From: Polychytrium aggregatum
Taxonomy: Eukaryota; Chytridiomycota; Chytridiomycetes; Polychytriales
Length of the DNA stretch: 64,000 nt
Assembly (NCBI RefSeq): GCF_025602895.1
Contig: NW_026516232.1
Coordinates: 1-64,000 of the forward strand
Reading direction: 5' to 3'
The notes below the pieces were generated by a model that was not told where the DNA came from, ran no database searches, and worked only from the letters and a program-made list of their open reading frames with translations. This document shows, piece by piece, positions 1 to 64,000 of this stretch. Position 1 is the stretch's first letter; the number at the start of each line of letters is the position of its first letter. The translations under genes and the position numbers were made by a program.

Positions 1-885
1 ATGATCCTGCGCAACAAGATCATTGCGCCCTACCACCCCGACCAGTTCCTCGGCCAAGGAGTCCGAGCCGATCCGCACTGGGCCATGGTGGTCCGCCGAC
101 AAGAGGCCGACCACTCCCTCACGGCCACGGAGATCTACCGAGGCAAGACCCGACACCAGCCGCCGCCGCCCGGACCGCCCCGACCCCAGCCCGTCCCGAT
201 CAAGACCCTCATCTTCGAGGACCACATGAAGAACGGCTTCGACCGCTCCAAGCAGCTCACCGCCGCCTGCACCCCGTCGACCAAGATGTCGGGACTCTGG
301 GAGGCTCGCGGGTACCAAGGATCCATGATCATGCTCATGTTCATGGTCCGATGGCGACTCGGTGCTCTCCCAGGCCACTTCAGATTTGGCTACCGCAAGT
401 GCAAGAACCTGGCTCGACACGGATCCGGGATCGACTTGACCAGGACCCACGCACAGCAGTGTGTGGATCCGCATCAAGTCCTGGTCCGCAAGGTCGCAGC
501 CCTCAAGACGGCCCACCCGACTTGGGTGGAAAGTGGTATAGCCGGAGTGGGACCAGTGGACAAGCTGCTGGACCTGCTCAGTTTCGATCGCACTCCCCCT
601 CGCAGTCGCACCCCTCCCGCACTTGGATCACTTGCTGCTCATGTACCCGCTCCCCGCACTGCCTTCCGAGCATTCGCACTTGGTGCACACCCAGCACCAC
701 CACCCACTCCCACACCCAGTGTAGTCCCACCCTTGCAGTCTCTCCCTGCACCCTCATCACAGCGTAGTATAGTGTCAGCACTTGTCATTCCTCCACCCCG
801 ACCCCCCCTCGATCCTGCTGTTCCCTTGTGGGAACTGCTCGAAAATGTGTTCACCCGCTTGGTCTCAGACCTTGTGGGCAGCTGA
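1..885 (+). CDS. C-terminal part of family A ORF2 (reverse transcriptase protein)
   Basis: A 294-residue open frame that continues off the left edge. It carries the post-RT C-terminal region of the family A protein: a Cys...HAQQC pattern (around residues 133-157 of this fragment) resembling the C-terminal zinc finger of many LINE ORF2 proteins, then a proline-rich stretch and a conserved LWELLENVFTRLVS ending that is also found, diverged, in family B. The RT domain itself lies outside the window. The first ATG here is internal and is not the real start. Confidence 0.8.
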   Translation: MILRNKIIAPYHPDQFLGQGVRADPHWAMVVRRQEADHSLTATEIYRGKTRHQPPPPGPPRPQPVPIKTLIFEDHMKNGFDRSKQLTAACTPSTKMSGLWEARGYQGSMIMLMFMVRWRLGALPGHFRFGYRKCKNLARHGSGIDLTRTHAQQCVDPHQVLVRKVAALKTAHPTWVESGIAGVGPVDKLLDLLSFDRTPPRSRTPPALGSLAAHVPAPRTAFRAFALGAHPAPPPTPTPSVVPPLQSLPAPSSQRSIVSALVIPPPRPPLDPAVPLWELLENVFTRLVSDLVGS

Positions 886-1014
886 GGCAGCACTAGGCTG
901 CAACAGGAGTAAATAGGCTTGCCTGTGTACTCAACGTGCCGGGGTACCAACCTGTTGGACCTGATGGCTTGTCTTCTTGAATAAAGTTGACTATAGTAAC
1001 AAAAAAAAAAAAAA
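1..1014 (+). mobile_element. Non-LTR retrotransposon family A, copy 1 (3' fragment)
   Basis: The 3' end of a LINE-type element: the last 885 bases of the RT-protein reading frame, a short 3' UTR with an AATAAA-like signal (ATAAAG near 981) and a 14-A tail at 1001-1014. It appears identical over its whole length to the 3' kilobase of copy 2 (2806-3819), so it is young. It enters from the left window edge. No target-site duplication is visible, because the tail runs straight into CCTAA pentamers. Confidence 0.9.
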
Positions 1015-1042
1015 CCTAACCTAACCTAACCTAACCTAACCT
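1013..1042 (+). repeat. Telomere-like pentamer array (AACCT)6
   Basis: Six perfect AACCT units (equivalent to CCTAA; TTAGG on the minus strand) sit between the poly(A) tail of copy 1 and the truncated 5' end of copy 2. The C-rich strand reads 5' to 3' on the plus strand, as for the left end of a chromosome. TTAGG is the arthropod telomere motif, whereas fungi usually use TTAGGG, so this may be a variant telomere repeat or a retrotransposition-associated microsatellite. Confidence 0.75.
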
Positions 1043-1213
1043 GATCCCCGAGATGCGGCAGCTTCGCGAGAGGCGCCGCGATCTCATCTACCAGCTCAAG
1101 TTGCCCGGGCTCTCCCTCGCGTCGCCGAGGACAAGCGCGCCGAACTCCGCGCTGTCCGCAAACAAGAAAAGAACCTCATCGTCCAGTCCCGCCGAGCAGC
1201 CGAGACCCTGGCC

Positions 1214-1545
1214 ATGAACAAGCTGCACTCCCTCAACGCTTCCGAGGTCGCCAAGTCCCTGGCCGCCATGAAGAAGCGCAAGGAGCTCGACGACGCCTTC
1301 CACTTTGACAACTCGGACGAGGCCCTCGAGCGACTTGTGGTCCACTACGGCAAGGTCTCCTCGCACTCCCAGGACACCCCCGGTGCCGCCTTTGACCGGA
1401 CCGTCGGCCCAAGACCCCTGGACACTGTTCCGCGCCTGCTCCCCGAGGACCGCTCCATTCCCCGATTGTCGTCGGACGAGGTGGCCGATGCCATCGTCAA
1501 GTCCCCCAAGCGCAAGTCTTCCGGCCCGGACAAGATCAGGCCGAG
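1214..1545 (+). pseudogene. Family A ORF2, frameshifted EN-RT linker and start of RT
   Basis: In-frame peptide starting MNKLHSLNASEVAKSL aligns by eye with the family B ORF2 region before the RT domain (29000-29310). The frame is lost around 1535-1610. Compared with copy 3, one A is missing in GATCAGGCCG, one C is missing in GCTCCTGGCTCC, and one G is extra in CTCAAGGGCC. Upstream (1043-1213) the same protein is recognisable but in another frame. This is either a decayed copy or a place with consensus errors in homopolymers. Confidence 0.7.
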
Positions 1546-3690
1546 ATGCTGCACCCTGTCGCTCCCGTGGTCGCTCCTGGCTCCGGGCCATCCTGCTGGC
1601 CGCCCTCAAGGGCCTCCGTCGTCCCGACCGAGTGGAACACTGTCCTGATCCACCCGGTCTACAAGAACAAGGGTTCGATCCTCGATCCGGCCATGTACCG
1701 GCCCATCGGGTTGACCCAGGTCCTCCGCAAGATCGCCGAGCGAGTCCTGCTGCCGTTCCTCACCCGCGAGATCGGCATCATGGACATTGCCCAGGGAGGC
1801 TTCCGCCCGGACCGAGGCACCCTCGACCAGGTGTACTCGCTCGACGCTCTTGTCCGCATGAACAAGATCCGCGACGACGAGTACAGCCTGGTCTTCCTCG
1901 ACATCAAGGCCGCCTACGACACTGTCTGGCGGGAGCGCCTCTGGGACAAGATCGCCACCCGAGGTGCTGGTCCGGTCGCCGTCGGGGTCCTCAGGGCCAT
2001 GTTCGACCGCACTCTTGTCCGCGTCGCCAGCAAGGGCCGCACGTCGCAGCCTGTGTGGCTGCAGAAGGGTCTCATCCAAGGCTCGGTCCTGAGTCCCCTT
2101 CTGTTCAGTGCCCACATTGACGACCTGCCTGGACTGCTCCGAGCCGAGGACGGACTTGTGCTTGCCTCGAGTCGCCACCACCGTCTCCGGGTCAACTCGC
2201 TCTGGTTTGCCGATGACGGTGTCCTCATCTGTCCGGCTGGCCGCACCCAGGCCATGCTGGATATCTGCGAACGCCACAGCATCGACAACCGGTACCGCTT
2301 CTCGCCTCCCAAGTGCGAGGTGCTGTACTCGGCCTGCAACGTCGACCAGCTCCATCCCGCCAAGCTGTACGGCACCGAGCTGCCCAAGGTCCTCCAGTTC
2401 CGCTACCTCGGTGTCATGGTCGACATTGACGGATTCCGCCCGGACCTCCAGTTCGACAAGCTCCTCCGCAAGGTCCACATGGTCACCGACACCGTGGTTG
2501 GACTCGGCATCACCCTCGGCAAGGTCTCGGCCAAGACCATCACCCAGGTCTACAAGACCTTTGTGCGGCCGACCCTCGAATACGGGATGGCCATGGACAT
2601 CCCCGACCCAGCTCTGCGCGACCGCCTCGACGACGCCCAGATGACGGCCCTCCGCACCATGTTCCGCGTCGGCCCCGGCACTCCCGTCGGTGCCATGCAC
2701 CTCAACTGCGGCCTTCCCAAGATGTCGGTCCGTGTCAAGATGCTGGCCCTGCAGAACTGGGCCCGCTGGGACGACCAAGTCTCTGACGGCGACAAGATGC
2801 TGTCGATGATCCTGCGCAACAAGATCATTGCGCCCTACCACCCCGACCAGTTCCTCGGCCAAGGAGTCCGAGCCGATCCGCACTGGGCCATGGTGGTCCG
2901 CCGACAAGAGGCCGACCACTCCCTCACGGCCACGGAGATCTACCGAGGCAAGACCCGACACCAGCCGCCGCCGCCCGGACCGCCCCGACCCCAGCCCGTC
3001 CCGATCAAGACCCTCATCTTCGAGGACCACATGAAGAACGGCTTCGACCGCTCCAAGCAGCTCACCGCCGCCTGCACCCCGTCGACCAAGATGTCGGGAC
3101 TCTGGGAGGCTCGCGGGTACCAAGGATCCATGATCATGCTCATGTTCATGGTCCGATGGCGACTCGGTGCTCTCCCAGGCCACTTCAGATTTGGCTACCG
3201 CAAGTGCAAGAACCTGGCTCGACACGGATCCGGGATCGACTTGACCAGGACCCACGCACAGCAGTGTGTGGATCCGCATCAAGTCCTGGTCCGCAAGGTC
3301 GCAGCCCTCAAGACGGCCCACCCGACTTGGGTGGAAAGTGGTATAGCCGGAGTGGGACCAGTGGACAAGCTGCTGGACCTGCTCAGTTTCGATCGCACTC
3401 CCCCTCGCAGTCGCACCCCTCCCGCACTTGGATCACTTGCTGCTCATGTACCCGCTCCCCGCACTGCCTTCCGAGCATTCGCACTTGGTGCACACCCAGC
3501 ACCACCACCCACTCCCACACCCAGTGTAGTCCCACCCTTGCAGTCTCTCCCTGCACCCTCATCACAGCGTAGTATAGTGTCAGCACTTGTCATTCCTCCA
3601 CCCCGACCCCCCCTCGATCCTGCTGTTCCCTTGTGGGAACTGCTCGAAAATGTGTTCACCCGCTTGGTCTCAGACCTTGTGGGCAGCTGA
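1546..3690 (+). CDS. Family A ORF2: reverse transcriptase, 5'-incomplete
   Basis: A 714-residue open frame, of which the meaningful part starts near 1612 (ASVVPTEWNTVLIHPVYKNK). It encodes a LINE-type reverse transcriptase. Visible motifs are DIKAAYDTVWRERLW (catalytic Asp), GLIQGSVLSPLLFSAHIDDL and the active-site block LWFADDGVL (FADD in place of YADD), followed by a thumb-like region, the Cys...HAQQC finger and the LWELLENVFTR tail. The endonuclease is missing, so this copy cannot be autonomous. The reading frame upstream is broken. Confidence 0.85.
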   Translation: MLHPVAPVVAPGSGPSCWPPSRASVVPTEWNTVLIHPVYKNKGSILDPAMYRPIGLTQVLRKIAERVLLPFLTREIGIMDIAQGGFRPDRGTLDQVYSLDALVRMNKIRDDEYSLVFLDIKAAYDTVWRERLWDKIATRGAGPVAVGVLRAMFDRTLVRVASKGRTSQPVWLQKGLIQGSVLSPLLFSAHIDDLPGLLRAEDGLVLASSRHHRLRVNSLWFADDGVLICPAGRTQAMLDICERHSIDNRYRFSPPKCEVLYSACNVDQLHPAKLYGTELPKVLQFRYLGVMVDIDGFRPDLQFDKLLRKVHMVTDTVVGLGITLGKVSAKTITQVYKTFVRPTLEYGMAMDIPDPALRDRLDDAQMTALRTMFRVGPGTPVGAMHLNCGLPKMSVRVKMLALQNWARWDDQVSDGDKMLSMILRNKIIAPYHPDQFLGQGVRADPHWAMVVRRQEADHSLTATEIYRGKTRHQPPPPGPPRPQPVPIKTLIFEDHMKNGFDRSKQLTAACTPSTKMSGLWEARGYQGSMIMLMFMVRWRLGALPGHFRFGYRKCKNLARHGSGIDLTRTHAQQCVDPHQVLVRKVAALKTAHPTWVESGIAGVGPVDKLLDLLSFDRTPPRSRTPPALGSLAAHVPAPRTAFRAFALGAHPAPPPTPTPSVVPPLQSLPAPSSQRSIVSALVIPPPRPPLDPAVPLWELLENVFTRLVSDLVGS

Positions 3691-3819
3691 GGCAGCACTA
3701 GGCTGCAACAGGAGTAAATAGGCTTGCCTGTGTACTCAACGTGCCGGGGTACCAACCTGTTGGACCTGATGGCTTGTCTTCTTGAATAAAGTTGACTATA
3801 GTAACAAAAAAAAAAAAAA

Positions 3820-6105
3820 GATCAAGGCCGAGATGCTGCACCCTGTCGCTCCCGTGGTCGCTCCCTGGCTCCGGGCCATCCTGCTGGCCGCCCTCAAGGC
3901 CTCCGTCGTCCCGACCGAGTGGAACACTGTCCTGATCCACCCGGTCTACAAGAACAAGGGTTCGATCCTCGATCCGGCCATGTACCGGCCCATCGGGTTG
4001 ACCCAGGTCCTCCGCAAGATCGCCGAGCGAGTCCTGCTGCCGTTCCTCACCCGCGAGATCGGCATCATGGACATTGCCCAGGGAGGCTTCCGCCCGGACC
4101 GAGGCACCCTCGACCAGGTGTACTCGCTCGACGCTCTTGTCCGCATGAACAAGATCCGCGACGACGAGTACAGCCTGGTCTTCCTCGACATCAAGGCCGC
4201 CTACGACACTGTCTGGCGGGAGCGCCTCTGGGACAAGATCGCCGCCCGAGGTGCTGGTCCGGTCGCCGTCGGGGTCCTCAGGGCCATGTTCGACCGCACT
4301 CTTGTCCGCGTCGCCAGCAAGGGCCGCACGTCGCAGCCTGTGTGGCTGCAGAAGGGTCTCATCCAAGGCTCGGTCCTGAGTCCCCTTCTGTTCAGTGCCC
4401 ACATTGACGACCTGCCTGGACTGCTCCGAGCCGAGGACGGACTTGTGCTTGCCTCGAGTCGCCACCACCGTCTCCGGGTCAACTCGCTCTGGTTCGCCGA
4501 TGACGGTGTCCTCATCTGTCCGGCTGGCCGCACCCAGGCCATGCTGGATATCTGTGAACGCCACAGCATCGACAACCGCTACCGCTTCTCGCCGCCCAAG
4601 TGCGAGGTGTTGTACTCGGCCTGCAACGTCGACCAGCTCCATCCCGCCAAGCTGTACGGCACCGAGCTGCCCAAGGTCCTCCAGTTCCGCTACCTCGGTG
4701 TCATGGTCGACATTGACGGATTCCGCCCGGACCTCCAGTTCGACAAGCTCCTCCGCAAGGTCCACATGGTCACCGACACCGTGGTTGGACTTGGCATCAC
4801 CCTCGGCAAGGTCTCGGCCAAGACCATCACCCAGGTCTACAAGACCTTTGTGCGGCCGACCCTCGAATACGGGATGGCCATGGACATCCCGGACCCGGCC
4901 CTGCGCGACCGCCTCGACGACGCCCAGATGACGGCCCTCCGCACCATGTTCCGCGTCGGTCCCGGCACTCCCGTCGGTGCCATGCACCTCAACTGCGGCC
5001 TCCCCAAGATGTCCGTCCGTGTCAAGATGCTGGCCCTCCAGAACTGGGCCCGCTGGGACGACCAAGTCTCTGACGGCGACAAGATGCTGTCGATGATCCT
5101 GCGCAACAAGATCATTGCGCCCTACCACCCCGACCAGTTCCTCGGCCAAGGAGTCCGAGCCGATCCGCACTGGGCCATGGTGGTCCGCCGACAAGAGGCC
5201 GACCACTCCCTCACGGCCACGGAGATCTACCGAGGCAAGACCCGACACCAGCCGCCGCCGCCCGGACCGCCCCGACCCCAACCCGTCCCGATCAAGACCC
5301 TCATCTTCGAGGACCACATGAAGAACGGCTTCGACCGCTCCAAGCAACTCACCGCCGCCTGCACCCCGTCGACCAAGATGTCGGGACTCTGGGAGGCTCG
5401 CGGGTACCAAGGATCCATGGTCATGCTCATGTTCATGGTCCGATGGCGACTCGGTGCTCTCCCAGGCCACTTCAGATTTGGCTACCGCAAGTGCAAGAAC
5501 CTGGCTCGACACGGATCCGGGATCGACTTGACCAGGACCCACGCACAGCAATGTGTGGATCCGCATCAAGTCCTGGTCCGCAAGGTCGCAGCCCTCAAGA
5601 CGGCCCACCCGACTTGGGTGGAAAGTGGTATAGCCGGAGTGGGACCAGTGGACAAGCTGCTGGACCTGCTCATTTTCGATCGCACTCCCCCTCGCAGTCG
5701 CACCCCTCCCGCACTTGGATCGCTTACTGCTCATGTACCCGCTCCCCGCAATGCCTTCCGAACATTCGCACTTGGTGCACACCCCGCACCAGCACCCACT
5801 CCCACACTCAGTGTAGTCCCACCCTTGCAGTCTCCACCTGCACCCTCATCACAGCGTAGTATAGTGCCAGCACTTGTCACTCCACCACCCCGACCTCCCC
5901 TCGATCCTGCTAGTTCCCTTGTGGGAACTGCTTGAAAATGTGTTCACCCACTTGGTCTCAGACCTTGTGGGCAGCTGAGGCAGCACTAGGCTGCAACAGG
6001 AGTAAATAGGCTTGCCTGTGTACTCAACGTGCCGGGGTACCAACCTGTTGGACCTGATGGCTTGTCTTCTTAAATAAAGTTGACTATAGTAACAAAAAAA
6101 AAAAA
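3820..6105 (+). mobile_element. Non-LTR retrotransposon family A, copy 3 (5'-truncated)
   Basis: A truncated copy beginning GATCAAGGCCGAG immediately after the poly(A) of copy 2 and ending in a 12-A tail at 6094-6105. It differs from copies 1 and 2 at scattered positions in the 3' third, so it is a separate, somewhat older insertion and not a simple tandem duplication. Like copy 2 it starts with GATC. No host sequence and no target-site duplication separate it from its neighbours. Confidence 0.9.
3833..5935 (+). CDS. Family A ORF2 fragment: reverse transcriptase
   Basis: An open frame from the first ATG inside copy 3 (MLHPVAPVVAPWLRAI). It contains the complete RT core (DIKAAYDTVW, GLIQGSVLSPLLFSA, LWFADDGVL) and the Cys/His C-terminal finger. 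Relative to copies 1 and 2, a one-base insertion near 5911 shifts the end, so the conserved LWELLENVFTR tail is lost and translation stops at 5935. Reading upstream into the preceding poly(A) adds only a run of lysines and is not meaningful. Non-autonomous fragment. Confidence 0.8.
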   Translation: MLHPVAPVVAPWLRAILLAALKASVVPTEWNTVLIHPVYKNKGSILDPAMYRPIGLTQVLRKIAERVLLPFLTREIGIMDIAQGGFRPDRGTLDQVYSLDALVRMNKIRDDEYSLVFLDIKAAYDTVWRERLWDKIAARGAGPVAVGVLRAMFDRTLVRVASKGRTSQPVWLQKGLIQGSVLSPLLFSAHIDDLPGLLRAEDGLVLASSRHHRLRVNSLWFADDGVLICPAGRTQAMLDICERHSIDNRYRFSPPKCEVLYSACNVDQLHPAKLYGTELPKVLQFRYLGVMVDIDGFRPDLQFDKLLRKVHMVTDTVVGLGITLGKVSAKTITQVYKTFVRPTLEYGMAMDIPDPALRDRLDDAQMTALRTMFRVGPGTPVGAMHLNCGLPKMSVRVKMLALQNWARWDDQVSDGDKMLSMILRNKIIAPYHPDQFLGQGVRADPHWAMVVRRQEADHSLTATEIYRGKTRHQPPPPGPPRPQPVPIKTLIFEDHMKNGFDRSKQLTAACTPSTKMSGLWEARGYQGSMVMLMFMVRWRLGALPGHFRFGYRKCKNLARHGSGIDLTRTHAQQCVDPHQVLVRKVAALKTAHPTWVESGIAGVGPVDKLLDLLIFDRTPPRSRTPPALGSLTAHVPAPRNAFRTFALGAHPAPAPTPTLSVVPPLQSPPAPSSQRSIVPALVTPPPRPPLDPASSLVGTA

Positions 6106-7475
6106 CGGGACTCATCATGGTCCCACTATCCACCTCGCAACGACGCAGACGGCTGCTCGGGAACGGGCTCTCCGGGATCACGAGTAGTGAGGAAGGATCC
6201 CACAACCGAACAAACCGACAGAATACCACCACGATGAATGAGGACGCTGTCACCACACCCATCAAGGAGCTCATGCTCACTGAGCATATGAGAACAGCGT
6301 TTCGAGGGAATCAACAGCTGACGGCGGCATGCACACCGTCAACCCAGATGTCAGGTCTCTGGATGGCGGAAGGGTACCAAGGATCCAAACCCATCCTCGA
6401 GCTCATGGTTCGGTGGAGACTCGGAGCCTTCCCGGGCCATCACACAGGCCGGCTTCAAATATGCCGACAATGTTCGACAAACGGAGCCACCGTGGAGTTC
6501 AACCGCACCCACGCACAGCGGTGCATCGACCCAAGAGGGATCCTCCCGAGGAAGGTGCGCCAACTTCAACGATCACACCCAGCATGGGTGGAGCCTCAGA
6601 CCATCGGAGTGGGACCAGTCGACAAGCTGCTGGACCTGATCACCTTTGAGCAACAGAAAGCAAGACAGAAGAACCACGAGGACACTGACGGTGGAGCGGA
6701 TTGCAGGCCACCACCAATCGTGTCCGACACCACGTCGGATGGGGAGACCAGCATTGACGAAGCAGTCTCGGATGACGACGGGGAGTCGCTCTGGTACCCA
6801 CATCGAGAGGTGCTGGCACGACTGGAGCGACTCCGGCTGACCGACGACGACTCAACAGACCTGAGCTCCGAAATGAGCTCGGTGCCAGACTGGGAATTGA
6901 ATCTGGAGAGAGATCTGGACTTTTCCTTCCTCACCAACATCGACGACGACCTGCCCAGCCACGGATGGGACTGGGAGAGCGATCAGAGTGTCGACTTGCA
7001 CTCGGACACAACACCAAGCATCGATCTGATCGACGATGCCGATCTGAGCCCGGACCTGGTCTCGGACGACGACCTCGGACTCGGAGACACACCGTTCCCA
7101 ACGACCAGCAGGAGAGGCAGCCTTCTCCCCACACCGAGCAGTGACAGAGCGACTGGGGCGCTCAGGGCCACGAGGCCACGACAGCGACCCCAACGAACAA
7201 AGCCGTGGATGGGCTTTGAGGAGATCCCGGAGAGGAGCTCCCATGGCCAGAGAGAAAGGGTCCCCGAGCGGGACCTGGAGACATGCGAGTCCCTGTGGGA
7301 CCTCTTGGAGGAAGTGTTCACCCGCATGGCTCGCCGTGTGGGCTGGAGAGTCGGCGAGAGCCGCAACAGGGGCGTGTGAGCCTGCTTGTACGCCCACTGC
7401 CGGGTACCGCATGGTACTGATGGCTTGTTGAATATTCCTGAATATACAACTATTGTAAACAAAAAAAAACAAAAA
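6106..7475 (+). mobile_element. Non-LTR retrotransposon family B, truncated copy
   Basis: A 5'-truncated copy joined directly to the poly(A) of family A copy 3. It matches the last 1.37 kb of the full-length family B element (30815-32186), ending with an impure A tail (AAACAAAAAAAAACAAAAAC). Its ORF is identical in protein sequence to the C-terminus of the full copy, so it is young. It is the innermost, and therefore presumably the oldest, unit of the four-copy array. Confidence 0.88.
6117..7379 (+). CDS. C-terminal fragment of family B ORF2
   Basis: 420 residues corresponding to the region downstream of the RT domain. It shows a CRQC...HAQRC pattern (CX2CX12HX3C), which fits the C-terminal CCHC finger of LINE ORF2 proteins, then a long acidic Asp/Ser-rich linker and the LWDLLEEVFTRMARRVGW ending shared with family A. 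It has no catalytic domain. The apparent ATG is internal to the original ORF. Confidence 0.8.
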   Translation: MVPLSTSQRRRRLLGNGLSGITSSEEGSHNRTNRQNTTTMNEDAVTTPIKELMLTEHMRTAFRGNQQLTAACTPSTQMSGLWMAEGYQGSKPILELMVRWRLGAFPGHHTGRLQICRQCSTNGATVEFNRTHAQRCIDPRGILPRKVRQLQRSHPAWVEPQTIGVGPVDKLLDLITFEQQKARQKNHEDTDGGADCRPPPIVSDTTSDGETSIDEAVSDDDGESLWYPHREVLARLERLRLTDDDSTDLSSEMSSVPDWELNLERDLDFSFLTNIDDDLPSHGWDWESDQSVDLHSDTTPSIDLIDDADLSPDLVSDDDLGLGDTPFPTTSRRGSLLPTPSSDRATGALRATRPRQRPQRTKPWMGFEEIPERSSHGQRERVPERDLETCESLWDLLEEVFTRMARRVGWRVGESRNRGV

Positions 7476-7853
7476 CGACCACCGTAAACAAAACGGTCAT
7501 GTTGGTCTGGGCAGACAAATATTTGCCTCAGTCACCAGACGTCCCATGATGTAAACATATCCCACCATCACTTGATTCCCTCCGCGCATCGTCGTCATGG
7601 CTGCGTGGGCGAGCACACGTTGGGGCAGCGGATACCAGCCCATGAGCAGTCGAAGGTTGTAAATCATGGGAATCACCCCAATGTTCCAGATGGACCCAAG
7701 ATTATCGGAGGATCCATGAGAGTTCGTTCCGACAGATAGCCCTGCCTCGGGATGAGCAAGTCACCGGGTCCAGAAAAGCAAGGACTTGCTCTTGTTCATG
7801 GCAGTCCGAGCCGGAGATAAGCACGGCGACCATCGGATGCTTGGGGGACTCCG
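7476..7853. other. Unassigned spacer between family B copy and Gypsy-1 copy 1
   Basis: This stretch is not part of any repeat unit recognised in the window. It ends at the ACCGG target duplication of Gypsy-1 (7854-7858). It may be host sequence or the 5' region of the full-length family B element. The only coding-like signal is on the minus strand (separate entry). Confidence 0.5.
7497..7760 (-). pseudogene. Possible C-terminal fragment of an unknown gene
   Basis: An 88-codon open frame on the minus strand, without a start codon, ending at TGA 7499-7497. The translation includes LGSIWNIGVIPMIYNLRLL and a moderately hydrophobic stretch, which reads like protein and not like noise. The frame is closed upstream by TGA at 7763-7761, so it would need a splice site or is a gene remnant. 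I do not recognise the family. Confidence 0.25.
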
Positions 7854-7858
7854 ACCGG

Positions 7859-8167
7859 TGTAACGTCCACTACTGGGACGTTGGGGCAAGACGGGGAGGG
7901 AGGGGGTACAAGACAAGACAGGACGGGGCAGAACAGGGCGGTGCTAGGCTACTCTAGCGGACGGGTGAGCTCGGGGAGCACTTACGTTTATTCACGATAA
8001 AACCGAACTCCAGACAAACGGGGGGAACGGGGGCAACCCGCAGGTATACCCTGCGGTGGCCTGCCTGCGGTGCGTGAAAACGCAAAGCGCAGCACAGGTC
8101 ACGACCCACTGCGCCGCGCAGTACGCGCAGTACGCGCAGCACAGCGTCGGAGATACCATCTCCTACA
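7859..8167 (-). repeat. Gypsy-1 copy 1, 3' LTR
   Basis: 309 bp, TG...CA bounded, the same by eye as 13017-13325 and as the two LTRs of copy 2. It contains a short GCGCAGTAC tandem repeat near 8120-8145. The internal side begins CTCCCACACTTAAG, so on the element strand a GTGTGGGAG purine tract lies immediately before this LTR. Confidence 0.95.
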
Positions 8168-8176
8168 CTCCCACAC

Positions 8177-11100
8177 TTAAGAAGGCTTCCTGCGAGGAGC
8201 CCTGCGTGTGCTCTTTATTTGGGGCTCCTCGAGGTGTTTACCGTATTTACTCAGCTCCTCGGGTGCATGGGACAAGTCCTCCAGTGTTTGCCATGTGTTG
8301 CCCGAGTGTGGGTAACCAACCCACTTGACATAAAACCGAAGTGACCCATCAGCCACTTTCTTGTGCCTCACGATCCTTTCGACTTCATATTCTTGAGTAT
8401 AGTATTGTCCGAGGTCGTCTTCCAGTGGTGCGTCGTCCGGGACACCTTCGTCGGCGTCGGGGAACTGTGCTGGACTGCGGGTCGTGTGGCGACGCAGCTT
8501 GGACACATGGAAGACAGGATGGAGCTTGCTTCCAGGTGGCAAGTCCAACAGGTAGTTGAGGGGACTGGGTCGGGCCGCTATCTTGAACGGTCCTCGGTAC
8601 TTGGGCAACAACTTCTTTGACTGGGCTTCGGGGACCTTGATGTTGTCGGCGTCCAGGTAGACAAGGTCTCCAACTTCAAAGGAGACATCCTGGTGTCGGC
8701 GGTCGTAGTACTTCGCCATCACTTGTTGCGCATCCGTGAGCGCGTCGGCGATCATCTTGTGTCGGACTTGATGATCTTTGACAAAGGCACTTGGTTTGGG
8801 AGGCAATCCAGCCGTGGACTCGGTCAGTGTCAAGGAGGTGGGAACATCAGGCTGGAATCCGTAGAGCGCCTCAAAGGGGCTCAAGCCAGTTGTGCTCGAC
8901 TTGGCGGTGTTGTATGCAAACTCTGCATGACTCAGCTGTATGTCCCAGTCGTCTTGGCTGGTCGAGGCGTATGTCCTCAGGTATTGCTCGAGGGTGCGGA
9001 TCGTCCGCTCGGACTGTCCATCCGTTTGTTGGTGGTGCGAGGTTGACATGTTCAGCTTGGTGCCGAGATGGTCGAACAGACTTGTCCAAAACAAGGAGGT
9101 GAATCGGGGGTCTCGATCACTGACGATGGACTTTGGGAGGCCGTGGTGCTTGAACACATGCTTGAAGAACAGCAGTGCAAGGTCAGGCGCGGAGCATGTC
9201 GTCTGGCACGGCACAAAGTGTGCCATCTTGCTGAACCTGTCGACAAAGACAGCGATTGCATCGTGGTCCAACTTGGTCGTCGGTAGATGCGTGATGAGAT
9301 CCATGGACATGCTGGTCCAGGGGCGGTCGGGAACAGGCAGGGGTTGCAGCAATCCTTGCTCTCGGGTCGTGCGTGACTTGACCATCTTGCAGGTATGGCA
9401 GGACTCGATGTACTTCTCGACGGTGCGCTTCATTCCAGGCCAGTATGCGACTTTGGCCAGTCGGTCGTATGTCTTCTCGACTCCAAAGTGTCCAGCGAGG
9501 GGCGAGTCGTGGACCTCTTGGAGCAACTTGGTCTTCAACGACGGAATGTCCGGCACACAGACACGGCTGTCCTTCTTCAGGAGGAGCAGGCCATCACGCA
9601 CTGTGTACTCGGATGATTCGTCGTCCTTGGGGAGCTTAGACACCTTTCGGAACAGTTCTCCGAACTGTTTGTCGTTGGCGATGTTGTCTCGGACAACATC
9701 CAGCATCGTGTTGTCGACACTGACAGTCGACTCGTACAGTGACGCCAATTGGTAGTCGGGGCGTCGGGACAGTGCGTCAGGCACCACATTGAGTTTGCCT
9801 TTCTGGTATACAACCTCGTAGTTGTACTCGGCGAGGAACTCCATCCATCGCGCTTGGCGTCGGCTCAGGTTCTTCTTGGTGTCGAGGTAACGCAGTGACT
9901 GGTGGTCCGTCACAATCTTGAAGGGCTTGGCGGTACCGTGGAGGTACACTCGGAACTTCTGCAGCGCGTAGATGATCGCAAGCTGCTCCTTCTCGTGCAC
10001 GGGATAGTTGATCTCGTGTTGGGACAGTTTGCGCGACTCGAAGGCAACGGGCCTTCCCTCCTGCATCAAAACAGCTCCCACCGCAAAGTCGGAGGCGTCG
10101 GTGTGCACGGAGACATCCGTGTTCGGGTCGAACACAGCGAGGACAGGAGCGTTCGTCAAGGCGTGCTTGAGGGTCTCGAACGCTTGGCGTTGTGGGTGGT
10201 CCCACACGAAGGGGCACTCTTTGCGGAGTAGGTCTGTGAGTGGACCGGCAGTGCGCGCCAGATCGGGGATGAATCGGCGGTAGTAGTTGACGAGACCGAG
10301 AAACGACTGCACGTCAGAGACGCATGCGAGCGGCGGCCACTCGACCACAGACTTGACCTTGGCGGGGTCGACTTCGATTCCTCTTCCTGAGACAACGTGT
10401 CCCAGGAACGGGACTTGATTCTTGAAGAACTCACACTTGGACAGTTTGGCATACAACTTGTGCTCGCGTAGCTTGGCCAGCACGCGGGCGACATGACCTT
10501 CATGGGTCGCTTCATCCTTGCTGTACACAAGGATATCATCCAGGTACACGATGACAGAGTTGTCGAGCTCTTGGCGGAACACATCGTTCATCAGCTGCAT
10601 GAACGTGGCAGGTGCGTTCGTCAATCCGAACGGCAGCACTAGGAACTCGTACAGTCCGTAGCGAGTCCTGAAGGCGGTCTTGTGGACATCATCCTCGTGG
10701 ATGCGGATCTGATGGTAGCCTGAGCGGAGGTCTATCTTGCTAAAGACCTTTGCTCCACTCAGACGATCCATCAACTCGTCGATCCTGGGCAACGGGTAGG
10801 TGTTCTTGATGGTCTGTTTGTTTAGTGCGCGATAGTCGACGCACATCCTGAGATCACCTTCTTTCTTCTTGACAAAGAGCACTGGTGCACCATACGGTGA
10901 CTGGCTCGGGCGGATGAACCCATGGGCGAGGAGGTCATCCAACTGGCGCTTGAGTTCGTCCATCTCCGTCAGCGACAGTTGGTACGTCGGTCTTGACGGA
11001 GGCGACGAGCCTGGTTCGATGTCGATGCGATGATCGACGGTGCGTTGGGGTGGCAGGCATTGTGGCAACTGGTCGGGGAATACGTCCTTGTACTCGTCGA

Positions 11101-12109
11101 GCAGCTTGGTCACCACAGGCGGGGGACCGGGACCGGCTTGGTCGGTGTCGTCGACCTCACGCACGACACAGAGGAACGACGTGTCCTTCTTGATCAGCCT
11201 CTTGAATTGCATGGCTGAGAGGAGAGGTGGCATGTTGGGTGAGGCCATGCCCTGCAGGACAATGTCAGGGCCAACACGGACAGTGCGGCCTTTCCAGTCG
11301 ACGACTGGAGTCGGCTCGGCACGAGCAAGCCAGCTCATGCCGAGGATGGCATCGAACTTGGTGTCGATCACTTGGAACAACAGGACAGGATGGTACTTGG
11401 GATGGAGGGCCACTCGCAGGACCACTTGGTGTGTGCACTGCTGCACACGATCGTCTGTAAGCGCCACACTCATCGGCGACTTCTTCTTGGTTGCATGTAT
11501 GTTGAGCTCCTGGAGCAAGCGTCTGCTGACAAAGTTGCAGCTTGCTCCAGAGTCCACCATCATTCGGACGGTGTGACCTTGGACGGTGGCAGGGAGGTAC
11601 AGCAGGGACTCTTCATGGTCCTCCTGCACAGCCTCCTGCACCATGACTTGACTTGGGGGAACGGGCGACACTTGGTCTTGGTTGGCTTCATCACGGCCAC
11701 TCGGACATTTTGGATAGGGTTCGGCCATTGCGGGGGCCTGCGGCGTCAGCACGCCATTGCACACGACGTCCACGGCTTGCGGACACATGTCGGAAGCATC
11801 CGACACACACGACTTGACAGGGGTGAGGGCACAGGCGGTCCTGTCCCTCAAGGGTTCTTGATTTTCTTTTTTGTTTTGGTTTTCAATTTTGGTTTTCTCT
11901 TCACGTTCGTGGAGAGGCAGGCGGCTTGCGCCACCATGCACCTCTCGCACGACGCACAACACTTGGTTTGTTTCTCCTTCGGGGGAGGGGGCGAGGTGAA
12001 CTTCCTCTGGAGACGCGTGGACTGCATTGAGCAATCCACGGCGTTGGTCTCCTACTAGGGCTCCAGAGCCACCTAGTAGGGTCGGCCGTTTCCCGACTTC
12101 ATGGGGCAC
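8177..12109 (-). CDS. pol: Gypsy-1 pol: protease, RT, RNase H, integrase, chromodomain
   Basis: A 1310-residue polyprotein. Domains in order: aspartic protease (VDSGASCNF), reverse transcriptase with YLDDILVYS, RNase H ([10 protein letters not shown]), integrase with an HHCC zinc domain ([13 protein letters not shown], then CHTCKMVK) and a DDE core ([27 protein letters not shown]), and a C-terminal chromodomain ([15 protein letters not shown]). The frame has no proper ATG at its start (GTG at 12109). Translation most likely enters from gag by -1 frameshifting at 12094-12088. The chromodomain places it among chromoviruses. It looks fully coding. Confidence 0.95.
12051..12094 (-). promoter_or_regulatory. 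Programmed -1 frameshift signal, gag/pol of Gypsy-1 copy 1
   Basis: The heptamer G GGA AAC (12094-12088, spaced as the gag codons) is followed by 7 nt and a perfect 9-bp stem CCTACTAGG / CCTAGTAGG (12080-12072 with 12059-12051, 12-nt loop). The gag stop codon TAG lies within the 5' arm. Pol is in the -1 frame relative to gag. Slippery heptamer, spacer and stem all fit a -1 programmed frameshift element. Confidence 0.85.
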
Positions 12110-12894
12110 TCCTTGGCCTGGTGTCCCGGTCGGTGACAGAAGAAGCAGGAACCATGGCGGAGGTCCTCCTGCTTCTGTCTGTCCTTGGGGGAGACAGTGG
12201 CAGCTTGCTGGAACCGGGAGCGGGGAGGGCCACGAGCCTCCATGGCGTTGACGTCAACGTCCATGGGCTCAGGCATGGGTCTTGCGGGCGGGGCCGGGCG
12301 AGGCGGACGGGCTGGGACGTGATGAGACCGATGGCCGCCTGCCAGCTGCGGGTAGAACTGGCGGCCATGGTACTGGACGTTGTCGAGGTTCTCGGCAACG
12401 TCCATCATCACGTCCAGGGACTTGCGGGCATCAGGGTTGCTGGCGATGTACTCTCTGATCTTGGGCTTGAGGCCCTTCTGGAAGAGGTACATCGCATCAG
12501 CAGAGCCCAGCTCCTCAATCTGGGAGGAGAGGTCTTCAAACTCCTCGATGTAGCGGGTCACAGCACCACGCTGCACGAGAGAGTATAGCTTGTCACGGGC
12601 AATGAGTTCAGCATTGGGGCTGCCGAAGCGGCGACGGAGGCGGTCCTTGAAGTCGTCAAACACACCTTCGCTCTGCTCGTCGAACCCTTGGCGGCGGTAC
12701 CAACGGTACGCCTGGTCCTTTAAGCAGAGCTTGGCGGCGACGATGTGGTGGGTGGGGGCGACTTGGGCAGCATCGAGGTAGTCCTCGAGTTGCTGCAGCC
12801 AGTCCTCCACCGAGGAGGAGCGGCTCTTCCCAGTAAACACTGGGGCACGGAAGGTCTTGAGGAAGGCTTCCGGAAGTGGGCGGGGGTTGCTCAT
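12073..12894 (-). CDS. gag: Gypsy-1 gag (capsid/nucleocapsid)
   Basis: 273 residues starting [15 protein letters not shown]. The central retrotransposon gag/capsid region ([46 protein letters not shown]) is followed by a basic linker and one CCHC zinc knuckle [14 protein letters not shown] near the C-terminus, which should bind the element RNA. It overlaps the pol frame by 37 nt. The only gag difference noticed from copy 2 is Ala to Ser in LVQRG(A/S)VTRY. Confidence 0.93.
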
Positions 12895-13004
12895 GGCAGG
12901 GGCAGGCTCCAGGGACAGAGAGGAGAGTCGGTCGGCAAGAGAGGCGGGATCCAGCTTGAGGATCTAGAAAGAGGACAAACAGGACGAAAACAAGACGAGG
13001 ATTT

Positions 13005-13016
13005 CCGATGCTACCA
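13005..13016 (-). promoter_or_regulatory. Primer-binding site, Gypsy-1 copy 1
   Basis: Immediately inside the 5' LTR the element strand reads TGGTAGCATCGG. The first eight bases are complementary to the ...GCTACCA 3' end typical of initiator tRNA-Met, the usual primer of many Ty1 and Ty3 elements. The match beyond eight bases depends on the tRNA of this species. Confidence 0.65.
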
Positions 13017-13325
13017 TGTAACGTCCACTACTGGGACGTTGGGGCAAGACGGGGAGGGAGGGGGTACAAGACAAGACAGGACGGGGCAGAACAGGGCGGT
13101 GCTAGGCTACTCTAGCGGACGGGTGAGCTCGGGGAGCACTTACGTTTATTCACGATAAAACCGAACTCCAGACAAACGGGGGGAACGGGGGCAACCCGCA
13201 GGTATACCCTGCGGTGGCCTGCCTGCGGTGCGTGAAAACGCAAAGCGCAGCACAGGTCACGACCCACTGCGCCGCGCAGTACGCGCAGTACGCGCAGCAC
13301 AGCGTCGGAGATACCATCTCCTACA
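13017..13325 (-). repeat. Gypsy-1 copy 1, 5' LTR
   Basis: 309-bp LTR at the upstream end of the minus-strand element, followed on the plus strand by the ACCGG target duplication at 13326-13330. It should carry the element promoter; no clear TATA box was picked out. Confidence 0.95.
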
Positions 13326-13401
13326 ACCGGAGTGGGAATGCCGATACGAATGGAGAGACAAACGGTGGGTTGGGTGCTGGGTGGTGATGATGTGATACCC
13401 T

Positions 13402-13560
13402 AAGATATAAAAGGTCGTCACTCACGATCCTCCTGTTCCCATAACCCCCAACTGGAACAGTAAGAGATCCACAACTGGAACAGTAAGATCCTCAACTGGA
13501 CCAGTCAACCCCTCAACTGGAACGCACAGCCCTCATCAACTGGACCGGACCAGACTCCGT
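13402..13560 (+). promoter_or_regulatory. TATA-like box and phased CAACTGG repeats upstream of family B ORF1
   Basis: A TATAAAA motif occurs near 13405-13411. Downstream, CAACTGGAAC-type motifs begin at 13449, 13472, 13493, 13514 and 13537, so they are spaced 23, 21, 21 and 23 bp. They lie in the leader before ORF1 (ATG 13698). They could be an internal promoter or protein-binding array of the element. Function is inferred from position and regularity only. Confidence 0.5.
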
Positions 13561-13697
13561 CCCCTCCAGTGAATCGACCCAAATAACCACCGACCAAGCG
13601 ATTTGCAATAACCTTACCCGAACGAGACAAGTGACCATCCTTACCAAGACCTTGAACCGAGACCCGCAAAGTCGACCAAAGCCAACGTTCAATATCA

Positions 13698-16409
13698 GTG
13701 AGCCCTAACCTTTGCCTACCAGGACGTAGCCCATCTGTGTCTTTGTTTCCTACCGTGGAACGACCCAAATACTCTCAGGAGCACCCCGACCCCAAGGATC
13801 CACTCCTGGTATCGGAGATGTCTGGGAGACCACAGACACCCCAGCCATCCCAAATCCCCCTGGTTTCACCCGATGGGTCAAGCCAGGGAGGAAAGAGAAA
13901 GGCCCAAGCTACCCCCGAGGTCACGTCCTTTTTCAAGAGAAGGAACTCGATGCCCGACAGTACCCTCAGGCTCCCTGGAGGCACTAGCCTTCGCCCAGGC
14001 TTTGAGTTGAACCCGGAAAACTTCAACTTTGGGCCCACCGGCCTCGACCCCAGAGGTAGTGCTACCAACAGAGTACATGGTTCCAAGGCTCAGGCAGCTG
14101 GTAGCCGTGAGAACGGAGCAAGATCCAGACCCAGAACCGACCCCAACCCTGCCGAGATTGTCGACCTCGAGGCAAGAGAGGAACCACCAAACCCAAGCGG
14201 TAGCACCTCTCAAGCCAGACCATCCATCGACGACGACGAATTGTTCCTCGCCTGGCTCCACCCCATGGACGAAGACTTGGATGACATCGAGAACGACCAA
14301 GCGAACCCTGCGTCGAAGCCAACTCAGGGGTCGCTCACTCCGACCCAGCCCCAAACTCAGACTCCTCCAAAGCAAGTCACTGTCACCCAAGACTGGCGAG
14401 ACCTGTTCTGGGATCGCTGGGACAGGGCGATCAGCACCGAGGACTACAGAGCAGCAGCACAGACCATTGATGTTGGAGGCATGAATAGCCTGCTTTGGAG
14501 CACGGTTACAAGCAAGCTCCAGGGCACAGTCGAGTGCAGAAAGTGCAAGAAGACCTCGAACACCCCATGGAAGACTGTCAAGCATGGCAAAGACGAAGTC
14601 CACCTGAGATGCCCACGAAAGGAGGGCACGACTCCGTGCCAAGGACAAATGACGGCCTTTCAGTTCTGGGCGCACATGCGCCACGCGACCAGGGAGTTCA
14701 GACAATCATTCGTGAAGTCCTACACTGACCGGTTCAAAGACCGGTTTCACACCAAGTGTGGTTTTGAAGTGGATGGCTATGACAGAGAGACCGAAAGTCC
14801 AATGGCGTCCCAAGCAGTTGAATCCACCATGGAGATTGTCAAGGCCACGCCAACCACACCCAGAACCACTTCCCAGGCAGTGGGAACCGCTACCGGAATC
14901 ATACGAGCGACCCGCCACAACAGAGACGTCGACCAGGGGACTGAGCCAACAAGCACCAGACCCCAAGTCGATGAGAGGGGCCCCATGGCAAAGGAGCATC
15001 CAGCCGTCCCACAGGTAGTGGCAAGCACTAAAGCTGCTGTTGCTAGAAAGAGCACTGAGGTCAGCCTGGCCGAGGCACTCGAAGCAGCCAAGACGAGCGC
15101 CGACCTGATTCAGCAACTCATCTTCGAGACGCTGATTGAGGATTGGATGGATGCAAGAACCAAAGCACTCATCCACAAGATTGCCAAAGCAAACGAAGCC
15201 GTGCGCAAGGCCCGAGACCAAGCCCAGATGATCTCAAAGCAGATGGATGCAACCCAGGCCCGAGGCACCAAGCACCAAGCCCAAATTGGGCAGACCCATC
15301 CGAACCAGGCCCACATTGCGCAGGACCAAGGCAAGCCAGTCACGTACAAGGCCGCCTTGATGAAGAACATCGCTACCACAGAGCGAATCATCGGTCGTAT
15401 GGACGAGACCCAGCAAATCCAAGAATGGAAGAGGGTCCTCACGACAGGTAGAATGCCTGGCACGTCCAAGACAATCCAGCCAAGAACCACCAACAACCCT
15501 GTGGTGGTCCCAGGAAACATCCCCAACGACGAGCTCAAGAACGAAAAGTTCAAGGAGATCGTGACCAACATGGAGTGGATGTACATTGAGGGGATACGAT
15601 GTGGTGATCTGGGTCGCATCCGCCGCAACCTGAAAATGTGCGGACTCGACACAAGGGAGTTTGCTGAACTCAACTTCCCCGAGGCTTCGGTGATGGAGGT
15701 CCTCCTTCAAGACAAAACAAAGAAAGACCGGATTGCAGCCGAGTTTGAGGCGTTATCCTCAGAACACGGCAAGGTCAGGGTCATTCAAGCCTATGATGTG
15801 ATCAACGGTTTCAAGCACCACGGACTCAGTCTCCCAAAGACCGAGGTAATCAAGACCTTCATCGTCAAGTCGGTCCGACAAGCGGCAAAGGCAAAGTCGA
15901 CCCCTGTGCGTCGATGCATTCAAATGAGGGTGCCCGAACAATACCGGCAAGAGTACGACGAACTTCTCGTCAGAGCCATGTCGGGCAAGGAAATCAAGAA
16001 AGATGATGTCAAGGCGGTGCCCCAGGCCATGCCCCGGGCAGTGTCCCAGGCAGTGTCTCAGACTCCTACAGAAGGGAGGCCCCCAAACCTGACCGCAGAA
16101 CGACGAGGCGGTAACAGCTCGAACTTGCTCAGTGAACCAGTTGAAAGTGGCAGTCGGACCCTTGCCAATGGACGAGCTGGCCGGAAAGCAAGTGCAGCCG
16201 TCCAGGCACCGAGTGGCGCAGCACCGCGCATGGCCATGACCGGACGACACGCGTCATCCGGGCCAACCATGACGACTGATCGGGTCATGAGTACACAACA
16301 GACCGAGAGCCAAAGACCCAACCTCGAGCACGAGGTGATGGATATGGACTCGTCGAGCGATGGGGAGGGGCAGACGCCCAGCAGAAATGCACTCCCCATC
16401 CGATTATGA
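13698..16409 (+). CDS. Family B ORF1: zinc-ribbon and RRM-like nucleic-acid-binding protein
   Basis: 903 residues, probably the RNA-binding protein of the element. Visible parts: a disordered Pro/Ser/Thr-rich N-terminus; a Cys pair cluster CRKCKK ... LRCPRKEGTTPCQGQ (about residues 275-315) that looks like a zinc ribbon, followed by FQFWAHMRHA; a charged helical central region; then WMYIEGIRCGDLGRIRRNL (about residues 625-680), which resembles an RRM-like fold and matches a similar block in family C ORF1. Its stop TGA overlaps the ORF2 start as ATGA. The ORF is intact. Confidence 0.8.
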   Translation: MSPNLCLPGRSPSVSLFPTVERPKYSQEHPDPKDPLLVSEMSGRPQTPQPSQIPLVSPDGSSQGGKRKAQATPEVTSFFKRRNSMPDSTLRLPGGTSLRPGFELNPENFNFGPTGLDPRGSATNRVHGSKAQAAGSRENGARSRPRTDPNPAEIVDLEAREEPPNPSGSTSQARPSIDDDELFLAWLHPMDEDLDDIENDQANPASKPTQGSLTPTQPQTQTPPKQVTVTQDWRDLFWDRWDRAISTEDYRAAAQTIDVGGMNSLLWSTVTSKLQGTVECRKCKKTSNTPWKTVKHGKDEVHLRCPRKEGTTPCQGQMTAFQFWAHMRHATREFRQSFVKSYTDRFKDRFHTKCGFEVDGYDRETESPMASQAVESTMEIVKATPTTPRTTSQAVGTATGIIRATRHNRDVDQGTEPTSTRPQVDERGPMAKEHPAVPQVVASTKAAVARKSTEVSLAEALEAAKTSADLIQQLIFETLIEDWMDARTKALIHKIAKANEAVRKARDQAQMISKQMDATQARGTKHQAQIGQTHPNQAHIAQDQGKPVTYKAALMKNIATTERIIGRMDETQQIQEWKRVLTTGRMPGTSKTIQPRTTNNPVVVPGNIPNDELKNEKFKEIVTNMEWMYIEGIRCGDLGRIRRNLKMCGLDTREFAELNFPEASVMEVLLQDKTKKDRIAAEFEALSSEHGKVRVIQAYDVINGFKHHGLSLPKTEVIKTFIVKSVRQAAKAKSTPVRRCIQMRVPEQYRQEYDELLVRAMSGKEIKKDDVKAVPQAMPRAVSQAVSQTPTEGRPPNLTAERRGGNSSNLLSEPVESGSRTLANGRAGRKASAAVQAPSGAAPRMAMTGRHASSGPTMTTDRVMSTQQTESQRPNLEHEVMDMDSSSDGEGQTPSRNALPIRL

Positions 16410-17150
16410 ATCCAGCCCAGACAACAGGAGACGGCAGAGTTCAGACATCTCTGACCGTTGCATCCTTCAATGTCTGTGGCTTGGCCAACAACCATACTGC
16501 TGTGAAGGACCTCATAACGAACATGAAGATTGATTTTATCGGTCTTCAAGAAACTTTACTCAAAACAAAAGATCGAAATCCCCTCAGAGACTACACCATC
16601 ACTATCCCAGGAACGCAGGGAGAAGCTGGGAGAGGAATGGCGTTCCTCTATAACCCAGCGACAGTCGACCCACGAGACATATCCAACGTGGAGGTCCGCA
16701 ACGACGGAGCCACCATGTGGTTCAAGTACAAGGACAACATCCACATAGGGAACTTTTACTTAAGCCCCAGCATGAAGATCGAAGCATTCAGGGCCGCCAT
16801 CAAGTCCATACAGCAGAAGGCGTCGGACCCCGACACCCAGGTGATCGTTGTCGGGGACTTCAACACCAGACTGGCTGCACTCCAGGGGAGACCGTCGGCC
16901 CCCAGGAACAAGGAGAAAGCACTCCTGGACACCCTGAGCCGAGCCCGGATGCGAGTCGTTGCCCCAGAAATCATCCCGACCCACACCCGGGAACGAGGCG
17001 AGAGTGCTTCAACCATCGATTACATCTTCGTTTCAAAGACCTTGGCCAGCAGCGACCCTCGGCTCCAAGTCGACGCTGCTGGAGCCTACCGAGGAAGGTC
17101 CGACCACAAGGCCATCTGGGCGACCCTGAGGATAGAGGTCACACACTATC
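16406..17150 (+). pseudogene. Family B ORF2, part 1: AP-like endonuclease domain
   Basis: Begins at ATG 16406 inside the ATGA overlap with ORF1. It encodes an exonuclease-endonuclease-phosphatase (APE-type) endonuclease: FNVCGLANNH, FIGLQETLL, VVGDFNTRL, TIDYIFVSKTL and GRSDHKAIWA are the usual metal-binding and catalytic blocks (N, E, D/N, D, SDH). This domain nicks the target DNA in retrotransposition. The frame is cut at 17150 by Gypsy-2 and resumes in phase at 23073. Confidence 0.9.
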
Positions 17151-17535
17151 TGTGAGGACCACGACAAGCAACGACACTGGACGACCAGGTGCTTGGCGAA
17201 CAACGATAAGCTATATTACGACTTATCAGATAACAACAAGTGTTGTTCGAACTGCAGATACAAAATGGGTGCAAGAAAGGAGGGGCTTTATAGCCAAGAG
17301 GGAAACCGAAGGGCGAAAGTGGGCGAGAGGGGTGGAGCGACAAACGAGGGACGAGATGGGGGTGCGAGGGAGGCGGAGCTGCTAGAGAGAGGGGCGAAGC
17401 ACAGCGCAGTCGGAGGCGAAGTAAGAGTCATCGGCGCCAGCCAATCAGGGAATACACGCCAAGACAAACAAACATGACTCACGGTGCATCACGCGCAGCA
17501 GTCCACACGTGTTCCCAACGTGCATGATCATCACA
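17151..17535 (-). repeat. Gypsy-2 3' LTR
   Basis: 385 bp, TGTGAGGACC...ATCATCACA on the plus strand. It matches 22683-23067 by eye with no difference noticed. The pol stop codon directly abuts it at 17536. Confidence 0.95.
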
Positions 17536-20500
17536 TCATCCCCTCCCCAAACTACGGCCACTCCTGCGAACAATAAGTCCAGGCTTGTCGGGGTACCGGC
17601 GGTGGAAGTCGGCTATCTTGTCGGGAGCGTTAACGTAGTTGGCGGGCTCCCAGCTGCGATGATCAGTCGAGTAGCCCTTCCAATCAACGAAATAGCTCAA
17701 CTTACCGCGGACCAGCTTGGAGTCGAGGATCTCCTGGACTTCATACTCCAAGTGGTCGTCGACGCGGACTGGCGGAGGAGGGTCTTGGATGCGGCCGGGG
17801 AGGGTGTTCGACTTGTGGGGCTCAAGGAGGGAGACATGGAACACCGGATGGATCTTGAGATCCTTGGGAAGGTCGAGGCGGAAGGCGAGGGAACCGATGG
17901 CTTCGACGATCTTGTAGGGTCCGATGCGCTGGTAGTCCAACTTCTTGCTTGGACGGGTGGTCTTGATGTTGCGTGTTAGGACCCAGACTTGATCGCCAGG
18001 AGCGAACTTGGGAGCGTCGGACTTGTGGGCATCCGCAAAGCGCTTGTAGTCCGCCTTGGCCTTCTCGAGGTTCTCCTTCAGCAACGCCAAGTTGTGCTGA
18101 AGGTGTTCGACTCGGTCGGTCGCGGAGGGGACATCGAGGCTGGAAGGAAGGACCGGAGACTCGAATCGAGGGTTGAAGCCGTAAGTCGCCAGGAACGGGG
18201 AGGCCTTGGTCGAGGTGTGCTCGAGGTTGTTGTATGAGAACTCGGCGAGCGGGAGCAGCATCGCCCAGTCATCCTGCTGGTACGAGGTGTAGCAGCGGAG
18301 ATGCTGGTTGATGACTTGGTTGACCCGCTCAGTCTGTCCATCGGTTTGGGGGTGGAACGCCGTGGACAGACTGGTCTTGATGCCGAGTTCTGAGCACAGG
18401 GCCTGCCAGAACCGCGAGGTGAACTGGCTTCCTCGGTCCGAGACGATGTTGTCCGGGAGACCGTGGAGACGGAAGATGTTGTCGAGGAACAGCGACGCTG
18501 TTTCCTCGGCACTTGGGAGGGACCGACAGGGAAGGAAGTGGGCCATCTTGGTCAGGCTATCGACGACGACAAAGATGCAAGTCTTGCCGTTGGACTCGGG
18601 GAGGTCGGTGATAAAGTCCATCGTCACCAGAGACCAGGGTCGCGATGCCGTCGGGAGGGGCTGCAAGTATCCAAACGGCTTATGTCGAGGGACTTTCGAG
18701 CGTGCACAAGTGTCGCACGTCGAGACATAAGCCTGGACATCCTTGCGGATTGAGGGCCACCAGAACTGCCTCGAGATCAGTGCCCGAGTCCGCCGAATGC
18801 CAGGATGTCCAACAGCGACAGGATCGTGGCATGACTTGAGGACGGGGACTCGACACGACTCGGGCACAACGATCTTGTCCATGAAGGTGAGGAGACCATC
18901 CTTCAGGACATACTTGGGATCGTTGCGGAGCTGGTCCAGGGACGGGTCCTTGGGTTGCTCCTCGGCAATGAGCTTGAGCAAGTCCACAGGGCGAGTGGAA
19001 CTTGCATCCGAGGAGCGACGGACGGCACAGGCGAACGACGAAGGTGGCAGCAACGGGGGAGGCTCCTTGGACACAGGTGCGGACGGAGGGACGTAGTCCG
19101 GGCGGCGGGAGAGAGCGTCGGCCTTGCCGTTCTTTGGACCGGGGAGGTACTGGATCCGGAGGTCGAACCGAGACAGGAACTGCGACCACCGGGCGTGTCG
19201 CTGGTTGAGGATGCGGGCCGACGCCAGGTATTCCAAGTTCTTGTGGTCGGTAAGGACTTGGACTGGGTGTTGGGCACCTTCGAGGTAGTGTCGCCAGACC
19301 TCGAAAGCCTCCTTGATGGCCAAGAGCTCCTTCTCATAGATGCTGTAGTTGCGTTCAGCATCCATGAGCGTGCGGGAGTGGAAGGAGCACGGGTGCAGGT
19401 GGCCATCGGAGCCGCGCTGGGACAGGACGCATCCGATCGCAAAGTCTGAGGCATCAGACTCCACGACAAAGGGCTTGGATGGGTCGGGGTGCGCAAGGAC
19501 GGGCTCGGAGACGAAGGCTTCCTTGAGGGACTGGAAAGCCTTGTGGGCGTCGGGGGACCAGCGGAAGACCTGGGACTTCTTGAACAGGAGCGTGAGCGGA
19601 CCGGCGATCTTGGCATATCCGTCAATGAAGCGACGGTAAAAGTTCGAGAACCCAATGAAGGAGCGAAGGTCGGAGACATTGCGGGGGACGGGCCAGTCGA
19701 CAATGGCGGAGAGCTTTGCTCGTTCCATCTCGATACCCTTGGGCGAGATGACGTAGCCGAGGAATGAGACCTTGTCCTTGGAGAACTCGCACTTCTCCAG
19801 CTTGCAGTACAACTTTGCAGCCTGGAGCTTGGCCAGGACCTGCTTGACGTGATTTGCATGCTGAGTGGGGTCAGCGCTGTAAATCAAAATGTCGTCAAGG
19901 TAGGCAATCGCAAAGTTGTCCAGTTCATCACGAAGGACATCGTTGATGAAGTGCTGGAAGGTGGCCGGAGCATTGGTGAGTCCAAAGGGCATCACCAAGT
20001 ACTCGAACTGGCCGTAACGAGTGCGAAAGGCCGTCTTCCACTCGTCGCCTGCGCGGATACGCAGCAGGTTGTAGGCCCCGCGGAGGTCCAGCTTCGTGAA
20101 CACCTTCGCGTCCCGGACTCGGTCCAGCATCTCATTGATCAACGGTAAGGGGTAACGATTCTTGACCGTGATCGTGTTCAATGCGCGATAGTCCACGCAG
20201 AGACGCAGAGAGCCGTCCTTCTTCTTGACGAAAAGGATCGGAGAACCGGCGGGAGAGGACGAAGGACGGATGAACCCTTTGACGAGGTTGTCGTCGAGGT
20301 ATTCACGAAGGGCCTTGAGTTCGGGCTCTGACAGGGAGTAGAGCGGTCCGAACTTGGGGGTCTTGCCGGGCTCCAGGTCGATCGGGCAGTCGTACGTCCG
20401 GTGCGGGGGCAACGAATCGGCTTCCTGCTTCGAGAAGACTGAGCCAAACGACTTGTACTCCTCGGGGATCGACGTCGAGAGGGGCGTCGGATCCGGATCG

Positions 20501-21495
20501 GTGGCAGGAAGGACGAGGACTTGGAACACAGTCAGGGGGTCGGGGCTAGACTGTGTGTCGAGGACGGACTGCTCCAACGACTTGTACCTGATCGCTTGGA
20601 CACGGACAGGAGCGGGGCTGGGAGCAACGGGACCGGGGAGACCAGGACGGACGGAGACGAGACCGGAGGGACCAGGACGAGCAGCACAGGAACAGGGCAC
20701 CTCACTCGGAACACAATCAGAATAACGTTGAGCGATCACTTTATTCTGATCATCTTCGCGAGTACAAACGGTGCGAGGCGAAGAAGCGAGCACCACAGTG
20801 GTGTCGGTAGAGGCACGAGGGAAAACATTGGGTGTGTCGCCAACAAGAGGAAGGGGAGAAGGAGAAACGGAAGAAACGGAAGGGAGGGAAGAGGCATCCA
20901 CAACCTTGAGGATGTGGTTTGCAGGACGGGGAAGGCAAAGGAGTCCACGAGCCCAGTGGAACCTGGGTTCGATGGACTGCAGCCAGGGATAGCCAAGGAT
21001 AACAGGTTGGTGGGGAGACTTAATGACATCAAAGGAAAGGTGTTGAGTGTAGTCCCCAAGAACAATCTTGAGGGGTTCCGTCTCAAAAGTGATGGGGCCG
21101 GAAGAAAGTGGCTGGCCATCGACACCTTGGACAGGGAGGGGAGTGGATTTGGAAACGAGGGGGACCGAGAAGCGGTCAACAAAGCTCTCGTCGATGAAGT
21201 TGCCGGAGGCACCAGAATCGACGAGAAGTTGGCAAGAGAGGGAGCGACCAGAAGGGAGAACAAGAGAAGCGGAGAAAACGGGAGAAGACGAAGAAATCGA
21301 CGAGACGCACGAAGAAGGCTCGGAGCAGAGATCAGTGTCGGCAGCATGGTTCGAGCAGATGACCAAGTTCGCAGGTGGTGTGGAGATCGGGAGCTCTGTC
21401 AAAGACATCTGGGAGCCAGATGTGCCCTTAGAAGAGGCGGGTTTGACAGAGTGCGATCCACCACCGACTACATTGATCATTCCACACATAGCCAT
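17536..21495 (-). CDS. pol: Gypsy-2 pol: protease, RT, RNase H, integrase, chromodomain
   Basis: 1319 residues from the first ATG, but the open frame extends without a stop back to the frameshift heptamer at 21603-21597, so Gag-Pol fusion by -1 frameshifting is likely. Domains: aspartic protease (VDSGASGNF), RT with YLDDILIYS, RNase H (ESDASDFAIG), integrase HHCC (VGHPGIRRTRALI, CDTCARSK) and DDE core (MDFITDLP, VSDRGSQFTS, QTDGQTERVN), and a C-terminal chromodomain (SYFVDWKGYSTDHRSWEP). All catalytic blocks are present. The stop codon lies at the edge of the 3' LTR. Confidence 0.95.
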   Translation of the reverse strand: MAMCGMINVVGGGSHSVKPASSKGTSGSQMSLTELPISTPPANLVICSNHAADTDLCSEPSSCVSSISSSSPVFSASLVLPSGRSLSCQLLVDSGASGNFIDESFVDRFSVPLVSKSTPLPVQGVDGQPLSSGPITFETEPLKIVLGDYTQHLSFDVIKSPHQPVILGYPWLQSIEPRFHWARGLLCLPRPANHILKVVDASSLPSVSSVSPSPLPLVGDTPNVFPRASTDTTVVLASSPRTVCTREDDQNKVIAQRYSDCVPSEVPCSCAARPGPSGLVSVRPGLPGPVAPSPAPVRVQAIRYKSLEQSVLDTQSSPDPLTVFQVLVLPATDPDPTPLSTSIPEEYKSFGSVFSKQEADSLPPHRTYDCPIDLEPGKTPKFGPLYSLSEPELKALREYLDDNLVKGFIRPSSSPAGSPILFVKKKDGSLRLCVDYRALNTITVKNRYPLPLINEMLDRVRDAKVFTKLDLRGAYNLLRIRAGDEWKTAFRTRYGQFEYLVMPFGLTNAPATFQHFINDVLRDELDNFAIAYLDDILIYSADPTQHANHVKQVLAKLQAAKLYCKLEKCEFSKDKVSFLGYVISPKGIEMERAKLSAIVDWPVPRNVSDLRSFIGFSNFYRRFIDGYAKIAGPLTLLFKKSQVFRWSPDAHKAFQSLKEAFVSEPVLAHPDPSKPFVVESDASDFAIGCVLSQRGSDGHLHPCSFHSRTLMDAERNYSIYEKELLAIKEAFEVWRHYLEGAQHPVQVLTDHKNLEYLASARILNQRHARWSQFLSRFDLRIQYLPGPKNGKADALSRRPDYVPPSAPVSKEPPPLLPPSSFACAVRRSSDASSTRPVDLLKLIAEEQPKDPSLDQLRNDPKYVLKDGLLTFMDKIVVPESCRVPVLKSCHDPVAVGHPGIRRTRALISRQFWWPSIRKDVQAYVSTCDTCARSKVPRHKPFGYLQPLPTASRPWSLVTMDFITDLPESNGKTCIFVVVDSLTKMAHFLPCRSLPSAEETASLFLDNIFRLHGLPDNIVSDRGSQFTSRFWQALCSELGIKTSLSTAFHPQTDGQTERVNQVINQHLRCYTSYQQDDWAMLLPLAEFSYNNLEHTSTKASPFLATYGFNPRFESPVLPSSLDVPSATDRVEHLQHNLALLKENLEKAKADYKRFADAHKSDAPKFAPGDQVWVLTRNIKTTRPSKKLDYQRIGPYKIVEAIGSLAFRLDLPKDLKIHPVFHVSLLEPHKSNTLPGRIQDPPPPVRVDDHLEYEVQEILDSKLVRGKLSYFVDWKGYSTDHRSWEPANYVNAPDKIADFHRRYPDKPGLIVRRSGRSLGRG

Positions 21496-21560
21496 GCGTT
21501 CGACACTTACCTCATGCTCCTTACCATCGACGCTTGCTTCTGGAGGAAGGGGAGACGGCT

Positions 21561-21603
21561 CCAGATCTAAGCCTCCACTTAGATCTGGGCCTGGTCGTTT
21601 CCC
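21561..21603 (-). promoter_or_regulatory. Programmed -1 frameshift signal, gag/pol of Gypsy-2
   Basis: G GGA AAC (21603-21597) in gag phase, then an 8-nt spacer and a perfect 11-bp hairpin CCAGATCTAAG / CTTAGATCTGG (21588-21578 with 21571-21561, 6-nt loop). The gag stop TAA lies inside the hairpin arm. The pol frame is -1 and is open from here. Confidence 0.87.
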
Positions 21604-22562
21604 GACTCGAAGTGTTCCTCCTCACCATCATCGTAGACGATGGTTCGGACAACCTTCGAACGGGGACGGGAGCCGGGAGCCTGAGGACGGGAGCCGGGGA
21701 AGCGGGAACCAGAGGCGGGAGCACGGGAGCCGGACTTGAGGGGGCAGGACTTGGCGACGTGGCCGGGCTTGCCACAGCGGAAGCAGAGGCGCTCCTGGAA
21801 GCGGCGGTTCTTCTCCTCGGGGGTCAGGCGGCTGACGACGGCGGCGTCGATCTGCATCGGCTCGGAGTAGAGAACCGGAGGCTCCTGGGCGGGCGGCTGG
21901 AAGGACGGGGTGCGGGAGTTGAAGGCCTGGGTGCCGAAGGAAACAGGGCCAGTGTTTCGGAGCTCGTTGTTGAGCTCGATGATGCGTGCATCGATCTTGA
22001 GGCAACGCTCGACGAACGGGACCAAGCGGAGAGGGAGAGGGTCGATGAAGGAGAGGCGCTGCTTGATCTCCCTCGACAGGCCACGGCGGAAGGCGGAGAT
22101 CTTGGCTTCGTCGTTCCAGGGAAGGTCGGCGGCAACGCGGAGGAACTCTGAGGCATAATCCATGCACGAGCGGTTGCCCTGTGCCATGGAGGAAAGGAGC
22201 AGCTCGGCAGTGTGGGTGCGGTCGGGATCGTCAAACGCTTGGCGAAAGCGTTCCATGAACGAGTCGAACGAGTGCAGGATTTGATCGTTCGACTCGATCA
22301 AGGGAGTCGCCCACTGGAGGGCCGGACCAGTGAGCAAACTCAAGACGTAACCCACCTTGACTTGCTCGGACGGGAACCTGGATGCCTGGAGCATCATGAG
22401 CAGGCGGCACTGGTTGACGAAGGGGCGGAACTTTGACCTGGTGCCGTCGAACTTGTCCGGGGTCGGCATGTGCGGGAGCTGTGGGGCGGCGGAAGAATGT
22501 GTGGTCCGGAGGAGAACCAGTTCCTCCTGGAGGGCAACGATTTGGGCCTGGAGTTGGTCCAT
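21579..22562 (-). CDS. gag: Gypsy-2 gag (capsid/nucleocapsid)
   Basis: 327 residues starting MDQLQAQIVALQEELVLLR, with an N-terminal helix likely to form a coiled coil. The capsid-like region contains FDGTRSKFRPFVNQCRLL and SFMERFRQAFDDPDR; a CCHC zinc knuckle CFRCGKPGHVAKSC follows near residue 280. The C-terminus is basic and then acidic (EEHFESGNDQAQI). The stop lies within the frameshift hairpin. Confidence 0.93.
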   Translation of the reverse strand: MDQLQAQIVALQEELVLLRTTHSSAAPQLPHMPTPDKFDGTRSKFRPFVNQCRLLMMLQASRFPSEQVKVGYVLSLLTGPALQWATPLIESNDQILHSFDSFMERFRQAFDDPDRTHTAELLLSSMAQGNRSCMDYASEFLRVAADLPWNDEAKISAFRRGLSREIKQRLSFIDPLPLRLVPFVERCLKIDARIIELNNELRNTGPVSFGTQAFNSRTPSFQPPAQEPPVLYSEPMQIDAAVVSRLTPEEKNRRFQERLCFRCGKPGHVAKSCPLKSGSRAPASGSRFPGSRPQAPGSRPRSKVVRTIVYDDGEEEHFESGNDQAQI

Positions 22563-22669
22563 GTGGGCTTTGAAAGTGGGGAGCGAGGATGCAGGGAAGA
22601 CAACAGAGAATAGAAGGATGAGGGCAGCAACGAAGCCTCAGCCAAGCAGGTGGTCAGACAGAGAGAGGG

Positions 22670-22785
22670 AGTTCGAACAATATGTGAGGACCACGACAAG
22701 CAACGACACTGGACGACCAGGTGCTTGGCGAACAACGATAAGCTATATTACGACTTATCAGATAACAACAAGTGTTGTTCGAACT
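22670..22785 (-). promoter_or_regulatory. Possible self-priming pair (Tf1-like) in Gypsy-2
   Basis: The site where a tRNA primer-binding site is expected (two bases inside the 5' LTR, 22680-22670) reads TTGTTCGAACT on the element strand, without the usual TGG. Its exact 11-base complement AGTTCGAACAA lies within the 5' LTR at 22785-22775. That is 39 bases downstream of a TATAAA box (22824-22819), so it could be the transcript start. This is the geometry of the Tf1/sushi self-primer. The core TTCGAA is palindromic, which weakens the case somewhat. Confidence 0.5.
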
Positions 22786-23067
22786 GCAGATACAAAATGG
22801 GTGCAAGAAAGGAGGGGCTTTATAGCCAAGAGGGAAACCGAAGGGCGAAAGTGGGCGAGAGGGGTGGAGCGACAAACGAGGGACGAGATGGGGGTGCGAG
22901 GGAGGCGGAGCTGCTAGAGAGAGGGGCGAAGCACAGCGCAGTCGGAGGCGAAGTAAGAGTCATCGGCGCCAGCCAATCAGGGAATACACGCCAAGACAAA
23001 CAAACATGACTCACGGTGCATCACGCGCAGCAGTCCACACGTGTTCCCAACGTGCATGATCATCACA
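22683..23067 (-). repeat. Gypsy-2 5' LTR
   Basis: 385 bp, bounded by TG...CA, followed on the plus strand by target duplication CTATC (23068-23072). It contains a TATAAA box on the element strand at 22824-22819 and a CCAATCA motif near 22972. Confidence 0.95.
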
Positions 23068-23141
23068 CTATCCCAGGGTCGACCAATGGCGGTGGAAGAT
23101 TGGCAGGCTCAAGGACCGCGAGGTCAAGGCCCAATACGTCC
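23068..23141 (+). pseudogene. Family B ORF2, part 2: 69-bp linker segment
   Basis: After the CTATC duplication, 23073-23141 continues ORF2 in phase (RVDQWRWKIGRLKDREV...), a typical EN-RT linker with a Trp/Lys/Arg-rich pattern. It is stranded between the two gypsy insertions. Its last five bases CGTCC (23137-23141) are the target duplication of Gypsy-1 copy 2. Confidence 0.85.
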
Positions 23142-23450
23142 TGTAACGTCCACTACTGGGACGTTGGGGCAAGACGGGGAGGGAGGGGGTACAAGACAAG
23201 ACAGGACGGGGCAGAACAGGGCGGTGCTAGGCTACTCTAGCGGACGGGTGAGCTCGGGGAGCACTTACGTTTATTCACGATAAAACCGAACTCCAGACAA
23301 ACGGGGGGAACGGGGGCAACCCGCAGGTATACCCTGCGGTGGCCTGCCTGCGGTGCGTGAAAACGCAAAGCGCAGCACAGGTCACGACCCACTGCGCCGC
23401 GCAGTACGCGCAGTACGCGCAGCACAGCGTCGGAGATACCATCTCCTACA
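23142..23450 (-). repeat. Gypsy-1 copy 2, 3' LTR
   Basis: 309-bp LTR with no difference noticed from the other three Gypsy-1 LTRs in the window. Confidence 0.95.
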
Positions 23451-23459
23451 CTCCCACAC

Positions 23460-26400
23460 TTAAGAAGGCTTCCTGCGAGGAGCCCTGCGTGTGCTCTTTA
23501 TTTGGGGCTCCTCGAGGTGTTTACCGTATTTACTCAGCTCCTCGGGTGCATGGGACAAGTCCTCCAGTGTTTGCCATGTGTTGCCCGAGTGTGGGTAACC
23601 AACCCACTTGACATAAAACCGAAGTGACCCATCAGCCACTTTCTTGTGCCTCACGATCCTTTCGACTTCATATTCTTGAGTATAGTATTGTCCGAGGTCG
23701 TCTTCCAGTGGTGCGTCGTCCGGGACACCTTCGTCGGCGTCGGGGAACTGTGCTGGACTGCGGGTCGTGTGGCGACGCAGCTTGGACACATGGAAGACAG
23801 GATGGAGCTTGCTTCCAGGTGGCAAGTCCAACAGGTAGTTGAGGGGACTGGGTCGGGCCGCTATCTTGAACGGTCCTCGGTACTTGGGCAACAACTTCTT
23901 TGACTGGGCTTCGGGGACCTTGATGTTGTCGGCGTCCAGGTAGACAAGGTCTCCAACTTCAAAGGAGACATCCTGGTGTCGGCGGTCGTAGTACTTCGCC
24001 ATCACTTGTTGCGCATCCGTGAGCGCGTCGGCGATCATCTTGTGTCGGACTTGATGATCTTTGACAAAGGCACTTGGTTTGGGAGGCAATCCAGCCGTGG
24101 ACTCGGTCAGTGTCAAGGAGGTGGGAACATCAGGCTGGAATCCGTAGAGCGCCTCAAAGGGGCTCAAGCCAGTTGTGCTCGACTTGGCGGTGTTGTATGC
24201 AAACTCTGCATGACTCAGCTGTATGTCCCAGTCGTCTTGGCTGGTCGAGGCGTATGTCCTCAGGTATTGCTCGAGGGTGCGGATCGTCCGCTCGGACTGT
24301 CCATCCGTTTGTTGGTGGTGCGAGGTTGACATGTTCAGCTTGGTGCCGAGATGGTCGAACAGACTTGTCCAAAACAAGGAGGTGAATCGGGGGTCTCGAT
24401 CACTGACGATGGACTTTGGGAGGCCGTGGTGCTTGAACACATGCTTGAAGAACAGCAGTGCAAGGTCAGGCGCGGAGCATGTCGTCTGGCACGGCACAAA
24501 GTGTGCCATCTTGCTGAACCTGTCGACAAAGACAGCGATTGCATCGTGGTCCAACTTGGTCGTCGGTAGATGCGTGATGAGATCCATGGACATGCTGGTC
24601 CAGGGGCGGTCGGGAACAGGCAGGGGTTGCAGCAATCCTTGCTCTCGGGTCGTGCGTGACTTGACCATCTTGCAGGTATGGCAGGACTCGATGTACTTCT
24701 CGACGGTGCGCTTCATTCCAGGCCAGTATGCGACTTTGGCCAGTCGGTCGTATGTCTTCTCGACTCCAAAGTGTCCAGCGAGGGGCGAGTCGTGGACCTC
24801 TTGGAGCAACTTGGTCTTCAACGACGGAATGTCCGGCACACAGACACGGCTGTCCTTCTTCAGGAGGAGCAGGCCATCACGCACTGTGTACTCGGATGAT
24901 TCGTCGTCCTTGGGGAGCTTAGACACCTTTCGGAACAGTTCTCCGAACTGTTTGTCGTTGGCGATGTTGTCTCGGACAACATCCAGCATCGTGTTGTCGA
25001 CACTGACAGTCGACTCGTACAGTGACGCCAATTGGTAGTCGGGGCGTCGGGACAGTGCGTCAGGCACCACATTGAGTTTGCCTTTCTGGTATACAACCTC
25101 GTAGTTGTACTCGGCGAGGAACTCCATCCATCGCGCTTGGCGTCGGCTCAGGTTCTTCTTGGTGTCGAGGTAACGCAGTGACTGGTGGTCCGTCACAATC
25201 TTGAAGGGCTTGGCGGTACCGTGGAGGTACACTCGGAACTTCTGCAGCGCGTAGATGATCGCAAGCTGCTCCTTCTCGTGCACGGGATAGTTGATCTCGT
25301 GTTGGGACAGTTTGCGCGACTCGAAGGCAACGGGCCTTCCCTCCTGCATCAAAACAGCTCCCACCGCAAAGTCGGAGGCGTCGGTGTGCACGGAGACATC
25401 CGTGTTCGGGTCGAACACAGCGAGGACAGGAGCGTTCGTCAAGGCGTGCTTGAGGGTCTCGAACGCTTGGCGTTGTGGGTGGTCCCACACGAAGGGGCAC
25501 TCTTTGCGGAGTAGGTCTGTGAGTGGACCGGCAGTGCGCGCCAGATCGGGGATGAATCGGCGGTAGTAGTTGACGAGACCGAGAAACGACTGCACGTCAG
25601 AGACGCATGCGAGCGGCGGCCACTCGACCACAGACTTGACCTTGGCGGGGTCGACTTCGATTCCTCTTCCTGAGACAACGTGTCCCAGGAACGGGACTTG
25701 ATTCTTGAAGAACTCACACTTGGACAGTTTGGCATACAACTTGTGCTCGCGTAGCTTGGCCAGCACGCGGGCGACATGACCTTCATGGGTCGCTTCATCC
25801 TTGCTGTACACAAGGATATCATCCAGGTACACGATGACAGAGTTGTCGAGCTCTTGGCGGAACACATCGTTCATCAGCTGCATGAACGTGGCAGGTGCGT
25901 TCGTCAATCCGAACGGCAGCACTAGGAACTCGTACAGTCCGTAGCGAGTCCTGAAGGCGGTCTTGTGGACATCATCCTCGTGGATGCGGATCTGATGGTA
26001 GCCTGAGCGGAGGTCTATCTTGCTAAAGACCTTTGCTCCACTCAGACGATCCATCAACTCGTCGATCCTGGGCAACGGGTAGGTGTTCTTGATGGTCTGT
26101 TTGTTTAGTGCGCGATAGTCGACGCACATCCTGAGATCACCTTCTTTCTTCTTGACAAAGAGCACTGGTGCACCATACGGTGACTGGCTCGGGCGGATGA
26201 ACCCATGGGCGAGGAGGTCATCCAACTGGCGCTTGAGTTCGTCCATCTCCGTCAGCGACAGTTGGTACGTCGGTCTTGACGGAGGCGACGAGCCTGGTTC
26301 GATGTCGATGCGATGATCGACGGTGCGTTGGGGTGGCAGGCATTGTGGCAACTGGTCGGGGAATACGTCCTTGTACTCGTCGAGCAGCTTGGTCACCACA

Positions 26401-27392
26401 GGCGGGGGACCGGGACCGGCTTGGTCGGTGTCGTCGACCTCACGCACGACACAGAGGAACGACGTGTCCTTCTTGATCAGCCTCTTGAATTGCATGGCTG
26501 AGAGGAGAGGTGGCATGTTGGGTGAGGCCATGCCCTGCAGGACAATGTCAGGGCCAACACGGACAGTGCGGCCTTTCCAGTCGACGACTGGAGTCGGCTC
26601 GGCACGAGCAAGCCAGCTCATGCCGAGGATGGCATCGAACTTGGTGTCGATCACTTGGAACAACAGGACAGGATGGTACTTGGGATGGAGGGCCACTCGC
26701 AGGACCACTTGGTGTGTGCACTGCTGCACACGATCGTCTGCAAGCGCCACACTCATCGGCGACTTCTTCTTGGTTGCATGTATGTTGAGCTCCTGGAGCA
26801 AGCGTCTGCTGACAAAGTTGCAGCTTGCTCCAGAGTCCACCATCATTCGGACGGTGTGACCTTGGACGGTGGCAGGGAGGTACAGCAGGGACTCTTCATG
26901 GTCCTCCTGCACAGCCTCCTGCACCATGACTTGACTTGGGGGAACGGGCGACACTTGGTCTTGGTTGGCTTCATCACGGCCACTCGGACATTTTGGATAG
27001 GGTTCGGCCATTGCGGGGGCCTGCGGCGTCAGCACGCCATTGCACACGACGTCCACGGCTTGCGGACACATGTCGGAAGCATCCGACACACACGACTTGA
27101 CAGGGGTGAGGGCACAGGCGGTCCTGTCCCTCAAGGGTTCTTGATTTTCTTTTTTGTTTTGGTTTTCAATTTTGGTTTTCTCTTCACGTTCGTGGAGAGG
27201 CAGGCGGCTTGCGCCACCATGCACCTCTCGCACGACGCACAACACTTGGTTTGTTTCTCCTTCGGGGGAGGGGGCGAGGTGAACTTCCTCTGGAGACGCG
27301 TGGACTGCATTGAGCAATCCACGGCGTTGGTCTCCTACTAGGGCTCCAGAGCCACCTAGTAGGGTCGGCCGTTTCCCGACTTCATGGGGCAC
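23460..27392 (-). CDS. pol: Gypsy-1 copy 2 pol polyprotein
   Basis: 1310 residues with the same domain order as copy 1: protease (VDSGASCNF), RT (YLDDILVYS), RNase H, HHCC/DDE integrase and chromodomain. The visible difference from copy 1 is Ala for Thr in SVAL(T/A)DDRVQ just after the protease motif. Translation presumably enters from gag at the heptamer 27377-27371. The ORF is intact, so this copy could be active. Confidence 0.95.
27334..27377 (-). promoter_or_regulatory. Programmed -1 frameshift signal, Gypsy-1 copy 2
   Basis: The same heptamer G GGA AAC (27377-27371), 7-nt spacer and 9-bp stem (27363-27355 with 27342-27334) as in copy 1. Confidence 0.85.
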
Positions 27393-28177
27393 TCCTTGGC
27401 CTGGTGTCCCGGTCGGTGACAGAAGAAGCAGGAACCATGGCGGAGGTCCTCCTGCTTCTGTCTGTCCTTGGGGGAGACAGTGGCAGCTTGCTGGAACCGG
27501 GAGCGGGGAGGGCCACGAGCCTCCATGGCGTTGACGTCAACGTCCATGGGCTCAGGCATGGGTCTTGCGGGCGGGGCCGGGCGAGGCGGACGGGCTGGGA
27601 CGTGATGAGACCGATGGCCGCCTGCCAGCTGCGGGTAGAACTGGCGGCCATGGTACTGGACGTTGTCGAGGTTCTCGGCAACGTCCATCATCACGTCCAG
27701 GGACTTGCGGGCATCAGGGTTGCTGGCGATGTACTCTCTGATCTTGGGCTTGAGGCCCTTCTGGAAGAGGTACATCGCATCAGCAGAGCCCAGCTCCTCA
27801 ATCTGGGAGGAGAGGTCTTCAAACTCCTCGATGTAGCGGGTCACAGAACCACGCTGCACGAGAGAGTATAGCTTGTCACGGGCAATGAGTTCAGCATTGG
27901 GGCTGCCGAAGCGGCGACGGAGGCGGTCCTTGAAGTCGTCAAACACACCTTCGCTCTGCTCGTCGAACCCTTGGCGGCGGTACCAACGGTACGCCTGGTC
28001 CTTTAAGCAGAGCTTGGCGGCGACGATGTGGTGGGTGGGGGCGACTTGGGCAGCATCGAGGTAGTCCTCGAGTTGCTGCAGCCAGTCCTCCACCGAGGAG
28101 GAGCGGCTCTTCCCAGTAAACACTGGGGCACGGAAGGTCTTGAGGAAGGCTTCCGGAAGTGGGCGGGGGTTGCTCAT
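27356..28177 (-). CDS. gag: Gypsy-1 copy 2 gag
   Basis: 273 residues, one substitution seen relative to copy 1 (Ser in [10 protein letters not shown]). It carries the capsid region and CCHC knuckle [14 protein letters not shown] and overlaps pol in the -1 frame. Confidence 0.93.
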
Positions 28178-28287
28178 GGCAGGGGCAGGCTCCAGGGACA
28201 GAGAGGAGAGTCGGTCGGCAAGAGAGGCGGGATCCAGCTTGAGGATCTAGAAAGAGGACAAACAGGACGAAAACAAGACGAGGATTT

Positions 28288-28299
28288 CCGATGCTACCA
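28288..28299 (-). promoter_or_regulatory. Primer-binding site, Gypsy-1 copy 2
   Basis: TGGTAGCATCGG directly inside the 5' LTR, as in copy 1; probably pairs with the 3' end of initiator tRNA-Met. Confidence 0.65.
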
Positions 28300-28608
28300 T
28301 GTAACGTCCACTACTGGGACGTTGGGGCAAGACGGGGAGGGAGGGGGTACAAGACAAGACAGGACGGGGCAGAACAGGGCGGTGCTAGGCTACTCTAGCG
28401 GACGGGTGAGCTCGGGGAGCACTTACGTTTATTCACGATAAAACCGAACTCCAGACAAACGGGGGGAACGGGGGCAACCCGCAGGTATACCCTGCGGTGG
28501 CCTGCCTGCGGTGCGTGAAAACGCAAAGCGCAGCACAGGTCACGACCCACTGCGCCGCGCAGTACGCGCAGTACGCGCAGCACAGCGTCGGAGATACCAT
28601 CTCCTACA
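28300..28608 (-). repeat. Gypsy-1 copy 2, 5' LTR
   Basis: 309-bp LTR, followed on the plus strand by target duplication CGTCC at 28609-28613. Confidence 0.95.
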
Positions 28609-31600
28609 CGTCCAGCTGTTTAATGACCGCCAAGTGGAGGGAACTTTGACAATCACGACGGCCCTCAAACCAATCCTGGGAGGGCCTCAACATCAGATCT
28701 CGGAGCGCGGAGCACAGTTCGCCATGAACAAAGCCTGGGAAGCACTCACCACCATGGTGAACAACATTGCGGAACGAACCGTGGGAAAGTCGGAGATTCG
28801 ACGCGTCACCCATGACATGTTACACAAGCCAGAGATCCGCCGATTGGCCAACATCCGACGCCAGCTGTGCCGACGACTGAAGAGGAAGGACATTGGAGAC
28901 GAAGTAGCCAATGAGTGTAGAAGAGAGCTCAGTATGGCTCGGGCAAAAGAAGTGGCAGCACTCCGAACAGCAAGGAAGTCCCTCCATGACAAATTCCTCA
29001 GCAAGCTCCATAGACTCAACAGCTCAGAGTCAACAAAAGCCCTAGCCGCCGAGCAGAAACGCAGAGAGCTCGCGGATGCGTACCAGTTGGATAGTTCGGA
29101 CGAGGCACTGGAACGACTAGTGGCCCACTACGGCTCGGTCTCGGCCCATAGCCGAGATACAGGAGAGCAGTACGACCGGACAACCAGACCGGCAGGGCCA
29201 GAGGGAACCCCCCGGCCTCTCACTGAGGACCAGTACCTTCCACAATTCGACATCCAGGACATCATCGCGGCCATCCGGGCGTCCCCCAAGATGAAGGCCT
29301 GTGGGTCAGACAGAATCAAAAGCGAGTTGCTGCACCCAGTGGCACCGGTGCTTGCCGAGTGGCTCCAGATCATCATGAAGGCGGCGGTCAAAGCTTCGGT
29401 TGTCCCCGTGTCGTGGAACGAAGTGTTGATCCACCCCGTGTACAAAAACAAAGGATCAATACTTGACCCGGCAATGTACAGGCCAATCGGATTGACACAA
29501 GTGCTCCGCAAGATAGCGGAGCGCATCCTCCTCCCGTACCTCACAAAGGAAATTGGGACGATGGACATTGTCCAGGGAGGATTCCGACCAGGACGAGGCA
29601 CGCTCGACCAGGTCTACTCCCTGGACAGCCTGATTCGGATGAAGAGGCTCCAAGGCTTGGAGTACTCCTTGGTGTTCCTGGACATCAAGGCGGCGTACGA
29701 CACCGTCTGGAGGGAACGCCTGTGGGAAAAAATCAAAGATAGAGGAGCAAGCTCGACCGCACTCGGGATCCTCAAGGCGCTGTTTGATAGGACAATGGTG
29801 AGAGTCGCCAGCAAGGGACGTCGGTCAGAACCTGTGTGGCTCCAAAAAGGGCTCATACAGGGATCTGTACTGAGTCCCTTGCTGTTCAGCGCTTTCATCG
29901 ATGACTTACCAGAGCTCCTGAGACGGGGCACAACCAGCGCCGACGAAGACCTAGAGCTCTCAACCAGCACGGTGTCGACAATCAAGGTCAACTCGTTATG
30001 GTTCGCCGACGATGGAGTACTTGTCGCAAGTCCAGCTTCGACACAGAAGCTCCTGGATATATGCGAACGACACAGCACCGAAAACAGGTACAAGTTCGCA
30101 CCAAGCAAATGCGAGATCATCCTCTCGACCAACTACCCCGCCGCGACAACCAAGGCCACTCTCTACGGAGAAGAGCTGCCGACGGCGAAAGAGTTCAAAT
30201 ACCTTGGAACGATCATCGACGCCAACGGGTTCCGAGTCGATCGACAAGTCGACCACCTGGTCGAGAAAGCCAACATGGCCGTGAAGAGCATCGTCAAGCT
30301 TGGAATCAGGCTCGGAGGAGCGTCTGCAAGGACCATCGTGAGAACTTACCGAGCCTTCATCAGGCCAAGGCTCGAATACGGCCTGGCACTGGACCTCCTA
30401 CCCGAGGCACAGCAAGAACGAATCGACAAGGTCCAGACAAATGCACTGAGGGCAATGTTCAGAGTCGGCCCTGGGACATCGGCCGGAGCCATGCATCTGA
30501 GCTGTGGACTGCCAAAACTGTCCATGAGAATCAAGATCCTGACCTTCCAAACCTGGACGAGATGGGAAGACGCGTCCTCCGATCACACCAAGCTCATAGC
30601 ACTGATCATGAGAAACACAATCAGACACCCCCACCACCCCAACCAATTCCTTGGCTACCAAGTGATGGAAGACCCGTATTGGGTCAAACTAATGCGCAGA
30701 CTAGACTCGGACCAAAGCCTAACCGCAACCGAGGCCTTCCTGGGGAAGGAAGGAGCGCAACGGAAACCGACCAGCCCAGTCCCACGATCAACACCAGAAC
30801 AGATCGAGATCGTCACGGGACTCATCATGGTCCCACTATCCACCTCGCAACGACGCAGACGGCTGCTCGGGAACGGGCTCTCCGGGATCACGAGTAGTGA
30901 GGAAGGATCCCACAACCGAACAAACCGACAGAATACCACCACGATGAATGAGGACGCTGTCACCACACCCATCAAGGAGCTCATGCTCACTGAGCATATG
31001 AGAACAGCGTTTCGAGGGAATCAACAGCTGACGGCGGCATGCACACCGTCAACCCAGATGTCAGGTCTCTGGATGGCGGAAGGGTACCAAGGATCCAAAC
31101 CCATCCTCGAGCTCATGGTTCGGTGGAGACTCGGAGCCTTCCCGGGCCATCACACAGGCCGGCTTCAAATATGCCGACAATGTTCGACAAACGGAGCCAC
31201 CGTGGAGTTCAACCGCACCCACGCACAGCGGTGCATCGACCCAAGAGGGATCCTCCCGAGGAAGGTGCGCCAACTTCAACGATCACACCCAGCATGGGTG
31301 GAGCCTCAGACCATCGGAGTGGGACCAGTCGACAAGCTGCTGGACCTGATCACCTTTGAGCAACAGAAAGCAAGACAGAAGAACCACGAGGACACTGACG
31401 GTGGAGCGGATTGCAGGCCACCACCAATCGTGTCCGACACCACGTCGGATGGGGAGACCAGCATTGACGAAGCAGTCTCGGATGACGACGGGGAGTCGCT
31501 CTGGTACCCACATCGAGAGGTGCTGGCACGACTGGAGCGACTCCGGCTGACCGACGACGACTCAACAGACCTGAGCTCCGAAATGAGCTCGGTGCCAGAC

Positions 31601-32089
31601 TGGGAATTGAATCTGGAGAGAGATCTGGACTTTTCCTTCCTCACCAACATCGACGACGACCTGCCCAGCCACGGATGGGACTGGGAGAGCGATCAGAGTG
31701 TCGACTTGCACTCGGACACAACACCAAGCATCGATCTGATCGACGATGCCGATCTGAGCCCGGACCTGGTCTCGGACGACGACCTCGGACTCGGAGACAC
31801 ACCGTTCCCAACGACCAGCAGGAGAGGCAGCCTTCTCCCCACACCGAGCAGTGACAGAGCGACTGGGGCGCTCAGGGCCACGAGGCCACGACAGCGACCC
31901 CAACGAACAAAGCCGTGGATGGGCTTTGAGGAGATCCCGGAGAGGAGCTCCCATGGCCAGAGAGAAAGGGTCCCCGAGCGGGACCTGGAGACATGCGAGT
32001 CCCTGTGGGACCTCTTGGAGGAAGTGTTCACCCGCATGGCTCGCCGTGTGGGCTGGAGAGTCGGCGAGAGCCGCAACAGGGGCGTGTGA
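28609..32089 (+). pseudogene. Family B ORF2, part 3: reverse transcriptase and C-terminus
   Basis: Continues ORF2 in phase from 28614. A linker (RRQLCRRLKRKDIG) leads into the LINE RT: SVVPVSWNEVLIHP, FLDIKAAYDTVWRERLW, GLIQGSVLSPLLFSAFIDDL and LWFADDGVLV (FADD active site). The C-terminal part has the CRQC...HAQRC finger, a long acidic linker and LWDLLEEVFTRMARRV. The domain is intact but separated from its start and endonuclease by two LTR insertions. An apparent start upstream at 28511 reads out of the Gypsy-1 LTR and is not real. Confidence 0.9.
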
Positions 32090-32186
32090 GCCTGCTTGTA
32101 CGCCCACTGCCGGGTACCGCATGGTACTGATGGCTTGTTGAATATTCCTGAATATACAACTATTGTAAACAAAAAAAAAAAAAAAA

Positions 32187-32679
32187 CAGTGCTGTCATCA
32201 CGCTCCATCGTGACGAGCTCCCCGACGAGGAACAAGACATATCTCGCTTCCTGCAGTACACCAAGCACTGCATCGTCAATGGTGTTTCGGCCAGCAAGTC
32301 TCAAGCACCAGCAGAGACGCCCGTAGGCTCCACCCCTCGCTTCTTTGCGCGACACTCGACTCCCCTTCGTCTGAAGAGAAAGTCCCCTCCACGTCAGAGT
32401 CCCGAGCCCGCTGCCGAGGGTGCCAGAGCTTCGCCCAGCTTCCCTCCTCGATCTCGCCGCCGACTTTCGAGCCCCGATGTCTCTATAGAGGTCGTCATTG
32501 AAACCACAGAGCAGCCGAGCACCACGGTCAAGATCGAAGATCGAATGATAATGCTCAGACTCAAGAACCTTTGGCTGCAAAACGAGCTCCTTCGCGAACG
32601 CATCAAGACCGAGCGAGTCCTCCGTGAGGAAAAGGTCGCTGCCATCAGACGCGGCGACCCCACAACTTCCTCCTATTAG
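32187..32679 (+). pseudogene. 5'-truncated orphan ORF ending in a coiled coil
   Basis: Directly after the family B poly(A), a frame without ATG is open for about 164 codons to TAG 32677-32679. It contains HRDELPDEEQDISRFLQY, a basic Ser/Pro/Arg-rich middle and a Leu/Glu/Arg-rich C-terminal helix (LKNLWLQNELLRERIK) that would form a coiled coil. Codon content looks genuine. The missing 5' part was presumably cut off by the retrotransposon insertion. Family not recognised; it may be host or belong to the Fanzor-bearing element next to it. Confidence 0.45.
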
Positions 32680-32741
32680 CTCAATATGATCAATATATCG
32701 CACCATTTGGTCCCTTGACTTGATATCTGTCCCTGAGTCGG

Positions 32742-33880
32742 ATGATGTGTCCCTGTTGTGACATGCGCTGGATGGGGGTTTGGATTTTCACTCAAAAGCA
32801 TAAGCATCCGCCATCGGCCTGCATCCCAACCGGCCCGCCTCACGATATCCAGAAACTTTTGCGAAGACATCCCATACCTCATCTGATACAACTAGACCTT
32901 CGACCACAATCCGTGCATCTCCTCGGTGATCACACTCTTCAACAGCATGGTGCGGGCCGTTTATGTCTCGATCTGTCGTCAGCTCACATATACCACATGG
33001 ATGCTCTCAAGCTGGCCCATCCCAGCGCACAAGACACTCCTGTGCAGCTTCTGCGTCCGCCTCTTCCACAGCCTGTGGATGATGATGGCGACCCCATGCT
33101 GTCCAGAAGCATGAAGAGTGTCAAGAAGCCACCCAAGCACAGCCGGATGGAGAGGAGCTTCCTTCCCCGCCTCCGTCCCGACGGGACCATCGAGGATCGC
33201 CGACTGCAGCTTCCCTTCCTCTGCGACACCCGCATTATGCGGACCAAGACCGGTAAATTCTACATCGTGGTCTCGGAGCCACTTGTCCGTCCGGGCGAAA
33301 GCCAAGCCCAGGACACGGCCAAGTCGTCTCTATCGATCCTGGCGTCCGTGACTTCATCACCACATACGATCCTTCCGGCCTCGTCACCGCCTGGGGTGCC
33401 TCCAACCCTCACTCGACCAATGGTGGCAGGGACACCAAGAACAGGATGCGTCGAGCAGCCCTCCGCATCCTCGAGCGCATCCGATGCCTTGTCAACGATC
33501 TCCACCGCAAGGCAGCCAAGTGGCTCTGCTCGACGTACAACGTCATCTACATCCCCAAGCTCAACCTCCACCAGCTGGCAGCACACTGCTCTGGACGAGT
33601 GGTCAATGAGAAGATGGCCATGCTGGCCCACTGTCGCTTTGTCGACACCCTCGTCCACAAGTCCAGGGAGTATGCTGACTGCAGGGTGTGTATTGTTGGG
33701 GAGGAGTACACGAGCAAGACATGCACTCGGTGCGGGCACATCAAGCGGGACCTGGGAGCGGCCAAGGTGTACCACTGCAGGGAGTGTGGGTTGATGATAG
33801 ATCGAGACATCAATGGGGCTCGTAACATTCTGTTGAAGAATGCGAGTACGGATGACGTTCTTGGCGAGGGCATGGTGTAG
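32742..33880 (+). pseudogene. Fanzor (eukaryotic TnpB-like RNA-guided nuclease), frameshifted
   Basis: The C-terminal half is a clear TnpB/Fanzor RuvC nuclease. It has RuvC-I VSIDPGVRDF (about 33320-33350), a bridge-helix region, YIPKLN at the RuvC-II position where the usual Glu is replaced by Pro, GEEYTSKTCTRCGH with a CX2C...CX2C zinc ribbon, and RuvC-III DRDINGARNIL, ending at TAG 33878-33880. An upstream block (FLPRLRPDGTIEDRRLQLP, RTKTGKFYIVV) is in a different frame, so a frameshift lies near 33285-33325. The N-terminus before about 33110 is not recognisable. Fanzors are known from chytrids (Spizellomyces SpuFz1). Probably an inactive relic. Confidence 0.85.
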
Positions 33881-34008
33881 CCTCACAAACACCCCTTGGA
33901 CCCGAACTGGCGGTGCTTGGTGCAGCAGGTTGGATCCATAGTGTTGGTATCGATGGAAAACTCAATGGAACGGCAGTTGTATCTGAACTTGGATGACGGG
34001 AATGTGGG

Positions 34009-34063
34009 TTCAATTCCATATTCGATTCCATGTTCGATTCATGTTCGATTCCATGTTCAATGC
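34009..34063 (+). repeat. Degenerate ATTCCATGTTCG tandem repeat
   Basis: Four to five imperfect units of roughly 12-15 bp (ATTCCATATTCG, ATTCCATGTTCG, ATTCATGTTCG, ATTCCATGTTCA). They lie between the Fanzor relic and the Sel1 gene, 190 bp before its start codon. Confidence 0.6.
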
Positions 34064-34249
34064 ATGTGGCAGTACTTGTACAACAGCGAGTCCAGCCATC
34101 AAGCCATCGGATCGAGCCAGGCTTGTATGTGTGTGTGTGATGTCAATGGCCAGAGTATGGCTTGCCATTGTTTGGCTTGCTTCGCCACTTCCCTCACTTT
34201 CATCTGTCCATCGCCATCATCCACTTGCCTCCATCCAGTCTCCGTCAAC

Positions 34250-35830
34250 ATGGCCAGCATGGACGAGCCTGCTTCACCCACGGCATCATCCGCCACCCAC
34301 CAAATTCAAGCTGAAGCCAGAACAACCTCGTCGATGCCCGACACCATCCACTCCTCACTCGAACACATCCAAGACATCTTCACCATCATCTGTTGCAACG
34401 ACAGCTTCCAGTTTGCCCTCGATTTGAACACCATCAAGACCCTCCTCCGAGTGTGCAGACGTGTCCGCCCTCTCCTGAGCTACAAGCTGACTCACTTCCA
34501 GAGCTGGTGCCAGAAGGCAGGACTGTGTCGTCCCGATGGGTCCCTTAGGTTTGGGCTTACCCCCAGCGACCAGATTGCCCTCTCGCTGCACTTCGAATGT
34601 CAAGGCACAGCCGACCGATCCTGGCTCAAAGATCAAGCCATCCGGGGCAATGCAGCCGCATCGTACTTCATGGCATGGAAGCTTAGTATTGAACTCCGTG
34701 GTCAGCAGTCGCTGGACCCTTCCGAGTGCGTAGCTCAACAGCAACAAATCTTCCACCTTATGGAAACAGCGGCCAAAGCAAAGCATTCGATGGCTCAATT
34801 CCAGCTAGCGTTATGCTATCGTGATGCCTTTGGAGTCAAGCGAGACCAACCTATGGCCATCGAGCTCTATCGAGAGCTTGCGGAACTTGGAATGCCTCAG
34901 GCTCAAGTCGCCCTCGGACTATACTACGAATATGGAGAGAGTGTCGATCAAGACTTTGACACAGCCATCGAGTGGTATTCCAAGGCGGCTGCCCAAGGCT
35001 ATGACTTTGGTCGTCTCCGAATCGGTTTCCTTCGAGGCTGGTTCTCGCTCATCGGCCACGGAGTCAAACAGAGCGACGTCGCTGCCTTCAACCACTGGCA
35101 GGAAGTCAGCACCAAGTCTACCGATCCGTTCCTCAAGCCCATCGCCACCCACATGCTTGGTTGGATGCACTACCTCGGCCGAGGAACAGTGCGAGACGAT
35201 CAGAAGGGCGTCAAGATTATCCGAGAGAACCAATCGGAAATATTCAAGCTCGGAGAGGCCGAGGGCCTTGCATCGCAATGGAATAACATCAAGTCCGAAA
35301 TACCTGCACATCGCGAGTTCTTCGAGCTGTGCAAGCTGGGATCGAATCGTGACTGGCTGTGCAGACATCTCATGGCTGTGTGTCTGTTTTATGGATTCGG
35401 AACCACGCAAAACAGAACAAAGGCAGCAGGAATCCTCGAGCAGCTCGCCAACAACGGTCACAGCGAAAGCCAATTTTGGTTCGGAGTGTGCTACTATAGC
35501 GGTGGGGGAGTGTCAGAAGACGAGCCGAAGGGATTCGAGTGGTTCAGCAAGTCGGCCAGCCAAGGCAACTCCTATGGGCAGTGGATGGTAGGTTATTGCT
35601 ACTTGCTTGGAGCAGGAGTCCCCCAGGACGGTATCAAGGCGTTCGAGTGGTATCGTAAATCGGCCGAACAGGGTAATCGATACGGACAATATTCTCTTGG
35701 TGAATGCTACAAAAATGGTTGGGGTGTCCCCCAGAACATCGACACCGCCGTCGACTGGTACCGCAAGTCCGCAGACCAAGATCTCGATTGGTCTGTCGAT
35801 TGCCTTAGAGAACTCGCCAAGTGGCCCTGA
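34250..35830 (+). CDS. Sel1-repeat (SLR/TPR-like) protein
   Basis: 526 residues from ATG 34250 (MASMDEPASPT), chosen because it begins the coherent protein; the open frame upstream (from 33896) is low-complexity and overlaps the region after the Fanzor. It contains repeated 36-residue Sel1 units: AQFQLALCYRDAFGVKRD...AIELYREL, AQVALGLYYEYGESVDQD...AIEWYSKA, and three near the C-terminus (FWFGVCYYSGGGVSED, WMVGYCYLLGAGVPQD, YSLGECYKNGWGVPQN). Sel1 solenoids are protein-interaction scaffolds, and large Sel1 families are common in zoosporic fungi. No signal peptide, no introns. The specific partner is unknown. Confidence 0.85.
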   Translation: MASMDEPASPTASSATHQIQAEARTTSSMPDTIHSSLEHIQDIFTIICCNDSFQFALDLNTIKTLLRVCRRVRPLLSYKLTHFQSWCQKAGLCRPDGSLRFGLTPSDQIALSLHFECQGTADRSWLKDQAIRGNAAASYFMAWKLSIELRGQQSLDPSECVAQQQQIFHLMETAAKAKHSMAQFQLALCYRDAFGVKRDQPMAIELYRELAELGMPQAQVALGLYYEYGESVDQDFDTAIEWYSKAAAQGYDFGRLRIGFLRGWFSLIGHGVKQSDVAAFNHWQEVSTKSTDPFLKPIATHMLGWMHYLGRGTVRDDQKGVKIIRENQSEIFKLGEAEGLASQWNNIKSEIPAHREFFELCKLGSNRDWLCRHLMAVCLFYGFGTTQNRTKAAGILEQLANNGHSESQFWFGVCYYSGGGVSEDEPKGFEWFSKSASQGNSYGQWMVGYCYLLGAGVPQDGIKAFEWYRKSAEQGNRYGQYSLGECYKNGWGVPQNIDTAVDWYRKSADQDLDWSVDCLRELAKWP

Positions 35831-36212
35831 TCCCAAAGTCCTCTCCTAAACAGTCCAGTGGCGACCCTGAACATTGAAGCAGAACAGCCAAGCAAACCGC
35901 ACTGCCATCATCCGTCCCAGCCACCAGAGTCCCACAGTATATTTGACAGTAAATACATCTATTATATCGACTAAACAAAGCAGTGCTGTCCCATATCCAT
36001 CACTGATGTTGATCGACTGAGAACAATATTGAATGACTCGACAACAGCAACTCGACCACCACACTCGATCCTCCCTTTGGAACTGCAACTATTGGAAAGA
36101 ACGAGAACAATCCGGATCACCCTGTCGCCACATAATACCAGATAAAGCAAGAAGCAAACCACCAGCCTTACTCGTCTCTGAGAGCTTCCATTTCTGACCC
36201 CTGGTATTGCTG
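35831..36212. other. Intergenic, nothing recognised
   Basis: AT-richer spacer after the Sel1 gene, before the family C fragment. No convincing ORF, RNA gene or repeat was seen. Confidence 0.5.
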
Positions 36213-36870
36213 GCTGGCTCTGGCATTAGGTGTTGGCTTTGCCAACCAGGACATTTTACAATCATCATTGCAGCTCTCTATCCCTTGGGGACCTGTTTGT
36301 GGAGGGACGGCGATGTCAAGTTTTGCCGAACTCATCCATCCAGTGACAGTTTGGAATCTGCAGCTCCGACTTCCATGTCCAGACTTGTGCTGACATATGC
36401 CTGTGGCATTACTTCCTCAGGCTCCTACTGTCGTGCGTGGCGTATCCGAGGGATTGGCGTCTACGACAGACATTCAGTTGCGATGTCATCCAACACCGCC
36501 ACAACATCCAGCCAGATCGCTGGTCTGTTGTTGAGGATTCGTTCGCGTTTGGCTCGCCATTTGCTCAGTTTTTCCTGGTCGATGGTGGCTGGTCTTGCGG
36601 GCACTCGAGCCAGCTTGGGGAGTGCGTCGATTGCAAGGTCGATGTAGGTGATGCCTTCGGGGATCGATGTGGGGTGAACATATTTCTCGAGTCGGTCCTT
36701 GGCTCGGGCACATTCTGCTGCATGTTTTCTGTTGACATACACCTTGGGGCCGTTGGGTCCGGGCTTTCTGCACGCTCCGTCAGGTTTGGGCGGGAAGCCT
36801 CCGACCCTCCAGAGGAACATTCATCGGGCTTGAGCGACTGATATCGCTGGTATCCTTGCGGTCAGTCCCG
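36213..36870 (-). mobile_element. Non-LTR retrotransposon family C, old 3' fragment
   Basis: Similar by eye to the 3' end of the full-length family C copy (about 38025-38690), including the 3' UTR block GGTGTTGGCTTTGCCAACC, but with many substitutions, so it is an older or subfamily copy. It is 5'-truncated about 130 bp upstream of tRNA-Val. No duplication or tail could be defined. Confidence 0.8.
36461..36820 (-). pseudogene. C-terminal remnant of family C ORF2
   Basis: 119 residues still open, MFLWRVGGFPPKPDGACRK..., matching the end of the full-length ORF2 (MLLWRVGCFPPKPDKECKK) including the KVYVNRKHAAEC finger and the IYLDVVAVLDD-like tail. It has no catalytic domain and is a remnant. 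Confidence 0.8.
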
Positions 36871-37001
36871 CAGCGTGCGTGGGAGCGTGGGATGCATGGA
36901 ATCCTGGGTCATTATGAGGTTGGGCCCACTGATGAAACATTCGATGATCGAAACAGGGTGCACCGTTTCATAGAGTGAGCCGGTGTAATCGGAAGTCACA
37001 G

Positions 37002-37075
37002 GGTTTCGTGGTGTAGTTGGTTATCACGTGAGTCTAACACACTCAAGGTCTCCGGTTCGATCCCGGACGAAACCA
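37002..37075 (+). tRNA. tRNA-Val (AAC)
   Basis: 74-nt cloverleaf: acceptor GGTTTCG / CGAAACC, D arm with AGTTGGTT, anticodon stem TGAGT / ACTCA around loop CTAACAC (anticodon AAC), T arm TCCGG TTCGATC CCGGA. No intron. No T run follows; tRNA-Ile starts only 7 nt downstream. Confidence 0.96.
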
Positions 37076-37082
37076 TTCTCTC

Positions 37083-37156
37083 GCTCCGCTAGCTCAGTTG
37101 GTTAGAGCGTGGTGCTAATAACGCCAAGGTCACAGGTTCGATCCCTGTGCGGAGCA
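37083..37156 (+). tRNA. tRNA-Ile (AAT)
   Basis: 74-nt cloverleaf: acceptor GCTCCGC / GCGGAGC, anticodon stem TGGTG / CGCCA around CTAATAA (anticodon AAT), T arm ACAGG TTCGATC CCTGT. Followed at once by a T6 terminator. Confidence 0.96.
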
Positions 37157-37162
37157 TTTTTT
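37157..37162 (+). terminator. Pol III terminator of the Val-Ile tRNA pair
   Basis: TTTTTT directly after tRNA-Ile. It is the only T run of four or more near the pair, so it probably terminates a shared transcript. Confidence 0.8.
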
Positions 37163-37953
37163 GCTTCCCTTCTCGGTTTACACTCCACTTTTGGTTCTCT
37201 CTCATCCCCTCTTTACCCTCATCGCTGTCTTGATGTTCTCCAACACCGTTGCAATATCCAGTTGCATGTGCTTTGCGTCCGTGGATGAGGGCATCGTGCA
37301 CTTTTGCTTTGTCATTTTCCGTGAACACCTACTGGTGAGCTTTGGCGAATGCCGTCGAGAATAGGGAAGCGAAGGATGCAGGTGGTCGTCATGGGCCATT
37401 ACAGTTCTGGAGTCTGGGCGAAAGCATCTGATGATCAGTCGAGTCATGGGCTGTCCATCCGGGAAGGCGATACAAGGTGTATTGACGGCGTTTTACAACA
37501 TTCCAGTATGATGTTCAGTCCCGTGGCTGGTCCATGGTCCCTCTGTTGTGGAGGTCTCCTTGAGAATTGGCGATGGGACTCATCTCCATAAACGGTCATT
37601 TGTGTAGCGCTGAAAGAGGCGGTGCTGTTGGTCTGTGATCAGTTGTATGGCTTGGTGGTGAAGCTTCGAGGCACATCCCGTTGGAGCTGGGATGGCTTGC
37701 GCACTTTCTCAGTCCCTCTCATGCTTTCAGTCACCCCGGGGTGCTCGGCGTCTGACTTGGGATGGAAACCGAACTCTTATTGGTGCAATGCGAACACTTT
37801 TGTTACCGATAATCGTTTTCGCTATGCTTTCTTGATGATGCTTACGAGTCGCAGATGTGAACGATGATCGCATCACAATGTTACATCGTGAAGAGTACAA
37901 TCCGCGGAAGAATCATCATAGCGGCAAAGAAAATAATTTGATTTAACAAGTGA
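37163..37953. other. Intergenic, nothing coding recognised
   Basis: No credible gene. The last 30 bases (AAATAATTTGATTTAACAAG) are what used to be the upstream flank of tRNA-Glu before family C separated it from that gene. Confidence 0.5.
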
Positions 37954-37969
37954 TCCGCATTGGTCCAGT
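37954..37969 (+). repeat. Target-site duplication of family C, distal copy
   Basis: TCCGCATTGGTCCAGT, identical to nucleotides 1-16 of tRNA-Glu at 43437-43452, located exactly at the 3' end of the family C element. It is a target duplication left by insertion. Confidence 0.93.
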
Positions 37970-38220
37970 CAATAGTCAATAGGTGGGTCTTTATTAAAGA
38001 CTTTGCCTTAGCGTCCCTTTTGGGCTCTGGCACTGGGTGTTGGCTTTGCCAACCGGGACATTTGGGTCGTCGGTGTACAGCTCTCTATCCCATGGGGCCT
38101 GTTTGCGGAGGGACGGCGATGTCAAGTTTTGCCGAACTCATCCATTCAGTGACAGTTTGGGACTCCAGCTCCGGCTTCCCTGTCCAAGTGTCTGCTCATG
38201 CGTCTGGGAGGGTTTCTTTC

Positions 38221-41200
38221 TCAGGTACTTGTTTGCTGCGATTGGTCAGCCCGAGGGGCCGCTGTCCACGACAGACATTTGGTTGCGATGTCATCCAGCA
38301 CCGCCACGACATCCAGCCAGATCGCTGGTCTGTTGTTCAGTACTCGGCTGCGCTTGGCACGCCATCTTCTCTGTTTTTCAGGATCGGTGGTGAGTGGTCT
38401 TGTTGGCACTCGAGCCAACTTGGGGAGTGCGTCGATTGCAAGGTCGATGTAGGTGATGCCTTCGGGGATCGATGTGGGGTGAACATATTTCTCGAGTCGG
38501 TCCTTGGCTCGGACACATTCTGCTGCATGTTTTCTGTTGACATACACCTTGGGGCCGTTGGGTCCGGTCTTTTTGCACTCCTTGTCGGGTTTAGGTGGGA
38601 AACACCCGACTCGCCACAGGAGCATTCTCCTTGCTTGGGCAACTGTTGCTACTGGCATCCGCGCTGTCAGGATGGGGTCGCCTTCCCACTTGTAGGTGCC
38701 TGCGATCGACATTACTTTCTCGGGCTTCCGCTCTTTTTCAAAACTGTGAACGATCACCGCCTTCTTGATGGGTGTGCCGGTGCCAGTTCCAGATTCAAAC
38801 AGGTCCAGTCTTGTTCTGTCTGGGGAGTCTCGGTGCTGTCTCTCGAGCTCCTTCCATGCGGCGCTTCCGGTCAGCTTGGAGAGTATCTTCTTGTTTGGGT
38901 TTCTTGGGGGCAACTCGGTGATGTACTTGAGCACGTGGGATCCAAGATATCCTGGGTCGTCTTTCCTGTCGAACCACCGTCCGAAGCACTTGATCATCAG
39001 TATCTGTTTTCTGGTCGCCATGGTGTAGATTCCTGTGGCTGTCATGACAGCCGGACCAGACGCGTTCTGGCGGATGTTGAGTGCCGATCGCAGTGTGTCC
39101 AGCATGCACCCCTGTAGAGTGTTCATTATCGGGCCCTTCATGTTGACGATGGCAAGGCCGTACTCCAGACGGGGCCGGATGAAAGCCTTGTAGATTTTGA
39201 CGATCAGTCCAGGGTAGACTGACTTGCTGAAGATGCCGTGTTCCTTGAGCTCTTTGGTTCGGAACTGGGCTTTGTGCTTTAGTTGAGTGACGTGGGCCTC
39301 TGCGTCGATGCCATCAGGGCCGAACTGCACCCCGAGGTACTTGTAGGTGCTGGTGACGAAGCTAAGAGGTGTTCCCTTGAGTGTGATTGGGGTCGGGTTT
39401 GCTTCCGCGGTAAGCACTTCGCATTTGGTCGGAGAGAAAGCGTAATTGTTTTCATCTGCGTGTGCTTCGGAGATGTCAACAAGTCTTTGGAGGTCTTCTT
39501 GGTTTTTTGCTACCAACGCCATGTCGTCGGCGCACATGACATTGTTGATGATGAGGTTCCCTATTCTGGGTGATGTGACTGCTCGGAGGTTTTGTGCGAG
39601 GTCATCCATGAAGAGGCTGTAGAGGGTGGGTGAAAGAACCGACCCTTGCAGCAGCCCGATCTCCAGCCAGTACGGCCGGGATTTGGTGCCGCTCACGAGA
39701 ACAGCGGTGGTCACGTTGTCGAAGAGCGCGCGTAGGATGCGGATGGTATGCGGGGGGATGTCTCGTTGCTCGAGTTTGTGCCAGAGCCGATCCCGGTCAA
39801 CTGAGTCGTACGCGGCTTTGATGTCCATGAACGCGATCCACGGGGTGTGGCCGTCGTTCTGTAGGAACTTGACGATTGAATCGAGTGCGAATACCTGGTC
39901 CAGGGTTCCCCTGTTGCTGCGGAAGCCTCCTTGGGAGATGTCGATGGGGCCCATCTCCTGGAGGAGTCGGCTATGTAAGATCCTTTCGAATACCTTTCGG
40001 ACAACTTGTAGCAGAGAGATCGGGCGATAGTTCTTGATGTCCTCTTCTTCGCCCTTCTTCTTCCAGATGGGGTGGTTGATGGCGACATTCCATTCTTGAG
40101 GGACGATGCCGGTCCACATGCACCAGTTGAAGAGCTGACGCAGCCAATCCGAGACTTGGTCGGTTACTGGGTGTAGGAGCTCGGCACTGATCCCGTCGGA
40201 CCCAGGGGCCTTGTGTTTCCCCATGCGTCGGATGGCTGTTTTTACTTCTTCTGCTGTGATTTCGCGGCCCAAGAGGCGACTGAATAGTATTTCCTGAGGA
40301 CGCGGTGTATCGTTGGCTTCTTGAACACCGAGACGACTTGAGATGTTCCCAAAGTGGGCCCGGTACTGGTCCATGCTGTCTTGGTCGTTCGGAAGAATCG
40401 ACCGGTTGAAGAAGCCGCTTTTGACCTTGTCTCGCTTGCTGATTTCCTTGAGGAGCTCAGAGTCCGATTTGGTGGAGAGAGACTGGGCCCAGGTGTTGTA
40501 GAAGGCGCGTTTCTGTCGTCGTATGAGGTCCTTGAGTTTGTTGTTCATGTTTTCGTAGTCGGCCATGGCCTGCAGTTGGATTCTCGAGCCTTGTGGCGAC
40601 TGGTTCACGATTCGATAAGCCGTGTTTCGTCGTTTCTTGATGTCAGCCATTTCCGGTGTCCAAAAGCCGTTGCGGGGAGCCGGGCCATCCTTCTTTCGCT
40701 TCCCAATGACGATTTGTGCCACCGCTGTGACGTGGTTCTTGATGATATTCCACCCAGATTCAACGAGGGCTTCGGCGTCTTCGCGTGCCATGGGTCCATC
40801 CTCTTGTGGTAGCCGGGTTCCCAGCTGTGTGATCTGCTCTACGACTACTGGGTGGTGGACTCTAAAGGCTTCCGTGTATTGCTGGAGGGTTTCGGGATCT
40901 TCGAGCTTGTTGGTTCGCCACACGAGGATTGGTGGGCGGGCAGGCTCTCTGGCGGCGTTCCATTCAAGTTCCATCGACACCATGCGGTGGTCTGAGTTAC
41001 AGGTGTCGTTGGAGTGGACCGTCACCGTCTTGGCGTTGTGTCTCAGTGCCGTCGAGACAAAGAAGAGGTCCAGTACTGAGTGTTGTGGTTTCTTCCCGTT
41101 GACGACGTGGGTCCAGTGTTGCCCCGTGGGGTTGGTCGAATCCACGAATTCCAGGAAGCCGCCCGCTACAGCTGTCCGCAGTGGTTGCAAACGGTTGGCG

Positions 41201-41721
41201 GTTTCATGGGTGTCTCTGCTTGTCTGGCCCATGCGGGTGTTGAAGTCGCCCATGATCACAGATGGGATAGGATTGTTCATTTCTGTGGTGTTGGTCTTGA
41301 TGGCCGACAGGGCTTCTCGGAACTTTTGCAGGGCTGCCGCATTGGCTGATAGAGCAGGCTTGAGGTAGAAAGATCCAAAGACGATGCCTCGGAACTTGAA
41401 CCAGATGCTCGTGTGATGAGGTCCAACGCGGAAGTTGCTAAAGTCTTCGAGGTTGGTGGTTTTCGGGTTCCGAATGAGGGCGATTCCTCCGGTGCCTCTT
41501 GCGAGGCCGTCGACAGAGACATATGGCTCTCGGGTTTCGAAAACTATGAGGTTCTTGTAAGGTCCGATGGATTGCTGTGGTTTGAGCCACGTTTCTTGGA
41601 CTGTTATAAAGTCGAGGTCTTTTGCTTTTACCATTTCGATAACCTCGTGTATAGAGGTTTCAAGTCCGCAGACATTCAGGGTCGCGAACCTAATAGTGGG
41701 CGTAGGTTGGGGCTGCATCAT
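38221..41721 (-). CDS. Family C ORF2: AP-like endonuclease and reverse transcriptase
   Basis: 1166 residues starting MMQPQPTPTIRFATLNVCG, with the start in the ATGA overlap with ORF1. The N-terminal APE-type endonuclease has FATLNVCGLE, FITVQETWL, SVIMGDFNTRMG, VLDLFFVS and NSDHRMV. The RT has FMDIKAAYDSVDRDRLW, GLLQGSVLSPTLYSLFMDDL and the active-site block VMCADDMALV (CADD instead of YADD). The C-terminus carries a Cys/His finger (ECKKTG...NRKHAAEC). The endonuclease probably defines the tRNA-Glu target. The ORF is intact. Confidence 0.93.
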   Translation of the reverse strand: MMQPQPTPTIRFATLNVCGLETSIHEVIEMVKAKDLDFITVQETWLKPQQSIGPYKNLIVFETREPYVSVDGLARGTGGIALIRNPKTTNLEDFSNFRVGPHHTSIWFKFRGIVFGSFYLKPALSANAAALQKFREALSAIKTNTTEMNNPIPSVIMGDFNTRMGQTSRDTHETANRLQPLRTAVAGGFLEFVDSTNPTGQHWTHVVNGKKPQHSVLDLFFVSTALRHNAKTVTVHSNDTCNSDHRMVSMELEWNAAREPARPPILVWRTNKLEDPETLQQYTEAFRVHHPVVVEQITQLGTRLPQEDGPMAREDAEALVESGWNIIKNHVTAVAQIVIGKRKKDGPAPRNGFWTPEMADIKKRRNTAYRIVNQSPQGSRIQLQAMADYENMNNKLKDLIRRQKRAFYNTWAQSLSTKSDSELLKEISKRDKVKSGFFNRSILPNDQDSMDQYRAHFGNISSRLGVQEANDTPRPQEILFSRLLGREITAEEVKTAIRRMGKHKAPGSDGISAELLHPVTDQVSDWLRQLFNWCMWTGIVPQEWNVAINHPIWKKKGEEEDIKNYRPISLLQVVRKVFERILHSRLLQEMGPIDISQGGFRSNRGTLDQVFALDSIVKFLQNDGHTPWIAFMDIKAAYDSVDRDRLWHKLEQRDIPPHTIRILRALFDNVTTAVLVSGTKSRPYWLEIGLLQGSVLSPTLYSLFMDDLAQNLRAVTSPRIGNLIINNVMCADDMALVAKNQEDLQRLVDISEAHADENNYAFSPTKCEVLTAEANPTPITLKGTPLSFVTSTYKYLGVQFGPDGIDAEAHVTQLKHKAQFRTKELKEHGIFSKSVYPGLIVKIYKAFIRPRLEYGLAIVNMKGPIMNTLQGCMLDTLRSALNIRQNASGPAVMTATGIYTMATRKQILMIKCFGRWFDRKDDPGYLGSHVLKYITELPPRNPNKKILSKLTGSAAWKELERQHRDSPDRTRLDLFESGTGTGTPIKKAVIVHSFEKERKPEKVMSIAGTYKWEGDPILTARMPVATVAQARRMLLWRVGCFPPKPDKECKKTGPNGPKVYVNRKHAAECVRAKDRLEKYVHPTSIPEGITYIDLAIDALPKLARVPTRPLTTDPEKQRRWRAKRSRVLNNRPAIWLDVVAVLDDIATKCLSWTAAPRADQSQQTST

Positions 41722-43334
41722 TTGCGGGGAGGAGTGGTTCCTTCGCGTCCGCCTTTTTCTTGGCGGCCTGGTTTGTTGCGAGCCAGTTCCTTCGCCTTAG
41801 CAGTGATCTGCTCGGCGACGGCTGGGTCGTTCATCTTCCGTTGGTACAAGGTCGCCGTGAGGAGGTCATTGGATTCCGCACATATCCTGGCAGCGCGTTC
41901 AATGAAGCTCTTGATTTGGAGCTTCTTGGACTCCTTCTCGGCCTCGGTGATCTTCGACACGTCCATGTGTGCGACTTCAGTGAATTTCATGTCCGTAATG
42001 TGCTTCAAGAATTCTTCTCTCGAGCTCTTGTCTCTGAGAACAAACTCACAGACGCTGTTGTTGACAAAGCTGATATTGAGAATCTGGTTGGTGGCAAAGC
42101 CCTTCTCCTTGAAAGCTTGTCTGATCGTGCGGTAGCTACCCCGAGGGATACCCTTGACGTAAACCCAAGCGGCGTTGTCCATCCTATCCTTTAAGGGTCC
42201 TTCCTCGACAGGGACCGAGGATCTGATCATCCTGAATGGCGTGGCAGTCTTGGGCACCAGCCACTTGCCGTCGGTGGGGTCACGGCCGCGGAGGATGGCG
42301 CCGATGGCCTCGTTCTTCTTGCCGGCATCGGCCTCCTGGTGGACTTTTTCGAGGGCCGCCAGCTTGCGCGCGTCGATTGTCTTGTTGTCGGGCTGCTTCT
42401 TGGCACCCCGCTGGGCGGCTGCTGCGTAGGATGTCGGAGCTGGGCGTTCCGAGATGGCCCGGGACGCATGCTCCAGCTCGGAGGCGAGCGTCTGCATGCA
42501 CTCGGTGGCGCTCTGGGTCAGGGCCTTGATTCTAGCAACTTCCTCGGGTTTGCTGAGGTCCAGCTTGGCGAGTTCTTCGTTAATCTTCTGAGCTTTCTTG
42601 AGAAGCTCACTCTGGATGTGCTGAAGCTGCTGTTGGGGACTCTGCTTCTTGCGCATGTCGGTGGCGCAGACGCGCTTCCCGACAGCCCTGGCATCGGCGA
42701 GGGAGGCCCGTTGTTCGAAAAGCTTCCATCCGGCTTCGTCATGGCGGGTCATCAGGCCCCAGAATACGAGGATGGAAAAATGCTTCCCGCATTCTTCCAC
42801 CTTGGTGGCGGCGTCCGGGCTCATCAGCATGTTCTTGCAGACGACCGAGTGCTGGGCGTCGTCGATACGCCAGGCGGGGGGCTTGCTCCCTCTGCAACGG
42901 GAGCATTGAACTTGGTCTGCCTTCAGAGCGAAGACAAACCTAAAGCGGCGGTAGGTGATGTCTTTGAAATCGACCGGGATGAAGTCCTGGTCGGTGAGAG
43001 TGTTGTTCTTGGCCTTCTCGAGGATCGAGAGGGCCCACTTCTTTTCTTCAACCACGTCGGGCGGGTTGGGAAAGATTGCCGAATCTGCATAGAGCTCTTC
43101 GATAATTTCTTCGACGGTCTTCTTGCGACCGACGTGCAGCTGGATGGGCTCACCATCCCTGCGGTGCTTTTTGGTGGGTGCTGATTCGGTGGCCTCGGTG
43201 ATACTGGCGCTACTGACCTGATGGCCGTTGCTTTCTAGGCTGCGATTTTCGTCCGGTTGGCCTGGTTCTTGGGCAGCAGGGCTGCCCGAGGTGTCTATGG
43301 CCATCTCGTTGATGGCCGTTTGGGTCGGGGGCAT
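41718..43334 (-). CDS. Family C ORF1: zinc-ribbon and RRM-like nucleic-acid-binding protein
   Basis: 538 residues starting MPPTQTAINEMAID. It has a disordered N-terminus, a Cys cluster CSRCRG...VVCKNM...ECGKHFSILVFWGLMTRH, a helical Lys/Glu region, and the block WVYVKGIPRGSYRTIRQAF...ICEFVLRD-like that resembles an RRM. The Cys cluster followed by an aromatic/His motif and the RRM-like block occur in the same order in family B ORF1, so the two proteins are probably homologous. The stop codon TGA overlaps the ORF2 ATG by 4 bases (ATGA). Confidence 0.85.
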   Translation of the reverse strand: MPPTQTAINEMAIDTSGSPAAQEPGQPDENRSLESNGHQVSSASITEATESAPTKKHRRDGEPIQLHVGRKKTVEEIIEELYADSAIFPNPPDVVEEKKWALSILEKAKNNTLTDQDFIPVDFKDITYRRFRFVFALKADQVQCSRCRGSKPPAWRIDDAQHSVVCKNMLMSPDAATKVEECGKHFSILVFWGLMTRHDEAGWKLFEQRASLADARAVGKRVCATDMRKKQSPQQQLQHIQSELLKKAQKINEELAKLDLSKPEEVARIKALTQSATECMQTLASELEHASRAISERPAPTSYAAAAQRGAKKQPDNKTIDARKLAALEKVHQEADAGKKNEAIGAILRGRDPTDGKWLVPKTATPFRMIRSSVPVEEGPLKDRMDNAAWVYVKGIPRGSYRTIRQAFKEKGFATNQILNISFVNNSVCEFVLRDKSSREEFLKHITDMKFTEVAHMDVSKITEAEKESKKLQIKSFIERAARICAESNDLLTATLYQRKMNDPAVAEQITAKAKELARNKPGRQEKGGREGTTPPRK

Positions 43335-43436
43335 GTGGAGGGGGTCGTTGGTTGAGAGTGTTGAGCGGTTTGTAAATAAAAGAGCGACGGAGAGCCTGTG
43401 CCTGTGGATCCAAAAGTTGAGATCAAGGTCAAGCTC

Positions 43437-43452
43437 TCCGCATTGGTCCAGT
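43437..43452 (+). repeat. Target-site duplication of family C, tRNA copy
   Basis: TCCGCATTGGTCCAGT, the 5' end of tRNA-Glu; partner of 37954-37969. Confidence 0.93.
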
Positions 43453-43508
43453 GGCTAGGATTTCTCGCTCTCACCGAGACGGCCGGGGTTCGATTCCCCG
43501 ATGCGGAA
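43437..43508 (+). tRNA. tRNA-Glu (CTC)
   Basis: 72-nt cloverleaf: acceptor TCCGCAT / ATGCGGA, anticodon stem TCTCG / CGAGA around CTCTCAC (anticodon CTC), T arm GGGG TTCGATT CCCC. Its first 16 bases are the proximal copy of the family C target duplication, so the gene survived the insertion, but everything upstream of position 1 is now retrotransposon. Confidence 0.96.
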
Positions 43509-43512
43509 TATC

Positions 43513-43584
43513 GGTTCCATAGTGTAGCGGTTAGCACTCAGGATTCTGACTCCTGCAACCCGAGTTCAAATCTCGGTGGGACCT
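43513..43584 (+). tRNA. tRNA-Gln (CTG)
   Basis: 72-nt cloverleaf: acceptor GGTTCCA / TGGGACC (one G-T pair), anticodon stem CAGGA / TCCTG around TTCTGAC (anticodon CTG), T arm CCGAG TTCAAAT CTCGG. It starts 4 nt after tRNA-Glu. Confidence 0.96.
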
Positions 43585-43587
43585 CTA

Positions 43588-43597
43588 TTTTCGTTTT
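43588..43597 (+). terminator. Pol III terminator of the Glu-Gln tRNA pair
   Basis: Two T4 runs (43588-43591 and 43594-43597) right after tRNA-Gln; none lies between the two tRNAs. Confidence 0.7.
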
Positions 43598-44751
43598 GCC
43601 CGTTTCCAATGGCTGTCAAACCGAACTTCCATCGTGCAAATATCCGGCCCCGTGATGCCTTTTCCACCAATACGTAATCCATTCTTCGTTCGCAAGACAT
43701 TTGCCGTCTGCGTGGTGCTCTCCGTTCTCTTCGTTTTGTGGATCCATGATTCGCTTGATGCTCTTATACTATCGCTCCCTTCATTCCAGTGATTGGAATC
43801 AACTCCAGACTTTGATAACGGCGTCGGCTTTGATCCATTGGTATCCAATGAATAGGGGGGTTTGATTCTCCTGCTGATGCTCTGGACAGATCGGCGGCAG
43901 CTGCTGTTTCATTCACGAACCAGGCACCGCATCGATCGAGTCGCAGGGTGTTTCTTGGGGTCTACCAAGTGACAACCATTTTGACTCTTTCGTTCTTCTC
44001 GGCTTCATCATTTCGCCCCTCACTGTTCCTCCAAGAAGCTTCTCGTTGTCCGTGAGCTCCTCAAGTCTGCTCCTGACACAACGAGGATATCGTACTGTTT
44101 CTGTTGATGAAATCAGTAGCCAGTCTCTCAGTCCAGCCATCGTATGGTAAGAGTTCAGGCCATCGGCACACCACGCACTGACGCCAATACTAAAACTACA
44201 CAGCACACTGCCCACATCAAAGAGCCATCAAATCAAGGGGCAGCGAAGCTCCGGGTGGTCGATAGGTGATGTTTCATTATCATGTTGGATCGGTGAGATA
44301 CTTGCGACTCTCTGAGCTCTGATGGCGCATCCATCATCATGGGCCTGCGTGGCCTCTGTTCTCACAAGCCAGGAACAGCTCCACGGGCCAGTAAGTGCTC
44401 ACCCATTCGCCCCCTCACCCTTCAACAAATGTTTTGTCCTTCGCTCTGTTCGCCATCACACTTCTGGATGCTATCGCCTGCATCTCGATATCGATATTGC
44501 AGACTCAAGAGCCTTGATCCTTGCATCCCTCTGTAGACCGCTCGTCCAGACTGTGTTTGAGCCGGTGTGGCCGTGGTCTCGAAGAACAGTCTCTATGAAT
44601 ACTCTCAATGAATACTCTCGATGAATAGTCTCGACTCGTAGACTGCCGTGATCAGTGAGCTGCCATGGTGGCTCGGCTCTGGCTATCATCGGATGCATCC
44701 GGACCATGGCCATATATTGCCCTTCCAGCCAAGAGTCAGCGAACCTGATTG
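43598..44751. other. Intergenic, nothing recognised
   Basis: Only short scattered ORFs without family features. A TGAATACTCTCAATGAATACTCTC direct repeat of about 14 bp near 44595-44622 is the only structure noticed. Confidence 0.5.
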
Positions 44752-45714
44752 CTAAGCAGTCTCAATGCTGTCGCCAGTGCCACCAGATCGGCACACGCTC
44801 GCCCGGGCAGTCGACAGGATGGGCCGGCCGCCGACACCTCCCATCGTGAGTGTTGGAGTTTGGCTTTGAGCCGACACGGAGCTTCGGCCCGACACACCCC
44901 CTGACGATTCGATCAGATTGGTGACGTAGCTGTCGATGGCACAGAAGAGGTACATGTCCACGGCCCAGATGAAAATGCAGATCACCGTCCCAATGAGGCC
45001 CGTGGGATCGTGCTCTGAGTAGACAATGCAGACGATGGCAACCACGATTTCAGCCGCAATCGCAGCAACCAGCGTCAAGCCTTCGCGCTCCAGAGCTTTG
45101 ATTTTCTCTGCGGACATGTTGGTGGCACCCGAGGGCTGTCCCTTGCTGGTTGTCTGTCTTCCAATCGTGCGGATGGAGAATCTGAGAGAGTAGAGTCGAT
45201 AAATCATCAAGAGGTGCAGGCACACCAGATTGGCCTCCAGAGCCAGACCGAAGCCGACGCTGTTGGTCCAGAGCTGGGCGAGCGATATGACACCAAAGGT
45301 ACTCAGGATGAAGCACACATCGTTGGCAATGTAGGCGATCGGCATGATGCCAAGCAGGAAGAGCCAGTTGCTTGTCGGTTCGTTGGTGGTGTTCATGGCC
45401 CTCAGGCGCAAGAGGAAAGCCCATCCTGTGGCAGCGGAGCCGACGCCATCGCCAAGTGCATAGAGGAAGTTGACGAGTTGATAGCACACAGGGTTGGAGT
45501 AGCAGGGGTCGTAGAGCATCAAGAGATAGCCTGTGCAGCACAGGGCGACGCAGATTATCGCCAGAGCCATCATGGTGTGGATCTGTGGGCCCCGTCGCAC
45601 GTTGAAGGCCTCCTTCCATTTGACCGACTTGAGTGTGCGAGTGGAGAAACAGATAGTCACGATGCAGACAAAGAAGGTAAAGATCTGAGCGTCTTGAAGG
45701 GTCTGGGAATCCAT
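44752..45714 (-). CDS. Seven-transmembrane protein, unknown family
   Basis: 320 residues from ATG 45714 (MDSQTLQDAQIFTFF). The longer frame upstream to 45981 is Cys/Ser-rich and lacks protein character, so the internal start is preferred. Seven hydrophobic helices are visible: IFTFFVCIVTICF, MMALAIICVALCC, LYALGDGVGSAATGWAFLL, LFLLGIMPIAYIA, SVGFGLALEANLVCLHLLMIY, LVAAIAAEIVVAIVCIVY and LIGTVICIFIWAVDMYLFC. A short Ser/Gly-rich cytoplasmic tail follows. The architecture suggests a receptor-like protein but I do not recognise the family. It lies downstream of the class C receptor on the same strand, without introns. Confidence 0.65.
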   Translation of the reverse strand: MDSQTLQDAQIFTFFVCIVTICFSTRTLKSVKWKEAFNVRRGPQIHTMMALAIICVALCCTGYLLMLYDPCYSNPVCYQLVNFLYALGDGVGSAATGWAFLLRLRAMNTTNEPTSNWLFLLGIMPIAYIANDVCFILSTFGVISLAQLWTNSVGFGLALEANLVCLHLLMIYRLYSLRFSIRTIGRQTTSKGQPSGATNMSAEKIKALEREGLTLVAAIAAEIVVAIVCIVYSEHDPTGLIGTVICIFIWAVDMYLFCAIDSYVTNLIESSGGVSGRSSVSAQSQTPTLTMGGVGGRPILSTARASVCRSGGTGDSIETA

Positions 45715-46309
45715 AGCTGGCCGGTTGGTGTCTTGAAACCACTGAGCAAGTTCGAGGCACAGATTGCTCCAGATGCGAGACTCAGTGCAGGATAGGATGG
45801 AAATCGCAGTGCGACTGAAGCAAGATATCGTGCGAACGGCATCGGCAGATGGGTAGAATGACCGATGTTGCGTACGAGTTCCCTCGTTCCGGAGCGAGTC
45901 TGCGGATGCACATCCACAGTCCACAAGACCTGAGCAACAACATATGAAATCACGGCGCACCGTCAGACAACAGTTGTCCAATCATTTCGTTGTGGGATCA
46001 CTCTGCGGACTGTCCATCGAATTGCGGTTCGCCGTCCACTACTCGGCGTGATGCTTCCGTTTCCGATTCAGTTTGGAGCCAGGATATTCGATCTCTGCAC
46101 CAACTCGAATGCATCGGACCCACGGCTGCAAAGATGCTCAGCCCTCGCAGCGAGTGCAGAAGTGAATCGGCGGATCGATCGGATTATATTCAGAATCGAT
46201 GCTACGAAGGTCCACCACAGGCCAGCCGATTGGTACACTTCCATCAGTGAGCCAGCGGTAAGCCTGACATCGCAAGAGCTGAATCTGACATGACGTTCAC
46301 ACCAATGAA
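45715..46309. other. Intergenic between the two seven-TM genes
   Basis: Upstream region of the 44752-45714 gene and downstream region of the receptor gene. No further feature was seen. Confidence 0.5.
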
Positions 46310-49300
46310 TCATTTGTTTTTAAGCTCACGAGAGTGCACTATCTCGACAATATAGGCCATTCTGGAGTCTGTGATTTTGAAGAGTTCGTCGGGGTGCTCT
46401 GCCTGGGAAGTGTTGGCGGTGTCCTCGCCTTGGGATCTGCTGCTCAGAAGCCCATCTGCCGAGACAGTCACATACGGAATCTCAAAGATATGGGTAGCCG
46501 CCTTTGACTGGTCGACGGAAACCTGGTCACGCCGAGCGATCGACATGATCGATGATTTAGTGAGCATGTATTCCCTGGTTGTGGATAGTGGCGCCAAAGA
46601 TGACACTTACCACTTTGCTTGGGGAGAAGATGAATATGCGTTTGTCCACCACATGGAGGTCAAATATGCCAACGTCGCTCTTGCCACGTTCAAGGTCTCG
46701 GCTGTGTCGCGACAGTCTCACTGTCGAGAAAAGCATCGTTGAAATCGCCGAGTCGGTTCGCGATTTTACACTTGATCTGATTTCCATCTGTTCCAGCTTG
46801 CTCATGCCCATTATCGCCGAGGGGCCGCTGCTCGAAGTATTGCGAAATGTTCCACCTGATCTGAGCGACACAGACTCAAATGCTGCAGTCATGTAGACGG
46901 GCACCACCAGGGGAACGAGCGCTATACCAAGCAGAAAGTGGAAGGCCAAGCGCATCCCGGTTGACACAAAGACGTTCGTGAACACCGCAAAGAGCAGGTA
47001 GATCATCGTGACGAGGCTGGAAGGATCGACGGAGCACATGGTTAGTCCCGAGCCAAGCCAAATTCTGTGCCGGTCGTGCTGTGGCATAGTGGTCCAGCGA
47101 CGATCTTCTGTCTCTGCCAACGGCCTACCTCGAGCTTGCCATGATCCACTTGACCTCATAGCTGTCAACAGGATGTGATGTGAGTCTGTGGTCAATCTAC
47201 TGTCCCAGACTGGTACATTCAATGCAGTTCAACACCAATTGTCATATCTTGTGCATCGTCTTCCTTCAGAAATCGATATGTCCGTCGTTCCCACTCAACC
47301 GAGTGAAACACTACCATACTCAGTGCATACCTGTAGCAGATCGAGTTTCGCAGCTCGACGGCATACACTGCCGAAACCAGAAATACTCCAGAGTTGAATC
47401 CTATCTGAAGACCGCTGACGATGCTGTTGATACTGTGATCGGCTGCCATACACAATGCATAGACGCTGAGCCCATCTGCGCTTGTTGCCACATTGACTGG
47501 TGACAGGACTGAGAGTATATCAAGGAGCAGGGTGATGATCTTGGTTGGGCATGAGAGGCACAGTTCGTCGAATCAGTGTGGATTCGATCAAAGTTGTTGC
47601 GGCTCATCCGCATCATCGACAACGGCACTCACAGTGTTGATCGCCAAGATGGCTGCTACAATCGTGAGCAGGAGATTGTTCGGCAGAACCGACTGCGATA
47701 TCTTGGTGCTTCTGCGTATCATCAAGAAACCTGCACCCGCAAATCAGACGGGTGCGTGAGCGGTCATTGTGTGGTATCAGAAAGGCAAACGACATCGCTG
47801 CGACTCTTGACAACACTGTGTTATCATGCAAAACAGGTGCACTGGGAAGCGCAGTCACTTACGAAGCATCTTGGATGCAATGCAGCTATGGGAGTGGAGC
47901 CCAGCGCTGTTAGCGGCGGCTTGGTTTGGCCAACAGCTTCGTTCACGGCCGAGTGGCCCAACTGCACATGCACGGCACTCCAGATACACACCCTCCAATG
48001 AGCGAAATCTTGATGTTCTCCATGCCGTACTTGAACAGCCGACACAAGGCCTGAGAGGGAACTCCGAGCTCCGAGACAACCGATAGCATGCACAAGATAA
48101 TGGCAAGGTGCACTGAGGGAGCGCATATCCGTGGCGGGGAATTGTGCGATAGCGGTGTATGTGAGAGGCGATGATAGTCCGTGGTGCGCAGCGATGGTTT
48201 CCAACACGAGTCACGGCGTCGAGGCCACGAGTTACAACGGGTCGTGGATGTACGATAATGTGCGACAGGTTGATTTAATGGGAATCATCAAACAGGGCAG
48301 CACGCTCACCTGATATCACATAGAGTGAGTTGAAGAGTCGCAGTTTTTGGTGTTTGCGTGCTGCCAGGATTGTGAGGTAGAGCGCCGAAACGGTAGCCAA
48401 GGCGATGAGGGCCAAGCTGGCCCCAAACACCCCCCTGGAACTCAGCAGTGTCGGGTTCATGAAGACCAGCGGAGGGAAGTCCACCGGAATGTTCAGGAGC
48501 GGCGAAGTCACGTTCCAGACGGCCGTTCCAAAGCTGGTCGTGTTTTCAAACAACACATATGTTCTTGAAGCATTGGTTGCATCGATGTAAATTTCTGCTT
48601 CGAGCCACCCGTTGAAGCTGTTGTTCATCTGGGGTCATTTGAAAATGTTACTCGAATACTGCTGACCGGAGGTTGTCGCTGTGAGGCTTATGATCCCACA
48701 GAACTTACCACAGAATAAATATCATATACACTGTTGAAGAACCATCAAAACAGTGAGTTCCAGACATCGAGGAAGTTGCAACCACTTGAACACCACCGTG
48801 CTTACCCGTAGAGTCGATTTCCTTGCGCTTCATGGGTGGATTTGTTTGAGGCCAAATGTATCAGTGCTGCACAAAGCAATCAGTGTGGCGGAGTGCATCT
48901 GGCTGGGCGAACTGCGGTGAACCTACAATCATATTCGAGAGGGCCAGTTGCGCCATTATACGTGTAGTTCAAAAAGAAGGATGGCTCGAGGAACGAAGTG
49001 TCGACAGCGTTTGAGAGGATGGTGTCGAGACTTATGCCCGATTTCAACAGCTGAGAGACAGGTTGCTCATCTGTTAGCGAGCAAGGCGCGTACCCTGGGT
49101 ATTCACCAAGCAAAATGCATTTTCCACTGCCAAGTTGGTTCACATTGCTATGCAGGGGTTTGGATGCTCGCATCATATGGTCGGTGCATAGGAGCCTGCA
49201 CGCAGCAACGACTTATGGCTGCACAACAGTGCGTACGTGATCGAATCCGAGCACAAGGGACAATGCACAGTCGTATGTTTCTCTGTTTGCAATTTTGTGT

Positions 49301-52224
49301 TTGCTTGTTAGATCAAGTATCGCGCTGGTGTTTCTTGCGCTCCTCGGGTCAATGCATCGCCATCAATAACTTACACTCCCACTGGGAGCATCAGCGGTTC
49401 GGGTGCGTAGACATAAGTCATTGTGTCGTTGTAGTCAATCCATTGAGGTGTTGCTGGATAGTTCGGGGATGGGCCGTATCTGGCTTGAACAAGCGTTTGC
49501 GGTTGTTATCAACGAGTGTCCCCTGCAGCAGAGAGGAGGTATCAAGATGGCTAGAGATCGCCAGTAATGACTTACACCATGTATGTTCTACCGAATGGGT
49601 TGGGGTCACAGAAGCAGCGCCGTGCAATAGAGGTTCCCATTGAGTGTGAACAAGCTAGTCCAAGACGCCAGCTTCGCAGACGAGTATCCAGCAAGCACTC
49701 GCGTCTATACAACTTACTCGCCCTCGCCACTGTATGTATGCAATGTGTAGCCAAGATTCAGTACATTAGCGACACGGCAATCCAATCCATCGGGTCGCGG
49801 TCTGTCGGTGATGCACTTCATCGACCCATATGAGTTGCTGCAGCACACGGACCGCCATACAACATACTAGTTTCGTATGTATGATCCATTGATCGGTCCA
49901 TCTTGGAAAGGCACAAGCTGATTTTCAAACACATTTTGATATCCCAAATCGTCTAAAACTTGGATAATCTCGATCCCCATAACGCCTTGCAGTGTCAACC
50001 AGACGTACTCAGGACCCGTGATCTGAAATAGTCTATAGATTGACGATATGTTCGATGAAATCGGGGATCACAAGGCGAGTCATATGTTTGCTCTCAATGT
50101 TTGGTTTTAACCATTGTCAGGATCAAGAAAACACGCAAGCGCTCGATTTCCAGAGACAAATGCACGCATTGATGACTGTCAGCACCAAAGACTCGGGCCG
50201 AGTGCGCCAGCTGTGGTGCTATAGCATCACCCCACCTACTTTTTAGCCTGGGGGACACGCATCCATGTGCCGTTTCCAGCGGCGGTGGAGGAAGCGCGAG
50301 AGTGAAGGATTGGGCCATGAGCAATCGCCTCGCATCGCAGTAGCAGAGATGAACCATCGGATCCATGCAGACCGAATTACATCCCTCATTTCCCTCAGAG
50401 ACCGAGTGCATTCGGTCGAGAGCACTGAGCCTCCTCCATATCAGAAATCATACAATACTTACCCAGAGATATGCCAGCGATGATTGCAGCACGGAGGAAA
50501 AGCACAATATAATCCGTGCGTTTGTGGCAGAAATAGCTGCCAGGGGAGTCACCCAATCGGATCCGAGGGGAAACTTTCCCGAGGCGAATTCGACCACGCC
50601 GCCGAGTATCTCGATTCCCAATGCACTGGCTTCGTCTAGAAACCCCGGCAGTACATTGTATCCATAGCTGTCATTTTCACGATCCTGAAGGCAACGCACA
50701 CATTATGGCGTGTCAATGACCGATGAAGTGGCGATGCGAATACGGCATCAAGTATTGCGATAGATTGCGAGAGCATCAAAACAAGAGACTGCAACGGGAT
50801 CTTACCGAGACCAGGACAGCAACGCGCTTCCATCCCATGGCATGAACCCAGATAGCAAACGCTATTTTGAAAGTATCGACGTTAGTATGCCTTGTGGGGA
50901 TCTTTTGTAGCGTGATCGACTGTCGAACAACACATGAAGCAGATATGTTCCGTTGCACTGATACCTCGCCCTTGCATTGTCGATGCCGTCAGAGTCCGGA
51001 AAAACGTCGGGTACATGGTGCGATCGGAAAGCTAGCTCAAACATGACCTTGTTAGCTCCACAATGTTCCAGAAATATCTTTCGTTTATGACCAGTTCTCA
51101 CCCGCGGGTCATTGGAGGTCGGTGAGCAGATCTAGTCAGGCAAACAGCAGGGTAAGAATGTGGGATGCGGAGGGATAAACCTCTGTTAATATCTATTGGT
51201 ACAGGATCGCCGACCATGATGTGGTACTACCATGTCACGGAGATGTGACCGTGAGGCTCAAAAACTCTCAAAACCACTGATCCAAGCAACAGATCATACC
51301 GGAACATGTTGGGTTGCGGCCCAGAGTGACTCCATGAGAATTGCATCGGTTGCTAAGATTGAGTCGCCAATGAGGCCATTGTTCCCATCACGGACGGCTT
51401 CGATTGCCGCCGACAACTAAACAAACAGAGTCGGTCAGTTCCTTCTTGTTCACAATCGCCACATTCTGTTCGTATGCGCAATCGGCCAGATCTCGCTCGT
51501 ACTTACACCGACTGCAGATGAACCCATGCGGAAGCTGTTATATCCAGTAATGTTGAGATACTGCGATGGCATTGTAGACCGAGCAAGAGATGTCAGCGGA
51601 GGACAGTGTGTTTACTTGCGCATCCCGACTCAGTCGTGAGTCTGTCGCTGTTGCTCCGGCACCACAGGCAACTGGATCATGGCTGTCCACGAAATGACAG
51701 CTCGCAGGGACATCGACTTACAATATTCGGAAGAATATCGTTCCTATATCCAGAAGATATGGCTGTTTGTCAGCTAGAGCCATGTTCTAGATAGCAATCG
51801 GGACCAAACTACAGGGTGATGCACCTACCGGCGGTTAATGTTGATCTGGAGAGCTTCGAGCCCGCTGATCCTGGAATCAAAGCAAACGCGATCGCACGCG
51901 CTGTTAAACCAGCTGATTCGCACCGACGAGGCACTTCAACCTCTGCAGTGGTTCTGCTGGGACAACGGCTAGAGGACGGTTCCGTTACATTTCCATCGCT
52001 TCAACGCTTGTGTACTGATAGTAGTAGTAGTTTGTGGAAGCAACAATGGGATCGTTGAAGGCTGCGATTGTACCGCTCCAGTATAGCAACCCAATATTGA
52101 GAGTTCTGGTGAACGAGGCATTCTTGTTGGGATGGACGGCGATATCGATGGCGTCCAGACGCGGCAGATGGGCCAACAGGAGGAGCAAGAACGCGAGCCC
52201 TGCTGAGAACGGCTGAGTAGCCAT
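46310..52224 (-). CDS. Class C (GABA-B-like) G-protein-coupled receptor, many exons
   Basis: Signal peptide MATQPFSAGLAFLLLLLAHL from ATG 52224. Exons resolved by splice sites and phase: 52224-51989, 51870-51829, 51743-51722, 51560-51507, 51416-51300, 51131-51102, 51031-50965, 50861-50806, 50684-50463 (846 nt, in frame). Probable further exons: 50022-49868, 49729-49718, 49050-48929, about 48628-48310, then several to a stop at 46312-46310. The extracellular part is an ANF-receptor/periplasmic-binding fold: AAIEAVRDGNNGLIGDS, YPTFSRTLTASTMQGRAF, WKRVAVLVS, DRENDSYGYNVLPGF, TGPEYVWL, NGATGPLEYD. The 7TM part starts FGASLALIALATVSALYL and includes RKHQKLRLFNSLYV and NNLLLTIVAAILAINT. The ligand is unknown. 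Exons between 50463 and 50022 and within 46600-48310 are not fully resolved. Confidence 0.82.
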
Positions 52225-52809
52225 GATGCCGCGATGGGAGAAGATGGCCGCGGAAGGCAAGTCGGGGCGTCGGGGGAACGGACGTTTTCTTTCCGTCCGC
52301 ACGGGCGTGGGCTCAGCAAAGTGATCCTCAACCACTCTGTGAGTTGCAGTCGACTGTTCGATAACGCCAATGATTGGGGTGGGGAAACTGAAGCAGTTTT
52401 GGCAATATACTTGTACTGGCTCGCGTTGTCAGCCAATAACCCTGACGTACGCCTGATTGGAGTTGGCGCAGCCACAATATGCCTGGGCTCGGGCTTTTGA
52501 CGTGGCCATCAGCATCACGACCGCATATTGCCTGCGACAAGCCTCCTTGGCTTGGGACATAACGTTGCCTTCGGCTCACAGTGTGCCTCCATCAAGGCCG
52601 AGTCGGCACATCAAACCCCAGGATGAAGGCCACGATATGATCAGGGTTCCTTCTCAGCACCATGATATATTGTCCTTCCAAATGCCACCTCACAATGATC
52701 AAGGGTGTGTTTTGATCGACGTTGCAAGCGTTCTAGCGCACAGGCAGCGGGTTAATTGGGCTAAATCCTGCTGAACATCAACCTGATCTCCAGCGGTTCT
52801 GTAGATTGC
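52225..52809. other. Intergenic between kinase 3' end and receptor start
   Basis: Should hold the receptor promoter and the kinase 3' UTR. No motif stands out. Confidence 0.5.
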
Positions 52810-55549
52810 TCAGTAGTGCCTGTTGTGGGAGTATCGAGAAGCATCGGTTGACGGAAAGCTTGTTCGCGAGGATCGGTAGCTACCCGAGTCTTTCCTGTGA
52901 GAGTCACTATACTTGGTGTGACTTGATCCCTTCTTGTCGCTTTCGAGGCCATAGTCATAGTGCATAGGAGGCGCGAGGTTTTGTACCCCGCCTTCAATAT
53001 CTCTGGCAATCGCAGCTTGTTCCTCTCTCCTCAGCCTCGAGGCGTACTCGTGAGACGTCGGGAACGGCGGGTAAAAGCTAAAGCAGACATCCACAGCGGC
53101 GAGCACGGGGTGAGCGTTAATAGCAGTGGCACAACCATCGAAAGAGCGGAGATGGCATGGCTTCGTTCGCCCCTCATGATCACTTCAAGCACTATCGGAT
53201 ACCCACTCCTTTGTTCCGGGCACAGCAATGCGCCAGCCATGGTAGAAATAGTCGTGTTTCAAGGCTTCGCCGGCGGTCAGTCTGGTCGCTGGTTCGAGCG
53301 CGAGAAGCTTGTCCATCAGATCGATTGCCAGCCGATCGTACCTGCGCAAAGTCCATTCGTTGTAAGAGCAGGTACTGGGGCAATTCGTAGCATCCACAAT
53401 AAGCTGCACACGTGGACATGCGTTCCAATAACGGGTACGTACTGTTCAAAGCGTCGCAGGACATTCCGTTGATAAACCTTGAACTGGATTTTGCCCCAAT
53501 CTGTCAGTTGGTCGACGGAGGGCCAGTTGTGCTTGTTTGGCGTTCCGCAGAGCTCGAAAATCTTTTCGAGCTGGTCAATATCGCTGGTTCCGGTAAGGAT
53601 GGGCCTTCGCTTGAAAATCTCGCCGATGACGCATCTGCAGGCCCCGCCGTCCATGGACCGAGATTTCCGATGAGTGCTCCGCAAGACACGCAGCGATGCA
53701 CTGTCTGTCTTGCGAAATGGCCAACTTCCAGGAATAGGGCGGCGTGCCTGCGATAGAGACTTACCCAACACCCCACATGTCGATTGCCGCATTGTACTTT
53801 GTTGCCCCCAAGAGGAGCTCTGGCGGTCGGTACCACCGGGTTACCACAAGGGTGGTATAGGCCTTGTTTGGATCCTCGGGGTTGAAGGACCGGGCAAGGC
53901 CAAAGTCGGCCAGTTTAAGGTTGCCCTGGGCGTCAATCAGGATATTGGCTCCTGCAAGGTGAAACTCGTAAGCCATGGCCTCATTCTTGCCCGTCCAAGC
54001 ACAAACCGAAGCTCACTCCGGGCCACGGATCATACAATATTGGCGGGCGGCTACCGCACCTTTCATGTCTCGATGAAGAATGTTGTGCTGAATGTCAAGC
54101 GGCATGGTCAATATACGAGGGAGTATCGAAAGTGCGCGAATGGATGCCACAGTTGCGCCAAGGAGCAGTTCCGTGTCGCCATGATGAGGAGTCATCAACC
54201 GAAGCAAAATAAAGTCAGCGCAGATCAGGATTCGCCGATGAGATCAGGACTCGCCGATGAGATCAGGACTTGCAAATCAGAGCGGTCACGGCCTATTCAG
54301 CCCACATCTTCGCTATAAACGGGGTCTGCATTGCTTCAGCCCACCTGGTGAAGGTAATACGTGCCCTCGAGCAGCTGCTTGATATATGACTTGATCTGCG
54401 ACTGGTTAAACCGAACCGCAGGATTCTCGAGCAAACCGGCCAGATCATAGTCCATATAGGGAAACACCATGAAAATCGAGCCACGAGATCGACTGGACTT
54501 ATCGCCTTGTGGTGGAGCGACGGCAGCCGGTGTTAACCGCGATACTTGATTGATATTGTAAAACTCGGACTACCTGCATCGATCCTGGGGACGATGTCAT
54601 TACCTTTCTTGATTGCCATCTCGAGGAGCGGCACAATGTTGGGATGATTGAGCGACTTCAGGATCTTGATTTCGCGCAGAGCGGTGATCGGAATCTGATA
54701 TATACAAAGGGTTGGAACAACCGCATCGCTGGCTGTGGAAAGTGATCGGGGCACCATACACAGTTGCATGTTGACAGCACTCACCCCTTCCTTCTCGCTG
54801 TGCATCAGAATCCTCTTCAGGGCGACCTTGGCTTCTGTCTTTTTATGTTGGGCAAAGGATACTTCGCTGCCACATCGGACGGAATTAGCGGGCAGCACAA
54901 TCGTCGACGTCAGCGATAGCCAACAGGCTTCACAGTCCGGGTGACGGAGGAGTCAAGCTCGGTGAGGGGGAGTCAGTTTCAATGCCGTCCAGGGATGAAC
55001 ACGAGACGATGCGCGGCGTTCATTCCGAGCGCACGAGAGCACTCTTGCTCACCCAAATGTGCCTTCGCCGATCTTGTTCCTCGTCTCGTAGTCCTCGATC
55101 TTGGAGCAGCCCGTGAAGGTGCGAGGCTCAAACTTTTTCTTGGTCGAGGATCTCTTGGCATCGGAGGTTGTGGTTGAGCCTGAATGCATTGGATCGGCTG
55201 CAGAAAAATCGGCGGGAGCGGGCGACTCGATCGAGGGGCCGTCAGGCAAAAATGTATCGGCAATGTCGGACGAGGAGCTTGGGTCCCGCTCGAGCAGGGT
55301 CGGCCCTCCTTCGCCCAGATCTCTCCGGGGGGCTGCAGGGCTCTCGGCAAAGGTTGGTGGAAGGGGCGCACCTGGCGGAGGCGGCAGCGGGGAGCCTGAG
55401 TGGGAATGATCGGCCGAGATAACCATGTCTTCGGTGTCGGGCGAAGGCCGCTGGCGCTTCAGGCCGGAGGGCTGTGTCGCATCGGGGTCATCGGGATGCG
55501 GCCGCTTTCGATGGTCCTGAGGAGGATCGTGCGCATGCTGTGGACTCAT
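52810..55549 (-). CDS. BUR1: CDK9/Bur1-type cyclin-dependent kinase
   Basis: Exons: 55549-55053, 54866-54785, 54694-54604, 54505-54345, 54087-54060, 53951-53765, 53634-53443, then one from 53341 and a last ending at 52810 whose junction I could not fix. A disordered Pro/Ser-rich N-terminus of about 150 residues precedes the kinase: IGEGTFG (P-loop), [25 protein letters not shown] (cyclin-binding helix), [29 protein letters not shown] (catalytic loop), [20 protein letters not shown] (T-loop) and DMWGVG. PITALRE, HRDMK and MDYDLAGLL are hallmarks of the Cdk9/Bur1 branch, which phosphorylates the RNA polymerase II tail and Spt5. [18 protein letters not shown] and a Ser/Arg-rich tail end the protein. 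Confidence 0.88.
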
Positions 55550-55824
55550 CTGCGGATTGGTGTCGCCCGGTGAAGCTGGTCAGTGGTATCGGATGGCTGC
55601 TGGGCCGGGGGGCTCTGTGGATTTGCACCTTGAAGGAAGCATATCGAAAGTGGGGGCTGGGCCGCCTGCAACGAAAGAGCCGCCGCGCAGCTTGGTTCGA
55701 AGACCGGATCGATCCGCGACCCGCCCCGGCTTTGTTCGGCACACAAGAAAATTTGTCCAGCCGGCTCTGTCGGCATCGACAACGACAGCGGCCTCTCGCA
55801 GATCCCACACCAAGTGCAGCTCAG
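55550..55824. promoter_or_regulatory. Shared upstream region of divergent BUR1 and UPF0390 genes
   Basis: 275 bp separate the two start codons, so the region should act as a bidirectional promoter. No TATA box was identified. Confidence 0.4.
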
Positions 55825-56463
55825 ATGGCCCAGGGAGTCGTCAAACAGAAGGCAGCCACTGCCAAGAAGAGCCCTGTCAAGCGGCGAGGTACGTGGCGTC
55901 GGTCGCATGCGGCAGGGATGCTGGGGCTCTGCTGGTCAGCTCCGTCGACTTTCCTCGAACGAAACTTGGCCAGAAGATACCTCGGCGGAGTGCGTTGGCA
56001 AGACGGCTCCATCAAATCGATGAATCAAGAAGGGCGTCTCGAGACGCCGATAATGTGGAGTGGTTCTCTTGGGATATTCATCCGCTGTACTGCTTTACTG
56101 TGACCGCCATCCTCGGCCAATACTTACCCATGGGTTGCTTCGTGCACTTTCGATAGGCGTTGCCATCGCCCCCAAGAAGGCCCAGATCGCCAAGCAGCGT
56201 GCTCTCACCAAGGTAACGGAGGCATCAAAAGGCACCAAAATGCACCGCACCTCGGCAAAATCTGCTGGGGCATAACTCGTCTGGCTCCTCATGCGCCTCT
56301 CCTTCATATCCTATCGCAGAAACTCACTGGTGTTCAGATCCAGAAGACCGAAAAGCTGCTGGCCGCCAAGGCGGGAGCTGTCGGTAAGCTGACAATCATG
56401 AAGCCAGTTGCACAAGAAGCCAAGCGAGAGAAGGACAAGGATGTCAAGAAGAAATCAAAGTAA
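55825..56463 (+). CDS. Small basic UPF0390/DUF2462-type protein
   Basis: Three exons (55825-55888, 56157-56212, 56320-56463; 264 nt, 87 residues) with GT-AG introns: gtacgt...gatag, gtaacg...cgcag. The protein starts MAQGVVKQKAATAKKS, continues VAIAPKKAQIAKQRAL and ends Lys-rich (EKDKDVKKKSK). Length, basic composition and the IAPKK block fit the UPF0390 family (human C19orf53-like), whose function is poorly known and which may be nucleolar. Assignment is by recollection of the family pattern. Confidence 0.65.
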
Positions 56464-56501
56464 ACCAGTGGATGGCGGTCCTGACAACACAGCCCGCTTG
56501 C

Positions 56502-56664
56502 TCGTTCGTTCATTCGTTCGTTCGTTCGTTCGTTCGTTCGTTCGTTCGTTCGTTCGTTCGTTCGTTCGTTCGTTCGTTCGTTCGTTCGTTCGTTCGTTCG
56601 TTCGTTCGTTCGTTCGTTCGTTCGTTCGTTCGTTCGTTCGTTCGTTCGTTCGTTCGTTCGTTCG
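56502..56664 (+). repeat. (GTTC)n microsatellite, about 40 units
   Basis: 163 bp of almost perfect tetranucleotide repeat with one CATT variant near 56511, 39 bp after the UPF0390 stop, between two convergent genes. A 4-base unit keeps all frames open (FVRS or NERT peptides), so the overlapping ORFs are not genes. Confidence 0.98.
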
Positions 56665-56865
56665 ACTTAGATCTGCTGCAACCACTATTGTTGTCACTCG
56701 CCGAGCCACCATAGTCGCTCTCTTCGCCGGACTGCTTCGGGGCGATGGACTTTGATGTCTGCTCGCGCACCAAGTCCTGTTGCCACAATACACATCATCT
56801 CGCATCGGATGCGCTCAGGCCGGAAACTGTATTTGCGGGATTATGCGGGCACATAGTCTGAAAAG

Positions 56866-58949
56866 CTACAGGTCCTCTCCGTATTCGTCATCTCCTGCGT
56901 TTCCGGCAGTTTCTTGGGCCTGCGCAACTTCGTCCTCAAGCGACGGCATCGAAAAGTTGAGGATGGCGGCCACGCCTGTCAGCTGCGTCAGCTGCTCACC
57001 CGAAGAGTGCAATGCTGAAAAGATCAGCACAGAACCCCCCATGGCCCGCGTCTGCTCAACCAGGTCTATGTACTTGCGGCGGGTAGCCACATCGTCGGAT
57101 CTGAGCAGATTGGAGACAAAAGGCAGCCAGACGATGCAAAATTAGCTGGTGTCGGCACTAGGGTAAAAGCCTGCAGCTGTGCGGAGACCCAAGCTCATGA
57201 TCGGTGTCAAAGCCAGAGCCAGAGCCAGAGCCCGGTAGTGCCGATGAATGGCCGGCTGTGTTGGCTCAGAGCGCAAACGAGGAACTGTGCATCGTTTTCG
57301 CTGTTTCTCCAAGTGCATTACCTGAACAAGGCATCCGAAAGCATCTGGGAGCGGAGACGACATCCAGAATTGATCCACAAAGTCAATACACATTGTCCGA
57401 AATGCATCGCTCGACTGCGATTCGATCGAGACACACGGCAGCATATCACAGCATATCACAGCATATCACAGTATATCACAGTATATCACAGCATATCACA
57501 GCATATCACAGTATATCGCCCGTCGATTCAGGCTTGCTTTCTCACCAGCGTTTCGATTCCGCCCCGTGATGCCGCCAGAGCCACGTAGTCGTAGCCGTAG
57601 AAGGCTCTTGCGGGATCTTGCGCCAAAATGGTGTAAAACCGATCCAGGGCCTTGACTTCCTGGGCAAACTTGGTATCGGCCAGACGAGCCTGGACGGCAG
57701 GCTCTTGGAGAATCTCCTGCAGCGCGTGCTTCTGACCCGACGAGCAGTGCACAAGCAGGATCTTGGACTTGTTCTCGAGCAGCACTTTGTTATCTTGTCG
57801 GATGGCTTCCTCCATCAGGAATTTGAACAACTGGTCCTGGGGATGGGGATGGGAAAGCAAGAAATACTGGTGAGCACCAGCAGATTGATACCTCCATACC
57901 AACCGACCAATGTGACGGTAGGTGCTGACGAGATGGAAGAGGCCACGCCAAAGACAAAGCCCTGCAACATCCAAGGGTGGCATCCAGTTTTGATGGCAGA
58001 TTGAAGCAGCTCAGGAACTTGCCTTGATAAAGCCAGGGCTCGCCAGGATCAGCACCTTGACGACATCAAAGTTGATATGTCGCAGGATGGCCTCCATCGT
58101 CTGCTCAAAGAACCGCCTTAGACCCTTGTCGTGATTTGTGGTGCTCCCGAGTCGCTTCCGAGGCACAGGGCACTCTAATCGCTGCCGCACAACCGTCATG
58201 TTCTGGGTGACAAGACAGACGATGGCCAGCCCCTCTTCCAGGGTAACGGCGGCCACGTCGGCGCGCTGGGTAACATCGCAAGCACTGTCGATGCGCTCCA
58301 TGGCGATCACATCCCACTCCTCCTTGAAGATGGTGAACTTGCGGTTGAGCTCCACATCGATGGTATGATATCCGCCAAGCTACAGACAATCGGCAAGCCA
58401 GCGGCCCAGAGGATGCAGGGCATAAGGACGGAGTTTAGAATGCTGATCGCCACCTCCTATGGGCGTCTGCGCTGGGCCGGTACGCTGCAACGAGAACCTA
58501 CCTTGACGTACTTGTTTTCCGTAGTGTTCTTGCCATTGACACGCAGGATCCCGCCTTGGGCATCAAACTCGACTGTCTCGACGGCCACCCGGAGGGTCAA
58601 GCGCACACTTGTCTTGTCTGTCGATCCCGTCGAGCTCTCGGAGACAACCTTTCTGGGTACAGCGTGCGGCGGAAATGGAGATCGATACGAATGGCGGCAG
58701 AGAGGATGCCATTGCATGAGCGCCTCCGTAGCCGGCGGTATCCGGTTGCATCAACGCAAGGCTTGCGGGCGCTGGCGGTTGCTCGCCGACGACGCATCTC
58801 TCTGGCATGGCCAACCTGATGGTGGAGGCTTCCAGCAAATCGCCCTTGGTGAGCAGATTGTAGGTGTGCCACATGTCCTCGGCCTCCTCGGCGACGAGGG
58901 TGACCGAGCCCGAGGCATCCTTCTCGATGTTTTTTCTGACGAGCTTCAT
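56866..58949 (-). CDS. DOM34: Dom34/Pelota ribosome-rescue factor
   Basis: Six exons: 58949-58816, 58652-58502, 58379-58023, 57836-57546, 57344-57322 (23 nt), 57100-56866; 1191 nt, 396 residues, close to the usual 385. Dom34 works with Hbs1 to dissociate stalled ribosomes in no-go decay. The N-terminal Sm-like domain has MKLVRKNIEKDASGSVTLV, EDMWHTYNLL and NTTENKYVKV; the central domain WDVIAMERI, ADVAAVTLEEGLAIV and HINFDVVKVLILASPGF; the C-terminal eRF1-3 domain VHCSSGQKHALQEIL, DPARAFYGYDYV, GGSVLIFSALHSSGEQL, with an acidic end. There is no GGQ motif, as expected for Pelota. Intron 3 starts with GC (AAG|GCAAGT). Intron 4 holds a minisatellite. Confidence 0.93.
57441..57520 (+). repeat. 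10-bp minisatellite in DOM34 intron 4
   Basis: Seven complete units of G(C/T)ATATCACA in exact 10-bp register, plus a degenerate eighth (57511-57520), inside the intron 57545-57345. Confidence 0.95.
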
Positions 58950-59261
58950 CTGGCGCTGTTGTGGTCGCAGAGGGGCGGTTCCGAGATCGGGTTCGGCCGG
59001 CGACAGGACAGCGGAAAAGGCGCGGCTGGGCAGAGATTGGATCCGCCGGCGAGATCGATCCGGCTCGACCCTGGCTCGAGCGGCTGTGACGCGTCCCGTG
59101 ACCGAGCCGGCCAATCGCACGCCGCCCAGCCCCAGGCAACAAAGCTTCCTTGATGTCGCTGTCTTCGAAACGGATGCCTGCAGGAACATCTGGCACACCA
59201 TCGCCTGCCCTTGCCTCGCCTCGCCTACAACGGCTCCCGATTCTACAGCCTCGTCACCAGA
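58950..59261. promoter_or_regulatory. Shared upstream region of divergent DOM34 and deacetylase genes
   Basis: 312 bp between the two start codons. GC-rich; no core promoter motif was recognised. Confidence 0.35.
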
Positions 59262-60670
59262 ATGCGTCTCTTCTCCGGCTTCGCCCAAACTGCCGGGCTG
59301 CTGTCCCTGGCCGTTGCCGTCCGATGCAGCTTCGAAGGCCACCAGCACCCCCTGCAGCAAGACGTCAATCCATTCACTCCCCCCGGCACCGTCGTGTGGG
59401 CCTGCAACTCGCTCGACCGAGGTACGCCGCTCCGGTGAACTGAGTCGCTCCACTCTGCTGTGCGTCGGTCGGTCCGCCACGGTAGTGCCGATGGCGCAGT
59501 GCTAACACCTTGGGCTCGTAGGCATTGTCCTGACCTTTGACGACGGCCCTTCCCCTGGGAACACCGAGAATCTACTCGACTACCTCAGCAAAACCGGCCT
59601 CAAAGCCACCTTTTTCGTCGTCGGTGGGTTCTCCAAGGAGCATTAGTCTCTGTTTCAATTGATGTGCATCCTCTCAAGCCACTGCCGCCGCTCGCCGATA
59701 TCTGACCCAAGTGCTCCAAATGCCCTCGACAGGCGCCAATGCCCAGCGCTATCCAGATGTCGTGCGACGGATTGTCAATGATGGCCATCTGCTTGGATCT
59801 CATACGTGGTCTCACGGTACCTTAGGCTCTGGTTTTAGCTGGCCTCTGAGTCGCGCATGTCGTCGGCGCCCACTTCCTGGTGATATCATCGTCCTCACGA
59901 TTGCGATGCCATGTCCCATCTTCCAGCCAACCTGACCGACCTTGTTCAGACCAAGGGGATCGATGCTCTCGCCAGCGAAATTGATCGAAATGAAGAGCTC
60001 CTGTTCGGGATTACCCAACAGCGACCATGGCTGTTCCGTCCACCTTACGGCGCCATCAACGAAGCCATTCGCAAGTATCTAGAAGACCGCGGATACACAA
60101 TCGTTATGTGGAATGCAGGCTGTTTCGACTGGTACTACCAGGTGCGTCTGCATCCCGAGTCGTCAAGCATCAGCGAAACGTGCACCCATGTGCCACTCGT
60201 CGCATCGCATGTTGATCAGCTGGAGAGGGGGTGGATTATTTTACTGAGCCATTCCTTCCTGGCATGTTGTGCTGCTCTTGCTGTGCCATGTTGCTGCTGA
60301 TTACACCTTTTCACACGTTCGACAGAACGTCACGCAAGAACTGGTTCCTCTTATCAACGGCCTCCCGGATGGTGAGTCTCGCGCTCTCGGCCCCACTTTG
60401 TTGTATTCCAGATGGCACTCCATGCGCTATTACCGAGAGGATGCTGACGGCTTACTTGTTATCGGTTGCATCGCACGAGCAGCCGGCGCAATCGTCTGTA
60501 TGCACGACCTCTACGAAAGCACTGTCGGAGGCCTGCCTGTTCTTGTGGATGCTTTCACGGGAACCGAGGGTTATATCAACCCACAGGGCCGTCGGATCAT
60601 CACCATGGAGGAATGCATCAACCCCGGTCGTTCGGCCCATTCCCGTAACTCGCAGCGCTCGGAGCTCTGA
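59262..60670 (+). CDS. Secreted polysaccharide (chitin) deacetylase, CE4/NodB
   Basis: Six exons: 59262-59421, 59522-59623, 59733-59816, 59927-60141, 60326-60371, 60483-60670; 795 nt, 264 residues, all GT-AG and in phase. Signal peptide MRLFSGFAQTAGLLSLAVAV. The NodB domain is complete: TFDDGPSPG (catalytic Asp60, metal-binding Asp61), SHTWSH (metal-binding His111 and His115), FRPPYGA (153-158), MWNAGCFDW and the IVCMHDLYES block with His210. CE4 enzymes de-N-acetylate chitin or related glycans in the cell wall, making chitosan. There is no GPI or chitin-binding module. Substrate specificity is inferred from the fungal setting. Confidence 0.9.
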
Positions 60671-61104
60671 ATCAAATCTTGTTCAGAAGGTGGACGCCTG
60701 CGCGCACCCATCGTCACCTCGGTGCGAATTGGAGTCTTGAACGAAGCAAGACGGTGTCATTTGTGCCCTTCCGCAACCCAACTCTGCCTGCTACTGGCTT
60801 GGTGGAACACAGCCTTGAAATACAACGTGCATTCAACCAGTTGGGAGACCAATGTGGCTTCTCGATATCTAGATGATTGAGTCGAACGAGTCGCCCGCCG
60901 TGAGTTCTGGGCATTGGACGCCGCTGGCGATGTGTGGCTCCGCAAAGTACCTGGCATATCCGAGTCTCCGTGGGCTCGGTGGGTGTCCTGTTCGCTCTGG
61001 GTGGACAGCCGCATCTTGGTTCGTGTCAACTTGATCGTTGATCTGGGCGCTGCTCCTTTCGCCTGCGAGAATCCTGCCCTCTCGACAGTCACACTCTCCC
61101 CACC
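60671..61104. other. Intergenic, nothing recognised
   Basis: Upstream region of the lipoate ligase gene; no convincing ORF or RNA gene. Confidence 0.5.
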
Positions 61105-63444
61105 ATGATCCTGTGCGCTGCAGCCAAGACCCGGCTTTGGCGCTACCCGGCTGCGGGTGCCTCAAGCCCGATTCTGTCCCATCGAGCCGTTCATTCTGCC
61201 CAGGCACCCAAACGTGTAAGACTTTTGTCGCTGCCTCGGCGGGGATCGTAGATCTTGCCCGACTCTTACCGTCGCATAAACCCACAGAAACACACAATCC
61301 TGACTGACTCGTGGTGATTCTGCAGATTGAATGTTATGTCTCGAATGTTGTCGATCCGTGGATGAATCTGGCCTTTGAGGAATGGCAAGTCTCTCGCACT
61401 CTCCTCACAATCCACGGGCACATTGCACGGTGCGATCGGCTTGCATGCTTGGCCTCATTCTTACGCACTCGACCCTGGGCTTGATTATCGTCCAGGTTGT
61501 TTCGCCATACCGATCCCTCTGTCTATATTCTCATGCTGTGGCGAAACTCGAGATGCGTTGTCATCGGACGCAACCAGGTTGGTGAACCACGATGCCATCG
61601 ACAATGTCCACCCCCCAAGTCATGGTTACGAAGCCAGTCATTGTCGACAAACCCAAAGCGGCATCCGTCCTCGCAAATATTTTGCCACACTTCTACCCTT
61701 CGGCGCTGAAGTCGCTATCGACCGCTCTCGGTCGTGACGCTATGCAACTAAATCGGCCACATCGGTCACTCGTCCTCGGAATTGTTGTTCGCTAGAACCC
61801 GTGGAGAGAATGCAACCTGAGACTCATGGAGAGGGATAATGTCCCGCTCGTCCGCAGGCGAAGCGGCGGAGGCACCGTTTACCATGTAAGAAAAGCTTAT
61901 GTCCCGAATCTGCATTTGAGCATCTGGTCTGGCGATCCGATGGTCGCCAGGCGGCCACACGAGCTACAAGCTGGCGGTTCTGATTGTGTTTCGGCTGCTC
62001 TTGTGTGGGGCCTCCCGTAGGACTTGGGCAATTCCAACTACTCAATTATCATGCCGAGGGAAGTGTTCGACCGCAAGACCAATGCCGAGCTGGTGGCATC
62101 TGCGCTTCAGAGCCTGGACATTCCAGCCTCGGTCAACGAACGCCACGATATCGTCGTCGATGGCAAGAAGATATCCTTTGTTCCCTCCCCACACCCCATC
62201 CCGTTTCGCCTGTCTATCGGCCGTCTGAACTGCAGAGCTGAAATGATCCTTAACATGCATTGATATGTGCCGCCCGAATACGTATCCGGCTCGGCATACA
62301 AAATCGTGCGCGACAGGGCATACCACCACGGAACCATGCTGATCGATTCCGATCTGTCGAGCCTCGGAGCCTATCTCAAGCCCGACCCGGTACGCTGCTG
62401 GCTCGGCTGTGTGCCGGGCCAACGATGGGACGGCGCCGAGTCGAGCCCACTCATTGCAAGCGCAATGTGCGGCCTGCATCTTAACCTTCGGTCTGCCGCT
62501 TCAGAAAAACCTGGTCGGTGGAGGTGTGGCCAGTGTTCGATCGCCGGTCGCCAAGCTGCGGGAGTACTCGTACACGGCCGACCATCCATCCTTTTGCGAA
62601 GCGGTGATTGATGCCTTTTGTTCCAGGCACGGTGCTGCTCGGATGCAGGTACGATCGAGCGCTTGTTGGCAGGGCACAGGCTCGATCTCATGCAGAAAAA
62701 TGGACCAGTCTGCAGAGCTGAGCGAGGAGACATTCCAAGGCAACCCGAAGCTGCAAGAATACTACGACGAAGTGCGGGTGAGTCAGCCCGGCCCAGGCGA
62801 TTCTCCGCTCCCTGGCCCAGGGAGACATGACCTCTGTATGCTGCATATGACTCGAGATAGAGGCGCACGGCTTGCTCAATGGAACCCAAACCTTTGCTGA
62901 CGCATTCCCACCGTTTGCCAAAGACATGGAACTGGATCTATGGCCAGACTCCGACATTCACCCATCAACTGGAGCACTCCTTTTCCTGGGGCGATGTAGT
63001 AAGTTGACAAATCAAGTCGCTAAACTCTGTTCGCAGACCAAAGTGCGCTGACCCGTCCAATTGCCGATCAGATCATCGACATCAAGGTGGACGAGGGCTG
63101 CATTGTCGACGCCACCATCGCAACAAGCAACCCAACTGCTTCGCTTGCGTTCTTCCATGTGGCGACCAAGCTCAAAGGTGGGAACCGGGTCCGATATGAG
63201 CTCTATAGATGTAACCCTATTGACACACCTCGGAGCACCATCGGCTATCCACTGCGATGAGTTGAGCCCGTTGCATCTCCGTGGCGGAATTTGATTGACA
63301 CGACTTGGCTTGCCAGGGATGAAATACGAGTCTGCTTCGGTCGACCAAGCGGTTGCAATGGCCAAGCTTCGTGAACTAGAGATTGATATCGAGACGCTCG
63401 AGCATACTGCCGATCTTCGCGAATGGCTCAGAGCTCAGATCTAG
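61105..63444 (+). CDS. lplA: Lipoate-protein ligase A, mitochondrial
   Basis: Attaches lipoate to lysines of 2-oxoacid dehydrogenases and the glycine cleavage H protein. ATG 61105 opens a mitochondrial-type presequence ([18 protein letters not shown]...[12 protein letters not shown]). Exons: 61105-61215, 61326-61384, 61496-61577, 61796-61885, 62021-62170, 62282-62389, 62505-62648, then about 62690-62777, 62935-63000 and later ones to TAG 63442-63444, with less certain junctions. Motifs: [45 protein letters not shown] with the catalytic-region Lys, [31 protein letters not shown] and [15 protein letters not shown]. Intron 2 begins GC, and the intron at 62171 is AT-AC. The C-terminal accessory domain appears present. 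Confidence 0.9.
62171..62281 (+). other. U12-type AT-AC intron in lplA
   Basis: 111-nt intron starting ATATCCTTT (the U12 5' splice consensus) with TCCTTAAC (62247-62254, matching the U12 branch-site core) and ending AC before GTATCCGGC. Exons join in phase 0 to give DGKK|VSGSAYK, the strongly conserved LplA motif. No GT or AG boundary gives this protein. The branch A lies about 28 nt from the 3' splice site, somewhat long for U12 introns. Confidence 0.8.
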
Positions 63445-64000
63445 TCATGTTAAGCCGCTTGTCAAAGCCAGACTGAGCTGCAATGAGCACAAGACCAAGA
63501 TTAGCAGCCGCCACAACGCACAGTTGAGTGGACTACAATTGGTCGATTGTATTCAATATCTCCAGGAGCATTCATCATCAAGGCCCCGACGCCTCGATAA
63601 ACTGCAGTGTCTGCAACCCAAATACACTCATATCGAGCACCGGAATCTCCCAAAGGCAGTTTGGTGTTTCGTGTTTCGTTTTTTCGTGTCGCTATTCTGT
63701 ACCGTCATGGACGATTGCGCTGCAGCGCTGTCTCCAATTCGACGGCGTGCCAACACGAATGCGATTCGATTCAATTGGTGAACTATATGGACGACAAGAG
63801 TCGATTCTGCTTTGCAGCCCGCTGCCTACGAACGGGTGCCGTCCCCTTGTGTATGCCTGGCAGGATCATATGCAGCTCGGAATGTGATGGTGATGTTCAA
63901 AGCATCATCGCCCACGGAAAATCAAGCTCGTATATTCGAGACCGTGCTGCTCAGTCGGCAAGCGTCCTCCGAAACTGCGAGTAATAGCGGAGGAAGCTGT
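63445..64000. other. Right-edge region, nothing recognised
   Basis: Short ORFs on the plus strand lack recognisable family features. It may contain the 3' UTR of lplA and the beginning of a gene outside the window. Confidence 0.4.

What the first reader, a model, noticed from the sequence alone, without database searches (positions are those of the whole stretch)
37954..43508. Site-specific LINE inserted into a tRNA-Glu gene with a 16-bp duplication that rebuilds the tRNA
The family C element is flanked by TCCGCATTGGTCCAGT on both sides. That is exactly nucleotides 1-16 of tRNA-Glu(CTC), so the first-strand nick would be in the A box (after TCCAGT) and the second nick exactly at the mature tRNA 5' end. 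The gene stays complete and only its upstream flank changes, a potentially harmless target. I know of LINEs that insert near tRNA genes (Dictyostelium TRE), but precise insertion within a tRNA with regeneration looks distinctive.
Basis: partly seen in the sequence, partly recalled or inferred. Interest (0 to 1): 0.9.

Follow-up and report, generated by a model that had tools for sequence, protein, structure and literature searches.

The report
Retrotransposon that targets and rebuilds tRNA genes
A chytrid-fungus genome carries a jumping gene that lands at one exact position inside several kinds of tRNA gene and copies the tRNA's first 16 bases as it does so, so the tRNA gene looks whole again and can be hit repeatedly.

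Summary
The window lies in a 64.7-Mb genome, almost certainly Polychytrium aggregatum (Chytridiomycota). The element (37970-43436, minus strand) is an intact two-ORF LINE with an APE-type endonuclease and an RT. It sits between two copies of tRNA-Glu nt 1-16, the right one heading a complete tRNA gene. Of 15 near-identical copies with both junctions, 14 have an exact 16-bp duplication of tRNA nt 1-16; the 15th, at a contig edge, lacks one base. They fall at 11 distinct loci in tRNA-Glu(CTC), tRNA-Gly(GCC) and tRNA-Ala(CGC); two more 5' ends abut tRNA-His(GTG). Uninterrupted empty sites exist for the window copy and two others. The targets share the pol III A box TRGYNNAGTGG, cut between AGT and GG; no copy was found in neighbouring tRNAs with AGTTGG or AGCGG. 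That motif occurs 2725 times in the genome, so it cannot suffice alone: targeting probably also uses pol III factors (inferred). The element RNA's 3' end (...GACU/G) can pair with the cut end. 5'-truncated and stacked insertions also occur. Some diverged relatives are not in tRNA genes. My literature searches listed no LINE inside tRNA genes. New variant of a known kind.

The parts
37954..37969 (+). Left copy of the 16-bp target-site duplication: orphan head (nt 1-16) of tRNA-Glu(CTC), at the element's 3' side
37970..43436 (-). Full-length tRNA-targeting LINE, 5467 bp
   Evidence: 99.56-99.78% identical to the copies in C32, C346 and C375
37970..37982 (-). 3' tail: AGTCAAT repeat (CAATAGTCAATAG on +), the RNA 3' end that can pair with the AGT primer
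   Evidence: other copies have tail CAATAG or CAGTCAATAG
38221..41721 (-). ORF2, 1166 aa: APE-type endonuclease, reverse transcriptase, C-terminal Cys/His motif
   Evidence: 12 full-length near-identical copies without a stop in the genome
41032..41685 (-). APE-like endonuclease domain (PF03372, PF14529)
   Evidence: motifs LNVCG, QETW, GDFN, SDH present
39322..40062 (-). Reverse transcriptase domain (PF00078)
   Evidence: CADD active site, GSVLSP
41718..43334 (-). ORF1, 538 aa, no Pfam or NCBIfam domain; its stop TGA (41718-41720) overlaps the ORF2 ATG (41719-41721)
43423..43436 (-). Conserved 5' terminus, TCAAGGTCAAGCTC on the + strand, abutting tRNA nt 1
43437..43508 (+). Regenerated intact tRNA-Glu(CTC) gene; first 16 nt = right copy of the duplication; A box 43444-43454; target cut between 43452 and 43453
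43513..43585 (+). tRNA-Gln(CTG), next gene of the cluster, A box ...AGCGG, no insertion
37002..37156 (+). tRNA-Val(AAC) and tRNA-Ile(AAT), upstream genes of the same cluster, A box ...AGTTGG, no insertion
36216..36865 (-). Relic of a related LINE (82.6% identity to element positions 70-717), 136 bp from tRNA-Val; no tRNA head seen at its edges

Best explanation
A recently active APE-type LINE that inserts by target-primed reverse transcription at one position inside tRNA genes. SHOWN: insertion between T16 and the GG of the A box (TRGYNNAGT^GG), in minus orientation relative to the tRNA, with a 16-bp duplication equal to tRNA nt 1-16; use of Glu, Gly, Ala and (5' junction only) His tRNA genes; intact tRNA gene left at the element's 5' side and an orphan 16-nt head at its 3' side; empty sites; 5'-truncated and stacked insertions. 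INFERRED: the RNP is brought to tRNA genes by pol III factors or by contacts beyond the A box; its endonuclease nicks after AGT; the RNA 3' end (...GACU or ...GACUG) anneals to the AGT/CAGT 3'OH and cDNA starts there; the second strand is cut 16 nt upstream, at the mature tRNA 5' end. Because the duplicated 16 nt carry everything of the tRNA upstream of the cut, the gene body and internal promoter are restored, only the 5' flank is replaced, and the site can be hit again. Anatomy about 0.97; AGT annealing about 0.7; pol III tethering about 0.6.
For: Junctions of near-identical copies: of 17 3' ends (full query length), 16 have an exact tRNA head and one, at a contig edge, a head lacking one base; 18 of 18 5' ends abut tRNA nt 1 (in C411 the element lacks its last two bases). 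15 complete copies, 11 distinct loci by flanks. tRNAs called after the 18 5' ends: Glu 4, Gly 10 (one with two extra bases), Ala 2, His 2. Empty sites: window vs C29 and C228 99.5% over 2000 columns; C32 vs C235 99.8% over 2016; C346 vs C49 99.6% over 2398. Two 88-bp 5'-truncated inserts stacked in C367, each followed by the 16-mer. Copy of C257/C39 inserted in a tRNA-Gly whose upstream flank is another family's 5' end with the same terminus. Alignment of five target tRNAs: invariant T8, G10, A14, G15, T16, G17, G18. No copy found in tRNAs with AGTTGG, AGCGG or AGTCGG of the same clusters. 3' tails CAATAG, CAGTCAATAG, CAATAGTCAATAG fit slippage or non-overlap at an AGT/CAGT primer. A box alone: 2725 matches, reversed control 2863. 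12 full-length ORF2 copies without a stop (three of them, C40, C114 and C18, are one locus by flanks).
Against: No biochemistry, no transcript data. Diverged relatives (74-83%) are not all in tRNA genes: C378 has a 16-17-bp duplication ending AATAGT at a non-tRNA site; C162/C364, C386/C87, C385/C364:1004653 and C212 have no recognisable tRNA head at the 3' end. Family D (61% aa) ends in an A-run at a non-tRNA flank. tRNA-Asp, Ser, Val(CAC), Gly(TCC), one Gln and one Met also carry AGTGG yet no near-identical copy was found there, so preference is narrower than the motif, or numbers are small. Tethering is an argument from counts only. tRNA-His: only the 5' junction was seen; the C375 copy is rearranged and the C62 copy runs to a contig end. 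Searches of repeats are lower bounds.
Confidence: 0.87

Rival explanations
1. Pure DNA-sequence recognition: the endonuclease reads the A-box sequence itself, with no host factor.
For: Five targets share TRGYNNAGTGG and no invariant base in nt 1-7; the cut is at a fixed place in that motif; the diverged C378 relative used a site ending AATAGT outside any tRNA.
Against: 2725 exact matches to TRGYNNAGTGG in the genome, about as many as the reversed control (2863), yet 11 of 11 distinct loci are tRNA genes. Longer sequence (T loop/B box) recognition cannot be excluded.
Confidence: 0.25
2. No specificity at insertion: LINEs land widely and only copies in tRNA genes survive selection.
For: tRNA insertions leave the gene whole and would be tolerated (inference from the anatomy).
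Against: The four full copies compared are 99.5-99.8% identical (ORF1 is broken in one of the four, C375), ORF2 is open in 12 copies and three have empty counterparts, so they are young; same position in 15 of 15 copies; intergenic sites would be tolerated too.
Confidence: 0.02
3. One founder insertion spread with tRNA clusters by segmental duplication or gene conversion.
For: Some copies do share long flanks (C114=C18=C40=C37; C257=C39); C32 and C375:475254 share 117 bp upstream at 95.7% and both lie in Val-Ile-Glu-Gln clusters; five loci share 60-80 bp downstream, where a tRNA-Gln follows; tRNA clusters are duplicated in this genome.
Against: After collapsing copies with long shared flanks, 11 loci remain, in three tRNA isotypes and with three kinds of 3' tail; C32 and C375:475254 differ in tail; three loci have empty versions with the same flanks; 5'-truncated copies have the same duplication.
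Confidence: 0.03
4. The 16-nt head is not a target duplication but comes from the template: element RNA (or cDNA) joined to a tRNA or pre-tRNA by template switching.
For: Head equals the first 16 nt of a tRNA; such chimeras are known for other LINEs (recalled).
Against: Empty sites show the whole tRNA was already there and that both native flanks are kept around the insertion.
Confidence: 0.02

Closest known systems
Dictyostelid TRE5/TRE3 and NLTR-A/NLTR-B LINEs
   Same: TRE elements have an APE endonuclease and two ORFs; they target tRNA genes in a compact genome; TRE5-A needs the B box and its ORF1 binds TBP of TFIIIB in vitro (PMC5391098, passages seen; PMC5006619, first part and passages seen).
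   Different: They insert outside the gene, about 50 bp upstream (TRE5, NLTR-B), 2-6 bp upstream (NLTR-A) or about 100 bp downstream (TRE3) (PMC5006619). Here the cut is inside the A box at one base and the tRNA is rebuilt by the duplication. Whether NLTR-A makes such a duplication I could not see.
Dada DNA transposons (tRNA-targeting groups)
   Same: Insert at fixed positions inside tRNA genes, some in the A box (nt 8-13) (PMC3706591, PMC8869645, passages seen).
   Different: DDE transposase, 6-7-bp duplication; in the Perkinsus families described each keeps to its own tRNA. That a 6-7-bp duplication leaves the tRNA split is my inference. Here a LINE, 16-bp duplication, several isotypes, gene rebuilt.
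Dewa (zebrafish site-specific LINE)
   Same: Sequence-specific LINE associated with tRNA-Leu units.
   Different: Lies in the spacer of tRNA-Leu, not in the gene (one sentence in PMC3706591; the original Kojima and Fujiwara 2004 paper was not seen).
R1Bm, SART1Bm and other rDNA- or telomere-specific APE LINEs
   Same: A short RNA-target pairing is proposed at the start of reverse transcription (SART1Bm AGG; R1Bm mentioned there; PMC7265360, passages seen). APE endonuclease and two ORFs: recalled.
   Different: Targets are telomeric repeats (SART1Bm, PMC7265360) or 28S rDNA (R1, PMC3706591); R1 interrupting its gene is recalled. RNase H and clade membership were not compared by a tree here.

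Membership tests
APE-type LINE (non-LTR retrotransposon) | Apurinic-like endonuclease N-terminal to a reverse transcriptase in one ORF | tested here: met
   PF03372/PF14529 and PF00078 above Pfam cut-offs; weak, sub-cut-off exodeoxyribonuclease III match; motifs present
APE-type LINE (non-LTR retrotransposon) | No LTRs, target-site duplications, 5' truncation of some copies | tested here: met
   duplications; 88-bp truncated copies in C367; no terminal repeat other than the 16-mer seen by reading the junctions
Restriction-like-endonuclease LINE (R2, Utopia, CRE) | C-terminal restriction-like endonuclease and no APE domain | tested here: not met
   an APE domain is present; no RLE model was searched on its own
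Dictyostelid TRE | Integration tens of bp outside tRNA genes | tested here: not met
   15 of 15 complete copies inside the gene at nt 16/17
Dictyostelid TRE | Dependence on TFIIIC/TFIIIB, ORF1-TBP contact | not testable with these tools
   needs bench work
Dada | DDE transposase and 6-7-bp duplication | tested here: not met
   RT/EN proteins, 16-bp duplication
R1/L1/Tad/Tx1 clade assignment | Position in an RT tree, RNase H presence | not tested
   No RNase H family among Pfam matches at E up to 0.01; no reference tree built; 15 of the 25 hits were aligned, at 20-29% identity

The most novel reading that the evidence does not exclude
A LINE lineage whose target is the tRNA gene class as a whole: it couples pol III machinery for finding tRNA genes with an RNA 3' end complementary to the A-box core (AGT), and its 16-nt stagger is matched to the distance from the cut to the mature tRNA 5' end, so each insertion regenerates a functional tRNA and a fresh target. 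This gives a self-renewing, nearly harmless landing site where several families stack upstream of the same tRNA genes and supply their 5' flank.
Probability: 0.55. Interest if true: 0.85.

Novelty: new variant of a known kind. Interest (0 to 1): 0.78.

Why it matters
The tRNA-associated LINEs that I could read about insert outside the gene, and tRNA-inserting DNA transposons interrupt it; this one enters the gene at a single base and leaves it whole. It suggests a third route to harmless integration at a target that genomes share, and offers a new APE-type target-specific enzyme for the study of target-primed reverse transcription and perhaps gene delivery to tRNA loci. It also implies that tRNA 5' flanks in this fungus are being replaced by LINE 5' ends, which makes the tolerance of tRNA transcription to flank replacement directly testable.

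Tried and rejected
Considered and rejected: survivorship without specificity, spread by duplication, template switching (see rivals). A-box sequence as sole determinant was tested by counting and judged unlikely.

The 5' 14-mer TCAAGGTCAAGCTC gave 32 places: 17 ends of the family, 2 ends of the family stacked before it in C257 and C39, and 13 others, all fetched, in whose printed 105 downstream bases I saw no tRNA. A tRNA-Gly pair 6.3 kb apart in C28 looked like another insertion, but both copies continue as tRNA-Gly with the same flank. A GCTTCTTGGTCTAGT search for a second copy of the C88/C101 head found only those two. RNA folding of the 3' end gave no strong signal (z -1.13). Rfam at gathering scores found only the four tRNAs between 36500 and 44500, no ribozyme. 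A repeat search on short pieces was uninformative. Paper search was swamped by generic terms; a choanoflagellate survey (PMC6875170, passages) had nothing to the point.
Full report
OBSERVATION. The right one opens a complete tRNA-Glu(CTC) gene at 43437-43508, found by ARAGORN and by Rfam at 59.9 bits against a cut-off of 29. Between them lies a minus-strand element of 5467 bp. The 16-mer occurs 41 times in the 64,678,306-base genome and its reversed control never. Of the 41, 9 are cut-off heads running straight into element 3' sequence and 32 head a tRNA-Glu gene.

ORGANISM. One hit of the ORF2 search, an annotated Polychytrium aggregatum protein, lies on a contig of 508424 bases, the length of contig C235 here, and the only ORF1 relative found is also a P. 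aggregatum protein (7999 best candidates scored). I therefore take it to be Polychytrium aggregatum, a chytrid (lineage).

ANATOMY. ORF1 (41718-43334, 538 aa) has no Pfam or NCBIfam match. Its stop TGA overlaps the ATG of ORF2 (38221-41721, 1166 aa), as read from the sequence. ORF2 has an APE-type endonuclease and an RT. Against solved structures the RT matches R2 and L1 proteins and the endonuclease, weakly (E 0.0007), the LTX chain 2v0r. Of 8 relatives inspected, 6 carry the endonuclease N and E motifs, 7 GDxN, 6 SDH, 7 the ADD of the RT, and 6 the C-terminal Cys/His motif; the others have gaps or changes there. A six-frame search found 12 full-length near-identical ORF2 copies without a stop, and one at 76% (41 matches, 39 of 526 candidates scored, so a lower bound). 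The four full copies compared are 99.5-99.8% identical over the element; ORF1 is open in three and broken in the C375:475254 copy.

ALL COPIES. The 3' end of the element found 48 matches (40 of 77 candidates scored): 17 at 99-100% over essentially the whole query, 2 at 98% over 171 bases, the rest at 74-83% or short pieces. The 5' end found 22, 18 of them at 98-100% over the query. Of the 17 3' ends, 16 are preceded by exact nt 1-16 of a tRNA gene and one, at the start of contig C37, by a tRNA-Gly head lacking one base. Both 98% short ones also have a tRNA-Glu head. Of the 18 5' ends, 18 are followed at once by nt 1 of a tRNA gene that ARAGORN calls: Glu(CTC) 4, Gly(GCC) 10 (one with two extra bases), Ala(CGC) 2, His(GTG) 2; in C411 the element's last two bases are missing. 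Fifteen copies have both ends in hand; 14 of 15 have an exact 16-bp duplication, the exception being C37. By long shared flanks they fall into 11 distinct loci: C114, C18, C40 and C37 are one, C257 and C39 another. C32 and C375:475254 share 117 bp upstream at 95.7% and five loci share 60-80 bp downstream, where a tRNA-Gln follows; I count these as distinct because the remaining flanks and, for C32 and C375, the tails differ.

EMPTY SITES. Joining the window's two flanks gives a sequence 99.5% identical over 2000 columns (7 mismatches, one gap) to C29 and to C228, where the tRNA-Glu gene runs on uninterrupted; C20 matches at 98.1% over 1970. C32 has its empty site in C235 (99.8% over 2016) and C346 in C49 (99.6% over 2398; both keep an older short insertion). 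So the target, the cut and the duplication are read directly rather than inferred. Whether these are alleles or duplicated loci was not settled.

TARGET RULE. The five tRNA starts compared share T8, G10, A14, G15, T16 and the following GG, the A box TRGYNNAGTGG, and no invariant base in nt 1-7 (the fifth, tRNA-Val(CAC), comes from a diverged 3' fragment in C101). In the tRNA genes of the loci held (redundant), Val(AAC), Ile, Thr and Leu have AGTTGG, Gln AGCGG in all but one and Met AGTCGG in all but one. No insertion was found in those, although Val, Ile and Gln sit next to targeted Glu genes. Asp, Ser, Val(CAC) and Gly(TCC) have AGTGG but carry no near-identical copy among those found. The A box has 2725 exact matches genome-wide, about the number of its reversed control, 2863, so 11 of 11 loci in tRNA genes needs more than the A box. 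I infer a pol III factor or contacts further inside the gene. TRE5-A of Dictyostelium gives the precedent: it needs the B box and its ORF1 binds TBP of TFIIIB in vitro (PMC5391098, passages).

PRIMING. The 3' tail next to the tRNA head is CAATAG, CAGTCAATAG or CAATAGTCAATAG on the tRNA strand. All fit an RNA ending ...CUAUUGACU or ...GACUG whose last 3-4 bases pair with AGT or CAGT at the nicked end, with occasional non-overlap or slippage. RNA-target pairing at this step has been proposed for SART1Bm (PMC7265360, passages). A read-through RNA carrying the complement of the tRNA head could pair over 16 nt; nothing here tests that.

REPEATED USE. In C367 two 88-bp 5'-truncated copies stand one behind the other, each followed by the 16-mer, ahead of an intact tRNA-Glu; C356 matches the version without them at 99.7% over 8874. 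One of the two could also be a tandem duplication. In C257 and C39 the element entered a tRNA-Gly whose left flank is already the 5' end of another family, 38% identical over 84 residues of ORF1 and ending in the same TCAAGGTCAAGCTC. A short copy with a 191-bp 3' end (96%) lies before tRNA-Glu in C49 and C346, with other sequence between it and the gene.

RESULTS AGAINST A SIMPLE STORY. Diverged relatives are mixed. C13 (83%) has a tRNA-Glu head and C356/C367 (80-81%) a mutated one. The C101 fragment abuts tRNA-Val(CAC), but its left head (shared by C88) differs at 2 of 16 bases from the tRNA-Pro start in the same cluster and at 5 of 16 from tRNA-Val. C378 has a duplication of 16-17 bp ending AATAGT that is not in a tRNA; C366, C219 and C238 share its left flank. 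C162/C364 (the C364 3' end lies about 0.2 kb from tRNA-Val(CAC)), C386/C87, C385/C364:1004653 and C212 show no tRNA head. The window's own relic at 36216-36865 lies 136 bp from tRNA-Val with no head. Other groups (C371, C241, C372, C235:468554, C124, C81, C23) match only from query position 52 onward and their junctions were not read. Family D, 61% identical in ORF2, ends in an A-run in a non-tRNA flank shared by C223 and C235. So strict tRNA targeting is a property of family C and some near kin, with the stagger and the AGT end perhaps older.

WHAT IS KNOWN. A 2013 paper states that TRE5-A and Tf1 insert close to, not at specific positions inside, their targets, and introduces Dada DNA transposons inside tRNA genes with 6-7-bp duplications (PMC3706591, passages). 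A 2022 paper puts a site used by many Dada families at nt 8-13, in the A box; its introduction also lists tRNA genes among targets of non-LTR retrotransposons, without saying in the passage whether inside the gene (PMC8869645, passages). Dictyostelid LINEs insert about 50 bp or 2-6 bp upstream or about 100 bp downstream (PMC5006619, first of eight parts and passages). In the titles and abstract starts listed by searches (8 of 8 papers; 4 of 4; 25 of 54; 4 of 4; 20 of 168; 3 of 3; 11 of 11) I saw no LINE inside tRNA genes, and no paper held both Polychytrium and retrotransposon. The library holds open-licence papers only, so this is not proof of absence in print or in Repbase.

VERDICT. A real, recently active, tRNA-gene-specific LINE with exact insertion in the A box and regeneration of the tRNA; new variant of a known kind.

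Noticed in passing
G000 C223:459805-463242, C411:112066-115503, C235:244575-248012: A sister LINE family (61% identity in ORF2) without stops in ORF2; 3' ends read in C223 and C235 end CATCTGATG plus an A-run in a shared non-tRNA flank; a natural comparison for the switch from A-run tail to AGT-pairing tail.
   Followed up: partly
L063 (C378:1439-4850): A 76%-identical, 5'-truncated relative with a 16-17-bp duplication ending AATAGT at a non-tRNA site, about 0.6 kb from a tRNA-Leu/tRNA-Met pair.
   Followed up: partly
L046 and L048, left of the insertion (C257, C39): 5' end of another LINE family (38% identity over 84 residues of ORF1, L046) with the same terminal TCAAGGTCAAGCTC lies against tRNA-Gly: two families stacked at one tRNA.
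   Followed up: partly
contigs C70, C222, C312, C339, position 3-18: Four contigs begin two bases before nt 1 of tRNA-Gly, as if assembly broke at LINE-tRNA junctions.
   Followed up: no
P0007, P. aggregatum protein: An annotated 'male sterility' protein starts with a stretch like the LINE ORF2 C-terminus (79% identity over 10% of the query): likely a LINE relic drawn into a gene model.
   Followed up: no
window 33257-33880: ORF with a Cas12f1-like TNB domain (PF07282) and a weak, sub-cut-off OrfB_IS605 match: TnpB/Fanzor-like gene or relic.
   Followed up: no
L010, L030, L031 near tRNA-Glu: Short copies joining the element's 3' end to an internal piece (query about 1669-1794), next to tRNA-Glu genes and with a tRNA-Glu head, mutated in L030 and L031: internally deleted, perhaps non-autonomous forms.
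   Followed up: partly
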